Positions 1-59,835 of a stretch of DNA of 59,835 bases are shown in pieces. A model generated the notes under the pieces. It made no database searches and had not been told where the DNA came from. It worked only from the letters and a program-made list of their open reading frames with translations. Position 1 is the stretch's first letter; every line of letters begins with the position of its first letter. The DNA comes from an uncultured Pseudomonadota bacterium (GTDB lineage: Bacteria > Pseudomonadota > Gammaproteobacteria > Burkholderiales > Rhodocyclaceae): the NCBI GenBank assembly GCA_903951825.1, contig CAJBDJ010000017.1, forward strand, positions 1-59,835, read 5' to 3'. Both the position numbers and the translations under genes were made by a program.

Positions 1-230
1 GAGCCGGACGATGTGACTTTGACAAACATGCCGTTACTATACAACTACGAATATCGCTGTCAAATAATGCTACTAATCATCTTGAAAATTAAATTCGTGC
101 CATTACATTTATTTTCAAAAAATCGGCCTGAAACCCGCGCAAACACTGGGGGACTGGGGTGAAAAATGGGAATTTTAAGATGCGAACTGTCGAACCCGGG
201 TGAACAGCGCCCTTCAAGACTGCCCGCATC

Positions 231-259
231 AAGCAAAAGCCCGGTTCGGTAGCCGGGCT
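231..259 (-). terminator. Terminator after tonB-like gene
   Basis: Seen in sequence: read leftward, a 7-bp G+C-rich stem (AGCCCGG / CCGGGCT) with an 8-nt loop is followed by TTTTGCTT. It lies about 20 bp beyond the stop of the TonB-like gene and fits an intrinsic terminator. Confidence 0.7.
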
Positions 260-279
260 GGATACTTGGTTTGCAGTGG

Positions 280-1008
280 TCAATCGTCAGCCAGAGAGAA
301 CTGAATCGACAAATCAATCGCGAAATCCCGATTGCGCAGAGATTCCGGGACACGAGCATCACGAACGGCTCGCTCTACCATTTGAAGTGCATGAGTATCA
401 AGCAACTGTGTACCGCTACTTTTATGGATGCTCACTAGCGGCATGGCAATACCTGCTGGCCTATTAACAATAAGACTGACTACCCCCTCATTGCCACGCT
501 CCCGAGCCAGCAATGGGTATTGCCTGTTGCGTTTTACTTCACGCCCAAGACTCAACCGATAACGCTGCACGTCATCCGCGTTAGGTAGTTCTGACTGATT
601 GTCAGGGGAATTAGCGGTTCCCAAAATCGCAATCTCGTTGTTAACCACCTCACTCGTCTCGTGAGGCGTTTTGCTAAAACCTAATTGCTCCGGCTCGGCT
701 TTTTCCGAGTCATTTTTTTTTGCTTGATCGGAAGAAAGACGAGTTTTAGAAGATTCAATCTTCGAGCGGGGCGGAATTTGGGGGGCAAGCGGTAGGGTTC
801 GATGATCAGTTTTGGGTGGCAAAAACCCATTGGCTGACTGAGAGAGCGTCAATTGTATTGGCGATTGGCTTTCAAGGTGTTTCGTGTTTTCTACCGCGAG
901 GATTGCGATATCGGAAAAAACTAGAAGCAGCAGGACATGAAAAATAATGGACAGCGCAGCGCTGAGATTTAATCGCGAAGAGCTGCTTGAGTAAGATACA
1001 AAATCCAT
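280..1008 (-). CDS. TonB family energy transducer (C-terminal TonB domain)
   Basis: A 242-residue TonB-like protein. One hydrophobic segment (about residues 17-39) anchors it in the inner membrane. A charged, proline-containing linker (about 45-150) would span the periplasm. The C-terminal domain (about 155-240) holds the TonB-type stretch NRQYPLLARERGNEG and a beta-strand-rich end. TonB proteins pass proton-motive energy from ExbB/ExbD to outer-membrane receptors. No exbB or exbD is adjacent, so it is an orphan here, and the btuB receptor 46 kb away is one conceivable client (inference). The ATG is preceded by a strong GGGGAGGGG ribosome site. The linker lacks the long Pro-Glu/Pro-Lys repeats of classical TonB, so a specialised paralogue is possible. 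Confidence 0.8.
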   Translation of the reverse strand: MDFVSYSSSSSRLNLSAALSIIFHVLLLLVFSDIAILAVENTKHLESQSPIQLTLSQSANGFLPPKTDHRTLPLAPQIPPRSKIESSKTRLSSDQAKKNDSEKAEPEQLGFSKTPHETSEVVNNEIAILGTANSPDNQSELPNADDVQRYRLSLGREVKRNRQYPLLARERGNEGVVSLIVNRPAGIAMPLVSIHKSSGTQLLDTHALQMVERAVRDARVPESLRNRDFAIDLSIQFSLADD

Positions 1009-1551
1009 ACCCCTCCCCGCAAATCAAGAGTCATGATCAAGTCTCTGACAATGCTTGAGCGTAATCGCGAAAACGCGCCGTCGAGTCATACCCAATCAAT
1101 CTCTCCCAACGGTTTTAGCGCGCGCGTCGCCGTCAACTATTTTCCGCTCTCCGGCGAACGCCAGTCATACCGGGCGCGAATCAGCCCGTCAGCTGGCGTT
1201 CGCGGTGCTTGTGCGCGCTGCATCATTGTCGCCATGGTTGCTTCCCTTCCCTGTCAGTGAGGCGAAAGCCAGCCCAGTCGCGCCTGCGGCATCGTCGCTG
1301 CTCTCTGGGCAATCCGCTTGCCAGTTAAGTTGTGTGGTGCTTTGTTTTCATCGCGCCACCGCAGATGCCGGGTAGGCTGGCCGCTGGTTACTCGGCAAGC
1401 CGCCTCGCCAGTTTGATCGGCCTAAACTTCAGCCGCTTGCCACCCTCGGTGCATTGCGGCTTTACAAATACGCGAGCGTAAGCGAAAGGTGCATCCGCCT
1501 GATGCAGTTGGGCAAATTAATTATCTGCCAGATTTCCGGAGAATTGGATAT
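1009..1551. other. Long intergenic region, no convincing gene
   Basis: About 540 bp between the tonB-like gene and the terminator of the fixH/DUF3149 unit. The open frames here have no ribosome sites and read as low-complexity translations. An 8-bp inverted repeat (AACGCCAG at 1157-1164, CTGGCGTT at 1193-1200) and a small GCATC/GATGC hairpin near 1490-1505 are the only structures seen. It looks like a repeat-type or decayed sequence. The tonB promoter should lie close to 1010-1100. Confidence 0.5.
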
Positions 1552-1587
1552 AAAAAATCCCCCTGTTATATTTCAAATAGCAGGGGG
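1552..1587 (-). terminator. Terminator of fixH-DUF3149 unit
   Basis: Read leftward, CCCCCTGCTAT pairs with ATAACAGGGGG (one G-T pair) across a 7-nt loop and is followed by a run of six T. It lies 32 bp past the DUF3149 stop and is a classic intrinsic terminator. Confidence 0.85.
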
Positions 1588-1619
1588 TGTCCTCTGTCGA
1601 TTAAGCAGAAAAATAAATA

Positions 1620-1760
1620 TTATTTACTCAATTGCTTGATTTCTTCTTCCATTTTTGACTTGTACAGACGTCCCATGACGAATCCAATAATCAAGACAAA
1701 GACGATGACAGCCAAACTCATCAAACCGATGTCGCTACTAAATAAAAGATTCCACGCCAT
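1620..1760 (-). CDS. DUF3149 small membrane protein
   Basis: A 46-residue protein beginning MAWNLLFSSDIGLMSLAVIV. An ATG is preceded by GGAGGTG at ideal spacing, and a TAA lies just before the terminator. It has one transmembrane segment (about residues 12-30) and a short charged tail (KSKMEEEIKQ). The N-terminal pattern matches the DUF3149 family as I remember it, whose function is unknown. It sits 32 bp downstream of fixH in the same direction, so it is probably co-transcribed and may relate to cbb3 oxidase assembly. That link rests on location only. Confidence 0.8.
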   Translation of the reverse strand: MAWNLLFSSDIGLMSLAVIVFVLIIGFVMGRLYKSKMEEEIKQLSK

Positions 1761-1792
1761 AAGTCACCTCCCAGTAACAAACAATATAAAAA

Positions 1793-2317
1793 TCAATTTG
1801 GAGAACGCGCTTGCAACCTTAACGTTTCTAAAGACTCAGCTTGCCAGTCTCCCTGAAGCCGCCATTTTCCTGAAGGATCCTCAAGTGATACGATCCATCT
1901 TCCATGCAACTCACCAACCGTTTTTCCTCCGTACAACCCCTGACCTTCGGCAACAATTTTTATCAATTGATCTTGTCCCGACTGAGTTGGATGAGAAAAC
2001 TTAAGCAGAAGTTCACTGGGGAGCAGGGTTTGACTATTAGTGTTGATCAACAAACGAATGCTAGAGCCTGAATGCATCAGATCAGCTCGCAAACCCATGC
2101 TCTTGGCCTCATGATCGCGCTGGAGACGTTGATTAACTGTCATGCCCTGCTTGTAATAATCGTCATTGACTAGCCCGTCATTGCTGACAACAGCAAGCCA
2201 AGCAGTGACAAATCCGGCAACTATAACAAGTGCAGGTCCCAGCATTAATATCCATGGCCAAGGCTCTTTATGCCATGCCTGTCTATTAATATTTTCAAGC
2301 AGCCCGCTGTTATTCAT
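1793..2317 (-). CDS. fixH: FixH family cbb3 oxidase assembly protein
   Basis: A 174-residue FixH-like protein from the ATG at 2317; longer in-frame starts upstream lack a good ribosome site. After a short cytoplasmic stretch containing WHKEPWPW there is one transmembrane helix (about residues 20-42). Next comes the family-typical NDDYYKQG motif, then a beta-rich periplasmic domain ending in a WRLQGDW segment. FixH works with FixG, FixI and FixS in copper delivery and maturation of the cbb3 oxidase. Here it follows ccoP but is separated from it by a terminator, so it probably has its own promoter in 2318-2467. The partners fixG, fixI and fixS are not in this window. Confidence 0.88.
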   Translation of the reverse strand: MNNSGLLENINRQAWHKEPWPWILMLGPALVIVAGFVTAWLAVVSNDGLVNDDYYKQGMTVNQRLQRDHEAKSMGLRADLMHSGSSIRLLINTNSQTLLPSELLLKFSHPTQSGQDQLIKIVAEGQGLYGGKTVGELHGRWIVSLEDPSGKWRLQGDWQAESLETLRLQARSPN

Positions 2318-2467
2318 ACTCAACCTTTTGGAAATTTTTAGTCTTGTATGAGCATCCGCTCGCAACTAAAAAAGGCACCATGTAAGACTAATTTTTTCGA
2401 CGAATTACACTATAAAAATGCAACTGGGAAAAGATTTAAGGGGCCAAATCAGAGGCTGACAGCTTAT

Positions 2468-2494
2468 AAAAAAACGGGGCAGATATCCGCCCCG
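2468..2494 (-). terminator. Terminator after ccoP
   Basis: Read leftward, CGGGGC and GCCCCG form a stem around GGATATCT, followed by seven T. It begins 11 bp beyond the ccoP stop and separates ccoNOQP from fixH. Confidence 0.88.
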
Positions 2495-2505
2495 CTAAAC
2501 TGAAA

Positions 2506-3402
2506 TTACTTGCCCTGACTCAAGCCATAAACATATGCAGTTAAAACATGAATTTTTCCTTCACCCAGAAACTCCTTCCAGGCAGGCATTTTGTTTTGAC
2601 GACCACCGTTGATTGTTTCTGTGATAACTGCTTCAGACGAGCCATACAACCACACTTTGTCAGTGAGATTCGGTGAGCCAATCGCTTGCATCCCTTTTGC
2701 ATCTAGGCCATGACACCCTGAACAACCGACAGCTGCGAAAGCTTCTTTACCTTTTGCTGCACGAACAGAGTCACTCGGAAGCCCAGACAAAGAGCGAACG
2801 TAATTCGCAAGATCTTTGACGGTATCGGCACCAAGTTGTGCATGAGGAGGCATGACACCCATCCGGCCTTCATTGAGTGTTAACTTAATCTGCTCAGGCT
2901 CGCCACCATACAACCAGTCGCTATCGGTAAGATTTGGGAACCCCTTAGCTCCGCGGGCATCGGCGCCGTGACATTGCATACAATAAGTCAGGTACAAGTT
3001 CTTGCCCATTTCCATAGCCTGCTTGTCACTTGCGACGGCTTTCACATCCATTGCTAAATACTTGTTGAACAGTGGTTTGACGGTAGCATCAACCTTTTCA
3101 ACTTCATCCTTGTGCTGCCCAACAGATGTCCAACCAAGTACACCCTTGAAATTACCCAAACCCGGATAAAGAGCCAGATAAACAAATGCAAAAACCACAG
3201 TAATCACAAATAACCATGACCACCATTGAGGCATCGGGTTGTTGTATTCCTCGAGAGTTTCATCCCAGACGTGACCCATGGTCTTGCCTGGAGTGAAAGT
3301 CGCTTTGCTCTGAATGATTAATAACGCAACACAGGCAAGGATACTGCCGGCGACGATAACAATTACATACAGGTTCCAAAAATCACTAATGAAATCGCTC
3401 AT
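2506..3402 (-). CDS. ccoP: Cytochrome c oxidase cbb3-type, subunit III (CcoP)
   Basis: The di-heme c subunit of the high-affinity cbb3 oxidase, 298 residues. It has two N-terminal membrane helices (about 10-30 and 60-80, the second after the NPMPQWWSW motif typical of CcoP). Two cytochrome c domains follow, with heme sites YCMQCHGAD (about 140) and GCSGCHGLD (about 227) and axial-ligand Met loops (GVMPPH, NKMPAW). It takes electrons from the bc1 complex or soluble cytochromes and passes them to CcoO and CcoN. It is the last gene of ccoNOQP, with AAAGGA before its ATG, and lies 15 bp after ccoQ. Confidence 0.97.
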   Translation of the reverse strand: MSDFISDFWNLYVIVIVAGSILACVALLIIQSKATFTPGKTMGHVWDETLEEYNNPMPQWWSWLFVITVVFAFVYLALYPGLGNFKGVLGWTSVGQHKDEVEKVDATVKPLFNKYLAMDVKAVASDKQAMEMGKNLYLTYCMQCHGADARGAKGFPNLTDSDWLYGGEPEQIKLTLNEGRMGVMPPHAQLGADTVKDLANYVRSLSGLPSDSVRAAKGKEAFAAVGCSGCHGLDAKGMQAIGSPNLTDKVWLYGSSEAVITETINGGRQNKMPAWKEFLGEGKIHVLTAYVYGLSQGK

Positions 3403-3417
3403 TTGCTTTCCTTTATC

Positions 3418-3594
3418 TCAGCGAGGATGCGCCGCTGGAGGCGGCACACTCTGATCATCGTTGTCCGCAAACGGCAGATTTGCAGCTTCCTCAAACCCTT
3501 TTTTGCTACTTTTGCCGTAAGCCCACACGACGATACCTAGAAAACAAATCAGTCCAAGTACCGTTGTGATGGAACGTAGATCGTTGATATCCAT
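3418..3594 (-). CDS. ccoQ: Cbb3-type oxidase subunit IV (CcoQ/FixQ)
   Basis: A 58-residue single-pass protein from the ATG at 3594. It begins MDINDLRSITTVLGLICFLG and continues with a transmembrane helix and the VWAYGKSSKKGFEEAANLPF pattern characteristic of CcoQ. CcoQ stabilises the association of CcoP with the CcoNO core. It sits 3 bp after the ccoO stop and 15 bp before ccoP, in the standard NOQP order. The ribosome site is weak and overlaps the end of ccoO, suggesting translational coupling. Confidence 0.93.
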   Translation of the reverse strand: MDINDLRSITTVLGLICFLGIVVWAYGKSSKKGFEEAANLPFADNDDQSVPPPAAHPR

Positions 3595-3597
3595 GAC

Positions 3598-4236
3598 TTA
3601 TTGCTTCATGGTGCTCAGAGCCGTACCCATACCTTGCAGGTAAGCAATGAGAACATCCATTTCGGTCATATCCCCGATGGCAGCCTTGGCACCCTTGATG
3701 TCTGCATCAGTGTATGTAGGCAGTCCACGAGCATTTGCGTAACTGCGCATAACCTCCATCTTAGATTCGACATCGGCACCGACAGAGTCCTTGGCTTTGG
3801 TATTTGCCAAAAAAGCAAACGCCGGCATATTGGATTCAGGAACCACGTCGCGCGGATTCATCAGATGCGCGCGCTGCCATTCATTTGAATAACGACCACC
3901 AACGCGGTGAAGATCTGGACCTGTACGCTTTGATCCCCACTGAAAGGGATGGTCGTAAACAAACTCACCCGCAACGGAGTAGTGACCATAACGCTCGGTT
4001 TCTGCGCGGAATGGACGAATCATCTGTGAGTGGCAAAGAAAACAGCCCTCACGAATATAAACGTCGCGCCCAACCAAGCGAACCGCATCGTAAGGCTTAA
4101 CACCCTCCACTGGCGTGGTGGTCGATTTTTGGAAGAACAACGGTACGATTTCCAGCAGGCCACCCCAAAGAACAACAAGTAGCGTCAGTACGATGAGCAG
4201 ACCAACGTTTTTTTCAATTTGCTCGTGCTTGATCAT
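3598..4236 (-). CDS. ccoO: Cytochrome c oxidase cbb3-type, subunit II (CcoO)
   Basis: The mono-heme c subunit. I choose the second ATG ([10 protein letters not shown]) because GGGGG then lies 8 bp upstream; the first ATG would be only 2 bp from it. The protein has 212 residues, with one N-terminal membrane anchor (about 12-34), the heme site GCFLCHSQ (about 64) and the conserved segments [20 protein letters not shown] and [14 protein letters not shown]-terminal domain with [14 protein letters not shown] follows. It accepts electrons from CcoP and passes them to CcoN. It lies between ccoN (16 bp away) and ccoQ. Confidence 0.97.
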
Positions 4237-4252
4237 TATCATTTCCCCCTAA

Positions 4253-5677
4253 TCAGGCGTGATGAGCGACAGGAATATTTACTGGCGTGTCCTGAGTATT
4301 GCCGCCAGCCATTGTCTTGAACATGTTATATGCCATCAACAACATGCCTGACAGGAAGAGAACACCACCTAACCAGCGAATTGCCCAGAACGGATAAGAC
4401 CCCTTGACGGACTCGACAAAGCTGTATGCCAGCGTGCCATCCATGTTGCCTGCACGCCACATCAAACCTTGCATGACGCCGGCAATCCACATGGAGGCAA
4501 TGTAAAGCACTGTGCCAATCGTTGCGATCCAGAAGTGCGTCGTGACCAGCTTGGTGCTATACATTTCGCTTTTGCCAAATAAGCGGGGAATCAAGTAGTA
4601 CATCGCCCCAATGGACACCATGGCAACCCAACCCAAAGCACCTGAGTGAACGTGACCTACAGTCCAGTCCGTGTAGTGCGACAGGGCATTCACCGTCTTG
4701 ATTGACATCATCGGACCTTCGAAAGTAGACATTCCATAGAAGGAGAGTGAAGTAATCAGGAATTTGAGGATCGGATCATCGCGCAAACGATGCCAAGCTC
4801 CAGACAAGGTCATGATTCCGTTGATCATGCCACCCCACGACGGGGCCAGCAAAATCAGGGAGAAAACCATGCCAACAGATTGAGTCCAGTCAGGAAGTGC
4901 CGTGTAGTGCAGGTGGTGAGGACCCGCCCACATATAAGTAAAAATTAGCGCCCAAAAGTGAACCACTGAAAGCCGGTAGGAATACACCGGACGACCAGCT
5001 TGCTTTGGGACGAAGTAATACATGATGCCAAGAAAGCCGGCAGTCAAAAAGAAACCCACTGCATTGTGCCCATACCACCACTGAATCATGGCATCTTGTA
5101 CGCCAGAATAAGCCGAGTAGGATTTTGTGAGCGTAATTGGCAAAGCAGCACTATTTACCAGATGCAGCAAAGCAACTGTGATAATCATGGCGCCAAAAAA
5201 CCAGTTTGCTACGTATATGTGGGATACGGTGCGCTTGGCGATGGTTCCAAAAAAAACCAAAGCGTAGGAAACCCAGACCAAGGTAATCAAAATATCTATC
5301 GGCCACTCAAGTTCGGCATACTCTTTTCCAGAAGTGATTCCCAGAGGTAGGGTTATGGCTGCCAACAAAATTACGACCTGCCAACCCCAAAAGGTGAAGG
5401 GAACCAAGGGGCCACCCCAAAGACGGGTGTGACAAGTGCGTTGAACGCACCAGTAGGAGCTTGCAAACAGCGCGCAGCCACCAAAAGCGAAAATTACTGC
5501 ATTGGTATGCAATGGACGTAAGCGACCAAAGTGCAAAAAGCCGATATTTAGTTCCGGCCACACCAGCTGAGCAGCAATGATGACACCTACCAGCATGCCA
5601 ACAATGCCCCAGATAACGGTCATGACGGTAAATTGCCGTACGACCTTGTCGTTATATGTGGTTTTCGTCACAGACAT
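4253..5677 (-). CDS. ccoN: Cytochrome c oxidase cbb3-type, subunit I (CcoN)
   Basis: The catalytic heme-copper subunit, 474 residues and about 12 membrane helices. It carries the low-spin heme and binuclear-centre histidine signatures, including [20 protein letters not shown] near the N terminus, [28 protein letters not shown] and [17 protein letters not shown]. It reduces oxygen to water with high affinity while pumping protons. GAGGTG lies at good spacing before the ATG. It is the first gene of ccoNOQP, and the Fnr/Anr box about 95 bp upstream indicates induction at low oxygen. Confidence 0.98.
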
Positions 5678-5772
5678 GAACCCACCTCTCGTTAATAAAA
5701 AACTGAATGCCGCCCTCAGAACTCAAGGACGGAACTTGAATGCGAATATTATTGTAGTTCAACAGCTAGGAT

Positions 5773-5786
5773 TTGACATAGATCAA
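5773..5786 (-). promoter_or_regulatory. Fnr/Anr-type operator upstream of ccoN
   Basis: The 14-bp sequence TTGACATAGATCAA matches the Fnr/Anr consensus TTGAT-N4-ATCAA with one deviation in the left half. It lies 95 bp upstream of the ccoN start in the ccoN-rhlE gap. Known biology: Fnr homologues activate cbb3 operons when oxygen falls. I did not place a convincing -10 box. Confidence 0.75.
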
Positions 5787-5940
5787 TGTAGATGATCTAC
5801 GGGACAGACGGGGCACGCATCAGTCCTTGACCAGATCAATACGTGGCGACTGGGCGCTGTTCAATCGCGAGATGGTTTCCGCCAAGCGGCCAGATAAAAA
5901 TAATGTATGGCAGCACCGTGCTGGCGGTTTGGTTCAACGC

Positions 5941-7440
5941 TTATTTTTTGCCGATACCGCCGAGTAGCGCGGCGACTATGCGTTTGGGTTTTTGTGGATT
6001 GTTCTTGACCGTCGTCACTATCGGATTATTGACTGACCCGGACAGTGCTGCAGCGTCTTCGTAAGGTTTGCTGAAATCGAATCCATCAGCGGCAATCATC
6101 GGATTGCGGCGTGCCGGGCGACGTTCGTGATGCTCCGGCCGTTCGCCGCGTTCCGGGCGCTGAGCCAGGGGTGCCTTGACGGGGGGTGGCAGGCGTTTTT
6201 TCTTGTTGCCCGGCGGGTATTCGTATTCCGCCTCGGGTTCGAAACCAACTACTTCAACCTGCTCGATCGGCCGCTTGATCAATTTCTCGATATCAATCAG
6301 GTAACCGACTTCATGCGCACTGACCAGTGAAATCGCGTTGCCTAGCTTGCCGGCGCGGCCGGTGCGGCCGATGCGGTGAACGTAATCTTCCGGCGTGTGG
6401 GGTAACTCGTAATTGATCACATACGGCAGGTCGTCGACATCGAGGCCGCGTGCCGCAACGTCGGTGGCGATCAGGGCATGGGTTTCGCCTGCTTTGAACG
6501 CCTCCAGCGCCTTGATTCGTTCCAGTTGGCTTTTGTCACCATGAATCGCATCGGCATGAATGCCGGCACGCTGCAGTTCGCGCGTCAGGCGTGCACAGCC
6601 TTGCTTGGTACGCATGAAAACCAGGCACTGACGAATCTCGCTCGATTTGAGTAGTTTGATTAACAGACCGCGCTTGCCGAATTCGGAGACCGGATGGACG
6701 CGGTGGGTGATGTTGTCGGAAACCTGGTTGCGGCGGGCAACCTCGATCAGCACTGGAGCGCGTAACATCTTGTCGGCAAGCCGCTTGATTTCTTCCGAAA
6801 AAGTCGCCGAAAACAGCAGGCTTTGGCGTTGCGCCGGCAACATGTTGAGAATTCGCGTGACGTCGGGTACAAAGCCCATGTCGAGCATACGGTCGGCTTC
6901 GTCGAGGACAAGCACTTGTACCGAGGAAAAGCTGACACTCTTGTTCTCAACGTGGTCGAGTAAGCGACCGGGAGTGGCGACGAGAATTTCGACGCCGCGC
7001 TTCAGTTCGGCGATCTGCGGCTTGATGTCCACGCCGCCAAAGGCGCACATGGCGCGCAGCGGGGTGTGCTTGCTATAGGCCTTGACCGATTCGAAAACCT
7101 GCATCGCCAATTCGCGGGTCGGCGCGAGAATCAGGGCGCGTACTGGATGTTTGGCTGGCGACGGGCTGCTGCTGGCAAAGGGGAGGATGCGTTGCAAAAT
7201 CGGCAGAGTAAAGGCCGCTGTTTTGCCGGTGCCGGTTTGGGCGCCACCCATGATGTCCTGGCCGCCGATGACGAGTGGAATTGCCTGCGCCTGGATCGGC
7301 GTGGGTTTGGTGTAGCCCTCGTCGAGCACTGCACGCAGGATTTCAGGTGCGAGGCCGAGGTCGGCAAAGGTGATTTCAGGGGTTGCCGCAGCAACCGGAG
7401 TGCTGGCGCCATCGCCAGCTAAGGTATTGATTTCAGACAT
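5941..7440 (-). CDS. rhlE: DEAD-box ATP-dependent RNA helicase (RhlE type)
   Basis: A 499-residue helicase with all core motifs in order: Q motif TPIQAQAIP (about 47), Walker A AQTGTGKT (67-74), PTRELA, TPGR, DEAD at 180-183, SAT at 211-213, then ATDVAARGLD and HRIGRTGR (355-362). The basic, disordered C-terminal tail (about 400-499, with ERGERPEHHERRPARRN) is typical of RhlE-type proteins that unwind rRNA or degradosome substrates. The 5' side faces the histidine kinase, 69 bp away. The 3' side abuts the ccoN regulatory region, with no clear terminator between. Assignment to RhlE rather than another DEAD-box family rests on motif style and tail. Confidence 0.92.
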   Translation of the reverse strand: MSEINTLAGDGASTPVAAATPEITFADLGLAPEILRAVLDEGYTKPTPIQAQAIPLVIGGQDIMGGAQTGTGKTAAFTLPILQRILPFASSSPSPAKHPVRALILAPTRELAMQVFESVKAYSKHTPLRAMCAFGGVDIKPQIAELKRGVEILVATPGRLLDHVENKSVSFSSVQVLVLDEADRMLDMGFVPDVTRILNMLPAQRQSLLFSATFSEEIKRLADKMLRAPVLIEVARRNQVSDNITHRVHPVSEFGKRGLLIKLLKSSEIRQCLVFMRTKQGCARLTRELQRAGIHADAIHGDKSQLERIKALEAFKAGETHALIATDVAARGLDVDDLPYVINYELPHTPEDYVHRIGRTGRAGKLGNAISLVSAHEVGYLIDIEKLIKRPIEQVEVVGFEPEAEYEYPPGNKKKRLPPPVKAPLAQRPERGERPEHHERRPARRNPMIAADGFDFSKPYEDAAALSGSVNNPIVTTVKNNPQKPKRIVAALLGGIGKK

Positions 7441-7509
7441 GGAGGAGGATTATACCCCTTGCGTCTGCTGACAAACGCTGGCGGCGGCAATCAGGCGAGA
7501 GATCAAGCC

Positions 7510-10044
7510 TTATTCGGGGCGCGGCGATTTGGGCAGGTGGACGCTGAATGTTGACCCTGCACCGACTTCTGACTCAAGGGTGACTTTGCCGCCCATATGC
7601 TCGACCAACTGCTTGACCAGCGCCAAGCCAAGGCCGCTGCCGTCATGCTGACGAGTCATGATGCTTTCCAGTTGTTTGAATTTTTCAAAAATCATCACCC
7701 GTGCCTCAAGCGGAATGCCGGGGCCGGTATCCTCAACGGCGAAGATGATTTCGTCGTTTGTCTGGGTGACATGCAGGGTGATCTCACCCTCAACGGTGAA
7801 TTTCACGGCATTACTCAGCAGGTTGTCGAGTATCTGCTGCAGCCGCTCGGGATCGGTCTCCAAGGTCTCCGGCAGGTCGTCGGCGAGGCGCAGATTGAAG
7901 CGCAGGCCTTTGGCGGCGGCACTCGACTGGTATCCGTTGCTGACATCAGAGGCGAAATAGGCGAGGGGCAAACTAATGACGTTAAAACTGAATTCACCGG
8001 CTTCGATTTTGGCCATGTCGAGAATTTCATTCACCAGCTTGAGCAGCTGCTTGCCACTGCCAATAATGATGCTGGTGTATTCCCGCTGCTCGGGCTCGCT
8101 GAGTTCGGCTTTGAGCAATTCGGCAAACCCAAGAATGCCATTGAGAGGTGTGCGCAGTTCGTGCGACATGTTGGCAATAAAAGCGGATTTCAGTCGACTG
8201 GCTTCCTCAGCCTTGTCCTTGGCTTCTTCGAGGCGCTTGAATGATTCGGCAACCGAATCAGCCATGCCGTTGAAGGAGCCTGCCAGCTCGCCCATTTCAT
8301 CGTTGCTGGTGCTATCGAGGCGGTGCTGCAGATCACCTTTCTGGAAACGCTGAATGCCGCCGATCATGTTGGTGATTTGGCGAGTGAGCAAATTGGCCAT
8401 CCAGACGGCAATGGCAATCACGATCAGGATCATGACCAGTGTCGAGCCCCAAAGGCCGATGGCGGTCGTTTTCAGGCTTTGGCTGATGCTGTTGAGCATC
8501 TCGCTGCGCTGAACTTTGAAGCTGGCATCCTTGTCGTCGATCAGGGCATTGATCTTGCGCGCCGTTTCGGTGGCTGACTTATGGAATTCATCGACATTCG
8601 CACCAATTGTTACAAATCCGAACCCTTGTTTCGATTGCCCGTATTGCCCGGTGTAATAGGGAATCGCCGCAGCCGTGGTGAGCTTCCATAGCCCGGAGAA
8701 GAAGATCACGAAGGATCCCGAGCCGCCATGTTCGGTTAAGGCGTTCCAGCCGTCGCACTGGGGCGAAAAATTCAGATAGCGACAATCAAGGGCAACGCTG
8801 CCGGCCTGTGCCTGCGCCTTGGCTGGTTTCTTTTGCAGACTCTGCTCTTTGAAAGGGGGCGTTTGCGCGAGAAATTCGTGAGCCGGTTGGCCGCTGGCTT
8901 GCCACTCGGCGTAAAGGGTTTCATCCATCCATGGTGTTTCCGGCAGGCCGGTCTGCGGGTTGTAGCCGACGATGAAATAGTCGCGCGGGTGCGAAATCGC
9001 CCGACTTTTGTGATCCCAGATGAACGCGTAATTGCCCTTGATGGCGTCGGCAATCGGCGTGTGACGCTCTGCGGTCGGCATCAGGCGATCAGAAAACTGG
9101 CGGATGTGGTCGTGGTCAAGCGCCAGGGTCACATAACCGCTGATCTGCCCGTTTTTGAGCACTGGCATGGCCCAGCGGACGATGCCGCGAAAACGCTTGC
9201 CGAGGGGATTCTCGGTGCCGGCATAGGCAGACTGCTCGGGCGTGAAGGGTTTGCCAGCCTTTTCCAGTGTTGCCGGCAGGTAAGGGCCGATAGCCTGGGT
9301 GGGGACATAAGCACCAATGACGTCAGAAACGTAAATTTCGCCGGGTTTGAGTTTTTTGAGTGCGCTGAAATAAGTTTCGGAGCGGGCAAAGGTATTGTTC
9401 CGGTCGGTGATGTTTTTGAGCGATTTTTCCGTCAGGCTGCCGGTTGTGACCTTTATTTTTTCCTTGCCGTCGAGGTCGACAAAGGTCATCTCGACAAAAA
9501 TCGGCCGTTGCTCGGCCTCGCCCAGGTATTCCGGTGCACGGGCATGAAAGTTTTTTGCGTTATCGGCCAGTATCGGGCGCGTGACCATCGCCTCGCGCAA
9601 TGGGGGCGGATTTTGCGGAACCCACGATTTACCATCGGCGGCGAGTTGCCAGGGGCCGTGCTGATATAGCGTGCGGGTACGATCATTCAGAAAACGACGA
9701 AAGCCGGCTTCGCTCGGCTCAAGGTTGGCGGCGAGGCGGATATCCTGATCGCGGCCATAAAGGAAATCAGCGATTTTTTTTGCCGTGTCCGTCGTCAGTG
9801 TTTCGATGGCTTCGCGCGAGCGCTCGTCGAGGGCGGCGATCGAGTCTTCGGTCACGGTCTGGCCGACCGCCTTGATGCTGGAAAGCATGGCATCGGCCAT
9901 GTTGCCGACCTTGCTCGAAATGTCAGCGCCAAGTTGCTGCGAGGCGTGCCAGGCATACCAGGCGATCAACACCAGTGGAATCATCTTGATCAGGACGAAG
10001 ATGCCGATCAACTTGGCGCGAATTCCCTGAAACCATTTGGTCAT
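7510..10044 (-). CDS. Membrane sensor histidine kinase with large periplasmic domain
   Basis: A hybrid-free sensor kinase of about 844 residues. I choose the ATG at 10044 (MTKWFQGIRAKL) because AGGGAAGG lies 8 bp upstream. A first membrane helix (about 12-32) is followed by roughly 500 extracytoplasmic residues that look like a double-Cache or related ligand-binding region. A second helix (about 530-555) leads to a HAMP domain and a coiled coil. HisKA follows with phospho-acceptor His 628 in ANMSHELRTPLNG, then HATPase_c (N box NLLSNAVKF, EDTGPGIP, GSGLGLALVK). It ends right after the ATPase domain with no receiver, and no response regulator is adjacent, so its partner and signal are unknown. 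It follows a lipoprotein gene by 26 bp. Confidence 0.93.
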   Translation of the reverse strand: MTKWFQGIRAKLIGIFVLIKMIPLVLIAWYAWHASQQLGADISSKVGNMADAMLSSIKAVGQTVTEDSIAALDERSREAIETLTTDTAKKIADFLYGRDQDIRLAANLEPSEAGFRRFLNDRTRTLYQHGPWQLAADGKSWVPQNPPPLREAMVTRPILADNAKNFHARAPEYLGEAEQRPIFVEMTFVDLDGKEKIKVTTGSLTEKSLKNITDRNNTFARSETYFSALKKLKPGEIYVSDVIGAYVPTQAIGPYLPATLEKAGKPFTPEQSAYAGTENPLGKRFRGIVRWAMPVLKNGQISGYVTLALDHDHIRQFSDRLMPTAERHTPIADAIKGNYAFIWDHKSRAISHPRDYFIVGYNPQTGLPETPWMDETLYAEWQASGQPAHEFLAQTPPFKEQSLQKKPAKAQAQAGSVALDCRYLNFSPQCDGWNALTEHGGSGSFVIFFSGLWKLTTAAAIPYYTGQYGQSKQGFGFVTIGANVDEFHKSATETARKINALIDDKDASFKVQRSEMLNSISQSLKTTAIGLWGSTLVMILIVIAIAVWMANLLTRQITNMIGGIQRFQKGDLQHRLDSTSNDEMGELAGSFNGMADSVAESFKRLEEAKDKAEEASRLKSAFIANMSHELRTPLNGILGFAELLKAELSEPEQREYTSIIIGSGKQLLKLVNEILDMAKIEAGEFSFNVISLPLAYFASDVSNGYQSSAAAKGLRFNLRLADDLPETLETDPERLQQILDNLLSNAVKFTVEGEITLHVTQTNDEIIFAVEDTGPGIPLEARVMIFEKFKQLESIMTRQHDGSGLGLALVKQLVEHMGGKVTLESEVGAGSTFSVHLPKSPRPE

Positions 10045-10070
10045 CTGTATCACCTTCCCTCTTGCTGGAG

Positions 10071-10505
10071 TCAGCGTTTGGCTGTGCTCTTGTTGTCTTC
10101 CCTGGCGGCTTCTTTAACTGGCGCCGCTTCTTTTTCAGGCGGCGTCGCGCCTTCTGCCTTGGTCGTGCCGGGCGCTTCTGCCTCGACCTTTTTCTTCTTC
10201 TGTGTGCCTGGCTTTTCGGGCGGCGGCAGAACAGGAACGATGGTTTCCAGTTTGTTCTCGCGCATGTATTCGTCCATTTCTTTCCAGCCCGCGAAAATGG
10301 ACGATTTGGGTAGCCAGCTGTAAATCGAATAACAGTCTTCGATGGCTCGCCCGGACTGGCGACAGGCGCTACCGACGGCCTTGCCGTCGGGCTCGAGGCG
10401 TGCCTCTTTTTTGGCCGGGTCTTCAATGCCCATTTTCTGGGCGATCTGGTCACAGCCGCTTAAGGCGACAATGCTCAGGAGCAGGAAAGTAACGAGCTTG
10501 ATCAT
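10071..10505 (-). CDS. Putative lipoprotein preceding the histidine kinase
   Basis: A 144-residue protein from the ATG at 10505. The leader is MIKLVTFLLLSIVALSGCDQ, with lipobox LSGC (Cys about 18). The mature part has cysteines in SACRQSGRAIEDCYSIYSWL and the conserved-looking SIFAGWKEMDEYMRENKLE. A proline, lysine and alanine-rich, low-complexity tail follows (about 90-144). I do not recognise a named family. It lies 26 bp upstream of the sensor kinase in the same direction, so it may act as a periplasmic accessory of that sensor (inference from position). Confidence 0.75.
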   Translation of the reverse strand: MIKLVTFLLLSIVALSGCDQIAQKMGIEDPAKKEARLEPDGKAVGSACRQSGRAIEDCYSIYSWLPKSSIFAGWKEMDEYMRENKLETIVPVLPPPEKPGTQKKKKVEAEAPGTTKAEGATPPEKEAAPVKEAAREDNKSTAKR

Positions 10506-10616
10506 GGCATGAATTCTCGCACATTCAAGAATGAGCTGGATTACCTGTTCAACGAATTCGCCGGTGCTATGACGACGGGTATAATCCGCGCTCTGCAAAA
10601 TTGCCCCGGAGTTTTC

Positions 10617-11897
10617 ATGTCATTCGTTTCTCGCCCCCTGTTGCTAGCCATCAGTCTTTCGCTACCGCTTTCCGCCTTGGCTGCCAAGCCGGTCAAGCCG
10701 GTGCCAGCCGCCGCTGCCGAGTTTGAGCTAGCTCATAATTTGGGGGGGCACGGTGAAGAAGCCTTGAAAATGGTGGTTGAACGTTTCAACAAGGAAGCCG
10801 CTGCCAATCTCAAGGTGGTTCGCCATGAAAAAGGCCAGAAGCCGTCTGCTCTGACGCTCGTCAGCCGCTACGACATGGCCGACGTGCTGACCAATCCGAA
10901 GGCTTTTGTGCCATTGCATGAGCTGATGGCCAAATCCGGTGAGCCGCTCAACGTCAATGAAATGTCGGCAGACCTCAAGGCCGGCGTCGTCGACGCCAGG
11001 GGGCGCCTGGTGGCTTTGCCGGTCGCGTATTCGACGCCGGTTCTGTTCTACAACAAAACAGCGTTCCGCAAGGCCGGGCTGGATCCCGAGCAACCGCCAA
11101 AAACCTGGTTTGAAATGCAGGGGATGCTCGACAAGCTGCAGTCGGCGGGCTACAGCTGCCCGTACACAACCTCGTGGCCGGTCTGGGTACACATTGACAA
11201 TGTCAGCGCGGTTTCCGGCGTTCCGGCAATGAGCGACAAAGGCGTGTTGACTTTCAACGGGTTGCCGCAAGTCAAGCATCTGGCAATGATGACCACCTGG
11301 GTCAAGGCAGGTTATTTCAAAACTTACGGCCGTCGTGTCGAGGGCAGCGCCAAATTTGAAGCTGGCGAGTGCGCGATGATTACGACCGACTCACGCGAAG
11401 CTGTCGATTTCCGCGAGGCTAAGGGGGTCGAGCTCGGCGTTGCGCCGCTGCCTTTTCATGACGACGTTTATGGCGGTCGTCAGCACACGCTCGCCGACGG
11501 TGCATCCTTGTGGGTCGGTGCCGGCCAGTCGGCAGCCAATAGAAAGCTGGCTGCGAAATTCATCAGTTTCATGTTAAAGCCCGAAATGCAGATCGAAATG
11601 GTGCGCAGCTACGGCCAGATGCCGCTGACAGCCGCCGCCCGTGCGGCAGTGCGCAGCAAAATCCTGATCAACGAGGATGCGTCGCTGCAAGTCGCCTATG
11701 CCTCACTGAAGGGCAATGGCTCGAAGCCGGCGGTTCGCGTGGCCAATATTGATCCGGTACGGATCATCGCCAATGAAGAACTGGAAGCCGCCTTTGCCGA
11801 CACCAAACCGCCGAAGGCCGCACTCGACGCCGCCGTCAGCCGGGGCAACGCCGTACTCAACGCCAAACCTGCGCTGAAAAAGTCGCAGCCCTTCTGA
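10617..11897 (+). CDS. UgpB-like ABC transporter substrate-binding protein
   Basis: A periplasmic binding protein of 426 residues from the ATG at 10617, with Sec leader MSFVSRPLLLAISLSLPLSA. It is a family 1 extracellular solute-binding fold. Segments such as ALPVAYSTPVLFYNKTAFRKAG, PPKTWFEMQGMLDKLQ and ADGASLWVG resemble UgpB, the sn-glycerol-3-phosphate/glycerophosphodiester binding protein. The stop overlaps the ugpQ start (TGATG), which supports a glycerophosphodiester-related role. No permease or ATPase genes (ugpA, ugpE, ugpC) are adjacent, so it must use a transporter encoded elsewhere or a different mechanism. Exact ligand uncertain. Confidence 0.85.
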   Translation: MSFVSRPLLLAISLSLPLSALAAKPVKPVPAAAAEFELAHNLGGHGEEALKMVVERFNKEAAANLKVVRHEKGQKPSALTLVSRYDMADVLTNPKAFVPLHELMAKSGEPLNVNEMSADLKAGVVDARGRLVALPVAYSTPVLFYNKTAFRKAGLDPEQPPKTWFEMQGMLDKLQSAGYSCPYTTSWPVWVHIDNVSAVSGVPAMSDKGVLTFNGLPQVKHLAMMTTWVKAGYFKTYGRRVEGSAKFEAGECAMITTDSREAVDFREAKGVELGVAPLPFHDDVYGGRQHTLADGASLWVGAGQSAANRKLAAKFISFMLKPEMQIEMVRSYGQMPLTAAARAAVRSKILINEDASLQVAYASLKGNGSKPAVRVANIDPVRIIANEELEAAFADTKPPKAALDAAVSRGNAVLNAKPALKKSQPF

Positions 11898-12604
11898 TGC
11901 CACCGCTGCTGCCCCGCTGGTTTGCTCACCGTGGCGGGGGTTCTCTGGCGCCCGAAAACACCCTGGCGGGAATCCGTCTGGCGGCTCGGCTTGGCTTCAA
12001 GGCAGTTGAATTCGATGTCATGCTGAGCGGCGATGGCACGCCGGTGTTGATCCACGACGAAACACTGGAGCGCACAACCAATGGCGTCGGCCACGTTTGC
12101 CAGACGTCGGATGCCGAGCTTTTTGCGCTTGATGCCGGGGGTGGCGAGCGCTTGCCGCGTTTTGACGAGGCAGCGCGCTTGTGCCGGCAACTCGGCCTCT
12201 TGGCCAATATCGAAATCAAACCCGCCGCCGGGTTTGAGCTAGCCACTGCCGAAGCGGTGGTGCGGATGGCTGCCGAACTGTGGCGCGATGCGCCGCTGCA
12301 GCCCCTGCTTTCGTCGTTTTCGCTGGCGGCGCTGGAAGTGGCCGGCGATCTCGCACCGCAGATTCCGCGCGGCATTCTCTATACGGATGTTCCTGACGAT
12401 TGGCTGGCCGAAATGCATCGCTTGCGAGCGGTGTCGCTGCATTGCGATGCCGATTTGCTGAGCGAAGCGGTGCTTGCCGAAACAAGGGCGCGGAGCATTC
12501 CGCTGTTGTGCTACACGGTCAACGTGCCGGAACAGGCAAACCTGCTTTTCGAGCGTGGGGTCAGCGCGCTCTTTGTCGATCGACTGGACTTGTTTTGCCC
12601 GTGA
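11897..12604 (+). CDS. ugpQ: Glycerophosphodiester phosphodiesterase (UgpQ type)
   Basis: A cytoplasmic 235-residue enzyme that cleaves glycerophosphodiesters to sn-glycerol 3-phosphate plus alcohol. Hallmarks visible are FAHRGGGSLAPENTLAG (catalytic His-Arg and Glu), EFDVMLSGDGTPVLIHDETL (metal-binding Glu/Asp and second catalytic His) and IEIKPA. It has no signal peptide and the single-domain length of E. coli UgpQ. Its ATG overlaps the stop of the UgpB-like gene, so the two are translationally coupled. A terminator follows 65 bp downstream. Confidence 0.93.
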   Translation: MPPLLPRWFAHRGGGSLAPENTLAGIRLAARLGFKAVEFDVMLSGDGTPVLIHDETLERTTNGVGHVCQTSDAELFALDAGGGERLPRFDEAARLCRQLGLLANIEIKPAAGFELATAEAVVRMAAELWRDAPLQPLLSSFSLAALEVAGDLAPQIPRGILYTDVPDDWLAEMHRLRAVSLHCDADLLSEAVLAETRARSIPLLCYTVNVPEQANLLFERGVSALFVDRLDLFCP

Positions 12605-12668
12605 CGGTTTGCAAAACTTACCGCGATCATCGGTAGCCTGCGCGATACGGCCGCCGAGCCGCGAGAAG

Positions 12669-12694
12669 ACCCGCCCTCAGGCGGGTTTTTCTTT
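12669..12694 (+). terminator. Terminator after ugpQ
   Basis: CCCGCC-CTCA-GGCGGG stem followed by TTTTTCTTTT, between ugpQ and alaS. Confidence 0.9.
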
Positions 12695-12738
12695 TAAAAT
12701 CGGCCACTTCAAATTCAATGTCTTTAGGCTCAAACGCC

Positions 12739-15357
<2,619 letters not shown>

Positions 15358-15381
15358 GGCGTCGCTCAGGATCCGCCGCTC

Positions 15382-15702
15382 TCAGCGCGGCGGTTCTTCC
15401 GGCGGCTTCGCCGGCGAGCTGTCGCGAATGATTTCACCCTCGATAATCCGCCCGTTGTCGCGTTGAACGTTGCCCTCGCTAGCGGGCGCAACCTGTTCGC
15501 GCATCTGCTGACGCAGCGCCCGCGTTTTCCACCACAGCCAGCCCCAGACAATTAGGCCGCCAGCCGCCAGAACGGCGACGATGACCAGCGAAAACATGAA
15601 GGCGAGCAGCAGCACGGCGAGGCCGATGATGAAGGCAAAAATTTTGCCGAGCAGGCCGGGTTGGCGGCGATTTTCCGATGCGGGGGAGGGTTCCTTGGTC
15701 AT
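15382..15702 (-). CDS. Small membrane protein of unknown function
   Basis: A 106-residue protein, convergent with alaS. It has a hydrophilic N terminus (about 1-18), then one long or two adjacent hydrophobic segments (about 20-58, ending VWGWLWWKTRALRQQ). A polar tail with VQRDNGRIIEGEIIRDSS and a proline-rich end follows. I do not recognise a family. The conserved-looking IIEGEIIR motif is reminiscent of small inner-membrane proteins often found in betaproteobacteria. It is 81 bp downstream of the EAL-HDOD gene and could be the last gene of that chain. Confidence 0.7.
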   Translation of the reverse strand: MTKEPSPASENRRQPGLLGKIFAFIIGLAVLLLAFMFSLVIVAVLAAGGLIVWGWLWWKTRALRQQMREQVAPASEGNVQRDNGRIIEGEIIRDSSPAKPPEEPPR

Positions 15703-15783
15703 TTTTTTCCCTTGGGGAGGTGAGCAAACAGGCGTGATTTTGTCGCCCGTCGGGCGGTGCCTGTTTTTGCGGTTGTTTCAGCG

Positions 15784-17034
15784 TCAGAGGGCGTTTTCCC
15801 GGGTGATGTTGTTGGCCCATTGCAGGGCGCCGGTTTGCGCACGGTTGAGCTGTTTGGGAGTCAGGCCGGGCAGGCGGGCGAGATTGCCGGTCAGTTGCCC
15901 AATGTCGCCGCTTTCGCTGCTTTCGGCCAAATTCAGCATGTCGCCCAGGGTTCCACTGCCATCGCAGACGGCGTCGCGTACTGCGCTGGCGAGACCGAGC
16001 GGGGTGACAATTTCAGCGATCGGCAGACCAACCAGCGCCGGCATCAGCGACATGATGCCGACCATAAAAGCTTGATCGGAAAAGGGTACGTTGCCCGGAT
16101 GAACTTCGGCGGCAAGCAACTCCATCAAGCGGCCGCGGGTGGCGGCGAGCATCAGTAGCGGATTGCTGCTGCCCGGTTGCTTGTTCGAGGCAAAGACCAG
16201 CAATTGCAGCCAACGCTGCAGCTGGCGGCGGCCGAGGACGGTAATGGCGTGTCCGAGCGAGGTGATTTTTTGGGTGGTGCCGGCGCCGACCGAGTTGGTC
16301 ATGCGCAGCAGGTTGATCGTCAGACCGGGTTCCGGCTTGAGTGCCGCCTCGATTTTGGCGGTTTCGGCATCGCCGAGCAGCAGTCCCATCAATTTCATCA
16401 GTGAAAGCTGCGAGTGATCGAGTTTTTTGCCCGAAATAATGGTTGGCCGGGCGAAGTAATAACCCTGAAATAGGGTGAAGCCGAGCTTTTGACATTGCTC
16501 CATTTGCTCGCGCGAATCGACTTTTTCAGCCAGCAGTTGCTTGCCCATCGGTTTCAGCTTCATCACCAGCTGGATCAACTGGACGCGCGAAAGTGGCTGG
16601 ATATCAACCTTGATGATATCGACCAGGGCAAGCAATTCGGCGAATTGCGGCTCAAGCTGGATGACGTCGTCAAGGGCGAGGGTGAAGCCGGCGGCCTTGA
16701 GCGCCAGGCAGCGCTCGATGACAGCCGGGGTCGGTGCGACGGTTTCGAGGATTTCGAGGACGACGGCGTGGCGAGGCAATAATTCAAGCGTGTCGCTGAA
16801 GAGAAAAGTCTCATCAACGTTGATAAACCCGCGGCAGTTGCCGAGCGCCGCTTCGACGCCCAGTTCGGCGAAGGCATTGACGATGACGGTAGCGGTGGCG
16901 GCGACGCCATTGGTGACATCGGCAGCGTTGCGGCTGCCGTCGCGGAAAAGCAGTTCGTAGGCGAACAGTCGCTGATCGCTGTCGAGAATCGGCTGGCGAC
17001 CTAAGAACAGTTGATCGGCGGTGTCTGCGCTCAC
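15784..17034 (-). CDS. EAL-HDOD domain signalling protein
   Basis: A 416-residue cytoplasmic protein with a GTG start and AAGGA upstream. The N-terminal half is an EAL-like domain (about 8-200). The signature Glu-Ala-Leu is replaced by AYELLFRDG, and several metal ligands of active phosphodiesterases appear changed, so it is probably a non-catalytic c-di-GMP module. The C-terminal half is an HDOD domain (about 205-400). The YuxH/CdgJ-type EAL-HDOD architecture is linked to motility and surface regulation. It is the distal end of a leftward chain after the phosphomannomutase gene (9 bp gap). Confidence 0.88.
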   Translation of the reverse strand: MSADTADQLFLGRQPILDSDQRLFAYELLFRDGSRNAADVTNGVAATATVIVNAFAELGVEAALGNCRGFINVDETFLFSDTLELLPRHAVVLEILETVAPTPAVIERCLALKAAGFTLALDDVIQLEPQFAELLALVDIIKVDIQPLSRVQLIQLVMKLKPMGKQLLAEKVDSREQMEQCQKLGFTLFQGYYFARPTIISGKKLDHSQLSLMKLMGLLLGDAETAKIEAALKPEPGLTINLLRMTNSVGAGTTQKITSLGHAITVLGRRQLQRWLQLLVFASNKQPGSSNPLLMLAATRGRLMELLAAEVHPGNVPFSDQAFMVGIMSLMPALVGLPIAEIVTPLGLASAVRDAVCDGSGTLGDMLNLAESSESGDIGQLTGNLARLPGLTPKQLNRAQTGALQWANNITRENAL

Positions 17035-17043
17035 GTGATTTCC

Positions 17044-18429
17044 TTAAAACGGTAGTTGAATGCCCGGCCAGACGGCGTTCAGCGCCAGCCGGAAGTCGGA
17101 CTGGATGCGTTCCAGCGCGGCGCCATTGTCGGCTTCAAAACGCAGGACGACGACCGGGGTGGTATTCGACGGCCGGGCGAGGCCGAAACCATCAGCATAT
17201 TCCACACGCAGGCCGTCGATGGTGATCTTTTCCAGGGCGCCGGTAAATTTCCCGTTGCGCTTTAGCTTGTCGATGATCGCGAAAGGTTCGCCCTCGGCCA
17301 TTTTGATGTTGAGCTCCGGGGTTGACGGCGAATTCGGCAGATTTTTCAGCAGCGCATTGCCATCGGCCGCCCGCGAGAGAATTTCCAGCAGCCGTGCGCC
17401 GCTGTAGAGGCCGTCATCGAAGCCGTACCAGCGCTCCTTGAAGAAAGTGTGGCCGGACATTTCGCCGGCCAGCGGGGCACCGCTTTCCTTGAGCTTGGCC
17501 TTGACCAAGGCGTGGCCGGTATTCCACATCAGCGGGACACCGCCGTGCTGCTTGATCCACGGTGCCAGCAGGCGGGTACATTTGACGTCGTAGATAATGG
17601 TGCCGCCGGCGACGCGCGATAGTACGTCGGCGGCGAAGAGCATCAGTTGACGGTCGGGGTAGATGATTTCGCCATCTTTGCAGACGACCCCGAGGCGGTC
17701 GCCGTCGCCGTCGAAAGCGATGCCGATTTCGGCGTCGCTGTCGCGCAGCGCGGTGATTACGTCGGCGAGATTCTCCGGCTTGGAGGGATCGGGATGGTGG
17801 TTGGGGAAATTTCCGTCGACCTCGCAAAACAGCGGAACGATCTCGCAGCCAAGCCGCTTGAAGAGCGCTTGCGCGATGGTGCCGGCGACGCCGTTGCCGC
17901 AATCAAGGACGATTTTCATCGGGCGCGCCAGTTTGACGTCGCCGACGATTTTTTCAACATAGGCCGCCAGCACATCGGCCGAGCGGCGCTTGCCGCTGCC
18001 GTGTGTGAGGTGGCCGGACTCGGCGCGTCGCTTCAGGTCCTGAATCGCCTCCAGCGCCAGCGTCGTGCCGCCGATGACCATTTTCAGGCCGTTGTAGTCC
18101 GGCGGATTATGGCTGCCGGTCACCGAGACGCAAGAACCGCAACCCAGTTCGTGGGCGGCAAAGTAAGTCACCGGGGTTGGCACGCAACCGACATCAATGG
18201 CATCCACGCCGGCGGCGCAAATGCCGTCGATCAGGGCGGCTGCCAAGGCCGGCCCGGAAAGGCGGCCATCGCGACCAACAGCAATCGCCGACTGTCCCTG
18301 CTCGGCGGCGAGCGAACCGAGAGCGTGACCGATCTGGCGAACGACATCGGCGGTCAGCGATTGATTAACGATGCCGCGAATGTCATAGGCTTTGAAGACT
18401 TCAGCGGGCAGGGCTTGTCGCATGGCCAT
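17044..18429 (-). CDS. Phosphomannomutase/phosphoglucomutase (AlgC type)
   Basis: A 461-residue alpha-D-phosphohexomutase interconverting hexose 1- and 6-phosphates for LPS and exopolysaccharide precursors. Visible motifs are FKAYDIRGIVN at the N terminus, the phospho-serine loop VTGSHNPPDYNG, the metal loop AFDGDGDRLGV, the sugar-binding GEMSGHTFFK and a C-terminal phosphate-binding segment near ARPSNTTPVV. Length and motifs match AlgC/ManB enzymes. It directly abuts the YheT-like gene and lies near waaF, consistent with an envelope-sugar role. Confidence 0.95.
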   Translation of the reverse strand: MAMRQALPAEVFKAYDIRGIVNQSLTADVVRQIGHALGSLAAEQGQSAIAVGRDGRLSGPALAAALIDGICAAGVDAIDVGCVPTPVTYFAAHELGCGSCVSVTGSHNPPDYNGLKMVIGGTTLALEAIQDLKRRAESGHLTHGSGKRRSADVLAAYVEKIVGDVKLARPMKIVLDCGNGVAGTIAQALFKRLGCEIVPLFCEVDGNFPNHHPDPSKPENLADVITALRDSDAEIGIAFDGDGDRLGVVCKDGEIIYPDRQLMLFAADVLSRVAGGTIIYDVKCTRLLAPWIKQHGGVPLMWNTGHALVKAKLKESGAPLAGEMSGHTFFKERWYGFDDGLYSGARLLEILSRAADGNALLKNLPNSPSTPELNIKMAEGEPFAIIDKLKRNGKFTGALEKITIDGLRVEYADGFGLARPSNTTPVVVLRFEADNGAALERIQSDFRLALNAVWPGIQLPF

Positions 18430-19386
18430 TTATTGGGTTGGGTAGAGGAAGAAGTGTAAGAGTCTTTGCGGCAGCCAGTCCAGATTTCCCGGAAAAGTGC
18501 CGCTGACAAAACCGACATGGCCGCCCTCGGCGGGTTGTTCGAGGCAGACGAAAGGACTTGCTTCGCTGGCTTGGGGCAGGGCGCTGGCCGGCAGAAACGG
18601 GTCGTTTTTGGCGTTGAGTACGAGCGTCGGGACGGCGATCGATTGCAGCCAGGGCTTGGCCGAGGCGCGTGCCCAATAATCATCGGCACCGGAAAAACCG
18701 TGGATGGGGGCGGTTACGGCATCGTCAAATTGGTAAAGATTACGGGCGGCGCGCATTTTTTCGGCGTCGAACAAAGCGGGAAATTTCTTCAGGCGAGCCG
18801 CCGAGACGACGCGCATGGTCTTTAAAAAATGGCCGGTGTAAAGGCGATTGAAGCCATCTGCCAGATGATGGCCGCAGGCGGCGAGATCAAGCGGGGCAGA
18901 GAGGGCGGCGATGCCGGTGACGACTGCGGCGGCGGCTGTGCCGCGTTCGCCGGCCCATTTGAGCAAGGCGTTGCCGCCGAGAGAGACGCCGGCAGCGTGG
19001 ACTGGACGTCCGTGATTACGCTCTTGCAGGCGCCGCAAAATCCAGTCAATTTCGGCCGAGTCGCCGGAGTGGTAGGCGCGTGGTTTGCGATTGAGCTCAC
19101 CCGAGCAGCCGCGAAAATGCGGTAGCGCCAGACGCCAGCCCGCTTTGCTGCAGGCCGCTGCGATGGAGCGTGCGTAATGGCTGTTGGCGCTGCCTTCGAG
19201 TCCGTGAAAGAGAACGAGTTGCCGCGCTTCCGGGGAGCCGTCGAGATGGTCGACGTCGATGAAATCGCCATCCGGCGTCTCCCAGCGCTCGCGCCGCAGC
19301 TTACTCGGGCGCGGCTTGATCAGCAGCGGCCAGATCGTTTGCGGATGACTGCCGGGCAACCATGCCGGGGCGCGGTAGGGAGTCAA
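18430..19386 (-). CDS. YheT family alpha/beta hydrolase
   Basis: A 318-residue alpha/beta-fold hydrolase of the YheT group. It begins LTPYRAPAWLPGSHPQTIW from a TTG that overlaps the preceding stop (TTGA). Motifs are LFHGLEGSANSHYARS (oxyanion region) and nucleophile elbow AAGVSLGGNALLKW. Late Asp and His residues, in NAKNDPFLP and EGGHVGF, complete the triad. Substrate unknown; the family contains predicted esterases. It is coupled to the NTF2-like gene upstream and the hexomutase downstream. Confidence 0.9.
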   Translation of the reverse strand: MTPYRAPAWLPGSHPQTIWPLLIKPRPSKLRRERWETPDGDFIDVDHLDGSPEARQLVLFHGLEGSANSHYARSIAAACSKAGWRLALPHFRGCSGELNRKPRAYHSGDSAEIDWILRRLQERNHGRPVHAAGVSLGGNALLKWAGERGTAAAAVVTGIAALSAPLDLAACGHHLADGFNRLYTGHFLKTMRVVSAARLKKFPALFDAEKMRAARNLYQFDDAVTAPIHGFSGADDYWARASAKPWLQSIAVPTLVLNAKNDPFLPASALPQASEASPFVCLEQPAEGGHVGFVSGTFPGNLDWLPQRLLHFFLYPTQ

Positions 19387-19814
19387 TGCAGCGTCAGCGA
19401 CGAGGATTCAACCCGCGCCTGATGGCGGTCGTCGGCCGCCGATGCGTGGCGGCTGAGCAGCCGCCAGCCATGGGCGCCACGCCCATAGACATGGGTAACG
19501 TAGAGTGGGCCGTGCGGGTTCGGGTCGTCGCCGACGAAAAGGATTTCGGTCAAATGGTGAATGGCCAGCATACCGCCTTGCCAGCGGGCGACGGTTTCAG
19601 CCTGAACGCGCAAGGTAGTTGTGGCAAAAATACTGCGCCAGCTATCGCAGATCGGTGCCAGTCCGAGCAGGCGAATGCCGGTGGGGTGGACGCAGAGGCT
19701 TTCTTCTTCGTCCGACCAGACCTGCATCAGGAGGTCGGCATCGCCCCGGGCGACGAGCTGGTAGAAGCTTTGTTCAACATCGTCCGGTGAGGCGTAGGTG
19801 ACGGGCTTGCTCAT
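19383..19814 (-). CDS. NTF2-like (SnoaL/DUF4440-type) small protein
   Basis: A 143-residue protein from the ATG at 19814, chosen because it overlaps the waaF stop as ATGA and follows GGATAG. The sequence (DDVEQSFYQLVARGDADLLM, then WSDEEESLCVHPTGIRLLG, then strands ending TLRVQAETVARW and YVTHVYGRG) fits the NTF2/SnoaL fold, a cone-shaped ligand-binding or enzymatic scaffold. The function cannot be inferred. It sits between waaF and the YheT hydrolase with overlaps on both sides. Confidence 0.85.
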   Translation of the reverse strand: MSKPVTYASPDDVEQSFYQLVARGDADLLMQVWSDEEESLCVHPTGIRLLGLAPICDSWRSIFATTTLRVQAETVARWQGGMLAIHHLTEILFVGDDPNPHGPLYVTHVYGRGAHGWRLLSRHASAADDRHQARVESSSLTLH

Positions 19815-20890
19815 TGCACTATCCATTTCAGGCAGGCCGCCATGACCGTCTCAGGCGAAAGCTGCTTGAGGCAGTTCAGGTGACCCAGCGGACATTCTCG
19901 CTTGAAGCAGGGGCTGCAGTCGAGATTGAGGCTGAGAATGTTTGCCTGGTTCGAGAGGGGCGGCGTAAAGGCGGGCGACGACGAGCCGTAGAGGGCAACC
20001 AAAGGGCGATCGAGGGCGGCGGCAACGTGCATCAGGCCGGAATCGTTGCAGACGACAAGATCGGCCAGCGCCAGGAGATCGACGGCTTGACCGAGGGTCG
20101 TCGTGCCGCACAGGTTGCGGCAGAGTCCGGGGGCGAGATGCGAAATGGTGGCGGCCACGGCTTGATCTTTGGGCGATCCGAAGAGCCACACGGCGTAGCC
20201 GATGGCGCCGAGCTTTTTTGCCAGTTCGGCAAAGTGTTCGGCCGGCCAGCGCTTGGCCGGGCCATACTCGGCTCCCGGACAAAAGGCGACGATGCGCGGC
20301 GGGCGCTGAATGCCGAGTTCGTCCAGCGTCTTTTGCTGATCGTTGGCGGTCGAGCGGATTGTCGGGTGAGCAAGCGGCCTCGACAGGATGCTGCCGGGGA
20401 TTTCGGCGAGTTGCGCAAAACGTTCGACCATCAATGGCAGAGCGGCCGTGTCGAGTGCGTGGCGAATATTGATCAGACCGTAGCGCGACTCGCCGGTAAA
20501 GCCGATGCGCCGGGGAATGCCGGCGAGAAACGGCAGCAGCGCCGATTTCAGCGAATTGGGCAGAATATAAACCGCATTGTAGCGGTGGGTGGCGAGCCGG
20601 CGGGCGAGGCGCCAGCGCCGTGTGAGCGCTAATTCACCATGCCCGAAGGGGTTGTCGATGATTTGGCTGATTTCGCTCATCCGCTGCAAGACCGGAGCCA
20701 CCCAGCGAGGGGCGAGGGCGTCGATCTGCAGGCCGGGGTCGCTGGCTCGGAGTCGCGCAAACAAGGGTTGCGCCATGATCGTGTCGCCGATCCACGAGGG
20801 AGCAACCACCAGCGCTTTGCGTCGACCGCTGATCAAGCCTGGATTGGTGGTCACTGGCGGTACGGTAGAGGCCGGGGTGCTGGATTCCAC
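19811..20890 (-). CDS. waaF: ADP-heptose:LPS heptosyltransferase II
   Basis: A 359-residue GT9 glycosyltransferase adding the second heptose to the LPS inner core at the cytoplasmic face. It has a GTG start with GGGGA upstream. Family segments are KALVVAPSWIGDTIMAQPLF at the N terminus, CPGAEYGPAKRWPAEHFAEL, and the nucleotide-sugar region VCNDSGLMHVAAALDRPLVALYGSSSP. The C-terminal PCFKRECPLGHLNCL is a Cys-rich stretch common in WaaF. It lies between a zinc-finger gene and the NTF2-like gene. Confidence 0.94.
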   Translation of the reverse strand: MESSTPASTVPPVTTNPGLISGRRKALVVAPSWIGDTIMAQPLFARLRASDPGLQIDALAPRWVAPVLQRMSEISQIIDNPFGHGELALTRRWRLARRLATHRYNAVYILPNSLKSALLPFLAGIPRRIGFTGESRYGLINIRHALDTAALPLMVERFAQLAEIPGSILSRPLAHPTIRSTANDQQKTLDELGIQRPPRIVAFCPGAEYGPAKRWPAEHFAELAKKLGAIGYAVWLFGSPKDQAVAATISHLAPGLCRNLCGTTTLGQAVDLLALADLVVCNDSGLMHVAAALDRPLVALYGSSSPAFTPPLSNQANILSLNLDCSPCFKRECPLGHLNCLKQLSPETVMAACLKWIVQ

Positions 20891-20925
20891 TGCCCTATCC
20901 CCGGTAACCGATCACCGCCTTGCGT

Positions 20926-21114
20926 CTAGTGACCACCCTTCGGTGCTTCACCGGTGAAAACGTAGCGGGTACCACAGTAGGGGCAGGTCGTTGTGCCGGT
21001 TTTCAGGACGTCGAGAAAGACCCGCGGATGCAGGCTGGCCAAGGGGGCGCCCGGTGGCGGGCAGTGCAAGGGCAGGTCGTGGGCTGTGAGTTCAACCGTT
21101 CTGGAATCGGACAT
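20926..21114 (-). CDS. zf-CHCC domain small zinc-finger protein
   Basis: A 62-residue protein from the ATG at 21114 (MSDSRTVELTAHDLPLHCPP). It has a His-containing segment (LHPRVFLDV) and TCPYCGTRYVF, giving the C-H-C-C zinc-binding pattern of the zf-CHCC family related to complex I subunit NDUFS6. The bacterial role is not established. It is 16 bp downstream of ilvE and in the same direction, an arrangement that I recall as common in betaproteobacteria. Confidence 0.88.
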   Translation of the reverse strand: MSDSRTVELTAHDLPLHCPPPGAPLASLHPRVFLDVLKTGTTTCPYCGTRYVFTGEAPKGGH

Positions 21115-21130
21115 GATGTTCTTTCTGCGC

Positions 21131-22057
21131 TTAGATATAGGCCAACCAATCGTCGTGCTGAGCCGAACGGCCATAAACGACGTCGAAATAACGCGCCTGG
21201 ATTTTGGCGGTGATCGGCCCGCGATGGCCAACACCAATCTGCCGTCCATCGAGTTCGCGGATCGGCGTCACTTCGGCGGCGGTGCCGGTAAAGAAAGCTT
21301 CGTCGCAGCAATACACTTCATCGCGGGTGATGCGTTTTTCCTGAACCGAAAGGCCGAGCTCTTCGGCGATTTGCAAAACCGTGGCGCGGGTAATGCCCTC
21401 CAGGCAGGAGGTCAGATCCGGCGTGTAGAGCTTGCCTTTTTTGACGATGAAAAGATTCTCGCCGGCACCTTCGGCAACATAACCTTCAGGGTCGAGCAGC
21501 ATGGCTTCGTCGTAACCTTCGTTGGTTACTTCGTTATTGGCGAGAATGGAATTGATGTAGTGGCCGGAGGCTTTGGCGCGCACCATGGAGATATTCACAT
21601 GGTGGCGGGTGTAGCTCGACACCTTGACGCGAATACCTCGCTCCATCCCCTCTTCGCCGAGATAGGCGCCCCACGGCCAGGCGGCAATGGCGACATGAAC
21701 CTTGGCGCCTCTTGGCGAAACGCCCATCTTTTCCGAACCATAAAAGGCGATCGGGCGCAGATAGCCGGAATCGAGCTGATTGGCGCGCAGCACTTCCTTG
21801 TGTGCCTCATTGATCGTCGCGCGGTCGTAGGGCATGGCCATCTGGAAGATGTGGGCGGAGTTGAAGAGGCGCTCGGTGTGATCTTCGAGGCGGAAAATGG
21901 CGGTTCCGCGCTCGGTTTTGTAGGCGCGGACACCTTCGAAGACGCTCATGCCGTAGTGCAGCGAATGGGTGAGGACATGAGTGGTGGCTTCGCGCCAGGG
22001 CACGAGTCGGCCGTCTTGCCAAATAAATCCGTCGCGATCAGACATCGACATGGTCAT
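21131..22057 (-). CDS. ilvE: Branched-chain amino acid aminotransferase
   Basis: A class IV PLP aminotransferase catalysing the last step of Leu, Ile and Val synthesis. It has about 308 residues from the ATG at 22057; an ATG two codons later is equally possible. Motifs are GVRAYKTERGTAIFRLEDH, the PLP-lysine region MVRAKASGHYINSILANNE, the E-G-N-type loop YVAEGAGENLFIVKKG and CLEGITRATV. Length matches E. coli IlvE. It heads the leftward chain ilvE-zf-CHCC-waaF, and its promoter shares the 81-bp gap with nudJ. Confidence 0.96.
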   Translation of the reverse strand: MTMSMSDRDGFIWQDGRLVPWREATTHVLTHSLHYGMSVFEGVRAYKTERGTAIFRLEDHTERLFNSAHIFQMAMPYDRATINEAHKEVLRANQLDSGYLRPIAFYGSEKMGVSPRGAKVHVAIAAWPWGAYLGEEGMERGIRVKVSSYTRHHVNISMVRAKASGHYINSILANNEVTNEGYDEAMLLDPEGYVAEGAGENLFIVKKGKLYTPDLTSCLEGITRATVLQIAEELGLSVQEKRITRDEVYCCDEAFFTGTAAEVTPIRELDGRQIGVGHRGPITAKIQARYFDVVYGRSAQHDDWLAYI

Positions 22058-22138
22058 TTCTCCGTGGCGCACATATAAAAGCGCACAATTCTAGCCGAAT
22101 TTAGCAGGTAAAATAATTGCTTTGCCGCTAACCGACAC

Positions 22139-22585
22139 ATGATCTGGAAACCGAATGTCACCGTAGCCGCCGTCGTCCAACGCGATGGCAAGTTTCTTCT
22201 GGTCGAAGAAGAAACCGAATCCGGGCTCGCCTTCAATCAGCCGGCCGGCCATCTTGAAGCGGGCGAGGCGCTAGTTGCCGCTGTGGTTCGCGAGGCGCTG
22301 GAAGAAACCGCTTACCACTTCAAGCCAACTCACCTGATCGGCATTTATCACTGGCAACACCCGAACAAGGAGGTCACCTATCTGCGCTTCGCTTTCGGCG
22401 GCGAGTTGCGCGGTTTTGAGGCCGATCGCCGGCTCGATGCAGGCATCGTCGCTGCCCGCTGGTTGACGCTCGACGAGGTCAAGGCGACGCAGGCGCGTCA
22501 TCGCAGCCCGCTGGTTTTGCGTTGCATCGAGGACTTGATCGCCGGCAAGTCCTATCCGCTTGATTTGCTGGTGCATTACCCTTGA
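22139..22585 (+). CDS. nudJ: NUDIX hydrolase (NudJ-like)
   Basis: A 148-residue Nudix phosphohydrolase. The Nudix box is complete: GHLEAGEALVAAVVREALEE (Gly at start, REALEET at end, about residues 38-60). The lead segment TVAAVVQRDGKFLLVEEE is typical of NudJ (YmfB), which hydrolyses thiamine pyrophosphate derivatives and nucleoside tri- and diphosphates. Position just upstream of mnmA mirrors the E. coli nudJ-mnmA pairing and supports the name. Its stop overlaps the next start (TTGA). Confidence 0.9.
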   Translation: MIWKPNVTVAAVVQRDGKFLLVEEETESGLAFNQPAGHLEAGEALVAAVVREALEETAYHFKPTHLIGIYHWQHPNKEVTYLRFAFGGELRGFEADRRLDAGIVAARWLTLDEVKATQARHRSPLVLRCIEDLIAGKSYPLDLLVHYP

Positions 22586-23139
22586 GTCCACGGTTTCTTT
22601 TGTTGCTCGGGCTGGCCTTTGCCAGCGCCGTCCGGGGCGATGAAAGCGTGTCTGTTTGCCATGGCTACGGCTGCCTGGTGCAGGAAGATATCGCTTTCAC
22701 CGATGCCCGTCTGACGATGCTCGGCAATGCGCTGAAGCTGGCGGAAGACGCCGCAAGCGAGCGGGCAATTCTCGCCGGGGTGATCGGCCGGATGTACGCA
22801 TGGGCCGGCGAGCAATCGGACATCCGCAATGATCGCGGCGGCAATTACGCCGACGCGGGCATTCCCGGCAAGATGGATTGCATTGATCATTCAATCTCGA
22901 CAACGCGCCTGCTGGCGCTCCTCGCGGCGCGCGGCGATTTGCGCTGGCATCGCGTTCTGACGCCCGAGTCCCGCAAGTTTTTAAAGATTTTTGCCGCCCA
23001 CTGGTCGGCGGTCATTGCCGAGAATGGCGGCGACGAGGCGGCGCGCTTCGTGGTCGATAGCTGGTTTGTGGATAATGGTCAGCCGGCAGTGATCTTGCCG
23101 CTGGAAGAATGGAAGAAAGGAGCCGGGCCCGATGTCTAA
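22582..23139 (+). CDS. Exported hypothetical protein between nudJ and mnmA
   Basis: A 185-residue protein with a TTG start overlapping the nudJ stop. It has a likely Sec signal ([16 protein letters not shown], cleavage near residue 19). The mature part starts with [17 protein letters not shown], then an alpha-helical region. [19 protein letters not shown] supplies a third cysteine, and it ends with [20 protein letters not shown] do not recognise a named domain. It overlaps mnmA by 8 bp, so it is in one operon with nudJ and mnmA, but an exported product has no obvious link to tRNA thiolation. Confidence 0.8.
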
Positions 23140-24229
23140 GGGGACTGTGGTGGTCGGCTTGTCCGGCGGGGTTGATTCCTCAGTCTCGGCCTGGTTGCTC
23201 AAAGAGCAAGGCTGGAACGTCATCGGCCTGTTCATGAAAAACTGGGAAGACGACGACACCGAGGACTATTGCTCGTCGCGCCAGGATCTGGTTGATGTGA
23301 TGAGCATTACCGATTGCCTAGGCATCGACGTTGAGGTCGTCAATTTTTCAGCAGAATACCGAACCCGGGTTTTTGCCGAGTTCCTCAGCGAATATCAGGC
23401 CGGGCGGACGCCCAATCCCGATGTGTTGTGCAATTCGGAAATCAAGTTCACCGCCTTTCTCGACCATGCCCTGCAGATGGGCGCCGACAAGATCGCTACC
23501 GGCCATTACGCCGGCGTGCGCGAGCTGAATGGCGAATTCCAGTTGCTGAAAGCCGAGGATGGCACCAAGGATCAGAGCTATTTTCTTTATCGACTGAATC
23601 AGGCGCAGCTGTCGAAAACGCTGTTTCCGCTCGCCAATTTATACAAGCGCGATGTGCGCAAGCTGGCCGCAGCGGCCGGTTTGCACGTGGCTGCGAAAAA
23701 GGACTCGACTGGCATCTGCTTCATCGGCGAGCGACCGTTCAAGGATTTTCTCAGCAATTATTTGCCGCCCAACAAGGGTGAAATTCGCCGTCTCGACGAC
23801 GGCAAAGTGATGGGCGAGCACGATGGGCTGATGTATCACACGCTCGGCCAGCGCAAGGGGCTGCACATTGGCGGCATCAAGGAGAAAGGGCGTGTCGGCG
23901 GCGGTGATCACGACGCCTGGTTTGTTGCGGCCAAGGACATCGAAAAAAACATCCTTTACGTCGTTCAGGGGCACGATCATCCGGCACTGCTCAAAGACAC
24001 CCTGGTGGCCGAGCAATTGTCCTGGATTTCACCGAAGGCGCCGCACCCGCACTGGGTCTACACTGCCCGGCCGCGTTACCGGACGAGTGACCAGGCCTGC
24101 GAAATCGAGCGTATTGATCCAAGCAGCTGCCGGATCAACTTTGCCCAGCCCCAGTGGGCGCTGACACCCGGCCAGTCAGTGGTGCTCTACGAAAGCCGGG
24201 TCTGTCTTGGCGGCGGGGTGATTTGCTGA
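23132..24229 (+). CDS. mnmA: tRNA-specific 2-thiouridylase MnmA
   Basis: Makes s2U34 in tRNA-Lys, Glu and Gln. It has 365 residues. The PP-loop ATP site is [15 protein letters not shown] (about 9-23). The catalytic cysteines are Cys100 (in [12 protein letters not shown]) and Cys196 (in STGICFIGE), matching the E. coli Cys102/Cys199 pair. C-terminal domains include [13 protein letters not shown]. Complete, coupled to the upstream hypothetical gene, and followed after 59 bp by the DUF1513 gene. Confidence 0.97.
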
Positions 24230-24288
24230 TGCCGCGAATGCCGGCGGTCGGTGCTGACTGCCGTGCGGTGAACAGGAAGGCAAGGACG

Positions 24289-25416
24289 ATGGGCGCACAA
24301 GATTCTCTGTCGAGGCGGGATTTTCTCGCTATCACCGCATTGGCGTTCGCCGGAAACTCCTGGGCAAATCCGCCGGCAATCCCGTCGCACGGCAAGATCG
24401 GGAGCGTGATCGGTTTTGGCAAGGCGCAAGACAATAAGCGTTATTTCATCAGTACGGTCGATTTCGAAGGGCAGCAAAAAGGCGTTCGCTGGCAGTCCGA
24501 CATTGACTTTTTTGGTCATGGTTTCATGCCCAACCCGAGGCGCCCGCACTTGGCCGTCGTTGCCGAGAAACATGGCCGGGGATGCATTGAATGGGACATG
24601 GCAGCGCGCAAGGTGACGCGGGCGTTATCTATAGTAGGGGAGCGCCAGTTTTACGGGCATGGCGTTTTCACGCCCGATGCGAAACACCTGTTATTGGTCG
24701 AAACCGTGGTTGAGGATGGCAGTTACCGAGGGGTGATTTCGATTCGTGATGGCACCAGTTACGAATTGCTTGGCGAATTTCCCAGCTACGGAGCCGCACC
24801 GCACGATGTGATTCTGATTGATGGCGGCAAAACACTGGTAGTGACCAATGGCGGTGGCGTATTGAATGGCGGCGATACGCCCTGTGTCTGCTTTGTCGAT
24901 GTCAAGACGCGGGCACTCAGGCGCCGGGTGGAGGTGCCCGGCGGGCGCATGAACGCGGGGCATCTGGCCTTGACGTTGCAAGGCGGACTGGTGGTTGTTT
25001 CGGCGCCAAGAACGGGTATTGCCGAAGATTCCGGAGATTTTTTCGGCGGGATCAGCTTTGCCTTGCCCGGACAGGAACTCCATGCCGCCGAAGATGACAT
25101 CATCCGAGCAATGAAGGGAGAGACATTGAGCCTGGCCATTCACCAGCCGTCGATGGTGGTGGCGGCAACCAGTCCTGCGGGGGGATTATTGACCTTCTGG
25201 GATCTGCGCAGCGGCAAGTTGATCAAGGCAAGCAGGGAGTTTCAAGGGCCGCGAGGCGTTAGTGTGACGCTGAACGGGCGCTATTTTGTTCTGACCTACG
25301 GCAAGCAAGGTCATGCCGTCTTGATTGATACGCAAACCCTGCAGACGGTCGAGGAGAGCTATGTCGAGCGCACCTTGATTTCCGGTTCGCATAACTTCGT
25401 CCACTTTCTGGCATAA
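24289..25416 (+). CDS. DUF1513 protein with twin-arginine-like leader
   Basis: A 375-residue protein from the ATG at 24289, with AAGGA upstream; an earlier ATG at 24229 overlaps the mnmA stop but lacks that site. The leader MGAQDSLSRRDFLAITALAF has an S-R-R-D-F-L motif, consistent with Tat export of a folded protein. The body looks like a seven-bladed beta-propeller (repeated GHGVFTPDAKHLLLVE, GAAPHDVILIDGGKTLVVTNGG, NAGHLAL, GVSVTLNGRYFVLTYG). DUF1513 members often sit with imelysin/iron-uptake genes in other bacteria, but no such neighbours are here. Biochemical function unknown. Confidence 0.88.
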   Translation: MGAQDSLSRRDFLAITALAFAGNSWANPPAIPSHGKIGSVIGFGKAQDNKRYFISTVDFEGQQKGVRWQSDIDFFGHGFMPNPRRPHLAVVAEKHGRGCIEWDMAARKVTRALSIVGERQFYGHGVFTPDAKHLLLVETVVEDGSYRGVISIRDGTSYELLGEFPSYGAAPHDVILIDGGKTLVVTNGGGVLNGGDTPCVCFVDVKTRALRRRVEVPGGRMNAGHLALTLQGGLVVVSAPRTGIAEDSGDFFGGISFALPGQELHAAEDDIIRAMKGETLSLAIHQPSMVVAATSPAGGLLTFWDLRSGKLIKASREFQGPRGVSVTLNGRYFVLTYGKQGHAVLIDTQTLQTVEESYVERTLISGSHNFVHFLA

Positions 25417-25445
25417 ATCACGCCTCCCGTTCTGTCGCTGATTTA

Positions 25446-26054
25446 TCAGTCGTGCGGAATCGTTTCCGCCAGCGAAGGGCGCTGCAGCAGTTTGCCGTAC
25501 AGCTTGTCGAGATTCGGGTGAGTTTGTTTCCATTGAATTTCGGCGAAGCGGAATTCGAGGTAACCAAGTGCCGCGCCAGTGGCGATGTCAGCCAGCGAAA
25601 AATGCGTGCCGGTGCAGAAAGGCTTGTCGCCCAGTTGCTCCGACATGAAGGCGAGGCTGCGGGTGATTTTTTCATGCTGCCGGGCAATCCACGAGACGCT
25701 TTGCTCCTGCTGCGGGCGTTTGGCTTCGAGAAAGGCGGCGGCTGCCGCATCGCAAATACCATCGGCCAGTGCTTCCCAGCGCTTGACTTCGATCCGTTCG
25801 CGATTCGCTGCCGGAAACAGCTTGTTGTTGGGCGTGACGCTGTCAATGTATTCAACAATCACGCGTGAATCGAACAGCGGGGTTTCGTCGTCGAGCAGCA
25901 AGACCGGAATTTTGCCCAGCGGATTGAGGTTGGGAACCTTGCTTGTGGAGAGCCACGGCGAGTCCACGACAAACTCGACTTCGATTTTCTTTTCGACCAG
26001 TACCGCTCGGACTTTTCGTACGTAGGGACTGGTGTGGGAGCCGATTAGTTTCAT
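25446..26054 (-). CDS. Glutathione S-transferase family protein
   Basis: A 202-residue GST. The N-terminal thioredoxin-like domain begins MKLIGSHTSPYVRKVRAVLV, with Ser8 as the likely glutathione-activating residue, and has the cis-Pro loop KIPVLLLDD and DSRVIVEYID. The helical C-terminal domain includes FCTGTHFSLADIATGAALGY, the N-capping box region. Substrate unknown. It is convergent with the DUF1513 gene. An 8-bp inverted repeat (ATAAATCA/TGATTTAT) spans the 29-bp gap between them. Confidence 0.93.
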   Translation of the reverse strand: MKLIGSHTSPYVRKVRAVLVEKKIEVEFVVDSPWLSTSKVPNLNPLGKIPVLLLDDETPLFDSRVIVEYIDSVTPNNKLFPAANRERIEVKRWEALADGICDAAAAAFLEAKRPQQEQSVSWIARQHEKITRSLAFMSEQLGDKPFCTGTHFSLADIATGAALGYLEFRFAEIQWKQTHPNLDKLYGKLLQRPSLAETIPHD

Positions 26055-26128
26055 CTTATGCTCTTTAACTTGGGAGCCCGATTATAGCTGATGGTGGCTG
26101 ATGGCAAAGCGGTGTGCAGGGCGGGTAA

Positions 26129-27541
<1,413 letters not shown>

Positions 27542-27550
27542 GGAGCACGC

Positions 27551-27868
27551 ATGTCGTTTGCTGACAACCTGAAGAAACTGCCCGGCATTTCGCATCTGGC
27601 GGCGCTCAACCTGCTCGATGAGAACGAAAACATTGTCGCCAGCATCGAGAACAAGGCTGGTAGCCAAGGTTCGCTGGCGGTATACAACCATCTGGCACAA
27701 ACCTATGGTTCGCTTAATCATGAGGCGGCGAAAAAGGGGATCGAACTCTTTGCCGAACATGGCGACGACGAGCGCGCCAATCCCGGCAAACATCCGAATA
27801 TCGCGCGCCTGATGGCAATTGAAAAAGGTGCCCCGGCCTTGCGCGTCAAGCATGTTTTCGCCGTTTGA
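27551..27868 (+). CDS. DUF2322 family protein
   Basis: A 105-residue soluble protein with the family pattern MSFADNLKKLPGISHLAALN, then IENKAGSQGSLAVYNHLA, then NPGKHPNIARL. DUF2322 has no known function. The gene follows purB by 9 bp and is probably co-transcribed with it. No membrane segment, cysteine pair or enzymatic motif is visible. Confidence 0.88.
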   Translation: MSFADNLKKLPGISHLAALNLLDENENIVASIENKAGSQGSLAVYNHLAQTYGSLNHEAAKKGIELFAEHGDDERANPGKHPNIARLMAIEKGAPALRVKHVFAV

Positions 27869-28023
27869 AGATCGGTTAAAAGGCTTCACTGTCAGCGTGA
27901 AAAATGATCAGTCTGACGGTGGTCAAGAGCAATTCGGGAAAGATACAATTTGCCGGTATTAAAAAGTCGGTTAGCGGCAACCCCGCGCCGACCTGTTTTT
28001 GTCATCAACACCCACGGAGAATC

Positions 28024-28482
28024 ATGATGAAATCAAAACTGCTGCTCGCCTTGCTCGCCGTTTCATTGAGCGCTACCGCCAACGCCCAGGTCAAGCCGGA
28101 GGACGCCATCAAATGGCGTCAGTCAGCGTATGCCACGATGGGATGGAGCATGTCCCGTATCAAGGCCAATGTTGAGGGAACCTACAACAAGGATGACGTG
28201 ATCAAGGCCGCCAACGTGATTCAGGCGATTGCCAATTCCGGTATGGGCGCTCTCTATTTGCCGGGTACCGACAAGGGGACGGGCTGGGAAGCGACGCGCG
28301 CCAAGGCGGAAATCTGGACGGACAAGGAAAAGTTGGGCAAGGTGGCGATGGCTTTCAACAAGGAAGCCAATGAAATGGCCAAGGTTGCCGCGACGGGTGA
28401 CGCGGCTGCGGTCAAGGAGCAGATGGGCAAGTTGGGCGGCACCTGCAAGGGATGTCACGATGATTTCAAGGCTAAAAAATAA
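28024..28482 (+). CDS. Cytochrome c' (periplasmic)
   Basis: A 152-residue class II c-type cytochrome. The signal peptide is MMKSKLLLALLAVSLSATANA, with ATG at 28024 after an ACGGAGA-like site. A four-helix bundle follows and the C-terminal heme site CKGCHDDF (C-x-x-C-H) is close to the end, as in cytochrome c'. Such proteins bind NO and protect against nitrosative stress, or act in electron transfer. A terminator follows, and then a cytochrome b561-like gene that may be its membrane partner. Confidence 0.93.
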   Translation: MMKSKLLLALLAVSLSATANAQVKPEDAIKWRQSAYATMGWSMSRIKANVEGTYNKDDVIKAANVIQAIANSGMGALYLPGTDKGTGWEATRAKAEIWTDKEKLGKVAMAFNKEANEMAKVAATGDAAAVKEQMGKLGGTCKGCHDDFKAKK

Positions 28483-28508
28483 GAGCCTGACCAGCGGCTG
28501 ACCGCAAC

Positions 28509-28531
28509 AGGCGCCTGCGGGCGCCTTTTTT
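28509..28531 (+). terminator. Terminator after cytochrome c' gene
   Basis: AGGCGCC-TGCG-GGCGCCT stem running into six T, between the cytochrome c' and cytochrome b genes. Some read-through may serve the downstream gene, which starts 16 bp later. Confidence 0.85.
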
Positions 28532-28546
28532 ACGAATTTTCAAGGG

Positions 28547-29248
28547 ATGGCATTGATGAGCACGCAACGAATTCGTCTTTGGGATTTACCGACCCGCCTT
28601 TTTCACTGGTTGCTCGTCCTCGCTATTGCAGCCTCGGTAGTCAGCGGCCAACTGGGCGGCAATCTGATTGATTGGCACGGGAAAATCGGACTATTTATTC
28701 TCGGTTTGATCGTATTTCGCCTGGTCTGGGGCTTGATCGGCTCTACCTACGCACGGTTCACGCAGTTTTTCCCGACGCCGGCGAGGCTCAGGGCCTATCT
28801 ACGTGGCGAGTGGCACGGCGTTGGCCATAATCCGCTCGGCGCCTTGTCGGTTTTCGGGTTGATCGGCTTGATTGGCTTGCAGGTTGTCTCCGGGCTCTTT
28901 TCCAACGATGACATCAGCTTTGTCGGACCTTTGTTCGATCTCGTCAGTCGGGATTTGAGCAACCAGCTCACCGGTCTGCACAAACTGTCGTCGAATGGAC
29001 TGTTTGTCCTGATCGGGCTCCATGTCGCAGCAATTGCTTTTTACGCGCATGTCAAAAAAGATAATTTGATCAAGCCGATGGTGGTCGGCTGGAAAGAAAC
29101 GGTTGACGCTAAAGAAGCTACTGGCGGCGGTGTTGTTGCGCTGTTGGTGGCGTTGATGCTCGCTGCGGCCGTAGTGTACGCCGCCAGTGGCGCGCTGCTT
29201 GCACCACCGCCCCCGGCGCCGCCGGCGGCAGAAACGCCGAACTGGTAA
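28547..29248 (+). CDS. Cytochrome b561-type membrane protein
   Basis: A 233-residue di-heme cytochrome b domain protein. It opens with IRLWDLPTRLFHWLLV (heme-ligand His in TRLFHW). Four helices follow, with likely ligand histidines in DWHGKIGL, LTGLHKLSSNG and IGLHVAAIAFY. There is an extra C-terminal helix and an alanine/proline-rich tail. An alternative ATG at 28556 exists. Such proteins exchange electrons between the quinone pool and a periplasmic cytochrome, and the cytochrome c' gene next door is the natural candidate (inference). Confidence 0.9.
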   Translation: MALMSTQRIRLWDLPTRLFHWLLVLAIAASVVSGQLGGNLIDWHGKIGLFILGLIVFRLVWGLIGSTYARFTQFFPTPARLRAYLRGEWHGVGHNPLGALSVFGLIGLIGLQVVSGLFSNDDISFVGPLFDLVSRDLSNQLTGLHKLSSNGLFVLIGLHVAAIAFYAHVKKDNLIKPMVVGWKETVDAKEATGGGVVALLVALMLAAAVVYAASGALLAPPPPAPPAAETPNW

Positions 29249-29391
29249 ATTCCCGGCAGGGCAGACAACGCCGGGCTGGCCGATCAAAAGCTTATGTCCC
29301 TTGTTGCTGGCTTGATCGTGGTCTATGGCTGAATTGGCGCAAAAAACCGGCTTCCGCTGACAAATGGCTTCGGATAGAATTCGTAGGCCAT

Positions 29392-29467
29392 GGGGGTGTA
29401 GCTCAGTTGGGAGAGCGATTGGTTCGCAATCAATAGGCCGGCGGTTCGATCCCGCCCATCTCCACCA
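29392..29467 (+). tRNA. tRNA-Ala (anticodon CGC)
   Basis: A 76-nt cloverleaf. The acceptor GGGGGTG/CATCTCC includes the G3:U70 pair that is the alanine identity element. The D arm is GCTC...GAGC. The anticodon stem ATTGG/TCAAT holds loop TTCGCAA with anticodon CGC (reads GCG). The T arm is GGCGG-TTCGATC-CCGCC, and the CCA end is encoded. The terminator follows 8 nt later. Confidence 0.95.
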
Positions 29468-29474
29468 GTAATTT

Positions 29475-29501
29475 AAAGCCCGGACTTGCTCCGGGCTTTT
29501 T
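29475..29501 (+). terminator. Terminator after tRNA-Ala
   Basis: AAAGCCCGGA-CTTGC-TCCGGGCTTT hairpin ending in a T run immediately after the tRNA gene. Confidence 0.88.
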
Positions 29502-29674
29502 CATGGCAGAAAGGCTTCGTGGGTGGCGCGAATTGTGTTGCCGACGGGAGAAATTGAGTTGGTGCCCGAAAGCGCTTTCGAAGATGCGATCCTGCACGAT
29601 GCAGTATTTTTCGACGCTTTCCCGGTGCGAGCTTTGGCGATTTGGGTTTTTTTGCCGCAACTGGTGGCAAGCAC

Positions 29675-30676
29675 TCAGCCCCGCCCGGCGCCGGCTGCCG
29701 AGCGCCGCAGGCGATCGCTAACCGCCGCCCAGGCCGGAGCGTCGGGCAAGGATTCGACGACAATCAGGTCAACCGCGGCGTGATCCATTTCACGCATGGC
29801 GGCGTAGATTTCTTGCGCGTAGCCAAAGGGGTCTGCCGGCAGCATTTTCCAGGCGTGCGGCATTCCGAGTTGCGGTGGCTGACTGTGGGCAATGATGCCG
29901 CAACGCTCGCCTTTATGGCGCAGGGCGTTGATGAAAGCGAGCAGGTGGCGGCTGGCGATGACGCGCAGTTGCGTCTGCGGCGCGTAGTGCGCGGTCAGCG
30001 ACCCGGAAACGCGCGGCGCACCGGCAGTGGTGATGATTGATGGCAAGTAGCCGAGAACTGCAGCAAGGCGTTGTGGTGATAGATGTCCGGGGCGCAGAAC
30101 GACGGCCTCGCCGCGCGAGCAATCGACGATCGTCGATTCGATTCCGACCGCGCAGGCACCTCCATCGAGAATCAGCGGCACGCGCCCGCCGAGTTCTTCT
30201 TCGACATGCGCGGCGGTGGTCGGGCTGATCCGCCCGAAACGATTGGCCGACGGTGCGGCGATGCCGCCGTGCCCGCCGTCGGCGGCAAAGCGGTGGAGCA
30301 GTTCGAGCGCCACGGGATGTCCGGGTACACGCAAACCGACGGTCTCCTGGCCGCCGCTGACGGCGAACGGTACCCAGGCCTGCTTTTTCAGGATCAAGGT
30401 CAGCGGGCCGGGCCAAAAGTGCTCCATCAATCTCCAGGCGACGTCGGGAACCCCTTCAGCCCAGTGCGGGACGGCATCACGGCTGGCGAGATGGACAATC
30501 AGCGGGTGATTGAATGGCCGCCCCTTGACAGCGAAAACTTTGGCAATGGCTGCCGGGTTGGCTGCATCGGCGCCCAGCCCGTAGACCGTTTCGGTCGGAA
30601 AGGCGACTAGCGCACCGGCGCGCAGCAACTTGACGGCGCGAACAAAATTATTGCTGCTGAAGCTGTCGTCAATCAC
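29675..30676 (-). CDS. L-threonylcarbamoyladenylate synthase (Sua5 type)
   Basis: First enzyme of the t6A37 tRNA modification, making threonylcarbamoyl-AMP. It has 333 residues, so this is the long two-domain Sua5 form rather than short TsaC. The YrdC domain (about 10-200) has GALVAFPTETVYGLGADAAN, KGRPFNHPLIVHLAS and APSANRFGRISPTTA. A linker leads to the Sua5 C-terminal domain (about 225-325). The GTG start overlaps the purE stop (GTGA). It is convergent with the tRNA-Ala gene. Confidence 0.93.
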   Translation of the reverse strand: MIDDSFSSNNFVRAVKLLRAGALVAFPTETVYGLGADAANPAAIAKVFAVKGRPFNHPLIVHLASRDAVPHWAEGVPDVAWRLMEHFWPGPLTLILKKQAWVPFAVSGGQETVGLRVPGHPVALELLHRFAADGGHGGIAAPSANRFGRISPTTAAHVEEELGGRVPLILDGGACAVGIESTIVDCSRGEAVVLRPGHLSPQRLAAVLGYLPSIITTAGAPRVSGSLTAHYAPQTQLRVIASRHLLAFINALRHKGERCGIIAHSQPPQLGMPHAWKMLPADPFGYAQEIYAAMREMDHAAVDLIVVESLPDAPAWAAVSDRLRRSAAGAGRG

Positions 30677-31170
30677 GGCTGGTCGGGCAGGGTTTTGCCA
30701 AGCACCTTCGCCGTTTGTTCCTGGCGGAAGTCGTCGAGACTTCCGGCAATCGCCGTGTCGCTCAGGCCGAGAATGGCCACGGCAAAAAGTGCTGCGTTGG
30801 TTGCGCCGGCCTCGCCGACGGCGAAAGTGGCGACCGGAATGCCGCCTGGCATTTGCACCATTGAGAGCAGGGAATCGAGTCCCATCAAGTGTTTGGACGG
30901 CATCGGTACGCCAAGTACCGGAATCTGTGTTTTGGCTGCCAAAACCCCGGCCAGATGGGCGGCACCGCCGGCCGCGCCAATCAGCACCTTAAGGCCGCGG
31001 GCGCTGGCGGTAGCCGCGTAGTCGAGCGCCTGATCGGGTGTGCGGTGGGCAGAGAGAACCTTGGCTTCATAAGGGATGCCGAGGTTTTTCAGGGTCACGG
31101 CGGCGGCGCGCATGATCGGCCAGTCGCTATCGGAACCCATGACGATTCCAACGAGGGGTGTGTTGCTCAT
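30673..31170 (-). CDS. purE: N5-carboxyaminoimidazole ribonucleotide mutase
   Basis: A class I PurE of 165 residues converting N5-CAIR to CAIR in purine synthesis. Signature segments are GIVMGSDSDWPIMRAAAVTL, SAHRTPDQALDYA, GAAGGAAHLAGVLAA and GVPMPSKHLMGLDSLLSMVQ. GGAT lies before the ATG. purK is not visible in the window. It lies between folD (45 bp upstream) and sua5 (4-bp overlap). Confidence 0.96.
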   Translation of the reverse strand: MSNTPLVGIVMGSDSDWPIMRAAAVTLKNLGIPYEAKVLSAHRTPDQALDYAATASARGLKVLIGAAGGAAHLAGVLAAKTQIPVLGVPMPSKHLMGLDSLLSMVQMPGGIPVATFAVGEAGATNAALFAVAILGLSDTAIAGSLDDFRQEQTAKVLGKTLPDQP

Positions 31171-31214
31171 CGCGTCAATCCTTCAAGTACAAGTAGAAAT
31201 GGAAAGCGTCGGCT

Positions 31215-32072
31215 TTACGCCGCTGCGGCTTTTCGTTCTGCGGCTTCAATGGTGTTGGCCAGCAGCATGGTGATCGTCATCGGGCCGACGCCGCCTGGCA
31301 CCGGCGTGATCTGGCCGGCGATTTCAAGACAGCCGGAAAAATCGACATCCCCGCAGAGCGTGCCGTCAGGCAGGCGGTTGATGCCAACGTCAATGACGAC
31401 GGCGCCCGGCTTGACCATGTCGGCGGTGACAAAGCGTGCCTTGCCGATGGCGGCAACGAGAATGTCGGCGCGCCGGGTATGAAATTTCAGGTCGCTGGTG
31501 CGCGAGTTGCAGACCGTGACGGTGGCGCCGGCATTGATCAGCAGCAAGGCCATCGGCTTGCCGACGATGTTGGAGCGACCGATGACGACCGCCTCCTTAC
31601 CGCTCAGGTCAACCTTGCCATGCTCGAACATTTTCATCACGCCATAAGGCGTACAGGGGATGAAGCGCGGCTTGCCCTGCGCCAGGGCGCCGAGGTTTTC
31701 GGCATGAAATCCATCGACATCCTTCTCGGCAGCGATAGCTTCGAGCACGGCCGCTTCGTCGAAATGCTTCGGCAGCGGTAGTTGCACCAAAATGCCATGG
31801 ATGGCCGGATCAGCGTTGAGCGCGGCGATTTTTTTGAGGACGATTTCCGGATCGACCGCGGCATCGTAGGTGATTTTCTCGGAATGCATACCGATCGCCA
31901 GGCAGCCATTGACCTTGTTGCGTACATAAACCTCCGAAGCGGTATCGGCGCCGACCAGAATGACCACCAGTCCGGGGCGGTGCCCCTGGGCGGTGAGCGC
32001 TTCGACACGCGCCTTGAACCCCTGGCGCAACTCTTCGGCCAGCGCCTTGCCATCGATGCGTTGTGCTGTCAT
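31215..32072 (-). CDS. folD: Methylenetetrahydrofolate dehydrogenase/cyclohydrolase
   Basis: A bifunctional one-carbon enzyme of 285 residues. It has the catalytic Tyr-Lys region [14 protein letters not shown], the substrate loop [29 protein letters not shown], and the NADP-binding [20 protein letters not shown]. The C-terminal [19 protein letters not shown] is the second PROSITE signature. It is 15 bp downstream of iorB and supplies formyl donors for the purine route, in line with purE next door. Confidence 0.97.
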
Positions 32073-32087
32073 ATGGAATCCTTGATC

Positions 32088-32699
32088 TCAGATAGCGACC
32101 GCTTCGGCGGCGCCGACGGCGGCACGACCCGCGGCAAAAGCGCGGCGGTTCAGTTCAACCAGCGCCTCGCCCTTGCGCGCAAAACGCTTGAGCACGCACT
32201 CAAGCAAAATCTCGGCGCCGAACGGCAGATGATCGGCGATGGCGCCCAGCATGACGGTATTGCCGAGGCGAATGTCGCCGAGTTCCTGGGCGATCGAGGT
32301 GGCGTCAAAAGCAACCACCTTGTTGCCGCCTTTCCTGATTTCGGCAAGCGGGTCTTGCGGGTAATCGAACAAGCCAAGCTCAACTACCGGCGGCACCAAC
32401 CGGGCGGTATTCATCAGCGTAATGCCACCTTTTTTGAGCATATGCTGCCAGCGCATTGACTCGGCCGATTCAAAACCCAGGAGGACGTCGGCGGTACCTG
32501 GCGTGATCTGCGGTGACAAGACTTTTTTGCCGAACCGCAAATGCGAGGAAACCACTCCGCCGCGCTGTGCCATGCCGGCGACTTCGGTTTTCTTGGCATC
32601 GTGGCCGAGGGCAATCGCCGCTTCGGCGAGGATTTCGGTGGCCGTCATGACGCCTTGGCCGCCAATTCCAACGACCAGAATATTGGTGTTGTCGCTCAT
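32088..32699 (-). CDS. iorB: Indolepyruvate ferredoxin oxidoreductase, beta subunit
   Basis: A 203-residue gamma-domain type subunit. It has ILVVGIGGQGVMTATEILAE at the N terminus and KTEVAGMAQRGGVVSSHLRFG, the classic pattern of 2-oxoacid:ferredoxin oxidoreductase gamma domains. With IorA it oxidatively decarboxylates aryl pyruvates from aromatic amino acid breakdown to aryl-acetyl-CoA and reduces ferredoxin. It lies 1 bp after iorA. Confidence 0.93.
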   Translation of the reverse strand: MSDNTNILVVGIGGQGVMTATEILAEAAIALGHDAKKTEVAGMAQRGGVVSSHLRFGKKVLSPQITPGTADVLLGFESAESMRWQHMLKKGGITLMNTARLVPPVVELGLFDYPQDPLAEIRKGGNKVVAFDATSIAQELGDIRLGNTVMLGAIADHLPFGAEILLECVLKRFARKGEALVELNRRAFAAGRAAVGAAEAVAI

Positions 32700-32700
32700 C

Positions 32701-34572
32701 TCAAACCCCGCAACTCTTGACCAGCGTTATTGGTGAAACCGGGACGTGATGAACGATGGCCTTCGGGGCGCAGGGCTGAACGCAGAGACCGCAGCCGGTG
32801 CACACCGACGATTCGATGCGCACAAAGGCCAGATCGACTTCCTTGCCGCTCGGCTTGATCTCCTTGCCGCGCCGCGTGACGTGGATCGCCGGACAGCCGA
32901 CATCAATGCAATTGCCGCAGCCGGTGCATTGGTCATCGATTACCTCGAACGGCTTCAGCTTGTGGTAATCCTTGACCAGCACGCAGGGTTGGTCGGTGAT
33001 GATGACCGAGACTTCCGGCACCTTGACTTCTTCGCGAATGGTTTTGAACAACACCGGCAACTGGTAGGGATCGACCGTGTGAATACGCTCTTTTTTCACA
33101 CCGAGCGCCGCGACCAGCGCCGCGAAATCGACACGCGGCGTCTCCTCACCGTAAATATCGCGGCCGTTGCCCGGATTGTCCTGGCCGCCGGTCATGCCGA
33201 CAGCGCGGTTGTCGAGCAGCAATACCGTGACGTTGCCCTTGTTGTACACGATGTCGAGCAAACCTTGCATACCCATGTGCAGGAAGGTGGAGTCGCCGAT
33301 CACCGCAAGAATCCGCTTGTCCTTGTCGGTGACGCCGCGCCCCTTGTCCATGCCGAGCGCGACGCCCATTGAGGCGCCCATCGAAATGGTGGTGTCAAGC
33401 GCATTCCAGGGATGTCCGGCGCCCAGCGTATAACACCCGATGTCGCCGGCAATGCTCAGATTGCGCACTTGCGACAAGGTGTAATAGACACCGAGATGCG
33501 GGCAGGCCACGCACATCGTCGGTGGCCGCGGGAATACCTGCAAGGCGGCGGTTGACTGCAATTCCGGTACGACTTCGCCGAGCAGTCGGTCAATCGCCGG
33601 GCGCAGCACCTGTGGCGCCAATTCCCCTTGGCGCGGCAGGATTTCCTTGCCCAATACCTTGATTCCCTGCGCCCTTAGTTCAGTTTCGACGAGCGGTTCG
33701 ACTTCTTCAACCACCACCACTTGCTCGACCATGGCCGCCAGTTCGCGACATTTTTCGAAGGGGAGCGGAAAAGAATAGCCGAGCTTGAGTACCGGCGCGT
33801 CCGGAAAGGATTCCTTGACGTGCATGTAAGCCGGGCCAGAGGCGATGAATCCGACGCGCTTGTCGGAACCCGCCTCGATGAAATTGAGCGGCGAGGTTTC
33901 AGCCAGTTCGCGCAATTTGTCCTCACGCGCCAGCATCAACGGAATCCGCTTGCCGGCATGGCCTGGCACCATGACAAATCGTGTCGGCTCTTTCTGGAAG
34001 CCGGCGCCGACATGTGGGACGCGCTCGGCGACGGTCACCAATGATTTGACGTGGTTGATGCGCGTCGTCATGCGCAGGATCACCGGCACCTGAAACTGCT
34101 CGGACAAGGCGTAGGCGGCCAGCGTCATGTCGTAGGCCTCCTGCGAATCAGCCGGTTCAAGCAACGGAATGTGCGCAAAGCGTCCCCAATAACGGGAATC
34201 CTGCTCATTCTGCGAAGACGACAGGCCAACGTCGTCGGCAATCGCAATGACCACCCCCCCCACCACGCCTGTCAGCGTCAAGGTCATCAGCGCATCGGAA
34301 GCGACGTTCATGCCGACATGCTTCATGCAGCAGAACGCCCGCGAACCGGCGTAGGCCGCGCCGATGGCGACTTCGAGCGAAACTTTTTCGTTGACCGACC
34401 ACTCGGCGTAAATGTCCGGGTAAGTGGCAACGACTTCCATCATTTCGGTGGACGGGGTGCCAGGGTAAGCGGCGGCGACCTTGACGCCACTTTCCCAGAC
34501 GGCGCGGGCAACCGCTTCGTTGCCGGACATCAGTATCCGGCTCGCCGCCGGTGCGGGCATCAGTGCCGCCAT
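32701..34572 (-). CDS. iorA: Indolepyruvate ferredoxin oxidoreductase, alpha subunit
   Basis: A 623-residue TPP and iron-sulfur enzyme from the ATG at 34572 (GGAG upstream). The N-terminal pyrimidine-binding domain has GNEAVARAVWESGVKVAAAY and PGTPSTEMMEVVATYPD. The TPP domain has GDIGCYTLGAGHPWNALD, GDSTFLHMG and LLDNRAVGMTGGQDN. The C-terminal ferredoxin-like domain has two four-cysteine clusters, CTGCGNCIDVGCP and CTGCGLCVQPCAP. The oxygen sensitivity expected of this family fits the low-oxygen lifestyle suggested by cbb3. Divergent from aceE. Confidence 0.95.
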   Translation of the reverse strand: MAALMPAPAASRILMSGNEAVARAVWESGVKVAAAYPGTPSTEMMEVVATYPDIYAEWSVNEKVSLEVAIGAAYAGSRAFCCMKHVGMNVASDALMTLTLTGVVGGVVIAIADDVGLSSSQNEQDSRYWGRFAHIPLLEPADSQEAYDMTLAAYALSEQFQVPVILRMTTRINHVKSLVTVAERVPHVGAGFQKEPTRFVMVPGHAGKRIPLMLAREDKLRELAETSPLNFIEAGSDKRVGFIASGPAYMHVKESFPDAPVLKLGYSFPLPFEKCRELAAMVEQVVVVEEVEPLVETELRAQGIKVLGKEILPRQGELAPQVLRPAIDRLLGEVVPELQSTAALQVFPRPPTMCVACPHLGVYYTLSQVRNLSIAGDIGCYTLGAGHPWNALDTTISMGASMGVALGMDKGRGVTDKDKRILAVIGDSTFLHMGMQGLLDIVYNKGNVTVLLLDNRAVGMTGGQDNPGNGRDIYGEETPRVDFAALVAALGVKKERIHTVDPYQLPVLFKTIREEVKVPEVSVIITDQPCVLVKDYHKLKPFEVIDDQCTGCGNCIDVGCPAIHVTRRGKEIKPSGKEVDLAFVRIESSVCTGCGLCVQPCAPKAIVHHVPVSPITLVKSCGV

Positions 34573-34852
34573 GAGTGCTCCAAAATGCTGTGCGAAGTTG
34601 ATGATTATAAAGGTTTTAGGGAGCCTTGGCTTGACTCGCCGCCAAGGGCGCCGGTTTTTGCTTGCGGGCAGCTGCACCGAGCCAAAAAAGCGGCCGCAAC
34701 GAATTCGGCATATTGCACGATGCGAATTATGGTTTTACAATGCGGAACGATCTATAGGTGTAAACACGGGTTCGCCGAAGCCCCTGAATGCGCTAAAGTT
34801 GTTGAGCAAGTTCCAATGCTCGACAAAAACAACCTGGCTCTGGAGACGAAAA

Positions 34853-37528
34853 ATGGCCGCTCAGCAAAACGCACTTCCTGAATCAACCGACCCTGATCCG
34901 CAAGAAACCCGCGAGTGGATGGATGCTCTCGCGGGAGTCATTGCCCACGAGGGCGCCGGGCGCGCTCACTACCTGATCGAGAAGCTGATCGGCCATGCCC
35001 GCGAAGATGGCATCGACATCCCTTACTCTGCCAACACCGAATACATCAATACCATTCCGGCCGACCAGCAGCCCAAATATCCGGGCAATGCCGACATGGA
35101 AATCAAGATTCACAGTTACATCCGCTGGAACGCCATGGCCATGGTCGTGCGTGCCAACCGGGATACCAACGTCGGCGGCCATATTGCCTCCTTCGCCTCG
35201 GCTGCCGCCCTCTACGACGTCGGTTTCTCGCACTTCTGGAATGCCCCTTCGGCCAGCCACGGCGGCGATCTGATTTTCTTCCAGGGGCACTCGGTTCCCG
35301 GTGTTTACGCGCGTGCCTTTATGCTTGGCCGCCTGAGTGCCGAACAAATGGACAACTTCCGCCAGGAAACTGGCGGCAAAGGCATTTCGTCTTACCCGCA
35401 CCCGTGGCTAATGCCGGATTTCTGGCAGTTTCCGACTGTTTCCATGGGTCTCGGCCCAATCCAGGCCATTTATCAGGCTCGCTTCATGAAGTACCTCGAC
35501 TCGCGCGGCCTGATCAAGGCCGGCGAGCGCAAGGTCTGGGCCTTCCTCGGCGACGGCGAGACAGATGAGGTCGAGTCGCTGGGCGCCATCGGCATGGCCG
35601 GTCGCGAGAAGCTCGACAACCTGATCTTCGTCATCAACTGCAACCTGCAACGCCTCGATGGCCCGGTACGCGGCAACGGCAAGATCATTCAGGAGCTTGA
35701 GTCGGAGTTTCGCGGCTCCGGCTGGAACGTCATCAAGCTGATCTGGGGGACGCATTGGGATGCTTTGTTTGCCCGCGACAAGAAGGGGATTCTCAAAAAA
35801 CGCATGATGGAATTGTGCGATGGCGAATACCAGACCTTCAAGGCCAAGAACGGCGCTTATGTCCGCGAATTTTTCTTCAACACGCCGGAACTCGCCGAGC
35901 TCGTTGCTGACTGGACCGACGACGAAATCTGGAACCTCAATCGCGGCGGCCACGACATCTTCAAGATATTTTCCGCTTACAACGCTGCGGTTACTCATAA
36001 AGGTGCACCAACGCTGATTCTCGCCAAGACGATCAAGGGCTTTGGCATGGGTCAGGCCGGCGAGGCGATGAATATTTCGCACCAGCAGAAGAAAATGGAC
36101 AAGGAGCAGATCGCCCGCTTCCGTGACCGCTTCAACCTGCCGGTTGCCGACGATCAACTCGAAGAACTGCCTTATCTGACCTTTGCCGAGGATTCAGCGG
36201 AATACCAATACATGCGTCAGCGGCGCATGGATCTCGGCGGTTTCCTGCCGCAGCGCCGGCGCCAGGCCGAGCCGCTGGCGATTCCGCCGCTCGACACCTT
36301 TGCCGCCCTGTTGAAGGCTTCCGGCGAAGGGCGTGAATTGTCGACAACGATGGCCATCGTCCGCATCATGAACATGATGTTGAAGGACAAAAACGTCGGC
36401 AGGCATGTGGTGCCCATCGTTCCCGACGAGTCGCGCACTTTCGGCATGGAAGGGATGTTCCGCTCGGTCGGCATCTGGAGCCAGGAAGGGCAGAACTATG
36501 TGCCGGAAGACCACGACCAGCTGATGTTCTACAAAGAGTCGAAGACCGGCCAGGTGTTGCAGGAAGGGATCAACGAAGCCGGTGCGATGAGCGACTGGAT
36601 CGCCGCCGCCACCGCCTACTCCGTGCACAACGTGCAGACCATCCCGTTCTATATCTGCTACTCGATGTTCGGCATGCAGCGCGTTCTCGACCTCGTCTGG
36701 GCGGCGGGCGACCAGCGCGCCCGCGGCTTCCTGATCGGCGGCACCGCCGGTCGCACGACCCTCAACGGCGAAGGATTGCAACACGAAGACGGGCACAGCC
36801 TGATTCTCTCCAATCTCGTGCCCAACTGCGTTTCCTACGACCCGACCTTCCAGTACGAGGTCGCCGTCGTTACCCAGGACGGGATGCGCCGCATGTTCGA
36901 GGAGCAAGAAGACGTCTTTTATTACCTGACGGTGATGAACGAAAACTACGAGCATCCCGAGATGCCGGTTGGCGCCGAAGCCGACATCATCAAGGGTATG
37001 TATTTGTTCAAAAAGGGAGGCGAATCGGCGGCGCCGCGCGTTCAACTGCTAGGCTCCGGCACTATCTTCCGCGAAGTCATCGCTGCTGCCAACTTGCTCA
37101 AGGCCGACTGGGGTGTCGAGTCCGACCTTTGGGCTTGCCCGGGCATGAACGAACTGGCGCGCAATGGTCAGGACGTTCAGCGCTGGAACCTGCTGCATCC
37201 GCTCGAAGAACCGAGGCGTTCGCATGTCGAGGAAAAACTGGCCGGCGCCAAGGGGCCGGTGGTTGCCTCTACCGACTACATCAAGCTCTATTCCGAGCAG
37301 ATCCGTCCTTTCGTCAAGGCAGCTTACGTCACGCTCGGCACCGACGGTTTCGGCCGCTCGGATACTCGCGAGAAGTTGCGCCACCACTTTGAGGTTGACC
37401 GCCACTGGGTGACGCTGGCCGCCCTCAAGGCGCTGGCCGACAGCGGCGAAATCAAGCGCGAAATCGTTGCCGCCGCCCTCGTCAAGTACAAGCTTGATCC
37501 GAACAAGCCGAATCCGCTGAGCGTTTAA
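34853..37528 (+). CDS. aceE: Pyruvate dehydrogenase E1 component (homodimeric)
   Basis: An 891-residue TPP-dependent E1, start ATG at 34853 with GGAGAC upstream; the open frame extends much further 5' but that part reads as non-coding. Motifs are WMDALAGVIAHEGAGRAHYL, GGHIASFASAAALYDVGFSH, the TPP site GDGETDEVESLGAIGMAGRE with the later NCNLQRLDGPVRGNGKI, and FYICYSMFGMQRVLDLVWAAGD. It decarboxylates pyruvate and acetylates the E2 lipoyl groups. First gene of aceE-aceF-lpdA (12-bp gaps). The 280-bp divergent gap to iorA must hold its promoter. Confidence 0.97.
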   Translation: MAAQQNALPESTDPDPQETREWMDALAGVIAHEGAGRAHYLIEKLIGHAREDGIDIPYSANTEYINTIPADQQPKYPGNADMEIKIHSYIRWNAMAMVVRANRDTNVGGHIASFASAAALYDVGFSHFWNAPSASHGGDLIFFQGHSVPGVYARAFMLGRLSAEQMDNFRQETGGKGISSYPHPWLMPDFWQFPTVSMGLGPIQAIYQARFMKYLDSRGLIKAGERKVWAFLGDGETDEVESLGAIGMAGREKLDNLIFVINCNLQRLDGPVRGNGKIIQELESEFRGSGWNVIKLIWGTHWDALFARDKKGILKKRMMELCDGEYQTFKAKNGAYVREFFFNTPELAELVADWTDDEIWNLNRGGHDIFKIFSAYNAAVTHKGAPTLILAKTIKGFGMGQAGEAMNISHQQKKMDKEQIARFRDRFNLPVADDQLEELPYLTFAEDSAEYQYMRQRRMDLGGFLPQRRRQAEPLAIPPLDTFAALLKASGEGRELSTTMAIVRIMNMMLKDKNVGRHVVPIVPDESRTFGMEGMFRSVGIWSQEGQNYVPEDHDQLMFYKESKTGQVLQEGINEAGAMSDWIAAATAYSVHNVQTIPFYICYSMFGMQRVLDLVWAAGDQRARGFLIGGTAGRTTLNGEGLQHEDGHSLILSNLVPNCVSYDPTFQYEVAVVTQDGMRRMFEEQEDVFYYLTVMNENYEHPEMPVGAEADIIKGMYLFKKGGESAAPRVQLLGSGTIFREVIAAANLLKADWGVESDLWACPGMNELARNGQDVQRWNLLHPLEEPRRSHVEEKLAGAKGPVVASTDYIKLYSEQIRPFVKAAYVTLGTDGFGRSDTREKLRHHFEVDRHWVTLAALKALADSGEIKREIVAAALVKYKLDPNKPNPLSV

Positions 37529-37540
37529 GGGAGAGACAAC

Positions 37541-39160
37541 ATGAGCCAAATCATTGAAGTCAGCGTCCCCGATATCGGCGATTTCGACAGCGTCCCGGTC
37601 ATCGAGTTATTTGTCAAAGTCGGCGACAAGATCAAGGTTGACGATGCGATCGTCACTCTGGAATCGGACAAGGCGACCATGGATGTCCCGTCCACCGTCG
37701 ACGGCGTCGTTAAGGAAGTGTTGGTGGCGCTCGGCGCCAAGGTCGGCGAGGGTGCGGTTTTGATCAAGGTTGAAACCGGCGGCGCGGTTGCCGCGGCGAC
37801 CCCGGTGGCAGCTAGCGTTGCCCCGGCAACGCCCCCCGCTGCCGCGCCGACGGCCAGTGGCGAGGTGCTTGAAGTCAAGGTGCCGGACATCGGCGACTTC
37901 GCCGAAGTCCCGGTCATTGAGCTTTACGTCAAGGTCGGCGACAGCATCAAGGTCGACGATGCTATCGCCACCCTGGAATCCGACAAGGCAACGATGGATG
38001 TTCCGTCCACCGTCGCCGGTACGGTCAAGGAAGTGCTCGTCCAGATCGGCACCAAAGTCGGCGAAGGCTCGGTTTTGATCAAGGTAGCCACGGCCGGCAC
38101 GGCTGCGGCGGTCGTTCCGCAAGCTGCGGCTCCGGCACCCGTTTCGGTTGCCGCTCCGGTTGCTGCCCCCGTTTCTGCGTCGACCGCCGCGGTTGCGCCG
38201 GCGGTGCTGGCGCCTGCCTTGCCGGCTGGCGCCAAGGTTCATGCCTCGCCGTCGGTGCGCGCCTACGCCCGCGAACTCGGGGTCGATCTGAACAAGGTAA
38301 CGGCCAGCGGCCCGAAAAATCGCATCGTCAAGGAAGATTTGACCAAGTACGTCAAAAGCGTTTTGTCCGGCGCCGTGGCCGGCTCGGCGACCGTGGCTGG
38401 TGGCGGCATCACGGGAGGCGGCTCGCTCGATCTGCTGCCGTGGCCAAAGGTCGATTTCGCCAAGTTCGGCGAGGTCGAGGTCAAGCCGTTGTCGCGCATC
38501 AAGAAGATTTCCGGCCAGAACTTGTCGCGCAACTGGGTCATGATCCCGGCCGTGACATATCACGAAGATGCCGACATTACCGACATTGAAGCCTTCCGTG
38601 TCTTGCTCAACAAGGAAAACGAAAAAGGTGGCGGTGCCAAGCTGACCATGCTGGCTTTCCTGATCAAGGCGTGCGTCAAGGGCTTGCAGAAATTCCCCGA
38701 ATTCAATGCCTCGCTTGATGGCGACAACCTGATCCTGAAAAAGTACTTCAATATCGGTTTTGCCGCCGACACGCCGAACGGTCTGGTCGTCCCGGTGATC
38801 AAGAACGCCGACAAGAAATCAGTCTTCGATCTGGCGCAGGAATCCGGCGATCTGGCCAAACAGGCACGTGACGGAAAGCTGAAACCGGCCGACATGTCCG
38901 GCGCCTGCTTCACGATTTCCAGCCTCGGCGGCATTGGCGGCACCTACTTTGCGCCGATTGTGAATGCCCCGGAAGTCGCCATTCTCGGCGTCAATAAGTC
39001 GGCCATGAAGCCGGTTTGGGATGGCAAGGCCTTCGTGCCGCGCCTCGTCCTGCCGCTCTCGCTGACCGCTGATCACCGCGTTATCGACGGTGCGCTGGCG
39101 ACCCGCTTCAATGTCTACATCGCGCAGTTGCTGGCCGACTTCCGTCGTGTCGCGCTGTAA
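37541..39160 (+). CDS. aceF: Pyruvate dehydrogenase E2, dihydrolipoamide acetyltransferase
   Basis: 539 residues. It has two tandem lipoyl domains (about 4-75 and 110-185), each with a lipoyl lysine in ESDKATMDVPS, joined by Ala/Pro-rich linkers. A peripheral subunit-binding domain follows (about 230-265; ASPSVRAYARELGVDLNKV). The catalytic acetyltransferase core ends with LTADHRVIDGALATRF, which holds the catalytic His and Asp. Transfers acetyl from E1 to CoA. Complete. Confidence 0.97.
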   Translation: MSQIIEVSVPDIGDFDSVPVIELFVKVGDKIKVDDAIVTLESDKATMDVPSTVDGVVKEVLVALGAKVGEGAVLIKVETGGAVAAATPVAASVAPATPPAAAPTASGEVLEVKVPDIGDFAEVPVIELYVKVGDSIKVDDAIATLESDKATMDVPSTVAGTVKEVLVQIGTKVGEGSVLIKVATAGTAAAVVPQAAAPAPVSVAAPVAAPVSASTAAVAPAVLAPALPAGAKVHASPSVRAYARELGVDLNKVTASGPKNRIVKEDLTKYVKSVLSGAVAGSATVAGGGITGGGSLDLLPWPKVDFAKFGEVEVKPLSRIKKISGQNLSRNWVMIPAVTYHEDADITDIEAFRVLLNKENEKGGGAKLTMLAFLIKACVKGLQKFPEFNASLDGDNLILKKYFNIGFAADTPNGLVVPVIKNADKKSVFDLAQESGDLAKQARDGKLKPADMSGACFTISSLGGIGGTYFAPIVNAPEVAILGVNKSAMKPVWDGKAFVPRLVLPLSLTADHRVIDGALATRFNVYIAQLLADFRRVAL

Positions 39161-39172
39161 GGGGAGAGCAGC

Positions 39173-40972
39173 ATGAGCCATCTGGTAGAAGTCAACGTCC
39201 CCGACATCGGCGATTTTGCCGAAGTGCCGGTCATCGACCTGTTCGTTAAGGTCGGCGACAGCATCAAGGTCGACGACGCCATCTGCACGCTGGAGTCGGA
39301 CAAGGCGACGATGGATGTGCCGTCGCCGGTCGCCGGCGTCGTCAAGGAAGTGCTGGTTCAACTCGGAGTCAAGGTGGCCGAAGGCACGCTGTTGATCAAG
39401 GTTGAAGCAGGTGCTGCGGCGGCTGCTCCGGCGCCACAAGCCGCCGCACCGGTTGCCGCTCCGGCGGCGCCGGTGTCCGCCCCTGTCGCCGGCAGCCATG
39501 CCGGCGGTGCCGATATCGAGTGCGAAATGCTGGTTCTCGGCGCCGGCCCCGGTGGCTATTCCGCGGCTTTTCGCGCTGCCGATCTCGGCATGAAGACGGT
39601 TATCGTCGAGCGTTATGCAACCCTCGGCGGCGTTTGCCTCAACGTCGGCTGCATTCCGTCGAAGGCGCTGCTGCACGTCGCCGCCGTCATTGACGAAGCC
39701 CGGCACGCGGCTGATCTGGGTGTCACGTTTGCCGCGCCGACGGTCGACATCGACACCCTGCGCGCCCACAAGGACAAGGTCGTCGGCAAGCTGACCGGCG
39801 GCCTGGCCGGCATGGCCAAGGGGCGCAAGGTCGATATCGTGCGCGGCTACGGCCATTTCCTCGACGCGCATCACCTTGAAGTCGAAGAGACCACCGGCAG
39901 CAGCCAGGAAAAGACCGGCGCCAAAAAGGTCATCAAGTTCCAGAAATGCATCATCGCTGCCGGTTCGGCGGCCATGCATCTGCCCTTCATCCCGCGCGAT
40001 CCACGTATCGTCGACTCGACGGGCGCGCTCGAATTGCGCTTTGTGCCGAAAAAAATGCTGGTGATCGGCGGCGGCATCATCGGCCTCGAAATGGCCACGG
40101 TCTATTCGACGCTGGGTGCCAAAGTGGACGTCGTCGAAATGATGGACAGCCTCATGCAAGGCCCTGACCGTGATGCCGTCAAGGTGTGGGAAAAGCAGAA
40201 TCTGGCTCGTTTTGACAAGATCATGCTGAAGACCAGGACAGTGGCTGTCGACGCGAAGGAAGACGGTCTATGGGTCAAATTCGAAGGTGAAGCGGCACCG
40301 AATGCCGATGCCGTGCGTTACGACATGATCCTGCAAGCCGCAGGGCGTTCGCCGAACGGCAAGAAAATCGCCGCCGAGAAGGCTGGTGTGGCACTCACCG
40401 AGCGCGGTTTTATCAACGTGGATGCGCAGATGCGAACCAATGTCCCGCACATTTTCGCCATCGGCGACATCGTCGGCCAGCCGATGCTCGCGCACAAGGC
40501 CGTGCATGAAGCGCACGTCGCGGCGGAAGTCGCTGCCGGCGACTTGCAGGGCAAGCCCGACTTGGCGCGCGCCGCCTTCGACGCCACGGTGATTCCCGGC
40601 GTTGCCTACACCCATCCGGAAGTGGCTTGGGTCGGCATCACCGAAGAACAGGCGAAAAAGGAGGGGCGCAAGGTTGAGTCGGCCAAGTTCCCGTGGGCGG
40701 CCTCCGGTCGCGCCATCGCCAACGGTGCCGACTACGGCTTCACCAAGCTGATCTTCGATGCCGAAACGCATCGCGTCATCGGCGGCGCCATTGTCGGCCC
40801 CAACGCCGGCGACATGATCGGCGAAGTCTGCCTGGCCATCGAAATGGGCTGCGACGCCGTCGATATCGGCAAGACCATCCACCCGCACCCGACGCTCGGC
40901 GAAACCGTCGGCATGGCCGCCGAAGTTGCCCACGGCAGTTGTACCGACGTGCCGCCGCCACGCAAGAAGTAG
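39173..40972 (+). CDS. lpdA: Dihydrolipoamide dehydrogenase (E3) with N-terminal lipoyl domain
   Basis: 599 residues, about 120 longer than ordinary E3. The extension is a lipoyl domain (about 4-75, lipoyl Lys in ESDKATMDVPS) plus an Ala/Pro linker. The FAD domain starts EMLVLGAGPGGYSAAFRAA. The redox disulphide is in GGVCLNVGCIPSKAL, the NAD-binding segment is KKMLVIGGGIIGLEMATVYS, and the dimer-interface motif HPHPTLGET lies near the end. It reoxidises E2 dihydrolipoyl groups with NAD+. Lipoylated E3 is known from several betaproteobacteria. Followed by a strong terminator. Confidence 0.97.
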   Translation: MSHLVEVNVPDIGDFAEVPVIDLFVKVGDSIKVDDAICTLESDKATMDVPSPVAGVVKEVLVQLGVKVAEGTLLIKVEAGAAAAAPAPQAAAPVAAPAAPVSAPVAGSHAGGADIECEMLVLGAGPGGYSAAFRAADLGMKTVIVERYATLGGVCLNVGCIPSKALLHVAAVIDEARHAADLGVTFAAPTVDIDTLRAHKDKVVGKLTGGLAGMAKGRKVDIVRGYGHFLDAHHLEVEETTGSSQEKTGAKKVIKFQKCIIAAGSAAMHLPFIPRDPRIVDSTGALELRFVPKKMLVIGGGIIGLEMATVYSTLGAKVDVVEMMDSLMQGPDRDAVKVWEKQNLARFDKIMLKTRTVAVDAKEDGLWVKFEGEAAPNADAVRYDMILQAAGRSPNGKKIAAEKAGVALTERGFINVDAQMRTNVPHIFAIGDIVGQPMLAHKAVHEAHVAAEVAAGDLQGKPDLARAAFDATVIPGVAYTHPEVAWVGITEEQAKKEGRKVESAKFPWAASGRAIANGADYGFTKLIFDAETHRVIGGAIVGPNAGDMIGEVCLAIEMGCDAVDIGKTIHPHPTLGETVGMAAEVAHGSCTDVPPPRKK

Positions 40973-41010
40973 CGAAGCCGGCCGGCAAAGCTGAGCGCGG
41001 CGCGGCAAAA

Positions 41011-41048
41011 AACAGGCCGAACCCCACGCAAGTGGCGTTCGGCCTGTT
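41011..41048. terminator. Bidirectional terminator between lpdA and the biotinyl gene
   Basis: A 12-bp perfect stem (AACAGGCCGAAC / GTTCGGCCTGTT) with an inner CCAC/GTGG extension. It is flanked by GTTTCTC on the rightward side and a run of T (AAAAAA on + at 41007-41012) on the leftward side, so it can end both convergent units. Confidence 0.88.
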
Positions 41049-41078
41049 TCTCGTTGGCGCTACCGGCTCAATCGGCGC

Positions 41079-41483
41079 TCAGGCAAATTCAATCAGCACG
41101 TCGCCGGTCTGTACATGCTCGCCGGCTTTGACATTGACGGCGGCAATGACTCCGGCAAGCGGTGCGGTAATGTTGGTTTCCATCTTCATCGCTTCGAGCA
41201 GCAGCAGGGAGTCGCCAGCCTGAATTGTCGCTCCGGCACTGACGAGAACCTTGACGATCGTTCCGGAAACCGGGCTCCGGCAGCGTTTGGTCTCGCTGTC
41301 CGCGTCGCCGGCATCTTTTCCTTTGGGGACTGCCGGCGGTGGACTGGCAGCGCTCCCGGTCAGTCGTGCCGAGCCGACCGGATAGGCTGGCGGCAGGCTG
41401 GCATGCTCGGTTTCGGCGACGTCGACCTCAACCTCATACGTTTTTTCGTCGATGGTAATTCGTAGTTTCACGCTGCTTTCCAA
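41079..41483 (-). CDS. Biotinyl (BCCP-type) carrier protein
   Basis: A 134-residue carrier. An N-terminal region (VKLRITIDEKTYEVEVDVAE) is followed by a disordered Ala/Pro linker. The C-terminal biotinyl domain (about 65-134) contains LLLEAMKMETNI, with Lys in AMKM as the biotinylation site. The TTG start overlaps the upstream stop, and a GTG at 41471 is an alternative. It resembles the 1.3S subunit of Propionibacterium transcarboxylase and the C-terminal domain of oxaloacetate decarboxylase alpha. It carries CO2 between the two carboxyltransferases of this cluster (inference). Confidence 0.88.
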   Translation of the reverse strand: MESSVKLRITIDEKTYEVEVDVAETEHASLPPAYPVGSARLTGSAASPPPAVPKGKDAGDADSETKRCRSPVSGTIVKVLVSAGATIQAGDSLLLLEAMKMETNITAPLAGVIAAVNVKAGEHVQTGDVLIEFA

Positions 41484-41771
41484 TCAATGAAGCCGATGTG
41501 AGGCATGGACGCCGATACGGCCAACCTGCCCCCAGGCGCTGGAGTGCACCAGGCGCACCTGGCGAATGCTGGCGCGTACGCCGAGGTAGGCGGCCACTGC
41601 TGCCGCAATGATCAGCAACTCTTCTTCGCTCGGCGCCGTCGCGGCGCTGGGCTGGTTGCCGGCGACGCACAGTTCGAGTTCATTGACCCGGTGGTTGAGG
41701 GCGGCGATCTGCTCGCGCATTTGCGCAATCAGTGCTTGGAGTTCCTGGTCGGCTGGCAAATGCTGATCCAT
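41484..41771 (-). CDS. Small MmdE-like subunit of a biotin-dependent carboxyl-transfer complex
   Basis: A 95-residue protein. A short helical N-terminal half (QELQALIAQMREQIAALNHR) is followed by EEELLIIAAAVAAYLGVRAS, IRQVRLVHSSAW and GRIGVHASHRL. This C-terminal pattern recalls the small subunits found beside methylmalonyl-CoA decarboxylases and other acyl-CoA carboxylases (MmdE-like). It lies 7 bp downstream of the carboxyltransferase gene and overlaps the biotinyl gene, so it is probably a structural subunit. Assignment is from memory of the family pattern. Confidence 0.65.
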   Translation of the reverse strand: MDQHLPADQELQALIAQMREQIAALNHRVNELELCVAGNQPSAATAPSEEELLIIAAAVAAYLGVRASIRQVRLVHSSAWGQVGRIGVHASHRLH

Positions 41772-41778
41772 GATCGTC

Positions 41779-43326
41779 CTAAAGTGGGATCAGGCCATGC
41801 TTTTTGTGCGGCCTGGGGATACGTTTGATGCGCAGGTATTCGAGCGCCTGGGCGATGTGCTGGCGGGTCAGCGCCGGCTCAATGACGGCATCGACGAGAC
41901 GTTGTTCGGCGGCGACATACGGGTTGGAGAAGGTGTCGCGATAGCTGGCGATCAATTCGGCGCGCCGCTCCTCGGGATGTTCAGCGTCGGCGATTTCCTT
42001 GCGGAAAACGATTTCCGCCGCGCCCTCGGCACCCATCACGGCGATTTCCGCCGTTGGCCAGGCAAACACGCGGTCGGCATCGAGATCCTTGCCGCACATC
42101 GCCAGATAAGCCCCACCATAGCTTTTGCGCAGAATGACGGTGATCTTGGGGACGGTGGCCGACGAGTAAGCGAAGAGCAGCTTGGCGCCGTGGCGAATGA
42201 TGCCGCCATATTCCTGCTCGACGCCCGGCATGAAGCCGGGAACATCGACGAAGGTGAGCAGCGGAATGTTGAAGGCATTGCAGAAACGGATGAAGCGGGC
42301 TGCCTTGGTCGAGGCGTTGATGTCGAGCACCCCGGCCTTGACCGATGGCTGATTGGCGACAATGCCCACCGAACTGCCGCAGATGCGGGCAAAGCCGACA
42401 ACGATGTTCATCGCGTGAGCCGCCTGAACTTCCAGAAAGTCGCCGTTATCGACGACCGCGGCGATTACCTCGCGAACGTCGTATCCCTGCTTGCTTTGCT
42501 CCGGCAAAAGGGTTTCCAGCAACGGATTGGGGGCGATCGAATAATCCCCCTCGAGAATCGGCGGGTCTTCGAGATTGTTTGACGGCAGGAAGCCAAGCAG
42601 TTTGCGGCACAAAGCGATGGCGTGCCGGTCGTCGTCGGCGATGAAGTGAATGACCCCGGAATGAACCATGTGCGAATCGGGCCCGCCCAGTTCGTCGGCC
42701 GTCACCGTTTCGCCGGTCACCTGTTTGATCACTTGCGGCCCGGTAATGAACATCTGCGCCTGGCGGGTCTGGATGATGAAATCGGTCAGTGCCGGGCTGT
42801 AGGCAGCGCCGCCCGCACACGGGCCGCAGATCAGCGAAATCTGCGGCACAGCACCCGAAAGCATCACATTGGCGTGAAAGACCTTGCCGTAGCCGGACAA
42901 GGCGGCAATCCCTTCCTGCACCCGGGCACCACCGGAATCGTTAATAAAAACAAAGGGGGAGCCGGTCTTCAGCGAGGCGTGCATGATCTCGGCGACCTTG
43001 ATCGAATGCATCTCGCCGGCCGAACCACCGGCCACTGTGAAATCCTGACTGGCCAAATGAACGAGATGACCGGCAATCGACGCTGCACCGGTGATGACTC
43101 CGTCGGCGGCGAAGGTTTTGTCCTGCATGCCGAACAGCGTCGCGCGGTGACTCGCCAATTGGCCGATTTCCTCGAAACTGCCGGCATCCACCAATGCGGC
43201 CACCCGTTCACGGGCGGTCAGCCGCCCCGACTGACGGTGCTTTTCCAGCTTCTCGGCTCCACCCCCGAGGGTGGCCTCCTCACGGCGTCGCCGGAGTTCG
43301 GCAATTTTGTCCTGCATGGTGCTCAT
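41779..43326 (-). CDS. Acyl-CoA carboxyltransferase (12S/MmdA/PccB type)
   Basis: A 515-residue crotonase-fold carboxyltransferase moving CO2 between biotin and an acyl-CoA, most likely propionyl-/methylmalonyl-CoA. Conserved regions are the tandem carboxyltransferase domains with SGGARVQEGIAALSGYGKVF, GPCAGGAAYSPALTDFI, FVDVPGFMPGVEQEYGGIIR and AVMGAEGAAEIVFRKEI. Length fits MmdA, PccB and the 12S subunit. It lies between the 5S-type gene (12 bp) and the MmdE-like gene (7 bp). No biotin carboxylase gene is present, which argues for transcarboxylation or decarboxylation rather than ATP-dependent carboxylation. Confidence 0.92.
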   Translation of the reverse strand: MSTMQDKIAELRRRREEATLGGGAEKLEKHRQSGRLTARERVAALVDAGSFEEIGQLASHRATLFGMQDKTFAADGVITGAASIAGHLVHLASQDFTVAGGSAGEMHSIKVAEIMHASLKTGSPFVFINDSGGARVQEGIAALSGYGKVFHANVMLSGAVPQISLICGPCAGGAAYSPALTDFIIQTRQAQMFITGPQVIKQVTGETVTADELGGPDSHMVHSGVIHFIADDDRHAIALCRKLLGFLPSNNLEDPPILEGDYSIAPNPLLETLLPEQSKQGYDVREVIAAVVDNGDFLEVQAAHAMNIVVGFARICGSSVGIVANQPSVKAGVLDINASTKAARFIRFCNAFNIPLLTFVDVPGFMPGVEQEYGGIIRHGAKLLFAYSSATVPKITVILRKSYGGAYLAMCGKDLDADRVFAWPTAEIAVMGAEGAAEIVFRKEIADAEHPEERRAELIASYRDTFSNPYVAAEQRLVDAVIEPALTRQHIAQALEYLRIKRIPRPHKKHGLIPL

Positions 43327-43338
43327 GGTAATTCCCGT

Positions 43339-44838
43339 CTATTCGCCGACCGGGGCGACCGAAACCCGGTGCGAGCGGCCGTTCAGTTTGACATCGTAAG
43401 TCAGCGGTGATGACAGCGGTGGCGACCCGACCGCTGAACCTGGCGACTTGGCCAGCGCCGCCGGATCGTGCCCGAGATTCTTCGGGCCGAGTGCACGACT
43501 GGCGAAAAACCCCGGAGCTACCTGCGGGAACATGGCGTAAGTCAAAACATCCTCTTCGCTGCCATCGGCACCCGGCAACGCCCCGGCGGCCGCTTCAAGG
43601 GCGGCCCACTCGGGTGACAAAAGATCGGCCGGCCGCTCAACGATGGGCTCCTTGCGCGCCTGCTGGGCAGACTGCGCCAGAACCTGCGGATCGCGTTCGC
43701 CCGGTGCCTTGCCGTAGTAACCGAGCATGAGGTCGGCAAACTCGCTGGAGATGACTTTGTATCGCCCCATCAGCACATTGAATACCGCCTGGGTGCCGAC
43801 AATCTGGCTGGAGGGCGTCACCAGCGGCGGAAAACCGGCATCCTCGCGCACGCGCGGCACCTCGATCATGACTTCCGGCAAACGGTCGGCGGCATTCTGC
43901 TGCTTGAGTTGGCTCTCCATATTGGAGATCATCCCGCCCGGTATCTGACTGTCGAAAATATCGGTTTCAACCCCATTGATATTGGACATGAAGGCTTGAT
44001 AGCGCGGGCGCAAAGCGGCAAAGTGATCCTTGATGCGATGCAGGCAGGCCTTGTTCAACCGGGCCTCGTAAGCCGTACCGTCAAGCATGGCGACCAGGCT
44101 TTCGGTTGGATTGTGGCCGGGTCCCAGGCTCAGCGAACTGATCGCGGTGTCGACCCCATCGGCGCCGGCTTCGATGGCTTTCATCAAGGAAACCAGGGTA
44201 ACGCCGGTGGTCGAATGCGTGTGGACATGCACCCGCACCTCCTGACCACAACGCGCCTTGATGCCTTTGACAATATCGTAGGCTGGTTGCGGCTTGAGCA
44301 GCGCCGCCATGTCTTTCAGGCAGATCGAGTCGCAACCCAGCTCAAGAAGGCGCTCGGCCATGTCGATGAAGGTTGCGGTCGTATGCAGCGGGCTCACCGT
44401 GTAGCAGATCGTCCCCTGCGCGTGCTTGCCATTGCGGCGCACGGCATTGACCGACTGGCGAATGTTGCGAATGTCGTTCAAGGCATCGAAAACACGAAAG
44501 ACATCCATGCCGTTTTCAGCGGCCTTATCGACAAAACGGTCGACGACACCGTCCTCGTAATGCCGGTAGCCGAGCAAATTCTGCCCGCGCAGCAACATCT
44601 GCAGGCGCGAATTGGGCAGCAAGCGGCGGAAAGTGCGCAGGCGCTCCCAGGGGTCTTCATTAAGGAAACGAATGCAGGCATCAAAAGTCGCCCCACCCCA
44701 GCATTCGACCGACCAGTAGCCGGCCTGATCAATATCGGCACAGGCCGGCACCATGTCTTCCAGCGCCATGCGTGTCGCCAGCAGGCTTTGGTGCGCATCG
44801 CGCAGGCACAACTCGGTTACATCGATAATTTTGCTCAT
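43339..44838 (-). CDS. Pyruvate/oxaloacetate carboxyltransferase (5S/OadA type)
   Basis: A 499-residue TIM-barrel carboxyltransferase from the ATG at 44838 (MSKIIDVTELCLRDAHQSLL). Motifs are ECWGGATFDACIRFLNEDPW, QMLLRGQNLLGYRHYEDG, CLKDMAALLKP (biotin-dependent catalytic Lys) and HVHTHSTTGVTLVSLMKAIE (metal-binding His pair). It lacks the C-terminal biotinyl domain of OadA; that domain is the separate carrier encoded downstream, as in the Propionibacterium transcarboxylase 5S subunit. It would interconvert pyruvate and oxaloacetate using biotin-CO2. Confidence 0.9.
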   Translation of the reverse strand: MSKIIDVTELCLRDAHQSLLATRMALEDMVPACADIDQAGYWSVECWGGATFDACIRFLNEDPWERLRTFRRLLPNSRLQMLLRGQNLLGYRHYEDGVVDRFVDKAAENGMDVFRVFDALNDIRNIRQSVNAVRRNGKHAQGTICYTVSPLHTTATFIDMAERLLELGCDSICLKDMAALLKPQPAYDIVKGIKARCGQEVRVHVHTHSTTGVTLVSLMKAIEAGADGVDTAISSLSLGPGHNPTESLVAMLDGTAYEARLNKACLHRIKDHFAALRPRYQAFMSNINGVETDIFDSQIPGGMISNMESQLKQQNAADRLPEVMIEVPRVREDAGFPPLVTPSSQIVGTQAVFNVLMGRYKVISSEFADLMLGYYGKAPGERDPQVLAQSAQQARKEPIVERPADLLSPEWAALEAAAGALPGADGSEEDVLTYAMFPQVAPGFFASRALGPKNLGHDPAALAKSPGSAVGSPPLSSPLTYDVKLNGRSHRVSVAPVGE

Positions 44839-45105
44839 GGCTTTACTCAAACGTTGGGCAGCGACGGTTGGGAGCCGTTAACGCGGATGAAAAAAATGCT
44901 GCTCTCGGACTCGAACGGGGATTGTATGCTGCGTCGCAGCAAAATTATCATTTTACTTTCCCCCAACCAATATCCTGACAAGAGATCAGTCGCACCGGCG
45001 CCCGCCGACACTCGCCGCAAAGCGACGAGCCGACGGCAAGCTACGCTAAAATCAGTAGCGACAGGGCGGCGCCCGCCGCAGCGCCACTCACCTTTGCCGA
45101 GAATC

Positions 45106-45597
45106 ATGACCTCCAACAATCACTTGCCGCGCCGATCACCTGAAGAACAGGCTCGCCTCGAAACCCATCTGCGCGATATGTTCGAGCATCGCATCTGTTT
45201 CAATGAGCTGCTTGGCCTCAAGGTCGTTTCTTGCGAGCCGGGTACCCCGGCGCTGATTTTTGCCATGCGTCCCGAACTGATCGGTCACTATCAACACGGC
45301 CGTCTGCACGGCGGCGTCATTTCTACCGCGCTCGACACTGTCGGCGGCTTTGCCGTCACCGTCGCAATTGCCGAAAAGTTCAACAGCGAATCCACCGAGC
45401 AACTTGTCCATCGCTTCGGCCGGGTCGGCACCATCGACTTGCGCACCGACTACCTGCACCAGGGTATTGGCAAAACCTTCCTTGCCAGCGGACGAATCAC
45501 CCGTCTCGGCGGTCGTATTGCTTCGGTTCAAATGACACTGGTCAACGACACCGGCCTTCTGATCGCAACCGGCAGCGCCTCTTACGTTGTCAGCTGA
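45106..45597 (+). CDS. Hotdog-fold thioesterase family protein
   Basis: A 163-residue protein from the ATG at 45106; the longer in-frame extension crosses the 5S gene and is not used. It is a hotdog-fold PaaI/YigI-like thioesterase: ICFNELLGLKVVSCEPGTPA, then GHYQHGRLHGGVISTALDTV with the HGG signature, then VGTIDLRTDYLHQGIGK. Likely hydrolyses acyl-CoA. Divergent from the transcarboxylase-like cluster across 267 bp, which suggests a shared regulatory region but not necessarily shared function. Confidence 0.87.
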   Translation: MTSNNHLPRRSPEEQARLETHLRDMFEHRICFNELLGLKVVSCEPGTPALIFAMRPELIGHYQHGRLHGGVISTALDTVGGFAVTVAIAEKFNSESTEQLVHRFGRVGTIDLRTDYLHQGIGKTFLASGRITRLGGRIASVQMTLVNDTGLLIATGSASYVVS

Positions 45598-45689
45598 TTA
45601 TCGAACATCAGATGCATGAGGGGTAGGGGGCAGGGGGAAACCCAGCACGATCGAGAGATGAATTTCCATCATCGCCGAAGGCAAAAAAA

Positions 45690-45866
45690 GCCCCCGCGAG
45701 TGCCGTCAGACCGGCATCCTGAACCTGGGTTCAGAGTGGTTGCATTCCTTCCGCATCAGGAACACCCGAATAAGGGTGTGCACAACAGCGGCTTATCTGG
45801 TTCGCAACCGATGCCAATTAGCATTGGTTCAAGGAATATATGGTCTAAACAAACACCGCAGGGGAC
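45690..45866 (-). ncRNA. ssrS: 6S RNA
   Basis: A 177-nt RNA read leftward, starting 31 bp past the zapA stop, the usual ssrS position in beta- and gammaproteobacteria. The closing stem is visible: 5' CCCCTGCGGTGTTTGTTTAG pairs, with G-U pairs, with the 3' end GGTCTGACGGCACTCGCGGG. Internal sequence CTGAACCCAGGTTCAGG matches the conserved 6S hairpin (E. coli TTGAACCAAGGGTTCAA). The RNA ends in GGGGGC followed by seven T (45683-45689). 6S RNA sequesters sigma70 RNA polymerase in stationary phase. Confidence 0.9.
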
Positions 45867-45897
45867 GATCGGCGGAAGCGTTCCAACAGCGCCAGAA

Positions 45898-46233
45898 TCA
45901 GATGTCCAGTTGCTGCTGGGGCGCCAGCACGGTATCAAGCCGTGCTCCCATGGAATTGATAATACGCTTCGCTTCAGAAGTATCAAGAGATTCGGAAAGA
46001 ACTTTTTGCGGCTTGTCAGATGCTTCTGAGAGGTGTTCGTGGGCAATATTTAAAGCCGCCATGACAGCCACGCGCTCAGCAATGGTGTTCTTGGTTCGCT
46101 GAGCAATTTCACGCATTTTTTTGTCGACCATTGCAACAGCCTGCAACAAAGCTTCATGCTCTTGCGGACTACAGGCCACACGGTATTCCCGCCCCATGAT
46201 CTTGACGTCGAGAAAGTTTTGGTCGCCGTTCAT
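45898..46233 (-). CDS. zapA: Cell division protein ZapA
   Basis: 111 residues from the ATG at 46233 (MNGDQNFLDVKIMGREYRVA). The N-terminal globular part with CSPQEHEALLQAVAMVDKKM is followed by the long helix ERVAVMAALNIAHEHL typical of ZapA, which cross-links FtsZ filaments at the division ring. It follows the ZapB-like gene by 1 bp and precedes the 6S RNA gene, the standard order in this group. Confidence 0.92.
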   Translation of the reverse strand: MNGDQNFLDVKIMGREYRVACSPQEHEALLQAVAMVDKKMREIAQRTKNTIAERVAVMAALNIAHEHLSEASDKPQKVLSESLDTSEAKRIINSMGARLDTVLAPQQQLDI

Positions 46234-46234
46234 C

Positions 46235-46432
46235 TCAGAGACCTTCCGGGAGTTTGTCGACAAGGCCTTCAAGGCGTTCGCGCGCCGCTGTCACCGTCTG
46301 GCGCAGATGCAGACGCTCGGATTCGGCAGCGGCATTTTGATTTTTGAGGACTTCGTTCTCGGCACGCAATTGTTGAACCAGGGTAACAACCCGTTCAATC
46401 TTCGATTCGAGTGCTTCAAGTTTGCTTTGCAT
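46235..46432 (-). CDS. ZapB-like coiled-coil protein (DUF904/TIGR02449 type)
   Basis: A 65-residue, entirely helical coiled-coil protein (MQSKLEALESKIERVVTLVQ, LRAENEVLKNQNAAAESERL). It is coupled to zapA with 1-bp spacing, and the pairing with zapA supports a Z-ring role. Whether it is a true ZapB orthologue or the separate TIGR02449 family cannot be settled by eye. Confidence 0.82.
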   Translation of the reverse strand: MQSKLEALESKIERVVTLVQQLRAENEVLKNQNAAAESERLHLRQTVTAARERLEGLVDKLPEGL

Positions 46433-46561
46433 GGGATTAACTATAGAGGGAAAAATGCAGCTTGGTCAAGGACTAAGCCTCTATTCTAAAAGTGCTTTAT
46501 GGATAGTGGCGAGCATGTTTTTGATGCGACACAGCAGGGAGCCATGTATGATTCGTGGCGT

Positions 46562-46746
46562 TTCAGGTGCTGCGTGCGGTCGTTCCAAGCGCAGTTAAAC
46601 GGGAAAGCGGTGCGTCTCCATTGAGACAAAGCCGCTGCTGCCCCCGCAACGGTCAGTAAGTGCGGGCGTATCACGAAGCCACTGGGAGTCATCCTGGGAA
46701 GGCGATACGTCAAAACTTGCAAGCCCGGATACCGGCCTAAGACATC
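46562..46746 (+). promoter_or_regulatory. Cobalamin riboswitch
   Basis: Leader RNA with the landmark AdoCbl riboswitch segments in order: CAGGTGCTGCGTGC at the 5' side, GCTGCCCCCGCAACGGTCAG, GCCACTGGGAGTCATCCTGG, GGGAAGGCGATACG and the B12-box region AAGCCCGGATACCGGCC. It ends about 110 bp before the btuB ATG. Family knowledge: cobalamin binding hides the ribosome site or favours termination, shutting off uptake. A CCAC/GTGG element at 46755-46780 may belong to the expression platform. Confidence 0.95.
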
Positions 46747-46855
46747 TACGGAAGTGCCACGGGGTTGTGGTGCCGGTTCTGCCGACCCGCCCTTCCCGCA
46801 TTTTCTTCTCAATGTTATTCCGGCACGCGGGGACGCCCGCCGGGAAGGGAAAATC

Positions 46856-48838
46856 ATGTATCCACCTTTGAAGCCGTTGGCGGCAATGTTGTCGCTATTA
46901 CCTTTTTATTCTGTTGCGGCAGAACCATTGAAACTCGCCGCCCTCGATCCGGTAGTGGTTACGGCGACTCGCTTCAGCGAGAGTGACGTCAAGGTGCCAG
47001 CCAATGTCAGCATTATTACGGGTGTCGACATCCGCAATACCCCGGCACGTGATCTGCCTGGCGTTCTCAAGGGAAGCGCCGGACTTGAGGTTCGCGCACT
47101 CTATGGTGGCTTGGGTATCGATTCAACGGTAGATATTCGTGGTTTTGGCGAAACTGCAGGCAGCAACACACTGATACTACTGGATGGTCAGCGACTCAAC
47201 CCGATCGACATGGGGGGGATTAATTGGTCGGCAATCCCGCTTGATAGCGTGCAGCGTATCGAAATTTTGCGCGGTGCCGGTACCGTGCTGTACGGTGACC
47301 GAGCAACCGGCGGAGTCATAAACATCATCACTGACCAATCCGCCAAACCACGCGTCGGCGTTTCTGTCGGCAGCGGCTCCCATAACACCCGAACAATCGA
47401 CGCCAACGCCACCGTTGCTCAAGAAACCGGCTACTTCAATCTTTTCGGGCACTACGCCCAGACCGATGGGTGGCGCCAGAATTCACACACCGAACAGGCG
47501 GCGCTCAGTGGCCGTGGCGCACTCTATGTTGGAAAAGGCCAAGCCTTCATCGATTTTGCCGTGTTCAATGACCAAGCAGGACTCCCGGGATATTTGCTCA
47601 GCGCCGAGTATCACGCCAGCCCGAAGTTATCCAACAGCCCCCGGGACTCGCAGCGCAACGACGGATACCGATTTCGCCCAGGAATCGCACTTCCCGTCAC
47701 CGACACGCTGAATTTCGAAGCGGAAGTTGCTTACGACCATCAGGATGGACACGCCAGATACGTCTCATTTGGCAGCGAGTCGGATCGATCGCGCGACACT
47801 TGGTCGCTAACCCCGCGTCTAAGCTGGCAGCATGGTCTTGGCAGTCGAAAGAGCGAAACTGTCCTCGGCATTGATTATTACTCCGGGAAAGTGGACGCCA
47901 ACTATTCAAGCTCGGCAGCGCAAAGTGCCAGGCAGGACAGCACCGGCGTCTATTTTCAAAACATCACCGAATGGACAGGCGGCCTCGCCAGCACCGTAGG
48001 CGTACGCAACCAACAGGTCAAGCAGTCAGCCGCGCAGGATGCCTTCATCGGATTTTTCGGGACTCAGCCCGCAATCAGCGGCAGCGCGGACTATGCCCGG
48101 AACGCTTGGGATGTCGGTCTCAGCTACGCTGACGATGGCTGGCGCGTCTACGGCAAGCGCGGTACTACCTTCCGCTTTGCCAACACCGACGAACTCTTTG
48201 GCTTCGATCCGATCACCGGAAATCCGACATTTGCCGGCAATCTCAAGCCACAGACCGGAACACTTAGCGAAATCGGCGGTAGTTTGACGATAGGGTCGAT
48301 CAAAACACGAGCGGCGCTCTACCGCATGATCCTGGAGGACGAGATTGCTTACGACGGAGCACAATTTGCCAACGTCAACCTCGACAAGACGCGCCGGCAG
48401 GGTGTCGAACTAGAGGCCGATTGGCGTATCACAACGTCATTGCTTGCGCGCGCCAGTTACACGTTTGCCGACGCAAGTTTCCGCGAAGGAACCTACAGCG
48501 GCAAGGAGGTTCCACTCACGCCAAAAAACAAGGCATCGACCCGACTGAGTTGGGACGGCGGGGGAGTTGGGCAGTACTCAGCTGTCGTCAACTATGTCGG
48601 AGAGCGATATTTCAGCAGTGACTTCGTCAATGCGCAGGAAAAACAGGGTAGCTACACAACGATTGACTTGATGGCCGGGTGGAACTTCAAGCCGTGGTCA
48701 ATCTCTGCTCGTCTACTCAACGCTATGGACAAAAACTATGCGCCCTTTGCCGGTTATTCGGCGTTCCGCTCTGATTATTATTTTTATCCTGCCGATGGTC
48801 GCTCCTTTCTATTGACGGCAAGCTACACCTTCCGCTGA
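46856..48838 (+). CDS. btuB: TonB-dependent cobalamin receptor (BtuB)
   Basis: An outer-membrane receptor of 660 residues from the ATG at 46856 (GGGAAGGG upstream). The signal peptide ends near FYSVAA. The TonB box is LDPVVVTATR. The plug domain has IRNTPARDLPGVLKGSAGLE and GNTL-like SNTLILLDGQRLNPIDMGG, and the 22-strand barrel ends in the terminal aromatic signature LLTASYTFR. The riboswitch directly upstream and btuCD downstream identify the substrate as a corrinoid. Its stop overlaps the btuC start (TGATG). Confidence 0.93.
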   Translation: MYPPLKPLAAMLSLLPFYSVAAEPLKLAALDPVVVTATRFSESDVKVPANVSIITGVDIRNTPARDLPGVLKGSAGLEVRALYGGLGIDSTVDIRGFGETAGSNTLILLDGQRLNPIDMGGINWSAIPLDSVQRIEILRGAGTVLYGDRATGGVINIITDQSAKPRVGVSVGSGSHNTRTIDANATVAQETGYFNLFGHYAQTDGWRQNSHTEQAALSGRGALYVGKGQAFIDFAVFNDQAGLPGYLLSAEYHASPKLSNSPRDSQRNDGYRFRPGIALPVTDTLNFEAEVAYDHQDGHARYVSFGSESDRSRDTWSLTPRLSWQHGLGSRKSETVLGIDYYSGKVDANYSSSAAQSARQDSTGVYFQNITEWTGGLASTVGVRNQQVKQSAAQDAFIGFFGTQPAISGSADYARNAWDVGLSYADDGWRVYGKRGTTFRFANTDELFGFDPITGNPTFAGNLKPQTGTLSEIGGSLTIGSIKTRAALYRMILEDEIAYDGAQFANVNLDKTRRQGVELEADWRITTSLLARASYTFADASFREGTYSGKEVPLTPKNKASTRLSWDGGGVGQYSAVVNYVGERYFSSDFVNAQEKQGSYTTIDLMAGWNFKPWSISARLLNAMDKNYAPFAGYSAFRSDYYFYPADGRSFLLTASYTFR

Positions 48839-49815
48839 TGCCCTCCCGCCGTCGCGCCGCCTTGATCATTGTTCTGTTCTGCCTGCTGGCAGTGGCGAGT
48901 GTTTTGATGGCGCTGATGGTGGGTACGTTTTCAGTCTCGGCACCTGCCGTTTTTGCGGCACTTTTCGGTGGCGAGTCCGAAGGCGCCGATATCGTCCTCC
49001 AGTTACGCCTGCCCCGAGCGTTGGCTGGCTTTGCCTGCGGCGGCTTGCTCGCCTTGGCCGGGGCGCTGATGCAGGTTCTGTTGCGCAATCCGCTGGCCGA
49101 CCCTTACGTGCTGGGGATTTCCGGCGGTGCCGGGGTCGGGGCACTATTCGCCATCCTGCTTGGGTTACCGGCAGTCGGCATCGACGGGCTGGCCTTTGTC
49201 GGCGCGTTGGGCGCCATGCTTTTGGTCTTCGGTCTGGCGCATGGTGACGGCAGCTGGACGCAGACACGCCTGCTGCTCACCGGCGTTATTGTGGCTGCCG
49301 GCTGCGGTGCGCTGGTTGCCCTGATGCTGGCGATTGCCCCTGATGACCGTCTGCGCGGAATGCTGTTCTGGCTGATGGGCGACTTGGCGCAGGCCGGCAA
49401 TTGGTGGCCCGGATTTTTGGCGCTGATCGTCGCGCTTGGTGTGGCGATGCCCTTCGCCCGCGAACTGAATTTGCTGGCGCGCGGCATCATGCAGGCGCAA
49501 GCGCTCGGTGTTGCGGTCAATCGCCTGCGCTATGTCATTTATTTGCTGGCATCGTTGGCGACGGCCGCTGCGGTGACGACGGCTGGCTCAATTGGCTTCA
49601 TCGGACTGGTCGTGCCGCATTTGGTGCGTCTTGCCACAGGCAATGACCAGCGGCTTTTATTACCCGCCTCGGCACTGGCCGGTGGCTCACTACTGGTATT
49701 TGCCGATACGCTGGCACGCACCGTGGCCGCACCGCAACAGTTGCCGGTCGGGGTGTTGACGGCATTGATCGGCGTACCTGTTTTCCTCTATTTATTATCA
49801 AGGCAGCCGAAATGA
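48838..49815 (+). CDS. btuC: Cobalamin ABC transporter permease (BtuC/FecCD family)
   Basis: A 325-residue permease with about ten membrane helices. Family segments are LQLRLPRALAGFACGGLLAL, ALMQVLLRNPLADPYVLGIS and GSIGFIGLVVPHLVRLATGN, characteristic of FecCD permeases. With BtuD it moves cobalamin across the inner membrane. It overlaps btuB (TGATG) and btuD (ATGA). Confidence 0.93.
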   Translation: MPSRRRAALIIVLFCLLAVASVLMALMVGTFSVSAPAVFAALFGGESEGADIVLQLRLPRALAGFACGGLLALAGALMQVLLRNPLADPYVLGISGGAGVGALFAILLGLPAVGIDGLAFVGALGAMLLVFGLAHGDGSWTQTRLLLTGVIVAAGCGALVALMLAIAPDDRLRGMLFWLMGDLAQAGNWWPGFLALIVALGVAMPFARELNLLARGIMQAQALGVAVNRLRYVIYLLASLATAAAVTTAGSIGFIGLVVPHLVRLATGNDQRLLLPASALAGGSLLVFADTLARTVAAPQQLPVGVLTALIGVPVFLYLLSRQPK

Positions 49816-50582
49816 CCCACTTGCTTGAGGTGCGTCAGCTGCGCATCGAGATCGGTGAACGCTGCCTCGTTCACACCCTTGATCTGGTGCTCAATCAAGG
49901 CGAGCGTCTGGCCATTCTCGGTTGTAATGGCGCCGGCAAATCGACGCTTTTATTAACTTTGGCCGGCTTGCGCCCTGCCGCCAGCGGCCGGGTCTTGCTC
50001 GACGGCGTGGATTGTCACCAACTGGCACCGCGCGCAGCGGCCTTGCGCCGTGCCTGGCTCGGGCAATACCTGAGCGATCCCTTTGGTTCCGGCGTACTGG
50101 AAACCGTGCTCACCGGGCGCCACCCGCACCTTGGCCGCTGGGACTGGGAAAGCGGGCGCGATAGCGAAATCGCCCGCGGCGCGTTGGCGGCAGTCGGCCT
50201 GCGCAACATGGAAACACGACAGGTACATACGCTCTCCGGTGGCGAGCGCCAGCGCCTCAATATCGCCACGCTACTGGCTCAGGCGGCCGGCCTTTACTTG
50301 CTCGACGAACCTCTGGCGCATCTTGATCTCAATCACCAGATGGCGGTACTTGAACTTTTTTCCGGCGCTGCCCGCGACTGCGGTGCCGGCGTCATCATGG
50401 TCTTGCACGACCCCGGACTGGCGCATCGTTTCTGCGACCGCGCCTTACTTATCCATAACGACGGACAGACCGAGATTGGGACGGTTGACTCGATTCTGAC
50501 GGCAAAAAATCTCTCCCAACTCTACGGCTACCCCCTGCATCAGGTGGAAGATGGTGGTCACCGCTGCTTCATGCCGGCATAG
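49812..50582 (+). CDS. btuD: Cobalamin ABC transporter ATPase (BtuD)
   Basis: A 256-residue ATP-binding subunit. Walker A ILGCNGAGKSTLLLT, the Q-loop region, signature LSGGERQRLNIATLL, Walker B LYLLDEPLAHLD and the switch His in MVLHDP are all present. It is coupled to btuC by an ATGA overlap. The periplasmic binding protein BtuF is not found in the cluster and must lie elsewhere. Confidence 0.93.
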   Translation: MTHLLEVRQLRIEIGERCLVHTLDLVLNQGERLAILGCNGAGKSTLLLTLAGLRPAASGRVLLDGVDCHQLAPRAAALRRAWLGQYLSDPFGSGVLETVLTGRHPHLGRWDWESGRDSEIARGALAAVGLRNMETRQVHTLSGGERQRLNIATLLAQAAGLYLLDEPLAHLDLNHQMAVLELFSGAARDCGAGVIMVLHDPGLAHRFCDRALLIHNDGQTEIGTVDSILTAKNLSQLYGYPLHQVEDGGHRCFMPA

Positions 50583-50718
50583 AGCCACCTGCTAAAGTTT
50601 TATGTGCACGCCCCGATATCTGCTTTTATCGAAGAAATACTGAGCTTTTCTCTTGTTTTACAAAGAATCGCCCTGACGTAAGCTGCACCTCGTTTCATCC
50701 TCATTCACGGAGACACTC

Positions 50719-51588
50719 ATGAAAAACTTTGCCCTGATGGCCGCCGCACTGGTTCTCGGCTTTACCCTGTCGATTGCGGACGCGGAAGCCAAACGCCTTG
50801 GTGGTGGCTCCTCTGCCGGTATGCAGCGGCAGTCGGTTGCCCCGAGCAGCCCGGCCGCTCCCAGCCAAGCTGCTGCCGCCAAGCCCGGCGCTCCCGCCGC
50901 CGCCCCTGCTGCGCAGCCCAAGCGCTCCTGGATGGGGCCGCTCGCTGGCCTGGCCGCCGGCCTCGGCCTCGCCGCATTGGCATCACATTTTGGCTTTGGT
51001 GAAGGTCTGGCCAACATGATGATGATCGGCTTGCTGATTCTGGCTGTTGTGATGGTTGTCGGGTTTGTCATGCGCAAAAAAGCGGCGGCGCAGCAAGGCG
51101 GCCTGCAGTATGCCGGCGCCGGCGCCAACTTTGAGCGCAGTCGCTCAGTGCCTGACTTCATCCCGGCGGCTGGCTCGGTATCCGCCCCGGCGGTTGCTGC
51201 CGCGACCGGTTCGATTCCCGCCGACTTTGACAGCGCCGGTTTTGTCCGTAACGCCAAAATCAACTTTATTCGCCTACAAGCGGCCAATGATGCCGGCAAT
51301 CTTGACGATATCCGGGAATTTACGACGCCTGAGATGTTCGCTGAAATCAAGATGGGCATAGATGAGCGCAAGGGTGCTGCGCAAGAAACGGATGTCGCCC
51401 AGTTGGATGCCGAAGTACTCGATGTGGTCGAGGAATCCACCCGCTATATCGTCAGTGTCCGCTTCCACGGTTTGATCGGCGAAGAACGTGATGCTGCGGC
51501 GCAGCACTTCGACGAAATCTGGCACATGACCAAGCCGCGTGATGGCAGTAAAGGCTGGGCAATCGCCGGGATTCAGCAGGTTCAGTAA
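50719..51588 (+). CDS. Tim44-like domain protein
   Basis: 289 residues. An N-terminal signal or anchor (MKNFALMAAALVLGFTLSI) leads into an Ala/Pro-rich low-complexity stretch (about 35-72). A GxxxG-rich hydrophobic segment follows (LAGLAAGLGLAALASHFGFG) and then a membrane helix around 95-115. The C-terminal Tim44-like domain (about 165-289) has FVRNAKINFIRLQAANDAGN, IREFTTPEMFAEI and EDVVEESTRYIVSV-type strands, ending with WAIAGIQQV. The domain is related to the mitochondrial Tim44 lipid-binding fold; the bacterial function is unclear. Confidence 0.9.
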   Translation: MKNFALMAAALVLGFTLSIADAEAKRLGGGSSAGMQRQSVAPSSPAAPSQAAAAKPGAPAAAPAAQPKRSWMGPLAGLAAGLGLAALASHFGFGEGLANMMMIGLLILAVVMVVGFVMRKKAAAQQGGLQYAGAGANFERSRSVPDFIPAAGSVSAPAVAAATGSIPADFDSAGFVRNAKINFIRLQAANDAGNLDDIREFTTPEMFAEIKMGIDERKGAAQETDVAQLDAEVLDVVEESTRYIVSVRFHGLIGEERDAAAQHFDEIWHMTKPRDGSKGWAIAGIQQVQ

Positions 51589-51607
51589 TCGCTCCCGAGG
51601 CACCGAC

Positions 51608-51642
51608 AAGGCCGGTAAGCGCAAGCTACCGGCCTTTTTTCT
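51608..51642 (+). terminator. Terminator after the Tim44-like gene
   Basis: AAGGCCGGTA / TACCGGCCTT 10-bp perfect stem with a 9-nt loop, followed by TTTTTTC. It lies in the 60-bp gap between convergent genes and has a T tract only on the rightward side. Confidence 0.93.
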
Positions 51643-51649
51643 TGAGTGT

Positions 51650-53164
51650 TTAGCTGGAGCAGCTGACCTCAAGCCCTTGTGCCCAATCCGGCGGCAAGGC
51701 GGCATAGGATTCAAATCCCGGCTGCTCGTCGTAAGGCCGGCTCAAGCACACGCGCAGGCGTTCCAGTTCGGAGAAATCATTATTTCGGGCGTGGCGAATT
51801 GCCGTTTCGGCAAGCCAGTTGCGCAGAATATATTTGGGATTAACTGCCAGCATCGCCGCCTCACGCTGGTCATCCGGCCACGGCGTCGACGACTGTCGGC
51901 TGCGCCAGTGGGTCAGCCAGGTATCACAAGCACTGCGGTCAATAAATTGGTCGCGCAGGGGAGCGTCAATTGTGGCCTGGTTTTCGCGGTTGGCCGCCGC
52001 TGGCAGCCGGGATAGCGCGCGGAAAAACAGGGTGAAGTCAGGACGGTGCTGCTGCAACAAGGCAAAGGTTTCGGCGATGAAGTCCTCGTCGCTGGGGTGC
52101 GCAGCAGCCAGGCCGAGCTTGGCGCGCATCAACTGCTCAAAGCGACTTTCAAAGGCGTCCCCATAATGCGCGTCGACTACCGCCTGGGCGGTACTCGGCT
52201 TGCTGCCGATCAGCGTCGCCATGGCGTCAGCCAGGCGGTAGAGATTCCACTGGGCAACCTGCGGCTGATTGCGGTAGGCGTAACGCCCCCCCTCGTCTGA
52301 ATGGTTGCAAATATGACCCGCATCGAAAGCCTCCATGAAGCCGAAGGGGCCGTAATCGAGTGTTAGCCCGAGAATGGACATGTTGTCCGTATTCATCACC
52401 CCGTGCATGAAACCCGCTGCCATCCAGTGGGCGATCAATTCGCCGGTTCGCCTTGCTACGTCGGCAAGCAATGCCGAGTAAGGGTTGTCGAAAGAACGGC
52501 ATTCGGGACGGAAAGTGTCGATGACGTAATCGGCCAGACGCTGTAATTCGCCATTCTTGCCGCGCGATGCCCAGTGCTCGAAAGAACCAAAACGCACAAA
52601 ACTGGGCGCGACGCGAGTTACCACCGCCGCCGATTCCATCGCTTCGCGCCGAACTCCCAAGTCGGCACCGACAACGCATAGTGCCCGGGTCGTCGGAATA
52701 CCAAGTGCCGCCATTGCTTCCGAACACAAAAACTCGCGGATCGATGAACGCAACACGGCTCGCCCATCGGCGCCGCGTGAGTAGGGTGTCCTGCCGGCTC
52801 CCTTGAGCTGAATTTCCCAATGTCCGAGTCGGTTCGACAAACCGCCCAGCAAGTGCGCACGCCCGTCACCCAATTGCCCGGCCCAAACACCGAACTGATG
52901 GCCGGAATACACCGCGGCTAAAGGTGCGCTCCCTGCGAGCAAGACGTTACCCGCAAAGACCTCGCAAAACAGAGGGCGCTGCGCTTCCTGGGGAGTTAGT
53001 CCGGTCATTTCGGCGACGGGCTGACTGAAAGCGACCAAATAAGGGTCAGGCAAACCCGCGGGGGGGAGGCGGGTGTAGAAATTTTCTGGCAGGCCGGCAA
53101 AGCTGTTGTCGAAAACCAGTTCTTCCAGTGTTGCGTGTGCCAATGGGGATTCGGGAGCGTTCAT
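51650..53164 (-). CDS. selO: SelO/YdiU family protein adenylyltransferase
   Basis: A 504-residue pseudokinase-fold enzyme that transfers AMP to protein hydroxyls. Start ATG at 53164 (MNAPESPLAHATLEELVFDN). Family segments are YSGHQFGVWAGQLGDGRAHL, LGGLSNRLGHWEIQLKGAGR followed by TPYSRGADGRAVLRSSIREF, MHGVMNTDNMSILGLTLDYGPFGFM (in the catalytic loop) and NPKYILRNWLAE. No in-frame TGA selenocysteine codon occurs near the C terminus, which ends EVSCSS. This family is linked to redox-stress responses through AMPylation. Confidence 0.94.
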   Translation of the reverse strand: MNAPESPLAHATLEELVFDNSFAGLPENFYTRLPPAGLPDPYLVAFSQPVAEMTGLTPQEAQRPLFCEVFAGNVLLAGSAPLAAVYSGHQFGVWAGQLGDGRAHLLGGLSNRLGHWEIQLKGAGRTPYSRGADGRAVLRSSIREFLCSEAMAALGIPTTRALCVVGADLGVRREAMESAAVVTRVAPSFVRFGSFEHWASRGKNGELQRLADYVIDTFRPECRSFDNPYSALLADVARRTGELIAHWMAAGFMHGVMNTDNMSILGLTLDYGPFGFMEAFDAGHICNHSDEGGRYAYRNQPQVAQWNLYRLADAMATLIGSKPSTAQAVVDAHYGDAFESRFEQLMRAKLGLAAAHPSDEDFIAETFALLQQHRPDFTLFFRALSRLPAAANRENQATIDAPLRDQFIDRSACDTWLTHWRSRQSSTPWPDDQREAAMLAVNPKYILRNWLAETAIRHARNNDFSELERLRVCLSRPYDEQPGFESYAALPPDWAQGLEVSCSS

Positions 53165-53214
53165 GCGCAATCAGAACACCAAAGCCACCGATGGTTCGAC
53201 GGCGGCGAGATCAA

Positions 53215-54183
53215 TCAGCGTTTCGCCAATTCCCGGAAGCGGCTCGGTTGACCGAGAATGAGCTTGCTTAAGTCTTCGAGCAAAGCGAAATCGACAGCCC
53301 CTGGGCGCACGGTGAAGGAAATTCCACCCAGTCGCTCGAAATTGCGTGATTCAAAAACCAGCAGCCCGCGCTTGTAGTCGGCACGCCAGCGGACGCTGAC
53401 GCTCAACTGGCGTTGAATTTCGAATTCCACACGCTCAACGTAGCGGCGATCGTTTTTGAACTCCTTGAACGAGAACTGCAGGCCGAAATCAAACAACATG
53501 GTTCGAAAACGCTCGGCAACTTCACCGCCGCGCTCCATTTTTAGTGAATCTGGAGCTTGCAGATGATAGGTCAACGTCACCAGTTCGAGCATGGCACCGA
53601 CACTCTGGGCTTGCGTTCGGTAGTCGGCAAAACCGTCCTGCCAGACCAACTTGTTGAGCTCGAACTTCTCGGCCAGCGAATACGTCCGCGGAATGGCCGG
53701 TTTCAGAATATTGAGTTGCTGAACGAGATCGTGAAGATAGAAAAAAATGAACTTGAGCGTCTCATCAATCAGTTTATTGCCGGCGGAGCGTTCGGACTGA
53801 ACAAGCGTTTCGTCATGTTGCTGAATTGCGGCCTGCTGCCGCAACTGATCAAGCAGACTGCCCGTTTCGCTGAACGGCACGGGAGCCATTTCGTCGGCGG
53901 CGACATTGACGTTTGAGCTTGTTTTGGGAGAGACACGAGGGGGCGGCGCCGGGACGATTTCCGGATACTCAACCGCCGGGTCGACCATGCCGGCAAATGC
54001 ATTGGCCGATGCGTCCTGGCGCGCACGGCGCTCGGCTGCATCAAGATCAAAAGTTTCTATATCGGCCAGCAAAGAGGCTTCCAATGCCTCAATGTCGGCC
54101 GCCGGAAGCGATTTGCGCTGATGTTTTTCGCGAATTGCATCGCGAATTACACTTGCCGTCATATCTTTATCGGATTGATTCAT
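53215..54183 (-). CDS. Conserved-looking hypothetical protein, possible regulator
   Basis: 322 residues from the ATG at 54183; a later ATG at 54162 is possible because the upstream site is weak. It has an N-terminal hydrophilic helical part (about 1-60, EALEASLLADIETFDLDAAE), a proline-rich linker (about 75-110), then a well-ordered C-terminal domain with KLIDETLKFIFFYLHDLVQQ, FELNKLVWQDGFADYRTQAQ and FEFGLQFSFKEFKNDRRYVE-like text. No signal peptide or membrane segment. I do not recognise a domain. It is divergent from the YjfB-like motility gene. Confidence 0.78.
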   Translation of the reverse strand: MNQSDKDMTASVIRDAIREKHQRKSLPAADIEALEASLLADIETFDLDAAERRARQDASANAFAGMVDPAVEYPEIVPAPPPRVSPKTSSNVNVAADEMAPVPFSETGSLLDQLRQQAAIQQHDETLVQSERSAGNKLIDETLKFIFFYLHDLVQQLNILKPAIPRTYSLAEKFELNKLVWQDGFADYRTQAQSVGAMLELVTLTYHLQAPDSLKMERGGEVAERFRTMLFDFGLQFSFKEFKNDRRYVERVEFEIQRQLSVSVRWRADYKRGLLVFESRNFERLGGISFTVRPGAVDFALLEDLSKLILGQPSRFRELAKR

Positions 54184-54245
54184 TGCTAAATAGCGAACGA
54201 GGACTAAACTGGACAAGTAGTGTAATGAATTTGGAGCCGCTTGAG

Positions 54246-54434
54246 ATGGACATCGCAAATGTTAGTAGTTTAAGCACGGCACTGTCGCAAGCCAAATCAG
54301 GCGACGTTGCGGGGACTTTGATACTGAAAAAGGCCTTGGACATTCAGGAACAGTTCCTTGTCCAGCTACTGGAAGGCATCCCCCAGGCGGTCAATCCGCC
54401 GCATCTCGGGAATAGCATAGACGTCAAGATGTAA
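54246..54434 (+). CDS. YjfB-like putative motility protein
   Basis: A 62-residue protein from the ATG at 54246. It starts MDIANVSSLSTALSQAKSGD and continues with ILKKALDIQEQFLVQLLEG and a C-terminal LGNSIDVKM, the pattern of the YjfB motility family (short proteins near flagellar or chemotaxis genes in many bacteria). An upstream in-frame ATG at 54222 is possible. The 3' end overlaps the convergent alpha/beta hydrolase gene by 11 bp. Its isolation from flagellar genes here is notable. Confidence 0.8.
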   Translation: MDIANVSSLSTALSQAKSGDVAGTLILKKALDIQEQFLVQLLEGIPQAVNPPHLGNSIDVKM

Positions 54435-55230
54435 GGGTTTCCAGCCATTTGCCGATAGTGGCCGCGACTAGCGGCCATTCTTTTTCGTGAGTCACGGCAT
54501 GACCCATGTTGCGGAAGATATGAACCGGAAGATTGTAGGTGTGGCCGGTCGTCTGAACCAGAAAAGCCGGCACCAGGACGTCCTTCTCGGCGCCAAGAAT
54601 AAGCATCGGCGGGCGATTCATCATGTGCAGGTTGGGCAGATTGAACATCGACATGTCCCACAACGCCCGATGTGACTCGGTTTGCATCTTGCTCAGCCAG
54701 GTGCTCAGCATTTCCTCATCGACATCGCCGGCGAAGAGTGCCTCGCGTAATGTCGTCACGTCGGCGCAATCGCCGCTCATGATGCTGTTGAGATCGGCAA
54801 ACAGATGCGGCTTCTGCAACATCAGATGAAATTGAGCGGCCGCCAGCCCTTGCGGTGGCACCGAGCAGAGCAGGACGGCACCGGCAGCCGGGTGATGCTC
54901 AAGATATTTCTGGACGACAAAGCCACCCATCGAATGGCCGATCAGCACCGGCGCTTCGCCCAACCAATCGGCGACGCGCGCGACATCGTCGACATAGTCG
55001 CTAATCGACAGCCAGTCAATGTTGTCTCGTCCGTCGCTGCCTCCGTGGCCGCGCAACGAAACGGCGTGACATGGATAGCCCACTTGGGCAAATACCGGCA
55101 TAAAGGTTTCGGTCCACATCCAGCCACCAGCAAAAGCACCGTGCACGAAGAGCAGGGGCGGCAGCGTGGTTTTGTGAGCCGGCTTGCAGGAAAATATTTC
55201 AAGGCCGTCTAGTTTCGTTGCTTTTATCAT
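54424..55230 (-). CDS. Alpha/beta hydrolase
   Basis: 268 residues. It has LLFVHGAFAGGWMWTETFMP (oxyanion-hole HG), nucleophile elbow VLIGHSMGGFVVQKYLE (Ser in GHSMGG), late Asp in LGAEKDVLVPAFL and catalytic His in RNMGHAVTHEKEW. No signal peptide. Substrate unknown; lipase- or esterase-like. It has its own start ATG at 55230 and overlaps the YjfB-like gene tail to tail. Confidence 0.92.
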   Translation of the reverse strand: MIKATKLDGLEIFSCKPAHKTTLPPLLFVHGAFAGGWMWTETFMPVFAQVGYPCHAVSLRGHGGSDGRDNIDWLSISDYVDDVARVADWLGEAPVLIGHSMGGFVVQKYLEHHPAAGAVLLCSVPPQGLAAAQFHLMLQKPHLFADLNSIMSGDCADVTTLREALFAGDVDEEMLSTWLSKMQTESHRALWDMSMFNLPNLHMMNRPPMLILGAEKDVLVPAFLVQTTGHTYNLPVHIFRNMGHAVTHEKEWPLVAATIGKWLETLTS

Positions 55231-55292
55231 GGTTCTCTGCTGCTCCGGTGAAGCGTGATTAAATGCGCGTTTAGGCGGCAGCGCAAGGCATT

Positions 55293-55490
55293 ATGTTGAA
55301 ATGGATATTGACCCTGGTGATTGCAATATTTCTTATGGGTATTGCCGCCCCGCACATTGCCCGCTTTGTTCGCTTTGGCAAATTGCCGGGCGACCTGGCC
55401 TTGCGCTTTCGTGGAAAAAACTATGTTTTTCCGCTGGCTACGACACTGCTTTTTTCACTCCTGCTCTGGCTCATCTCGAGAATCATTTAG
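55293..55490 (+). CDS. DUF2905 small membrane protein
   Basis: 65 residues. It has a hydrophobic N-terminal helix (WILTLVIAIFLMGIAAPH), the central GKLPGDLALRFRGKNYVFPL that marks DUF2905, and a second helix to the end. Function unknown. The 3' end overlaps the end of cca by 36 bp (convergent). Confidence 0.9.
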   Translation: MLKWILTLVIAIFLMGIAAPHIARFVRFGKLPGDLALRFRGKNYVFPLATTLLFSLLLWLISRII

Positions 55491-56693
55491 CGCAGTTCTG
55501 ACGGCCTTGATGCGGGCTGCGCGAATCCGCTCGGGGATGTTTCCGTCGACGCTGCACGCCGCTGCGATTTCGCCGGCATTGATGGTGTTGACCGCTGCAA
55601 GCGCCGTTATCAGGCGTTGCGGGCTGTCGTAAGGTCGTTCTTCCCAGCCCAGGCGTCCGTTGAAGTCACACCGGCAAGCCGCGAGTAATTGCGCAAAGCG
55701 CTCGGGACGACGCAGCGCATCGGTTTTTTCGAAAAGGCCAACGATCGTCGCTGGCCGCAGCTCGGCGGCACGATGGATGTTGCCGTGATAACGCGCCGTC
55801 AGGATCGCCAGGTCGCGGCACTCCACGGGTACTTTCAGTCGCTTGCATACGCTCTCGGCGAGACGTGCGCTGCGCTCTTCATGGCCGTGATGGCGTGGCA
55901 ACATATCGGCCTGCGTCGTTCCTTTACCGAGATCGTGCAGCAAGGCGGCCCAGCGCACCGGCAAGGCAAGGCCGCGAAGCGCCGCCTGGTCGAGCACCAT
56001 CATGCTATGGACGCCGGCGTCGATTTCCGGGTGGTAATCCGCGCGTTGCGGTACGCCAAAGACGGCGTCGAGTTCAGGAATCAGGCGAGCCAGAGCGCCG
56101 CCGGCGCGCAGTACCTCGAACATTCGCGACGGCTTTCTCTCCATCAGGCCTTTGGCAACTTCCTGCCAGACGCGCTCGGCGACGAGGTGATCAACTTCGC
56201 CGGCGGCAACCATTGCGCGAACCAGTGCCATGGTTTCGGGGGCGACCGAGAAATCGGCAAAGCGGGCGGCAAAGCGAGCGAGGCGCAGTATGCGTACCGG
56301 ATCCTCGACAAAAGCCGGGCCAACGTGACGCAAAATTCCGGCCTCTAAATCGCGTTGACCGTGGAACGGGTCAATCAAGTGGCCTTGTGAATCCTGCGCC
56401 ATCGCGTTGATGGTCAGGTCACGACGGGCGAGATCCTCTTCCAGCGTTACTTGGGGATTGGCGCTAAGGGCAAAGCCATGGTAGCCCGGCGCTATTTTGC
56501 GTTCGGTGCGCGCCAGCGCGTATTCTTCGCCGCTCTGGGGGTGCAGGAAAACCGGAAAATCACGGCCTACCGGACGATAGCCCAAGGCCAGCAAGTCGGC
56601 CGGGGTGGCGCCGACGACCACGTAGTCGCGGTCTTCGTTTGCTCGCCCAAGCAAGCGGTCGCGAACCGCACCGCCGACGATGTAAATTTTCAT
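55455..56693 (-). CDS. cca: CCA-adding enzyme/multifunctional tRNA nucleotidyltransferase
   Basis: 412 residues, the same length as E. coli Cca. The nucleotidyltransferase head is IYIVGGAVRDRLLGRANEDRDY, with metal-binding Asp21 and Asp23, followed by RRDLTINAMAQD and LRLARFAARF. An HD domain follows around residue 255 (LLHDLGKGTTQ, then HHGHEERSARLAESV), which gives the phosphatase and phosphodiesterase activities of the gammaproteobacterial-type enzyme. It builds or repairs the tRNA CCA end. It lies 15 bp from the NDUFA9-like gene in the same direction. Confidence 0.95.
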   Translation of the reverse strand: MKIYIVGGAVRDRLLGRANEDRDYVVVGATPADLLALGYRPVGRDFPVFLHPQSGEEYALARTERKIAPGYHGFALSANPQVTLEEDLARRDLTINAMAQDSQGHLIDPFHGQRDLEAGILRHVGPAFVEDPVRILRLARFAARFADFSVAPETMALVRAMVAAGEVDHLVAERVWQEVAKGLMERKPSRMFEVLRAGGALARLIPELDAVFGVPQRADYHPEIDAGVHSMMVLDQAALRGLALPVRWAALLHDLGKGTTQADMLPRHHGHEERSARLAESVCKRLKVPVECRDLAILTARYHGNIHRAAELRPATIVGLFEKTDALRRPERFAQLLAACRCDFNGRLGWEERPYDSPQRLITALAAVNTINAGEIAAACSVDGNIPERIRAARIKAVRTALNDSRDEPEQE

Positions 56694-56708
56694 CGGCGGC
56701 TCCAGCGA

Positions 56709-57671
56709 CTATCTCCCGGCGCGATAGCGGAAGGAGTCGAGCTTGCCTTTCGGGGTGTTGTGGGCAATGTAGGTGGGGGCAATCGCCTCCAGCGCCTTCG
56801 GCTGCCAATCGGGAGGCAGCTTGGCATCGGCGCCGGCAATGTTGTCGACCTGCATTGAACGCAGGTTGTCGGGCGACATCATCGGCTGCGGTGCCAGCCA
56901 CATCAAACCGGCCTGCAGGTAAGAGAGGCCTTCGTTCAGTGGAATGACACGCGCCCGGCTGCCGGTCAGCGATTTGGTGTAATCAACCAGTTCTCGCAGC
57001 GTATATACCTTGGGGCCAACCAGGTCGTAACGCTGGCCAAAAGTGGTGTGATCGCTCAGGCAGTCAACAAAGGCATCGGCAACATCAGCCACCCAGACCG
57101 GCTGGAAGCGGGCATGACCGAAGCCGAGCGGGAAAAACGGAACGAGACTGAGCACTTTGGCAAACATGGTGAGAAAAGCATCACCCTGGCCAAAAATGAC
57201 CGAGGGACGGAAAACAGTGACATCCAGTGCGCCTTGTGCCGCCATGACGAGCGCCTCGCCATCGCCCTTGGAGGCCAGATACTCGGAGGGTGCCGCAGGA
57301 CTGGCGCCGAGGGCGCTCATGTGCACCAGACGCCGAACGCCGGCGGCTTTGCAGGCGGCGACGATCTTCTTTGGCAACTCAACGTGCGCCTCGGCAAAAT
57401 CATGGCTGTAGGGAAATTGCACGTCACGACTGTGCAGGATACCCACCAGATTGATGACGGCATCTTGGCCACGCAGCAATTCGTCGAGTGTTTCCGGGCA
57501 ATGAATATTGGCTTCCGGCATCAGCACATTCGGCTGAATGATCAGAGCCTTGGTGCGCTCGCGGCGGCGCGTTGGTACCGTCACTTCGACGCCGCGCTGA
57601 GAAAGACGGTTGGCGATATATGTGCCGACATAACCGCTGCCACCCAACAACAAGACCTTTTTGATCGCCAT
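56709..57671 (-). CDS. NDUFA9-like NAD(P)-binding epimerase family protein
   Basis: 320 residues, atypical short-chain dehydrogenase. The Rossmann motif is LLGGSGYVGTYIANRLSQRG at the N terminus. Other segments are INLVGILHSRDVQFPYSHDF, HMSALGASPAAPSEYLASKG (with the Y-x-x-x-K pair) and VFRPSVIFGQGDAFLTMFAK. It belongs to the complex I NDUFA9-like group, often annotated as a complex I assembly or accessory protein, with the bacterial substrate unknown. Its upstream side borders the decayed block and the integron cassettes, so it marks the edge of the core chromosome here. Confidence 0.9.
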   Translation of the reverse strand: MAIKKVLLLGGSGYVGTYIANRLSQRGVEVTVPTRRRERTKALIIQPNVLMPEANIHCPETLDELLRGQDAVINLVGILHSRDVQFPYSHDFAEAHVELPKKIVAACKAAGVRRLVHMSALGASPAAPSEYLASKGDGEALVMAAQGALDVTVFRPSVIFGQGDAFLTMFAKVLSLVPFFPLGFGHARFQPVWVADVADAFVDCLSDHTTFGQRYDLVGPKVYTLRELVDYTKSLTGSRARVIPLNEGLSYLQAGLMWLAPQPMMSPDNLRSMQVDNIAGADAKLPPDWQPKALEAIAPTYIAHNTPKGKLDSFRYRAGR

Positions 57672-58235
57672 GATCTAACCCCGGAAACGATATTCAAAGA
57701 AACTGAATTTTAAGGCAATTCGACCTGCCGTAGGGCGAGCGAGCGCCACGCCCGACAAATTTTCGGTGGCCGGCAGGGACGAGCATTCGCAGCCCGGCGT
57801 TGAGCTCCCATCGCAACGTAGGTAAGGGGCGCTGCGCGACGCTTTCCGGCGCGCGCGCAATGACGGTTTCCTGCACCCCAACCGAAAAAGCCTGATTGCC
57901 TTGCTGCACCTCGTTCTCAGGATCGCGCCGCGTCCGCCGCTGCCGGATAAACCCCGGCCGGTGTTTCTCTGCCCATGTTGCGGCACGCCGATGCAGGTCA
58001 TCCGGCGGCGAATTCCAGCCCGTGCGGTCAGGCGACGAAGTTCGCCATGGATGACGGAGACGGCCGTGTAAGCCACGGCCACGGGAAAGACGGAGCGCCG
58101 ATGCCGGCACCGCCCGATCAGCGAATCGGGCACCCCGCCCACCTTCGGGCAGGGTTTCAAAAAGCTATTTGCAGGGAACCCCAAACCAGGCTTGTTCAAC
58201 AACCGGTTCAGATCGTGGCTACGCACGATCTAACC
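57672..58235. repeat. Degenerate non-coding block bounded by a 9-bp direct repeat
   Basis: About 560 bp with long but unconvincing open frames on both strands (arginine-rich, no ribosome sites). The 9-mer GATCTAACC occurs at both ends (57672-57680 and 58227-58235). The right copy is one arm of a hairpin at 58205-58235: GGTTCAGATCGTG, loop GCTACG, CACGATCTAACC, with a single bulged C. No terminal inverted repeats or transposase seen. It may be a decayed insertion or a family of intergenic repeats. Confidence 0.5.
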
Positions 58236-58248
58236 TTAATCGTTGGGC
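58228..58248 (-). other. Truncated attC-like site
   Basis: Read leftward after the lipoprotein cassette gene: GCCCAAC (an R-double-prime-type RYYYAAC box, 58242-58248), then 7 bp, then GTTAGAT (a GTTRRRY-type core, 58228-58234). A complete attC needs some 50 or more bases between these boxes, so this looks like a deleted or disrupted site at the edge of the cassette array. Confidence 0.45.
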
Positions 58249-58267
58249 ATTGACCTCTGCACGATTT

Positions 58268-58570
58268 TCACTTTTTGAAACGCCCCTTTTCGCACCAGTG
58301 GCGCATCTTTATATTGGCGCTCCAGCCATTTTCTCTTTTGCTTTTCTCAAAGTCTGCTTGATAAAGATCGGCAGCCTCTTGGCAAATCTGTCCATTCAAT
58401 TCTGGAATATTGGCCAGATCGAATGTCGCCACCCCACTTCGCCCAACGTCGGTTGGATAATTTGAAGAATAAAGCGTGTAAACCTCAGATTCAGGAAAGC
58501 CTTTCTCGGAACATGCAGCTAGGCCTAACGCGACTGTAACCACGACTAGCGATGTGCTGATACGGATCAT
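58268..58570 (-). CDS. Integron gene-cassette lipoprotein, unknown function
   Basis: 100 residues from the ATG at 58570, which lies only 6 bp from the attC core GTTGGGC, the tight spacing typical of cassette genes. The leader MIRISTSLVVVTVALGLAAC has a lipobox (L-A-A-C, Cys20), so it is a predicted lipoprotein. The mature part has SEVYTLYSSNYPTDVGRSGV, ATFD, paired Cys residues (QICQEAADLYQ and HWCEKGRFKK). The VYTLY...VATFD...CEKGRFKK pattern recurs, as I remember it, in many cassette-encoded proteins with no known function. G+C is lower than in the core genes. Confidence 0.82.
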   Translation of the reverse strand: MIRISTSLVVVTVALGLAACSEKGFPESEVYTLYSSNYPTDVGRSGVATFDLANIPELNGQICQEAADLYQADFEKSKRENGWSANIKMRHWCEKGRFKK

Positions 58571-58576
58571 TTCGAT

Positions 58577-58691
58577 GCCCAACGCCCAAGGTAAGCGGAG
58601 CCGGAGCCGAAGGCGGAGGGCACCAGCACTGGCCATGAAAATGGCGAAGCCATGGCCAGTGTTGGCGTCCGTTTGACCGCCCAGTTAGGCC
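58577..58691 (-). other. attC recombination site (59-base element), complete
   Basis: 115 nt read leftward. R-double-prime box GCCTAAC (58685-58691) is followed by TGGGCGGTCAAACGGACG. A long central hairpin has arms CACTGGCCATG (58651-58661) and CATGGCCAGTG (58627-58637). The site ends with CTTACCTTGGGC and core site GTTGGGC (58577-58583), where cassette exchange occurs. It lies directly after the 237-residue cassette gene and directly before the lipoprotein gene, as expected for a cassette junction. Confidence 0.9.
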
Positions 58692-58718
58692 ACGATGCCA
58701 GATGTGCGGTTGTGTGCA

Positions 58719-59432
58719 TCATGAACTCAACTGAGGTTTTGTTGAGCCAACCCCAAGAAGGCCTCGAAATTCGGTCTCGAGCGCCTCCAAGAGCTTAGGC
58801 GCTTGCTCGCCTGTTCTCTCCCAGGTCTTAAGAACGATTGGGTTGACGTATGGTTGATTTTCATCGTCGCGAATAGCAACGTTCTGGTACATGACGCCCA
58901 AATAGCCTGCTGCAGTTGCAAAGGATTCGATGAGTTGGCAGACATCTGCAGAGAAGTAGATTTTTCTTTCTCGGTAGAAGTTCATGAAAGCCCTGTAGTC
59001 TTCATGCAAGGCTTTTGCCTTTGCTTCTTCCTCAGGCGATAGCGTATGGATACCTTCTTTTAACTCCCAAGGTTCAGCCTCGTGTGCCTCGTGTTTGGCG
59101 TAGTGCTCTGCTCGGACTTCCCGTGCTCCAAGTTCGCGACTCAAGCCGATGATTTGCGTATACAGACTCACGCAGCGTGCGTACAACTCTGAGATTAGCT
59201 CTGCTCGTTTGGCATGCAGGGCTGTGTACTCGACGGCGTTACGGTGAGCTTCGATCTGCAAGCTCGCCTTGAATGACTCAATGCTTCGCTGGCTGGATGC
59301 CTGTAGTTCCGACTTGAATTGCTCTACATTTTTTGACAAAAAATTTGTTAGCAGGGATTTGGAGAGCCAGGCAAGCGCGGCGACAAGTATCGCCGTACCA
59401 CCTAGAGTTTTAATGACTTCTTCCCAAAGCAT
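58719..59432 (-). CDS. Integron gene-cassette membrane/coiled-coil protein
   Basis: 237 residues. An N-terminal membrane anchor (LGGTAILVAALAWLSKSLLT, about 10-29) is followed by a long helical, coiled-coil-prone region (about 33-115: SKNVEQFKSELQASSQRSIE, LHAKRAELISELYARCVSLY). A charged middle and a C-terminal helical part (NFYRERKIYFSADVCQLIES) follow. I do not recognise a named family. The architecture (one helix, then cytoplasmic coiled coil) is common among cassette proteins of unknown role. An attC-like core GTTAGTC lies 15 bp upstream of its ATG and a full attC lies 27 bp downstream, so it is one complete cassette. Confidence 0.85.
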   Translation of the reverse strand: MLWEEVIKTLGGTAILVAALAWLSKSLLTNFLSKNVEQFKSELQASSQRSIESFKASLQIEAHRNAVEYTALHAKRAELISELYARCVSLYTQIIGLSRELGAREVRAEHYAKHEAHEAEPWELKEGIHTLSPEEEAKAKALHEDYRAFMNFYRERKIYFSADVCQLIESFATAAGYLGVMYQNVAIRDDENQPYVNPIVLKTWERTGEQAPKLLEALETEFRGLLGVGSTKPQLSS

Positions 59433-59447
59433 GCTGGTTCCAAAAGG

Positions 59448-59454
59448 GACTAAC
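59448..59454 (-). other. attC core remnant interrupted by an insertion sequence
   Basis: Read leftward, CATTCGTTAGTCCC precedes the 237-residue cassette gene. GTTAGTC matches the GTTRRRY core at six of seven positions. The rest of this attC is not found on its far side, where IS110/IS1111-type sequence begins, so the element appears to sit inside the attC of the preceding cassette. Confidence 0.6.
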
Positions 59455-59455
59455 G

Positions 59456-59835
59456 AATGAAAGGGACTTCCCCGTCCCGAATTAACGGTGGAAGCCGCCG
59501 GCAGCGGTTGCTGGCATGATTGATTTTCCAGACCAAATCATTCGTTCGACAGGGGAAGTCCATGAATATTGTCACCGTTGGCATTGATCTCGCCAAGAAT
59601 GTATTCGCTTTACATGGCGTTGACCAGAGTGGCAAGGCGGTTTTTATCAAGCCCAAGGTGGCTCGTGGCCAATTACTTGAGATGGTCGCCCACTACTGGG
59701 CGAGAGAATTCAGTCGCTTCGGTCACACCGTCAAACTGATGGCCCCCAAGTTCGTGGCGCCCTACCGGATGAGCGGCAAGCGCGGCAAGAACGATGCCGC
59801 CGATGCTGCCGCCCTCTGTGAAGCTGTCACCCGGC
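59456..59835 (+). mobile_element. IS110/IS1111-family insertion sequence, left end (runs off window)
   Basis: The left end lies close to 59455-59463. It carries GGGACTTCCCC (59463-59473), whose complement GGGGAAGTCC recurs just before the transposase ATG (59552-59561), giving an inverted repeat around a short (about 80 bp) leader. Position within an attC core suggests the IS1111-attC group, which targets integron attC sites (established knowledge of that group). The exact boundary and the right end are outside what can be seen. In IS1111-type elements the long non-coding region that encodes the guide RNA lies downstream of the transposase. Confidence 0.75.
59562..59835 (+). pseudogene. IS110-family (DEDD) transposase, 5' part, with in-frame internal deletion
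   Basis: 91 residues to the window edge, frame open. It begins MNIVTVGIDLAKNVFALHGV, with the first catalytic Asp in GIDLAK. KPKVARGQLLEMVAHYWARE follows, then GHTVKLMAPKFVAPYRMSGK and KRGKNDAADAAALCEAVTR, holding the last two Asp of the DEDD set. Family members that I remember have about 15 extra residues between MVA and HYWARE, including the GMEACSG segment that supplies the catalytic Glu. Here that segment is absent without a frame shift, so the enzyme is probably inactive. Called a pseudogene on that basis; the rest of the gene is not in view. Confidence 0.7.

Follow-up and report, generated by a model that had tools for sequence, protein, structure and literature searches.

A probable remnant of a chromosomal integron cassette array bracketed by fossils of two attC-seeking elements at opposite attC ends

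The mobility of integron gene cassettes is determined by their attC sites. Tetu and Holmes in 2008 are said to have described footprints in Pseudomonas arrays that are similar to those presented here. In IS91 itself, the ori end abuts GTTC or CTTG, a rule that perhaps does not extend to every member of its family. ISShvi3 and other elements with an extra tyrosine recombinase are taken here to form a subgroup of the IS91 family. In the available part of the paper on ISShvi3-type elements, the authors state that they saw no insertion sequence (IS) interrupting an attC. Elements of the IS1111 pattern are described, in the portion of the source available, as having subterminal inverted repeats and a long non-coding region 3′ of the transposase gene (PMC11187229). 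The IS1111-attC kind of element is already known, and in the available parts of the literature the seeking of attC R'' cores by IS91-type elements has so far been mentioned only in passing, with one single case of such targeting in open-licence publications (PMC9229058).

The window, that is, the whole 59,835-nt stretch of DNA that was analysed, is an entire contig (C17) from a draft genome of 2.6 Mb whose genus was taken as Dechloromonas. It stops at position 59835 within an IS1111-type IS, so that the right end of this IS lies outside the sequence. Read leftward from 59454, the array consists of the core GTTAGTC, 15 nt, cassette 1, an attC, the core GTTGGGC, 6 nt, cassette 2 and the core GCCCAAC. 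The genes of cassettes 1 and 2 (58719..59432 and 58268..58570, both on the minus strand) encode 237 and 100 aa; the first starts 15 nt from GTTAGTC and the second 6 nt from GTTGGGC, just as the preliminary description had placed two leftward cassette genes 6-15 bp from their cores. The 237-aa protein matched no Pfam or NCBIfam family above cut-off, nor was any Pfam or NCBIfam family found for the 100-aa protein, the start of which looks lipoprotein-like by eye. Between these genes of one orientation lies an attC with R''/R' cores and paired arms, and the stretch is a cassette array, as had been proposed. The cassettes, the attC and the IS110-type IS of that earlier picture all stand, but it overlooked a second array boundary, at left (58241/58242), and both array edges in the window are mobile-element ends.

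The locus is read here, with a probability of roughly 85%, as a remnant chromosomal array bracketed by the fossils of two attC-seeking elements that entered at opposite attC ends. This reading draws on the anatomy of the locus, on the observed insertion points and on their recurrence in relatives. Briefly, a chromosomal array would have been reduced to two cassettes and one complete attC on a contig without integrase. On the right, the IS1111-type IS would have entered beside the R' core (CTAAC|G) under the guidance of an RNA, while on the left an IS91-type element would have entered between the attC body and R'', against the direction of the cassettes. Insertion of this kind would part cassettes from half of their attC, and normal excision should then be blocked. 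Later decay may have left the short one-sided footprints that now mark the edges of the array.

The attC separating cassettes 1 and 2 (58577..58690, minus strand) was recognised by means of a covariance model, its structure and its fold. The cores of this site, R'' = GCCTAAC and R' = GTTGGGC, pair over their whole length of 7 positions, with one G-T. The covariance model (R1), for which 19 attCs were taken from seven loci of relatives and none from this genome, gave the site 30.4 bits and an E of 3e-5, with the whole window as the search space. The region for which such a check had been suggested (58577-58691) is thus indeed scored as an attC, at a length of 114 nt instead of the 115 nt first given. 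The sole other match of the model in the window, up to E = 10, covers 28 nt (14.5 bits, E = 0.26). Standard pairs occupy 85.4% of the cells of the model structure versus 20-46% when the structure is slid, and 9 pairs display changes on both sides; further pair types, one of five measures, were not above shuffles (230/500). As single-stranded DNA, the window site folds better than shuffled sequences on both strands, with z of about -2.5. Candidates for the model had been selected by eye, the only use that was made of early attC finders based on free energy and simple arm alignment; these finders proved unselective (214 hits versus 215 in shuffled sequence) and were rejected.

In a genome-wide run of the attC model, scores were obtained for only 150 of 2938 candidates and the window site was overlooked, so the resulting attC count is incomplete, and a direct search of 10 sources with the model returned 10 sites at E 0.001 or better (three on C44, four on C3, two on C26 and one in the window). 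On C26, two attCs are present by the contig start (825-1160), and the IS1111 left end was not found on that contig. Rfam gave two hits, both under gathering scores, and a scan for promoters and terminators stayed at chance level.

At the right edge, the R' core GTTAGTC (59448..59454, minus strand), assigned from sequence and relatives, is whole and the IS adjoins it at 59455; the suggestion that the left end of the IS cuts this core did not hold. The part of the IS contained in the window (59455..59835, plus strand) comprises the left end, which reads GAATGAAAGGGACTTCCCC, a 107-nt leader and an incomplete IS110-family transposase gene (59562..59834, plus strand) that is open at the contig end and, compared with full-length copies, lacks 45 nt at about 59691. 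The encoded fragment matches PF01548 with an E of 1.2e-4 and 22.3 bits, under the cut-off of 29, and the transposase of the one full-length relative scanned matches NF033542 of the IS110 family with 366.4 bits. In full-length copies, which end in GGGGAAGCCCTTGTA, the transposase has about 341 aa, and a closely similar transposase (96%) occurs in Dechloromonas sp. SSB2. The subterminal inverted repeats (left GGGACTTCCCC, right GGGGAAGCCC) are imperfect, with a one-base indel, and the extensions outside them read as 6 and 3 nt. In full-length relatives, about 340 nt of non-coding sequence, which would lie outside the window, extend from the transposase stop to the right end. As judged from sequence, the element thus has the traits of the IS1111 family, namely a DEDD transposase related to IS110/IS1111, subterminal repeats and a long 3′ non-coding region.

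The copy in the window is a defective one. The 45 nt gone from its transposase gene (15 residues) cover LPPCLIGMEACSGAH, a stretch that by analogy would hold the catalytic E, and matches that end at 243-244 with the window IS as query are partly an effect of this gap. An intact IS1111-type transposase was not seen in the stretches of the source genome that were read. The 141 nt at the end of the window recur as the start of contig C12, although the join of the two contigs is unproven; on C12, a partial attC, recognised by eye, begins where the transposase stops.

The IS1111-type left end was detected in 17 of 76 same-genus genomes including the source genome, which contains it at 7 further places, one of them a 42-nt fragment. 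After exclusion of short fragments and duplicate loci, 28 complete left ends were counted, 24 of which lie beside GTTR. An ORF of at least 57 aa starts within 60 nt of 23 of these 28 versus 48% in a random control, which makes this ORF criterion for cassettes a weak one. Among the 13 two-ended copies from same-genus genomes, nine are located in an attC: R' stands to their left and what remains of the site, judged by eye, to their right. These copies are preceded by CTAAC or a variant and followed by G plus the remaining attC; in seven of them, all but L059 and L067, the right flank is a hit of the attC model as well. The other four (L060-L063), all from genome G037, are situated outside attC at sites that mimic only its R'-L' part. 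The attC half predicted to lie beyond the IS is therefore found, in relatives only, and the proposed membership in the IS1111-attC group is supported: the window IS would be a further member of this known kind. In genome G004, an array that adjoins an integron integrase gene carries two copies a short distance apart. The 14 other loci listed, from Beta- and Gammaproteobacteria, have left ends that resemble this one, and an attC was called at E 0.05 or better in 10 of 40 such loci, which indicates that the group is wide. The 3′ non-coding region of intact copies holds GGCTAACGAATGA and GGTTGTAG, words identical to the element's two junctions. This fits the known RNA-guided choice of targets by a seekRNA and points to a putative seekRNA in the IS1111-type element.

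At the left edge, positions 57826-58241 are the right end of an IS91-type element, intact relatives of which carry an IntI-like tyrosine recombinase. This end adjoins GCCCAAC (58242..58248, minus strand), the R'' core of the attC that belongs to cassette 2, and replaces the remaining attC; on the minus strand, the cassette 2 gene ends 26 nt from the junction, as expected if R'' is the target. The C-terminal fragment of an IS91-type (HUH) transposase, a remnant of 81 codons (57826..58071, plus strand), was recognised from its translation and from DNA matches to contig C20 of genome G003 and to C44, where PF04986 is called in the matching stretch. The terminal part of the element (58194..58241, plus strand) abuts GTT as in relatives and, together with this GTT, folds into an attC-like hairpin in which a single base bulges out. 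The left end is missing, the window copy being truncated. An entire element is found on C20 of G003 (L187, 4699-7075), with the left end GTTGAACGAAGCCGCTACGCGGAG, a tyrosine recombinase gene with its frame broken at 227 codons, an IS91 transposase gene and the right end CTAACCTTAATC. The recombinase of an intact element has integron integrase as its best NCBIfam match (84.7 bits, under the cut-off of 265). An IS91-family HUH (Y2) transposase with a zinc-binding domain is predicted for an intact relative, with PF04986, PF14319 and NF033538 (353.2 bits) all over cut-off.

All 40 distinct intact right ends of this element abut GTT. This is followed by A or G (GTT[AG]) in 38 of them and GTTC stands at only two, hence the label IS91-type, which classes the element by its transposase. 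In the genus set, GTT[AG] adjoins each of the 16 intact right ends. This count leaves aside L178, L181, L182 and L183, in which the match stops short of the end or lies elsewhere, as well as L171, a degenerate end that continues with GTCA and not GTT. For the wider family, the four of 31 rows that fall short of the end were omitted; GTT adjoins all 27 others, as GTT[AG] in 25, and three loci common to both sets give the total of 40. Of 395 genomes, 59 contain the right end and 46 the left end; the right end is present in 29 of 68 genera. Thirty left ends were obtained from 30 fetched loci among 67 places listed (none from L260, two from L274). In 21 of the 30, the left end lies within 2 nt of the R'' of a model-called attC and the element's heptamer stands in for R'', while nine, that on contig C24 among them, are not called as attC by the model. 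These positions show recurrent insertion of the IS91-type element at the R'' of predicted attCs in many genera.

Ends of both elements are also encountered together in the source genome. Contig C24 starts in the IS1111 3′ region and, within positions 1-204, carries the IS1111 right end, about 54 nt that resemble an attC body by eye and the IS91-type left end, in this order; judged by eye, it apparently represents a single attC invaded from both sides. C3 has a 151-nt, internally deleted IS91-type copy within an attC. On C44 (1639-4021), an IS91-type fragment, a cassette-like gene and an attC lie between an IS1111 left end and a right-end region.

The best plasmid relative of the IS91-type element (L298, positions 2003-4338 of the IncC plasmid RCS41_p of E. 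coli) carries a tyrosine recombinase and an IS91 transposase, the latter 42% identical, and lies in a class 1 integron, flanked by aadA1 and qacEdelta1. An attC body precedes its left end GTTGAACGAAGCCGCT; beyond its right end come GTTAGAC and then the end of aadA1. The attC that holds the element is presumably that of aadA1, and the gene is separated by the insertion from its attC body, so that the effect would reach beyond environmental bacteria. In full, this element was seen in the RCS41_p record only and was absent from the E. coli genome collection in a near search. The other plasmid relatives (L299-L301) have similar ends, with no recognisable attC flank.

The contig with the array contains no integrase, in line with what the preliminary description had said of the window, and an integron integrase (TIGR02249, 490.9 bits) is encoded on a separate contig, C60. 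There (1-1218) the integrase gene is accompanied by a short cassette-like frame, seen by eye only, that leads away from it and runs off the contig start; attI was likewise placed by eye only, and this contig possibly holds the parent integron. In genome G027, the attC model places 14 sites of E 0.01 or better on a single strand of a long attC cluster (L072, 10954-18922), and a match to integron integrase was absent from the 19 kb fetched.

How the left-hand element moves can be explained in several ways. One suggestion, made tentatively and at less than even odds, is that an IS91-type lineage with its IntI-like recombinase has become a self-moving mimic of integron cassettes, the ends of which would join as an attC-like hairpin and enter in reverse via R''. 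Alternatively, the element might itself be a gene cassette, inserted by IntI via the wrong (top) strand. Its joined ends would then form an attC with R'' = GTTCAAC and R' = GTTGAAC, and IntI or its own recombinase would exchange strands at G|TT in R''. Such an origin would account for the finding that the first heptamer and one about 48-56 nt before the right end are perfect R''/R' partners in all 10 family elements having both, a count that omits the one-ended loci L288, L290-L295 and L297, as well as L022, in which the right heptamer is deleted, and L296, for which there is no row. Two versions of the pair occur (GTTGAAC/GTTCAAC in four, GTTGGAC/GTCCAAC in six), a compensated stem change is present in L283 and L284 of the same genome, the fold is attC-like with one bulged base, and the recombinase is closest to integron integrases. 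However, the two versions may represent one ancestral change, shared ancestry could explain the pairing, and the pairing fails in two of the four plasmid relatives (L300, L301). Model R1, moreover, does not call the window's IS91-type right end as an attC. Normal IntI activity would give R' in the direction of the cassettes, whereas these elements, attC-like as their ends are, are inserted at R'' and reversed, which makes a true cassette doubtful.

An ordinary HUH element that needs only GTT, with the finds in attC reflecting the tolerance of arrays for insertions, would agree with intact right ends that abut GTT whether the flank is recognised as attC or not, and with some flanks that appear unrelated to attC (L299, L301). 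It is nevertheless unlikely, as free choice of GTT would hardly be expected to bring 21 of 30 fetched left ends to a model-called R''. For the right-hand element, it was considered whether the IS1111-type left end is an attI- or attC-like attachment site that receives cassettes and not an IS in attC, since a leftward ORF starts 7-30 nt from all seven complete left ends in the source genome, with a different gene each time. This idea was dropped as highly improbable, because nine of the 13 two-ended relatives have the other attC half past their right end.

If, as the preferred reading of a doubly bracketed array implies, two unrelated element types have converged on opposite attC ends, cassettes could be frozen, arrays could be cut from their integrase and orphan clusters could result. 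The short conserved ends of both elements make such footprints simple to survey. Should the IS91-type lineage prove to mimic cassettes, it would add a further, independent class to the parasites of attC; its members would part a cassette from its attC and could supply new genes with attC sites.

Compared with known systems, the right-hand element resembles the IS1111-attC group (ISPst6, ISKpn4, ISPa21), in so far as the available parts of the sources describe it, in its IS110-family transposase, subterminal repeats, long 3′ non-coding region and position at one attC end (PMC11187229, PMC11616780), a match to ISPst6 and ISKpn4 that is one of descriptions and not of compared sequences. It differs in its host genus and in the 15 residues that the window copy lacks. 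The left-hand element shares with ISShvi3 and other members of the IS91 family with an extra tyrosine recombinase, again compared by description, a recombinase gene that precedes the HUH transposase gene, and is distinguished by its recurrent, position-exact insertion at attC R'' in many genera. Group IIC-attC introns, according to the portions of the reports available, also lie in attC opposite to the cassettes, and one of them splits a gene from its attC (PMC7923331, PMC8876359); these are retroelements with a ribozyme, in contrast to the DNA transposase and recombinase found here. Finally, like a CALIN (an attC cluster without integrase), the array has attC cassettes and no integrase on the contig end that was read, but here the cluster is bordered on either side by the end of a mobile element, and an integrase is encoded elsewhere in the genome.
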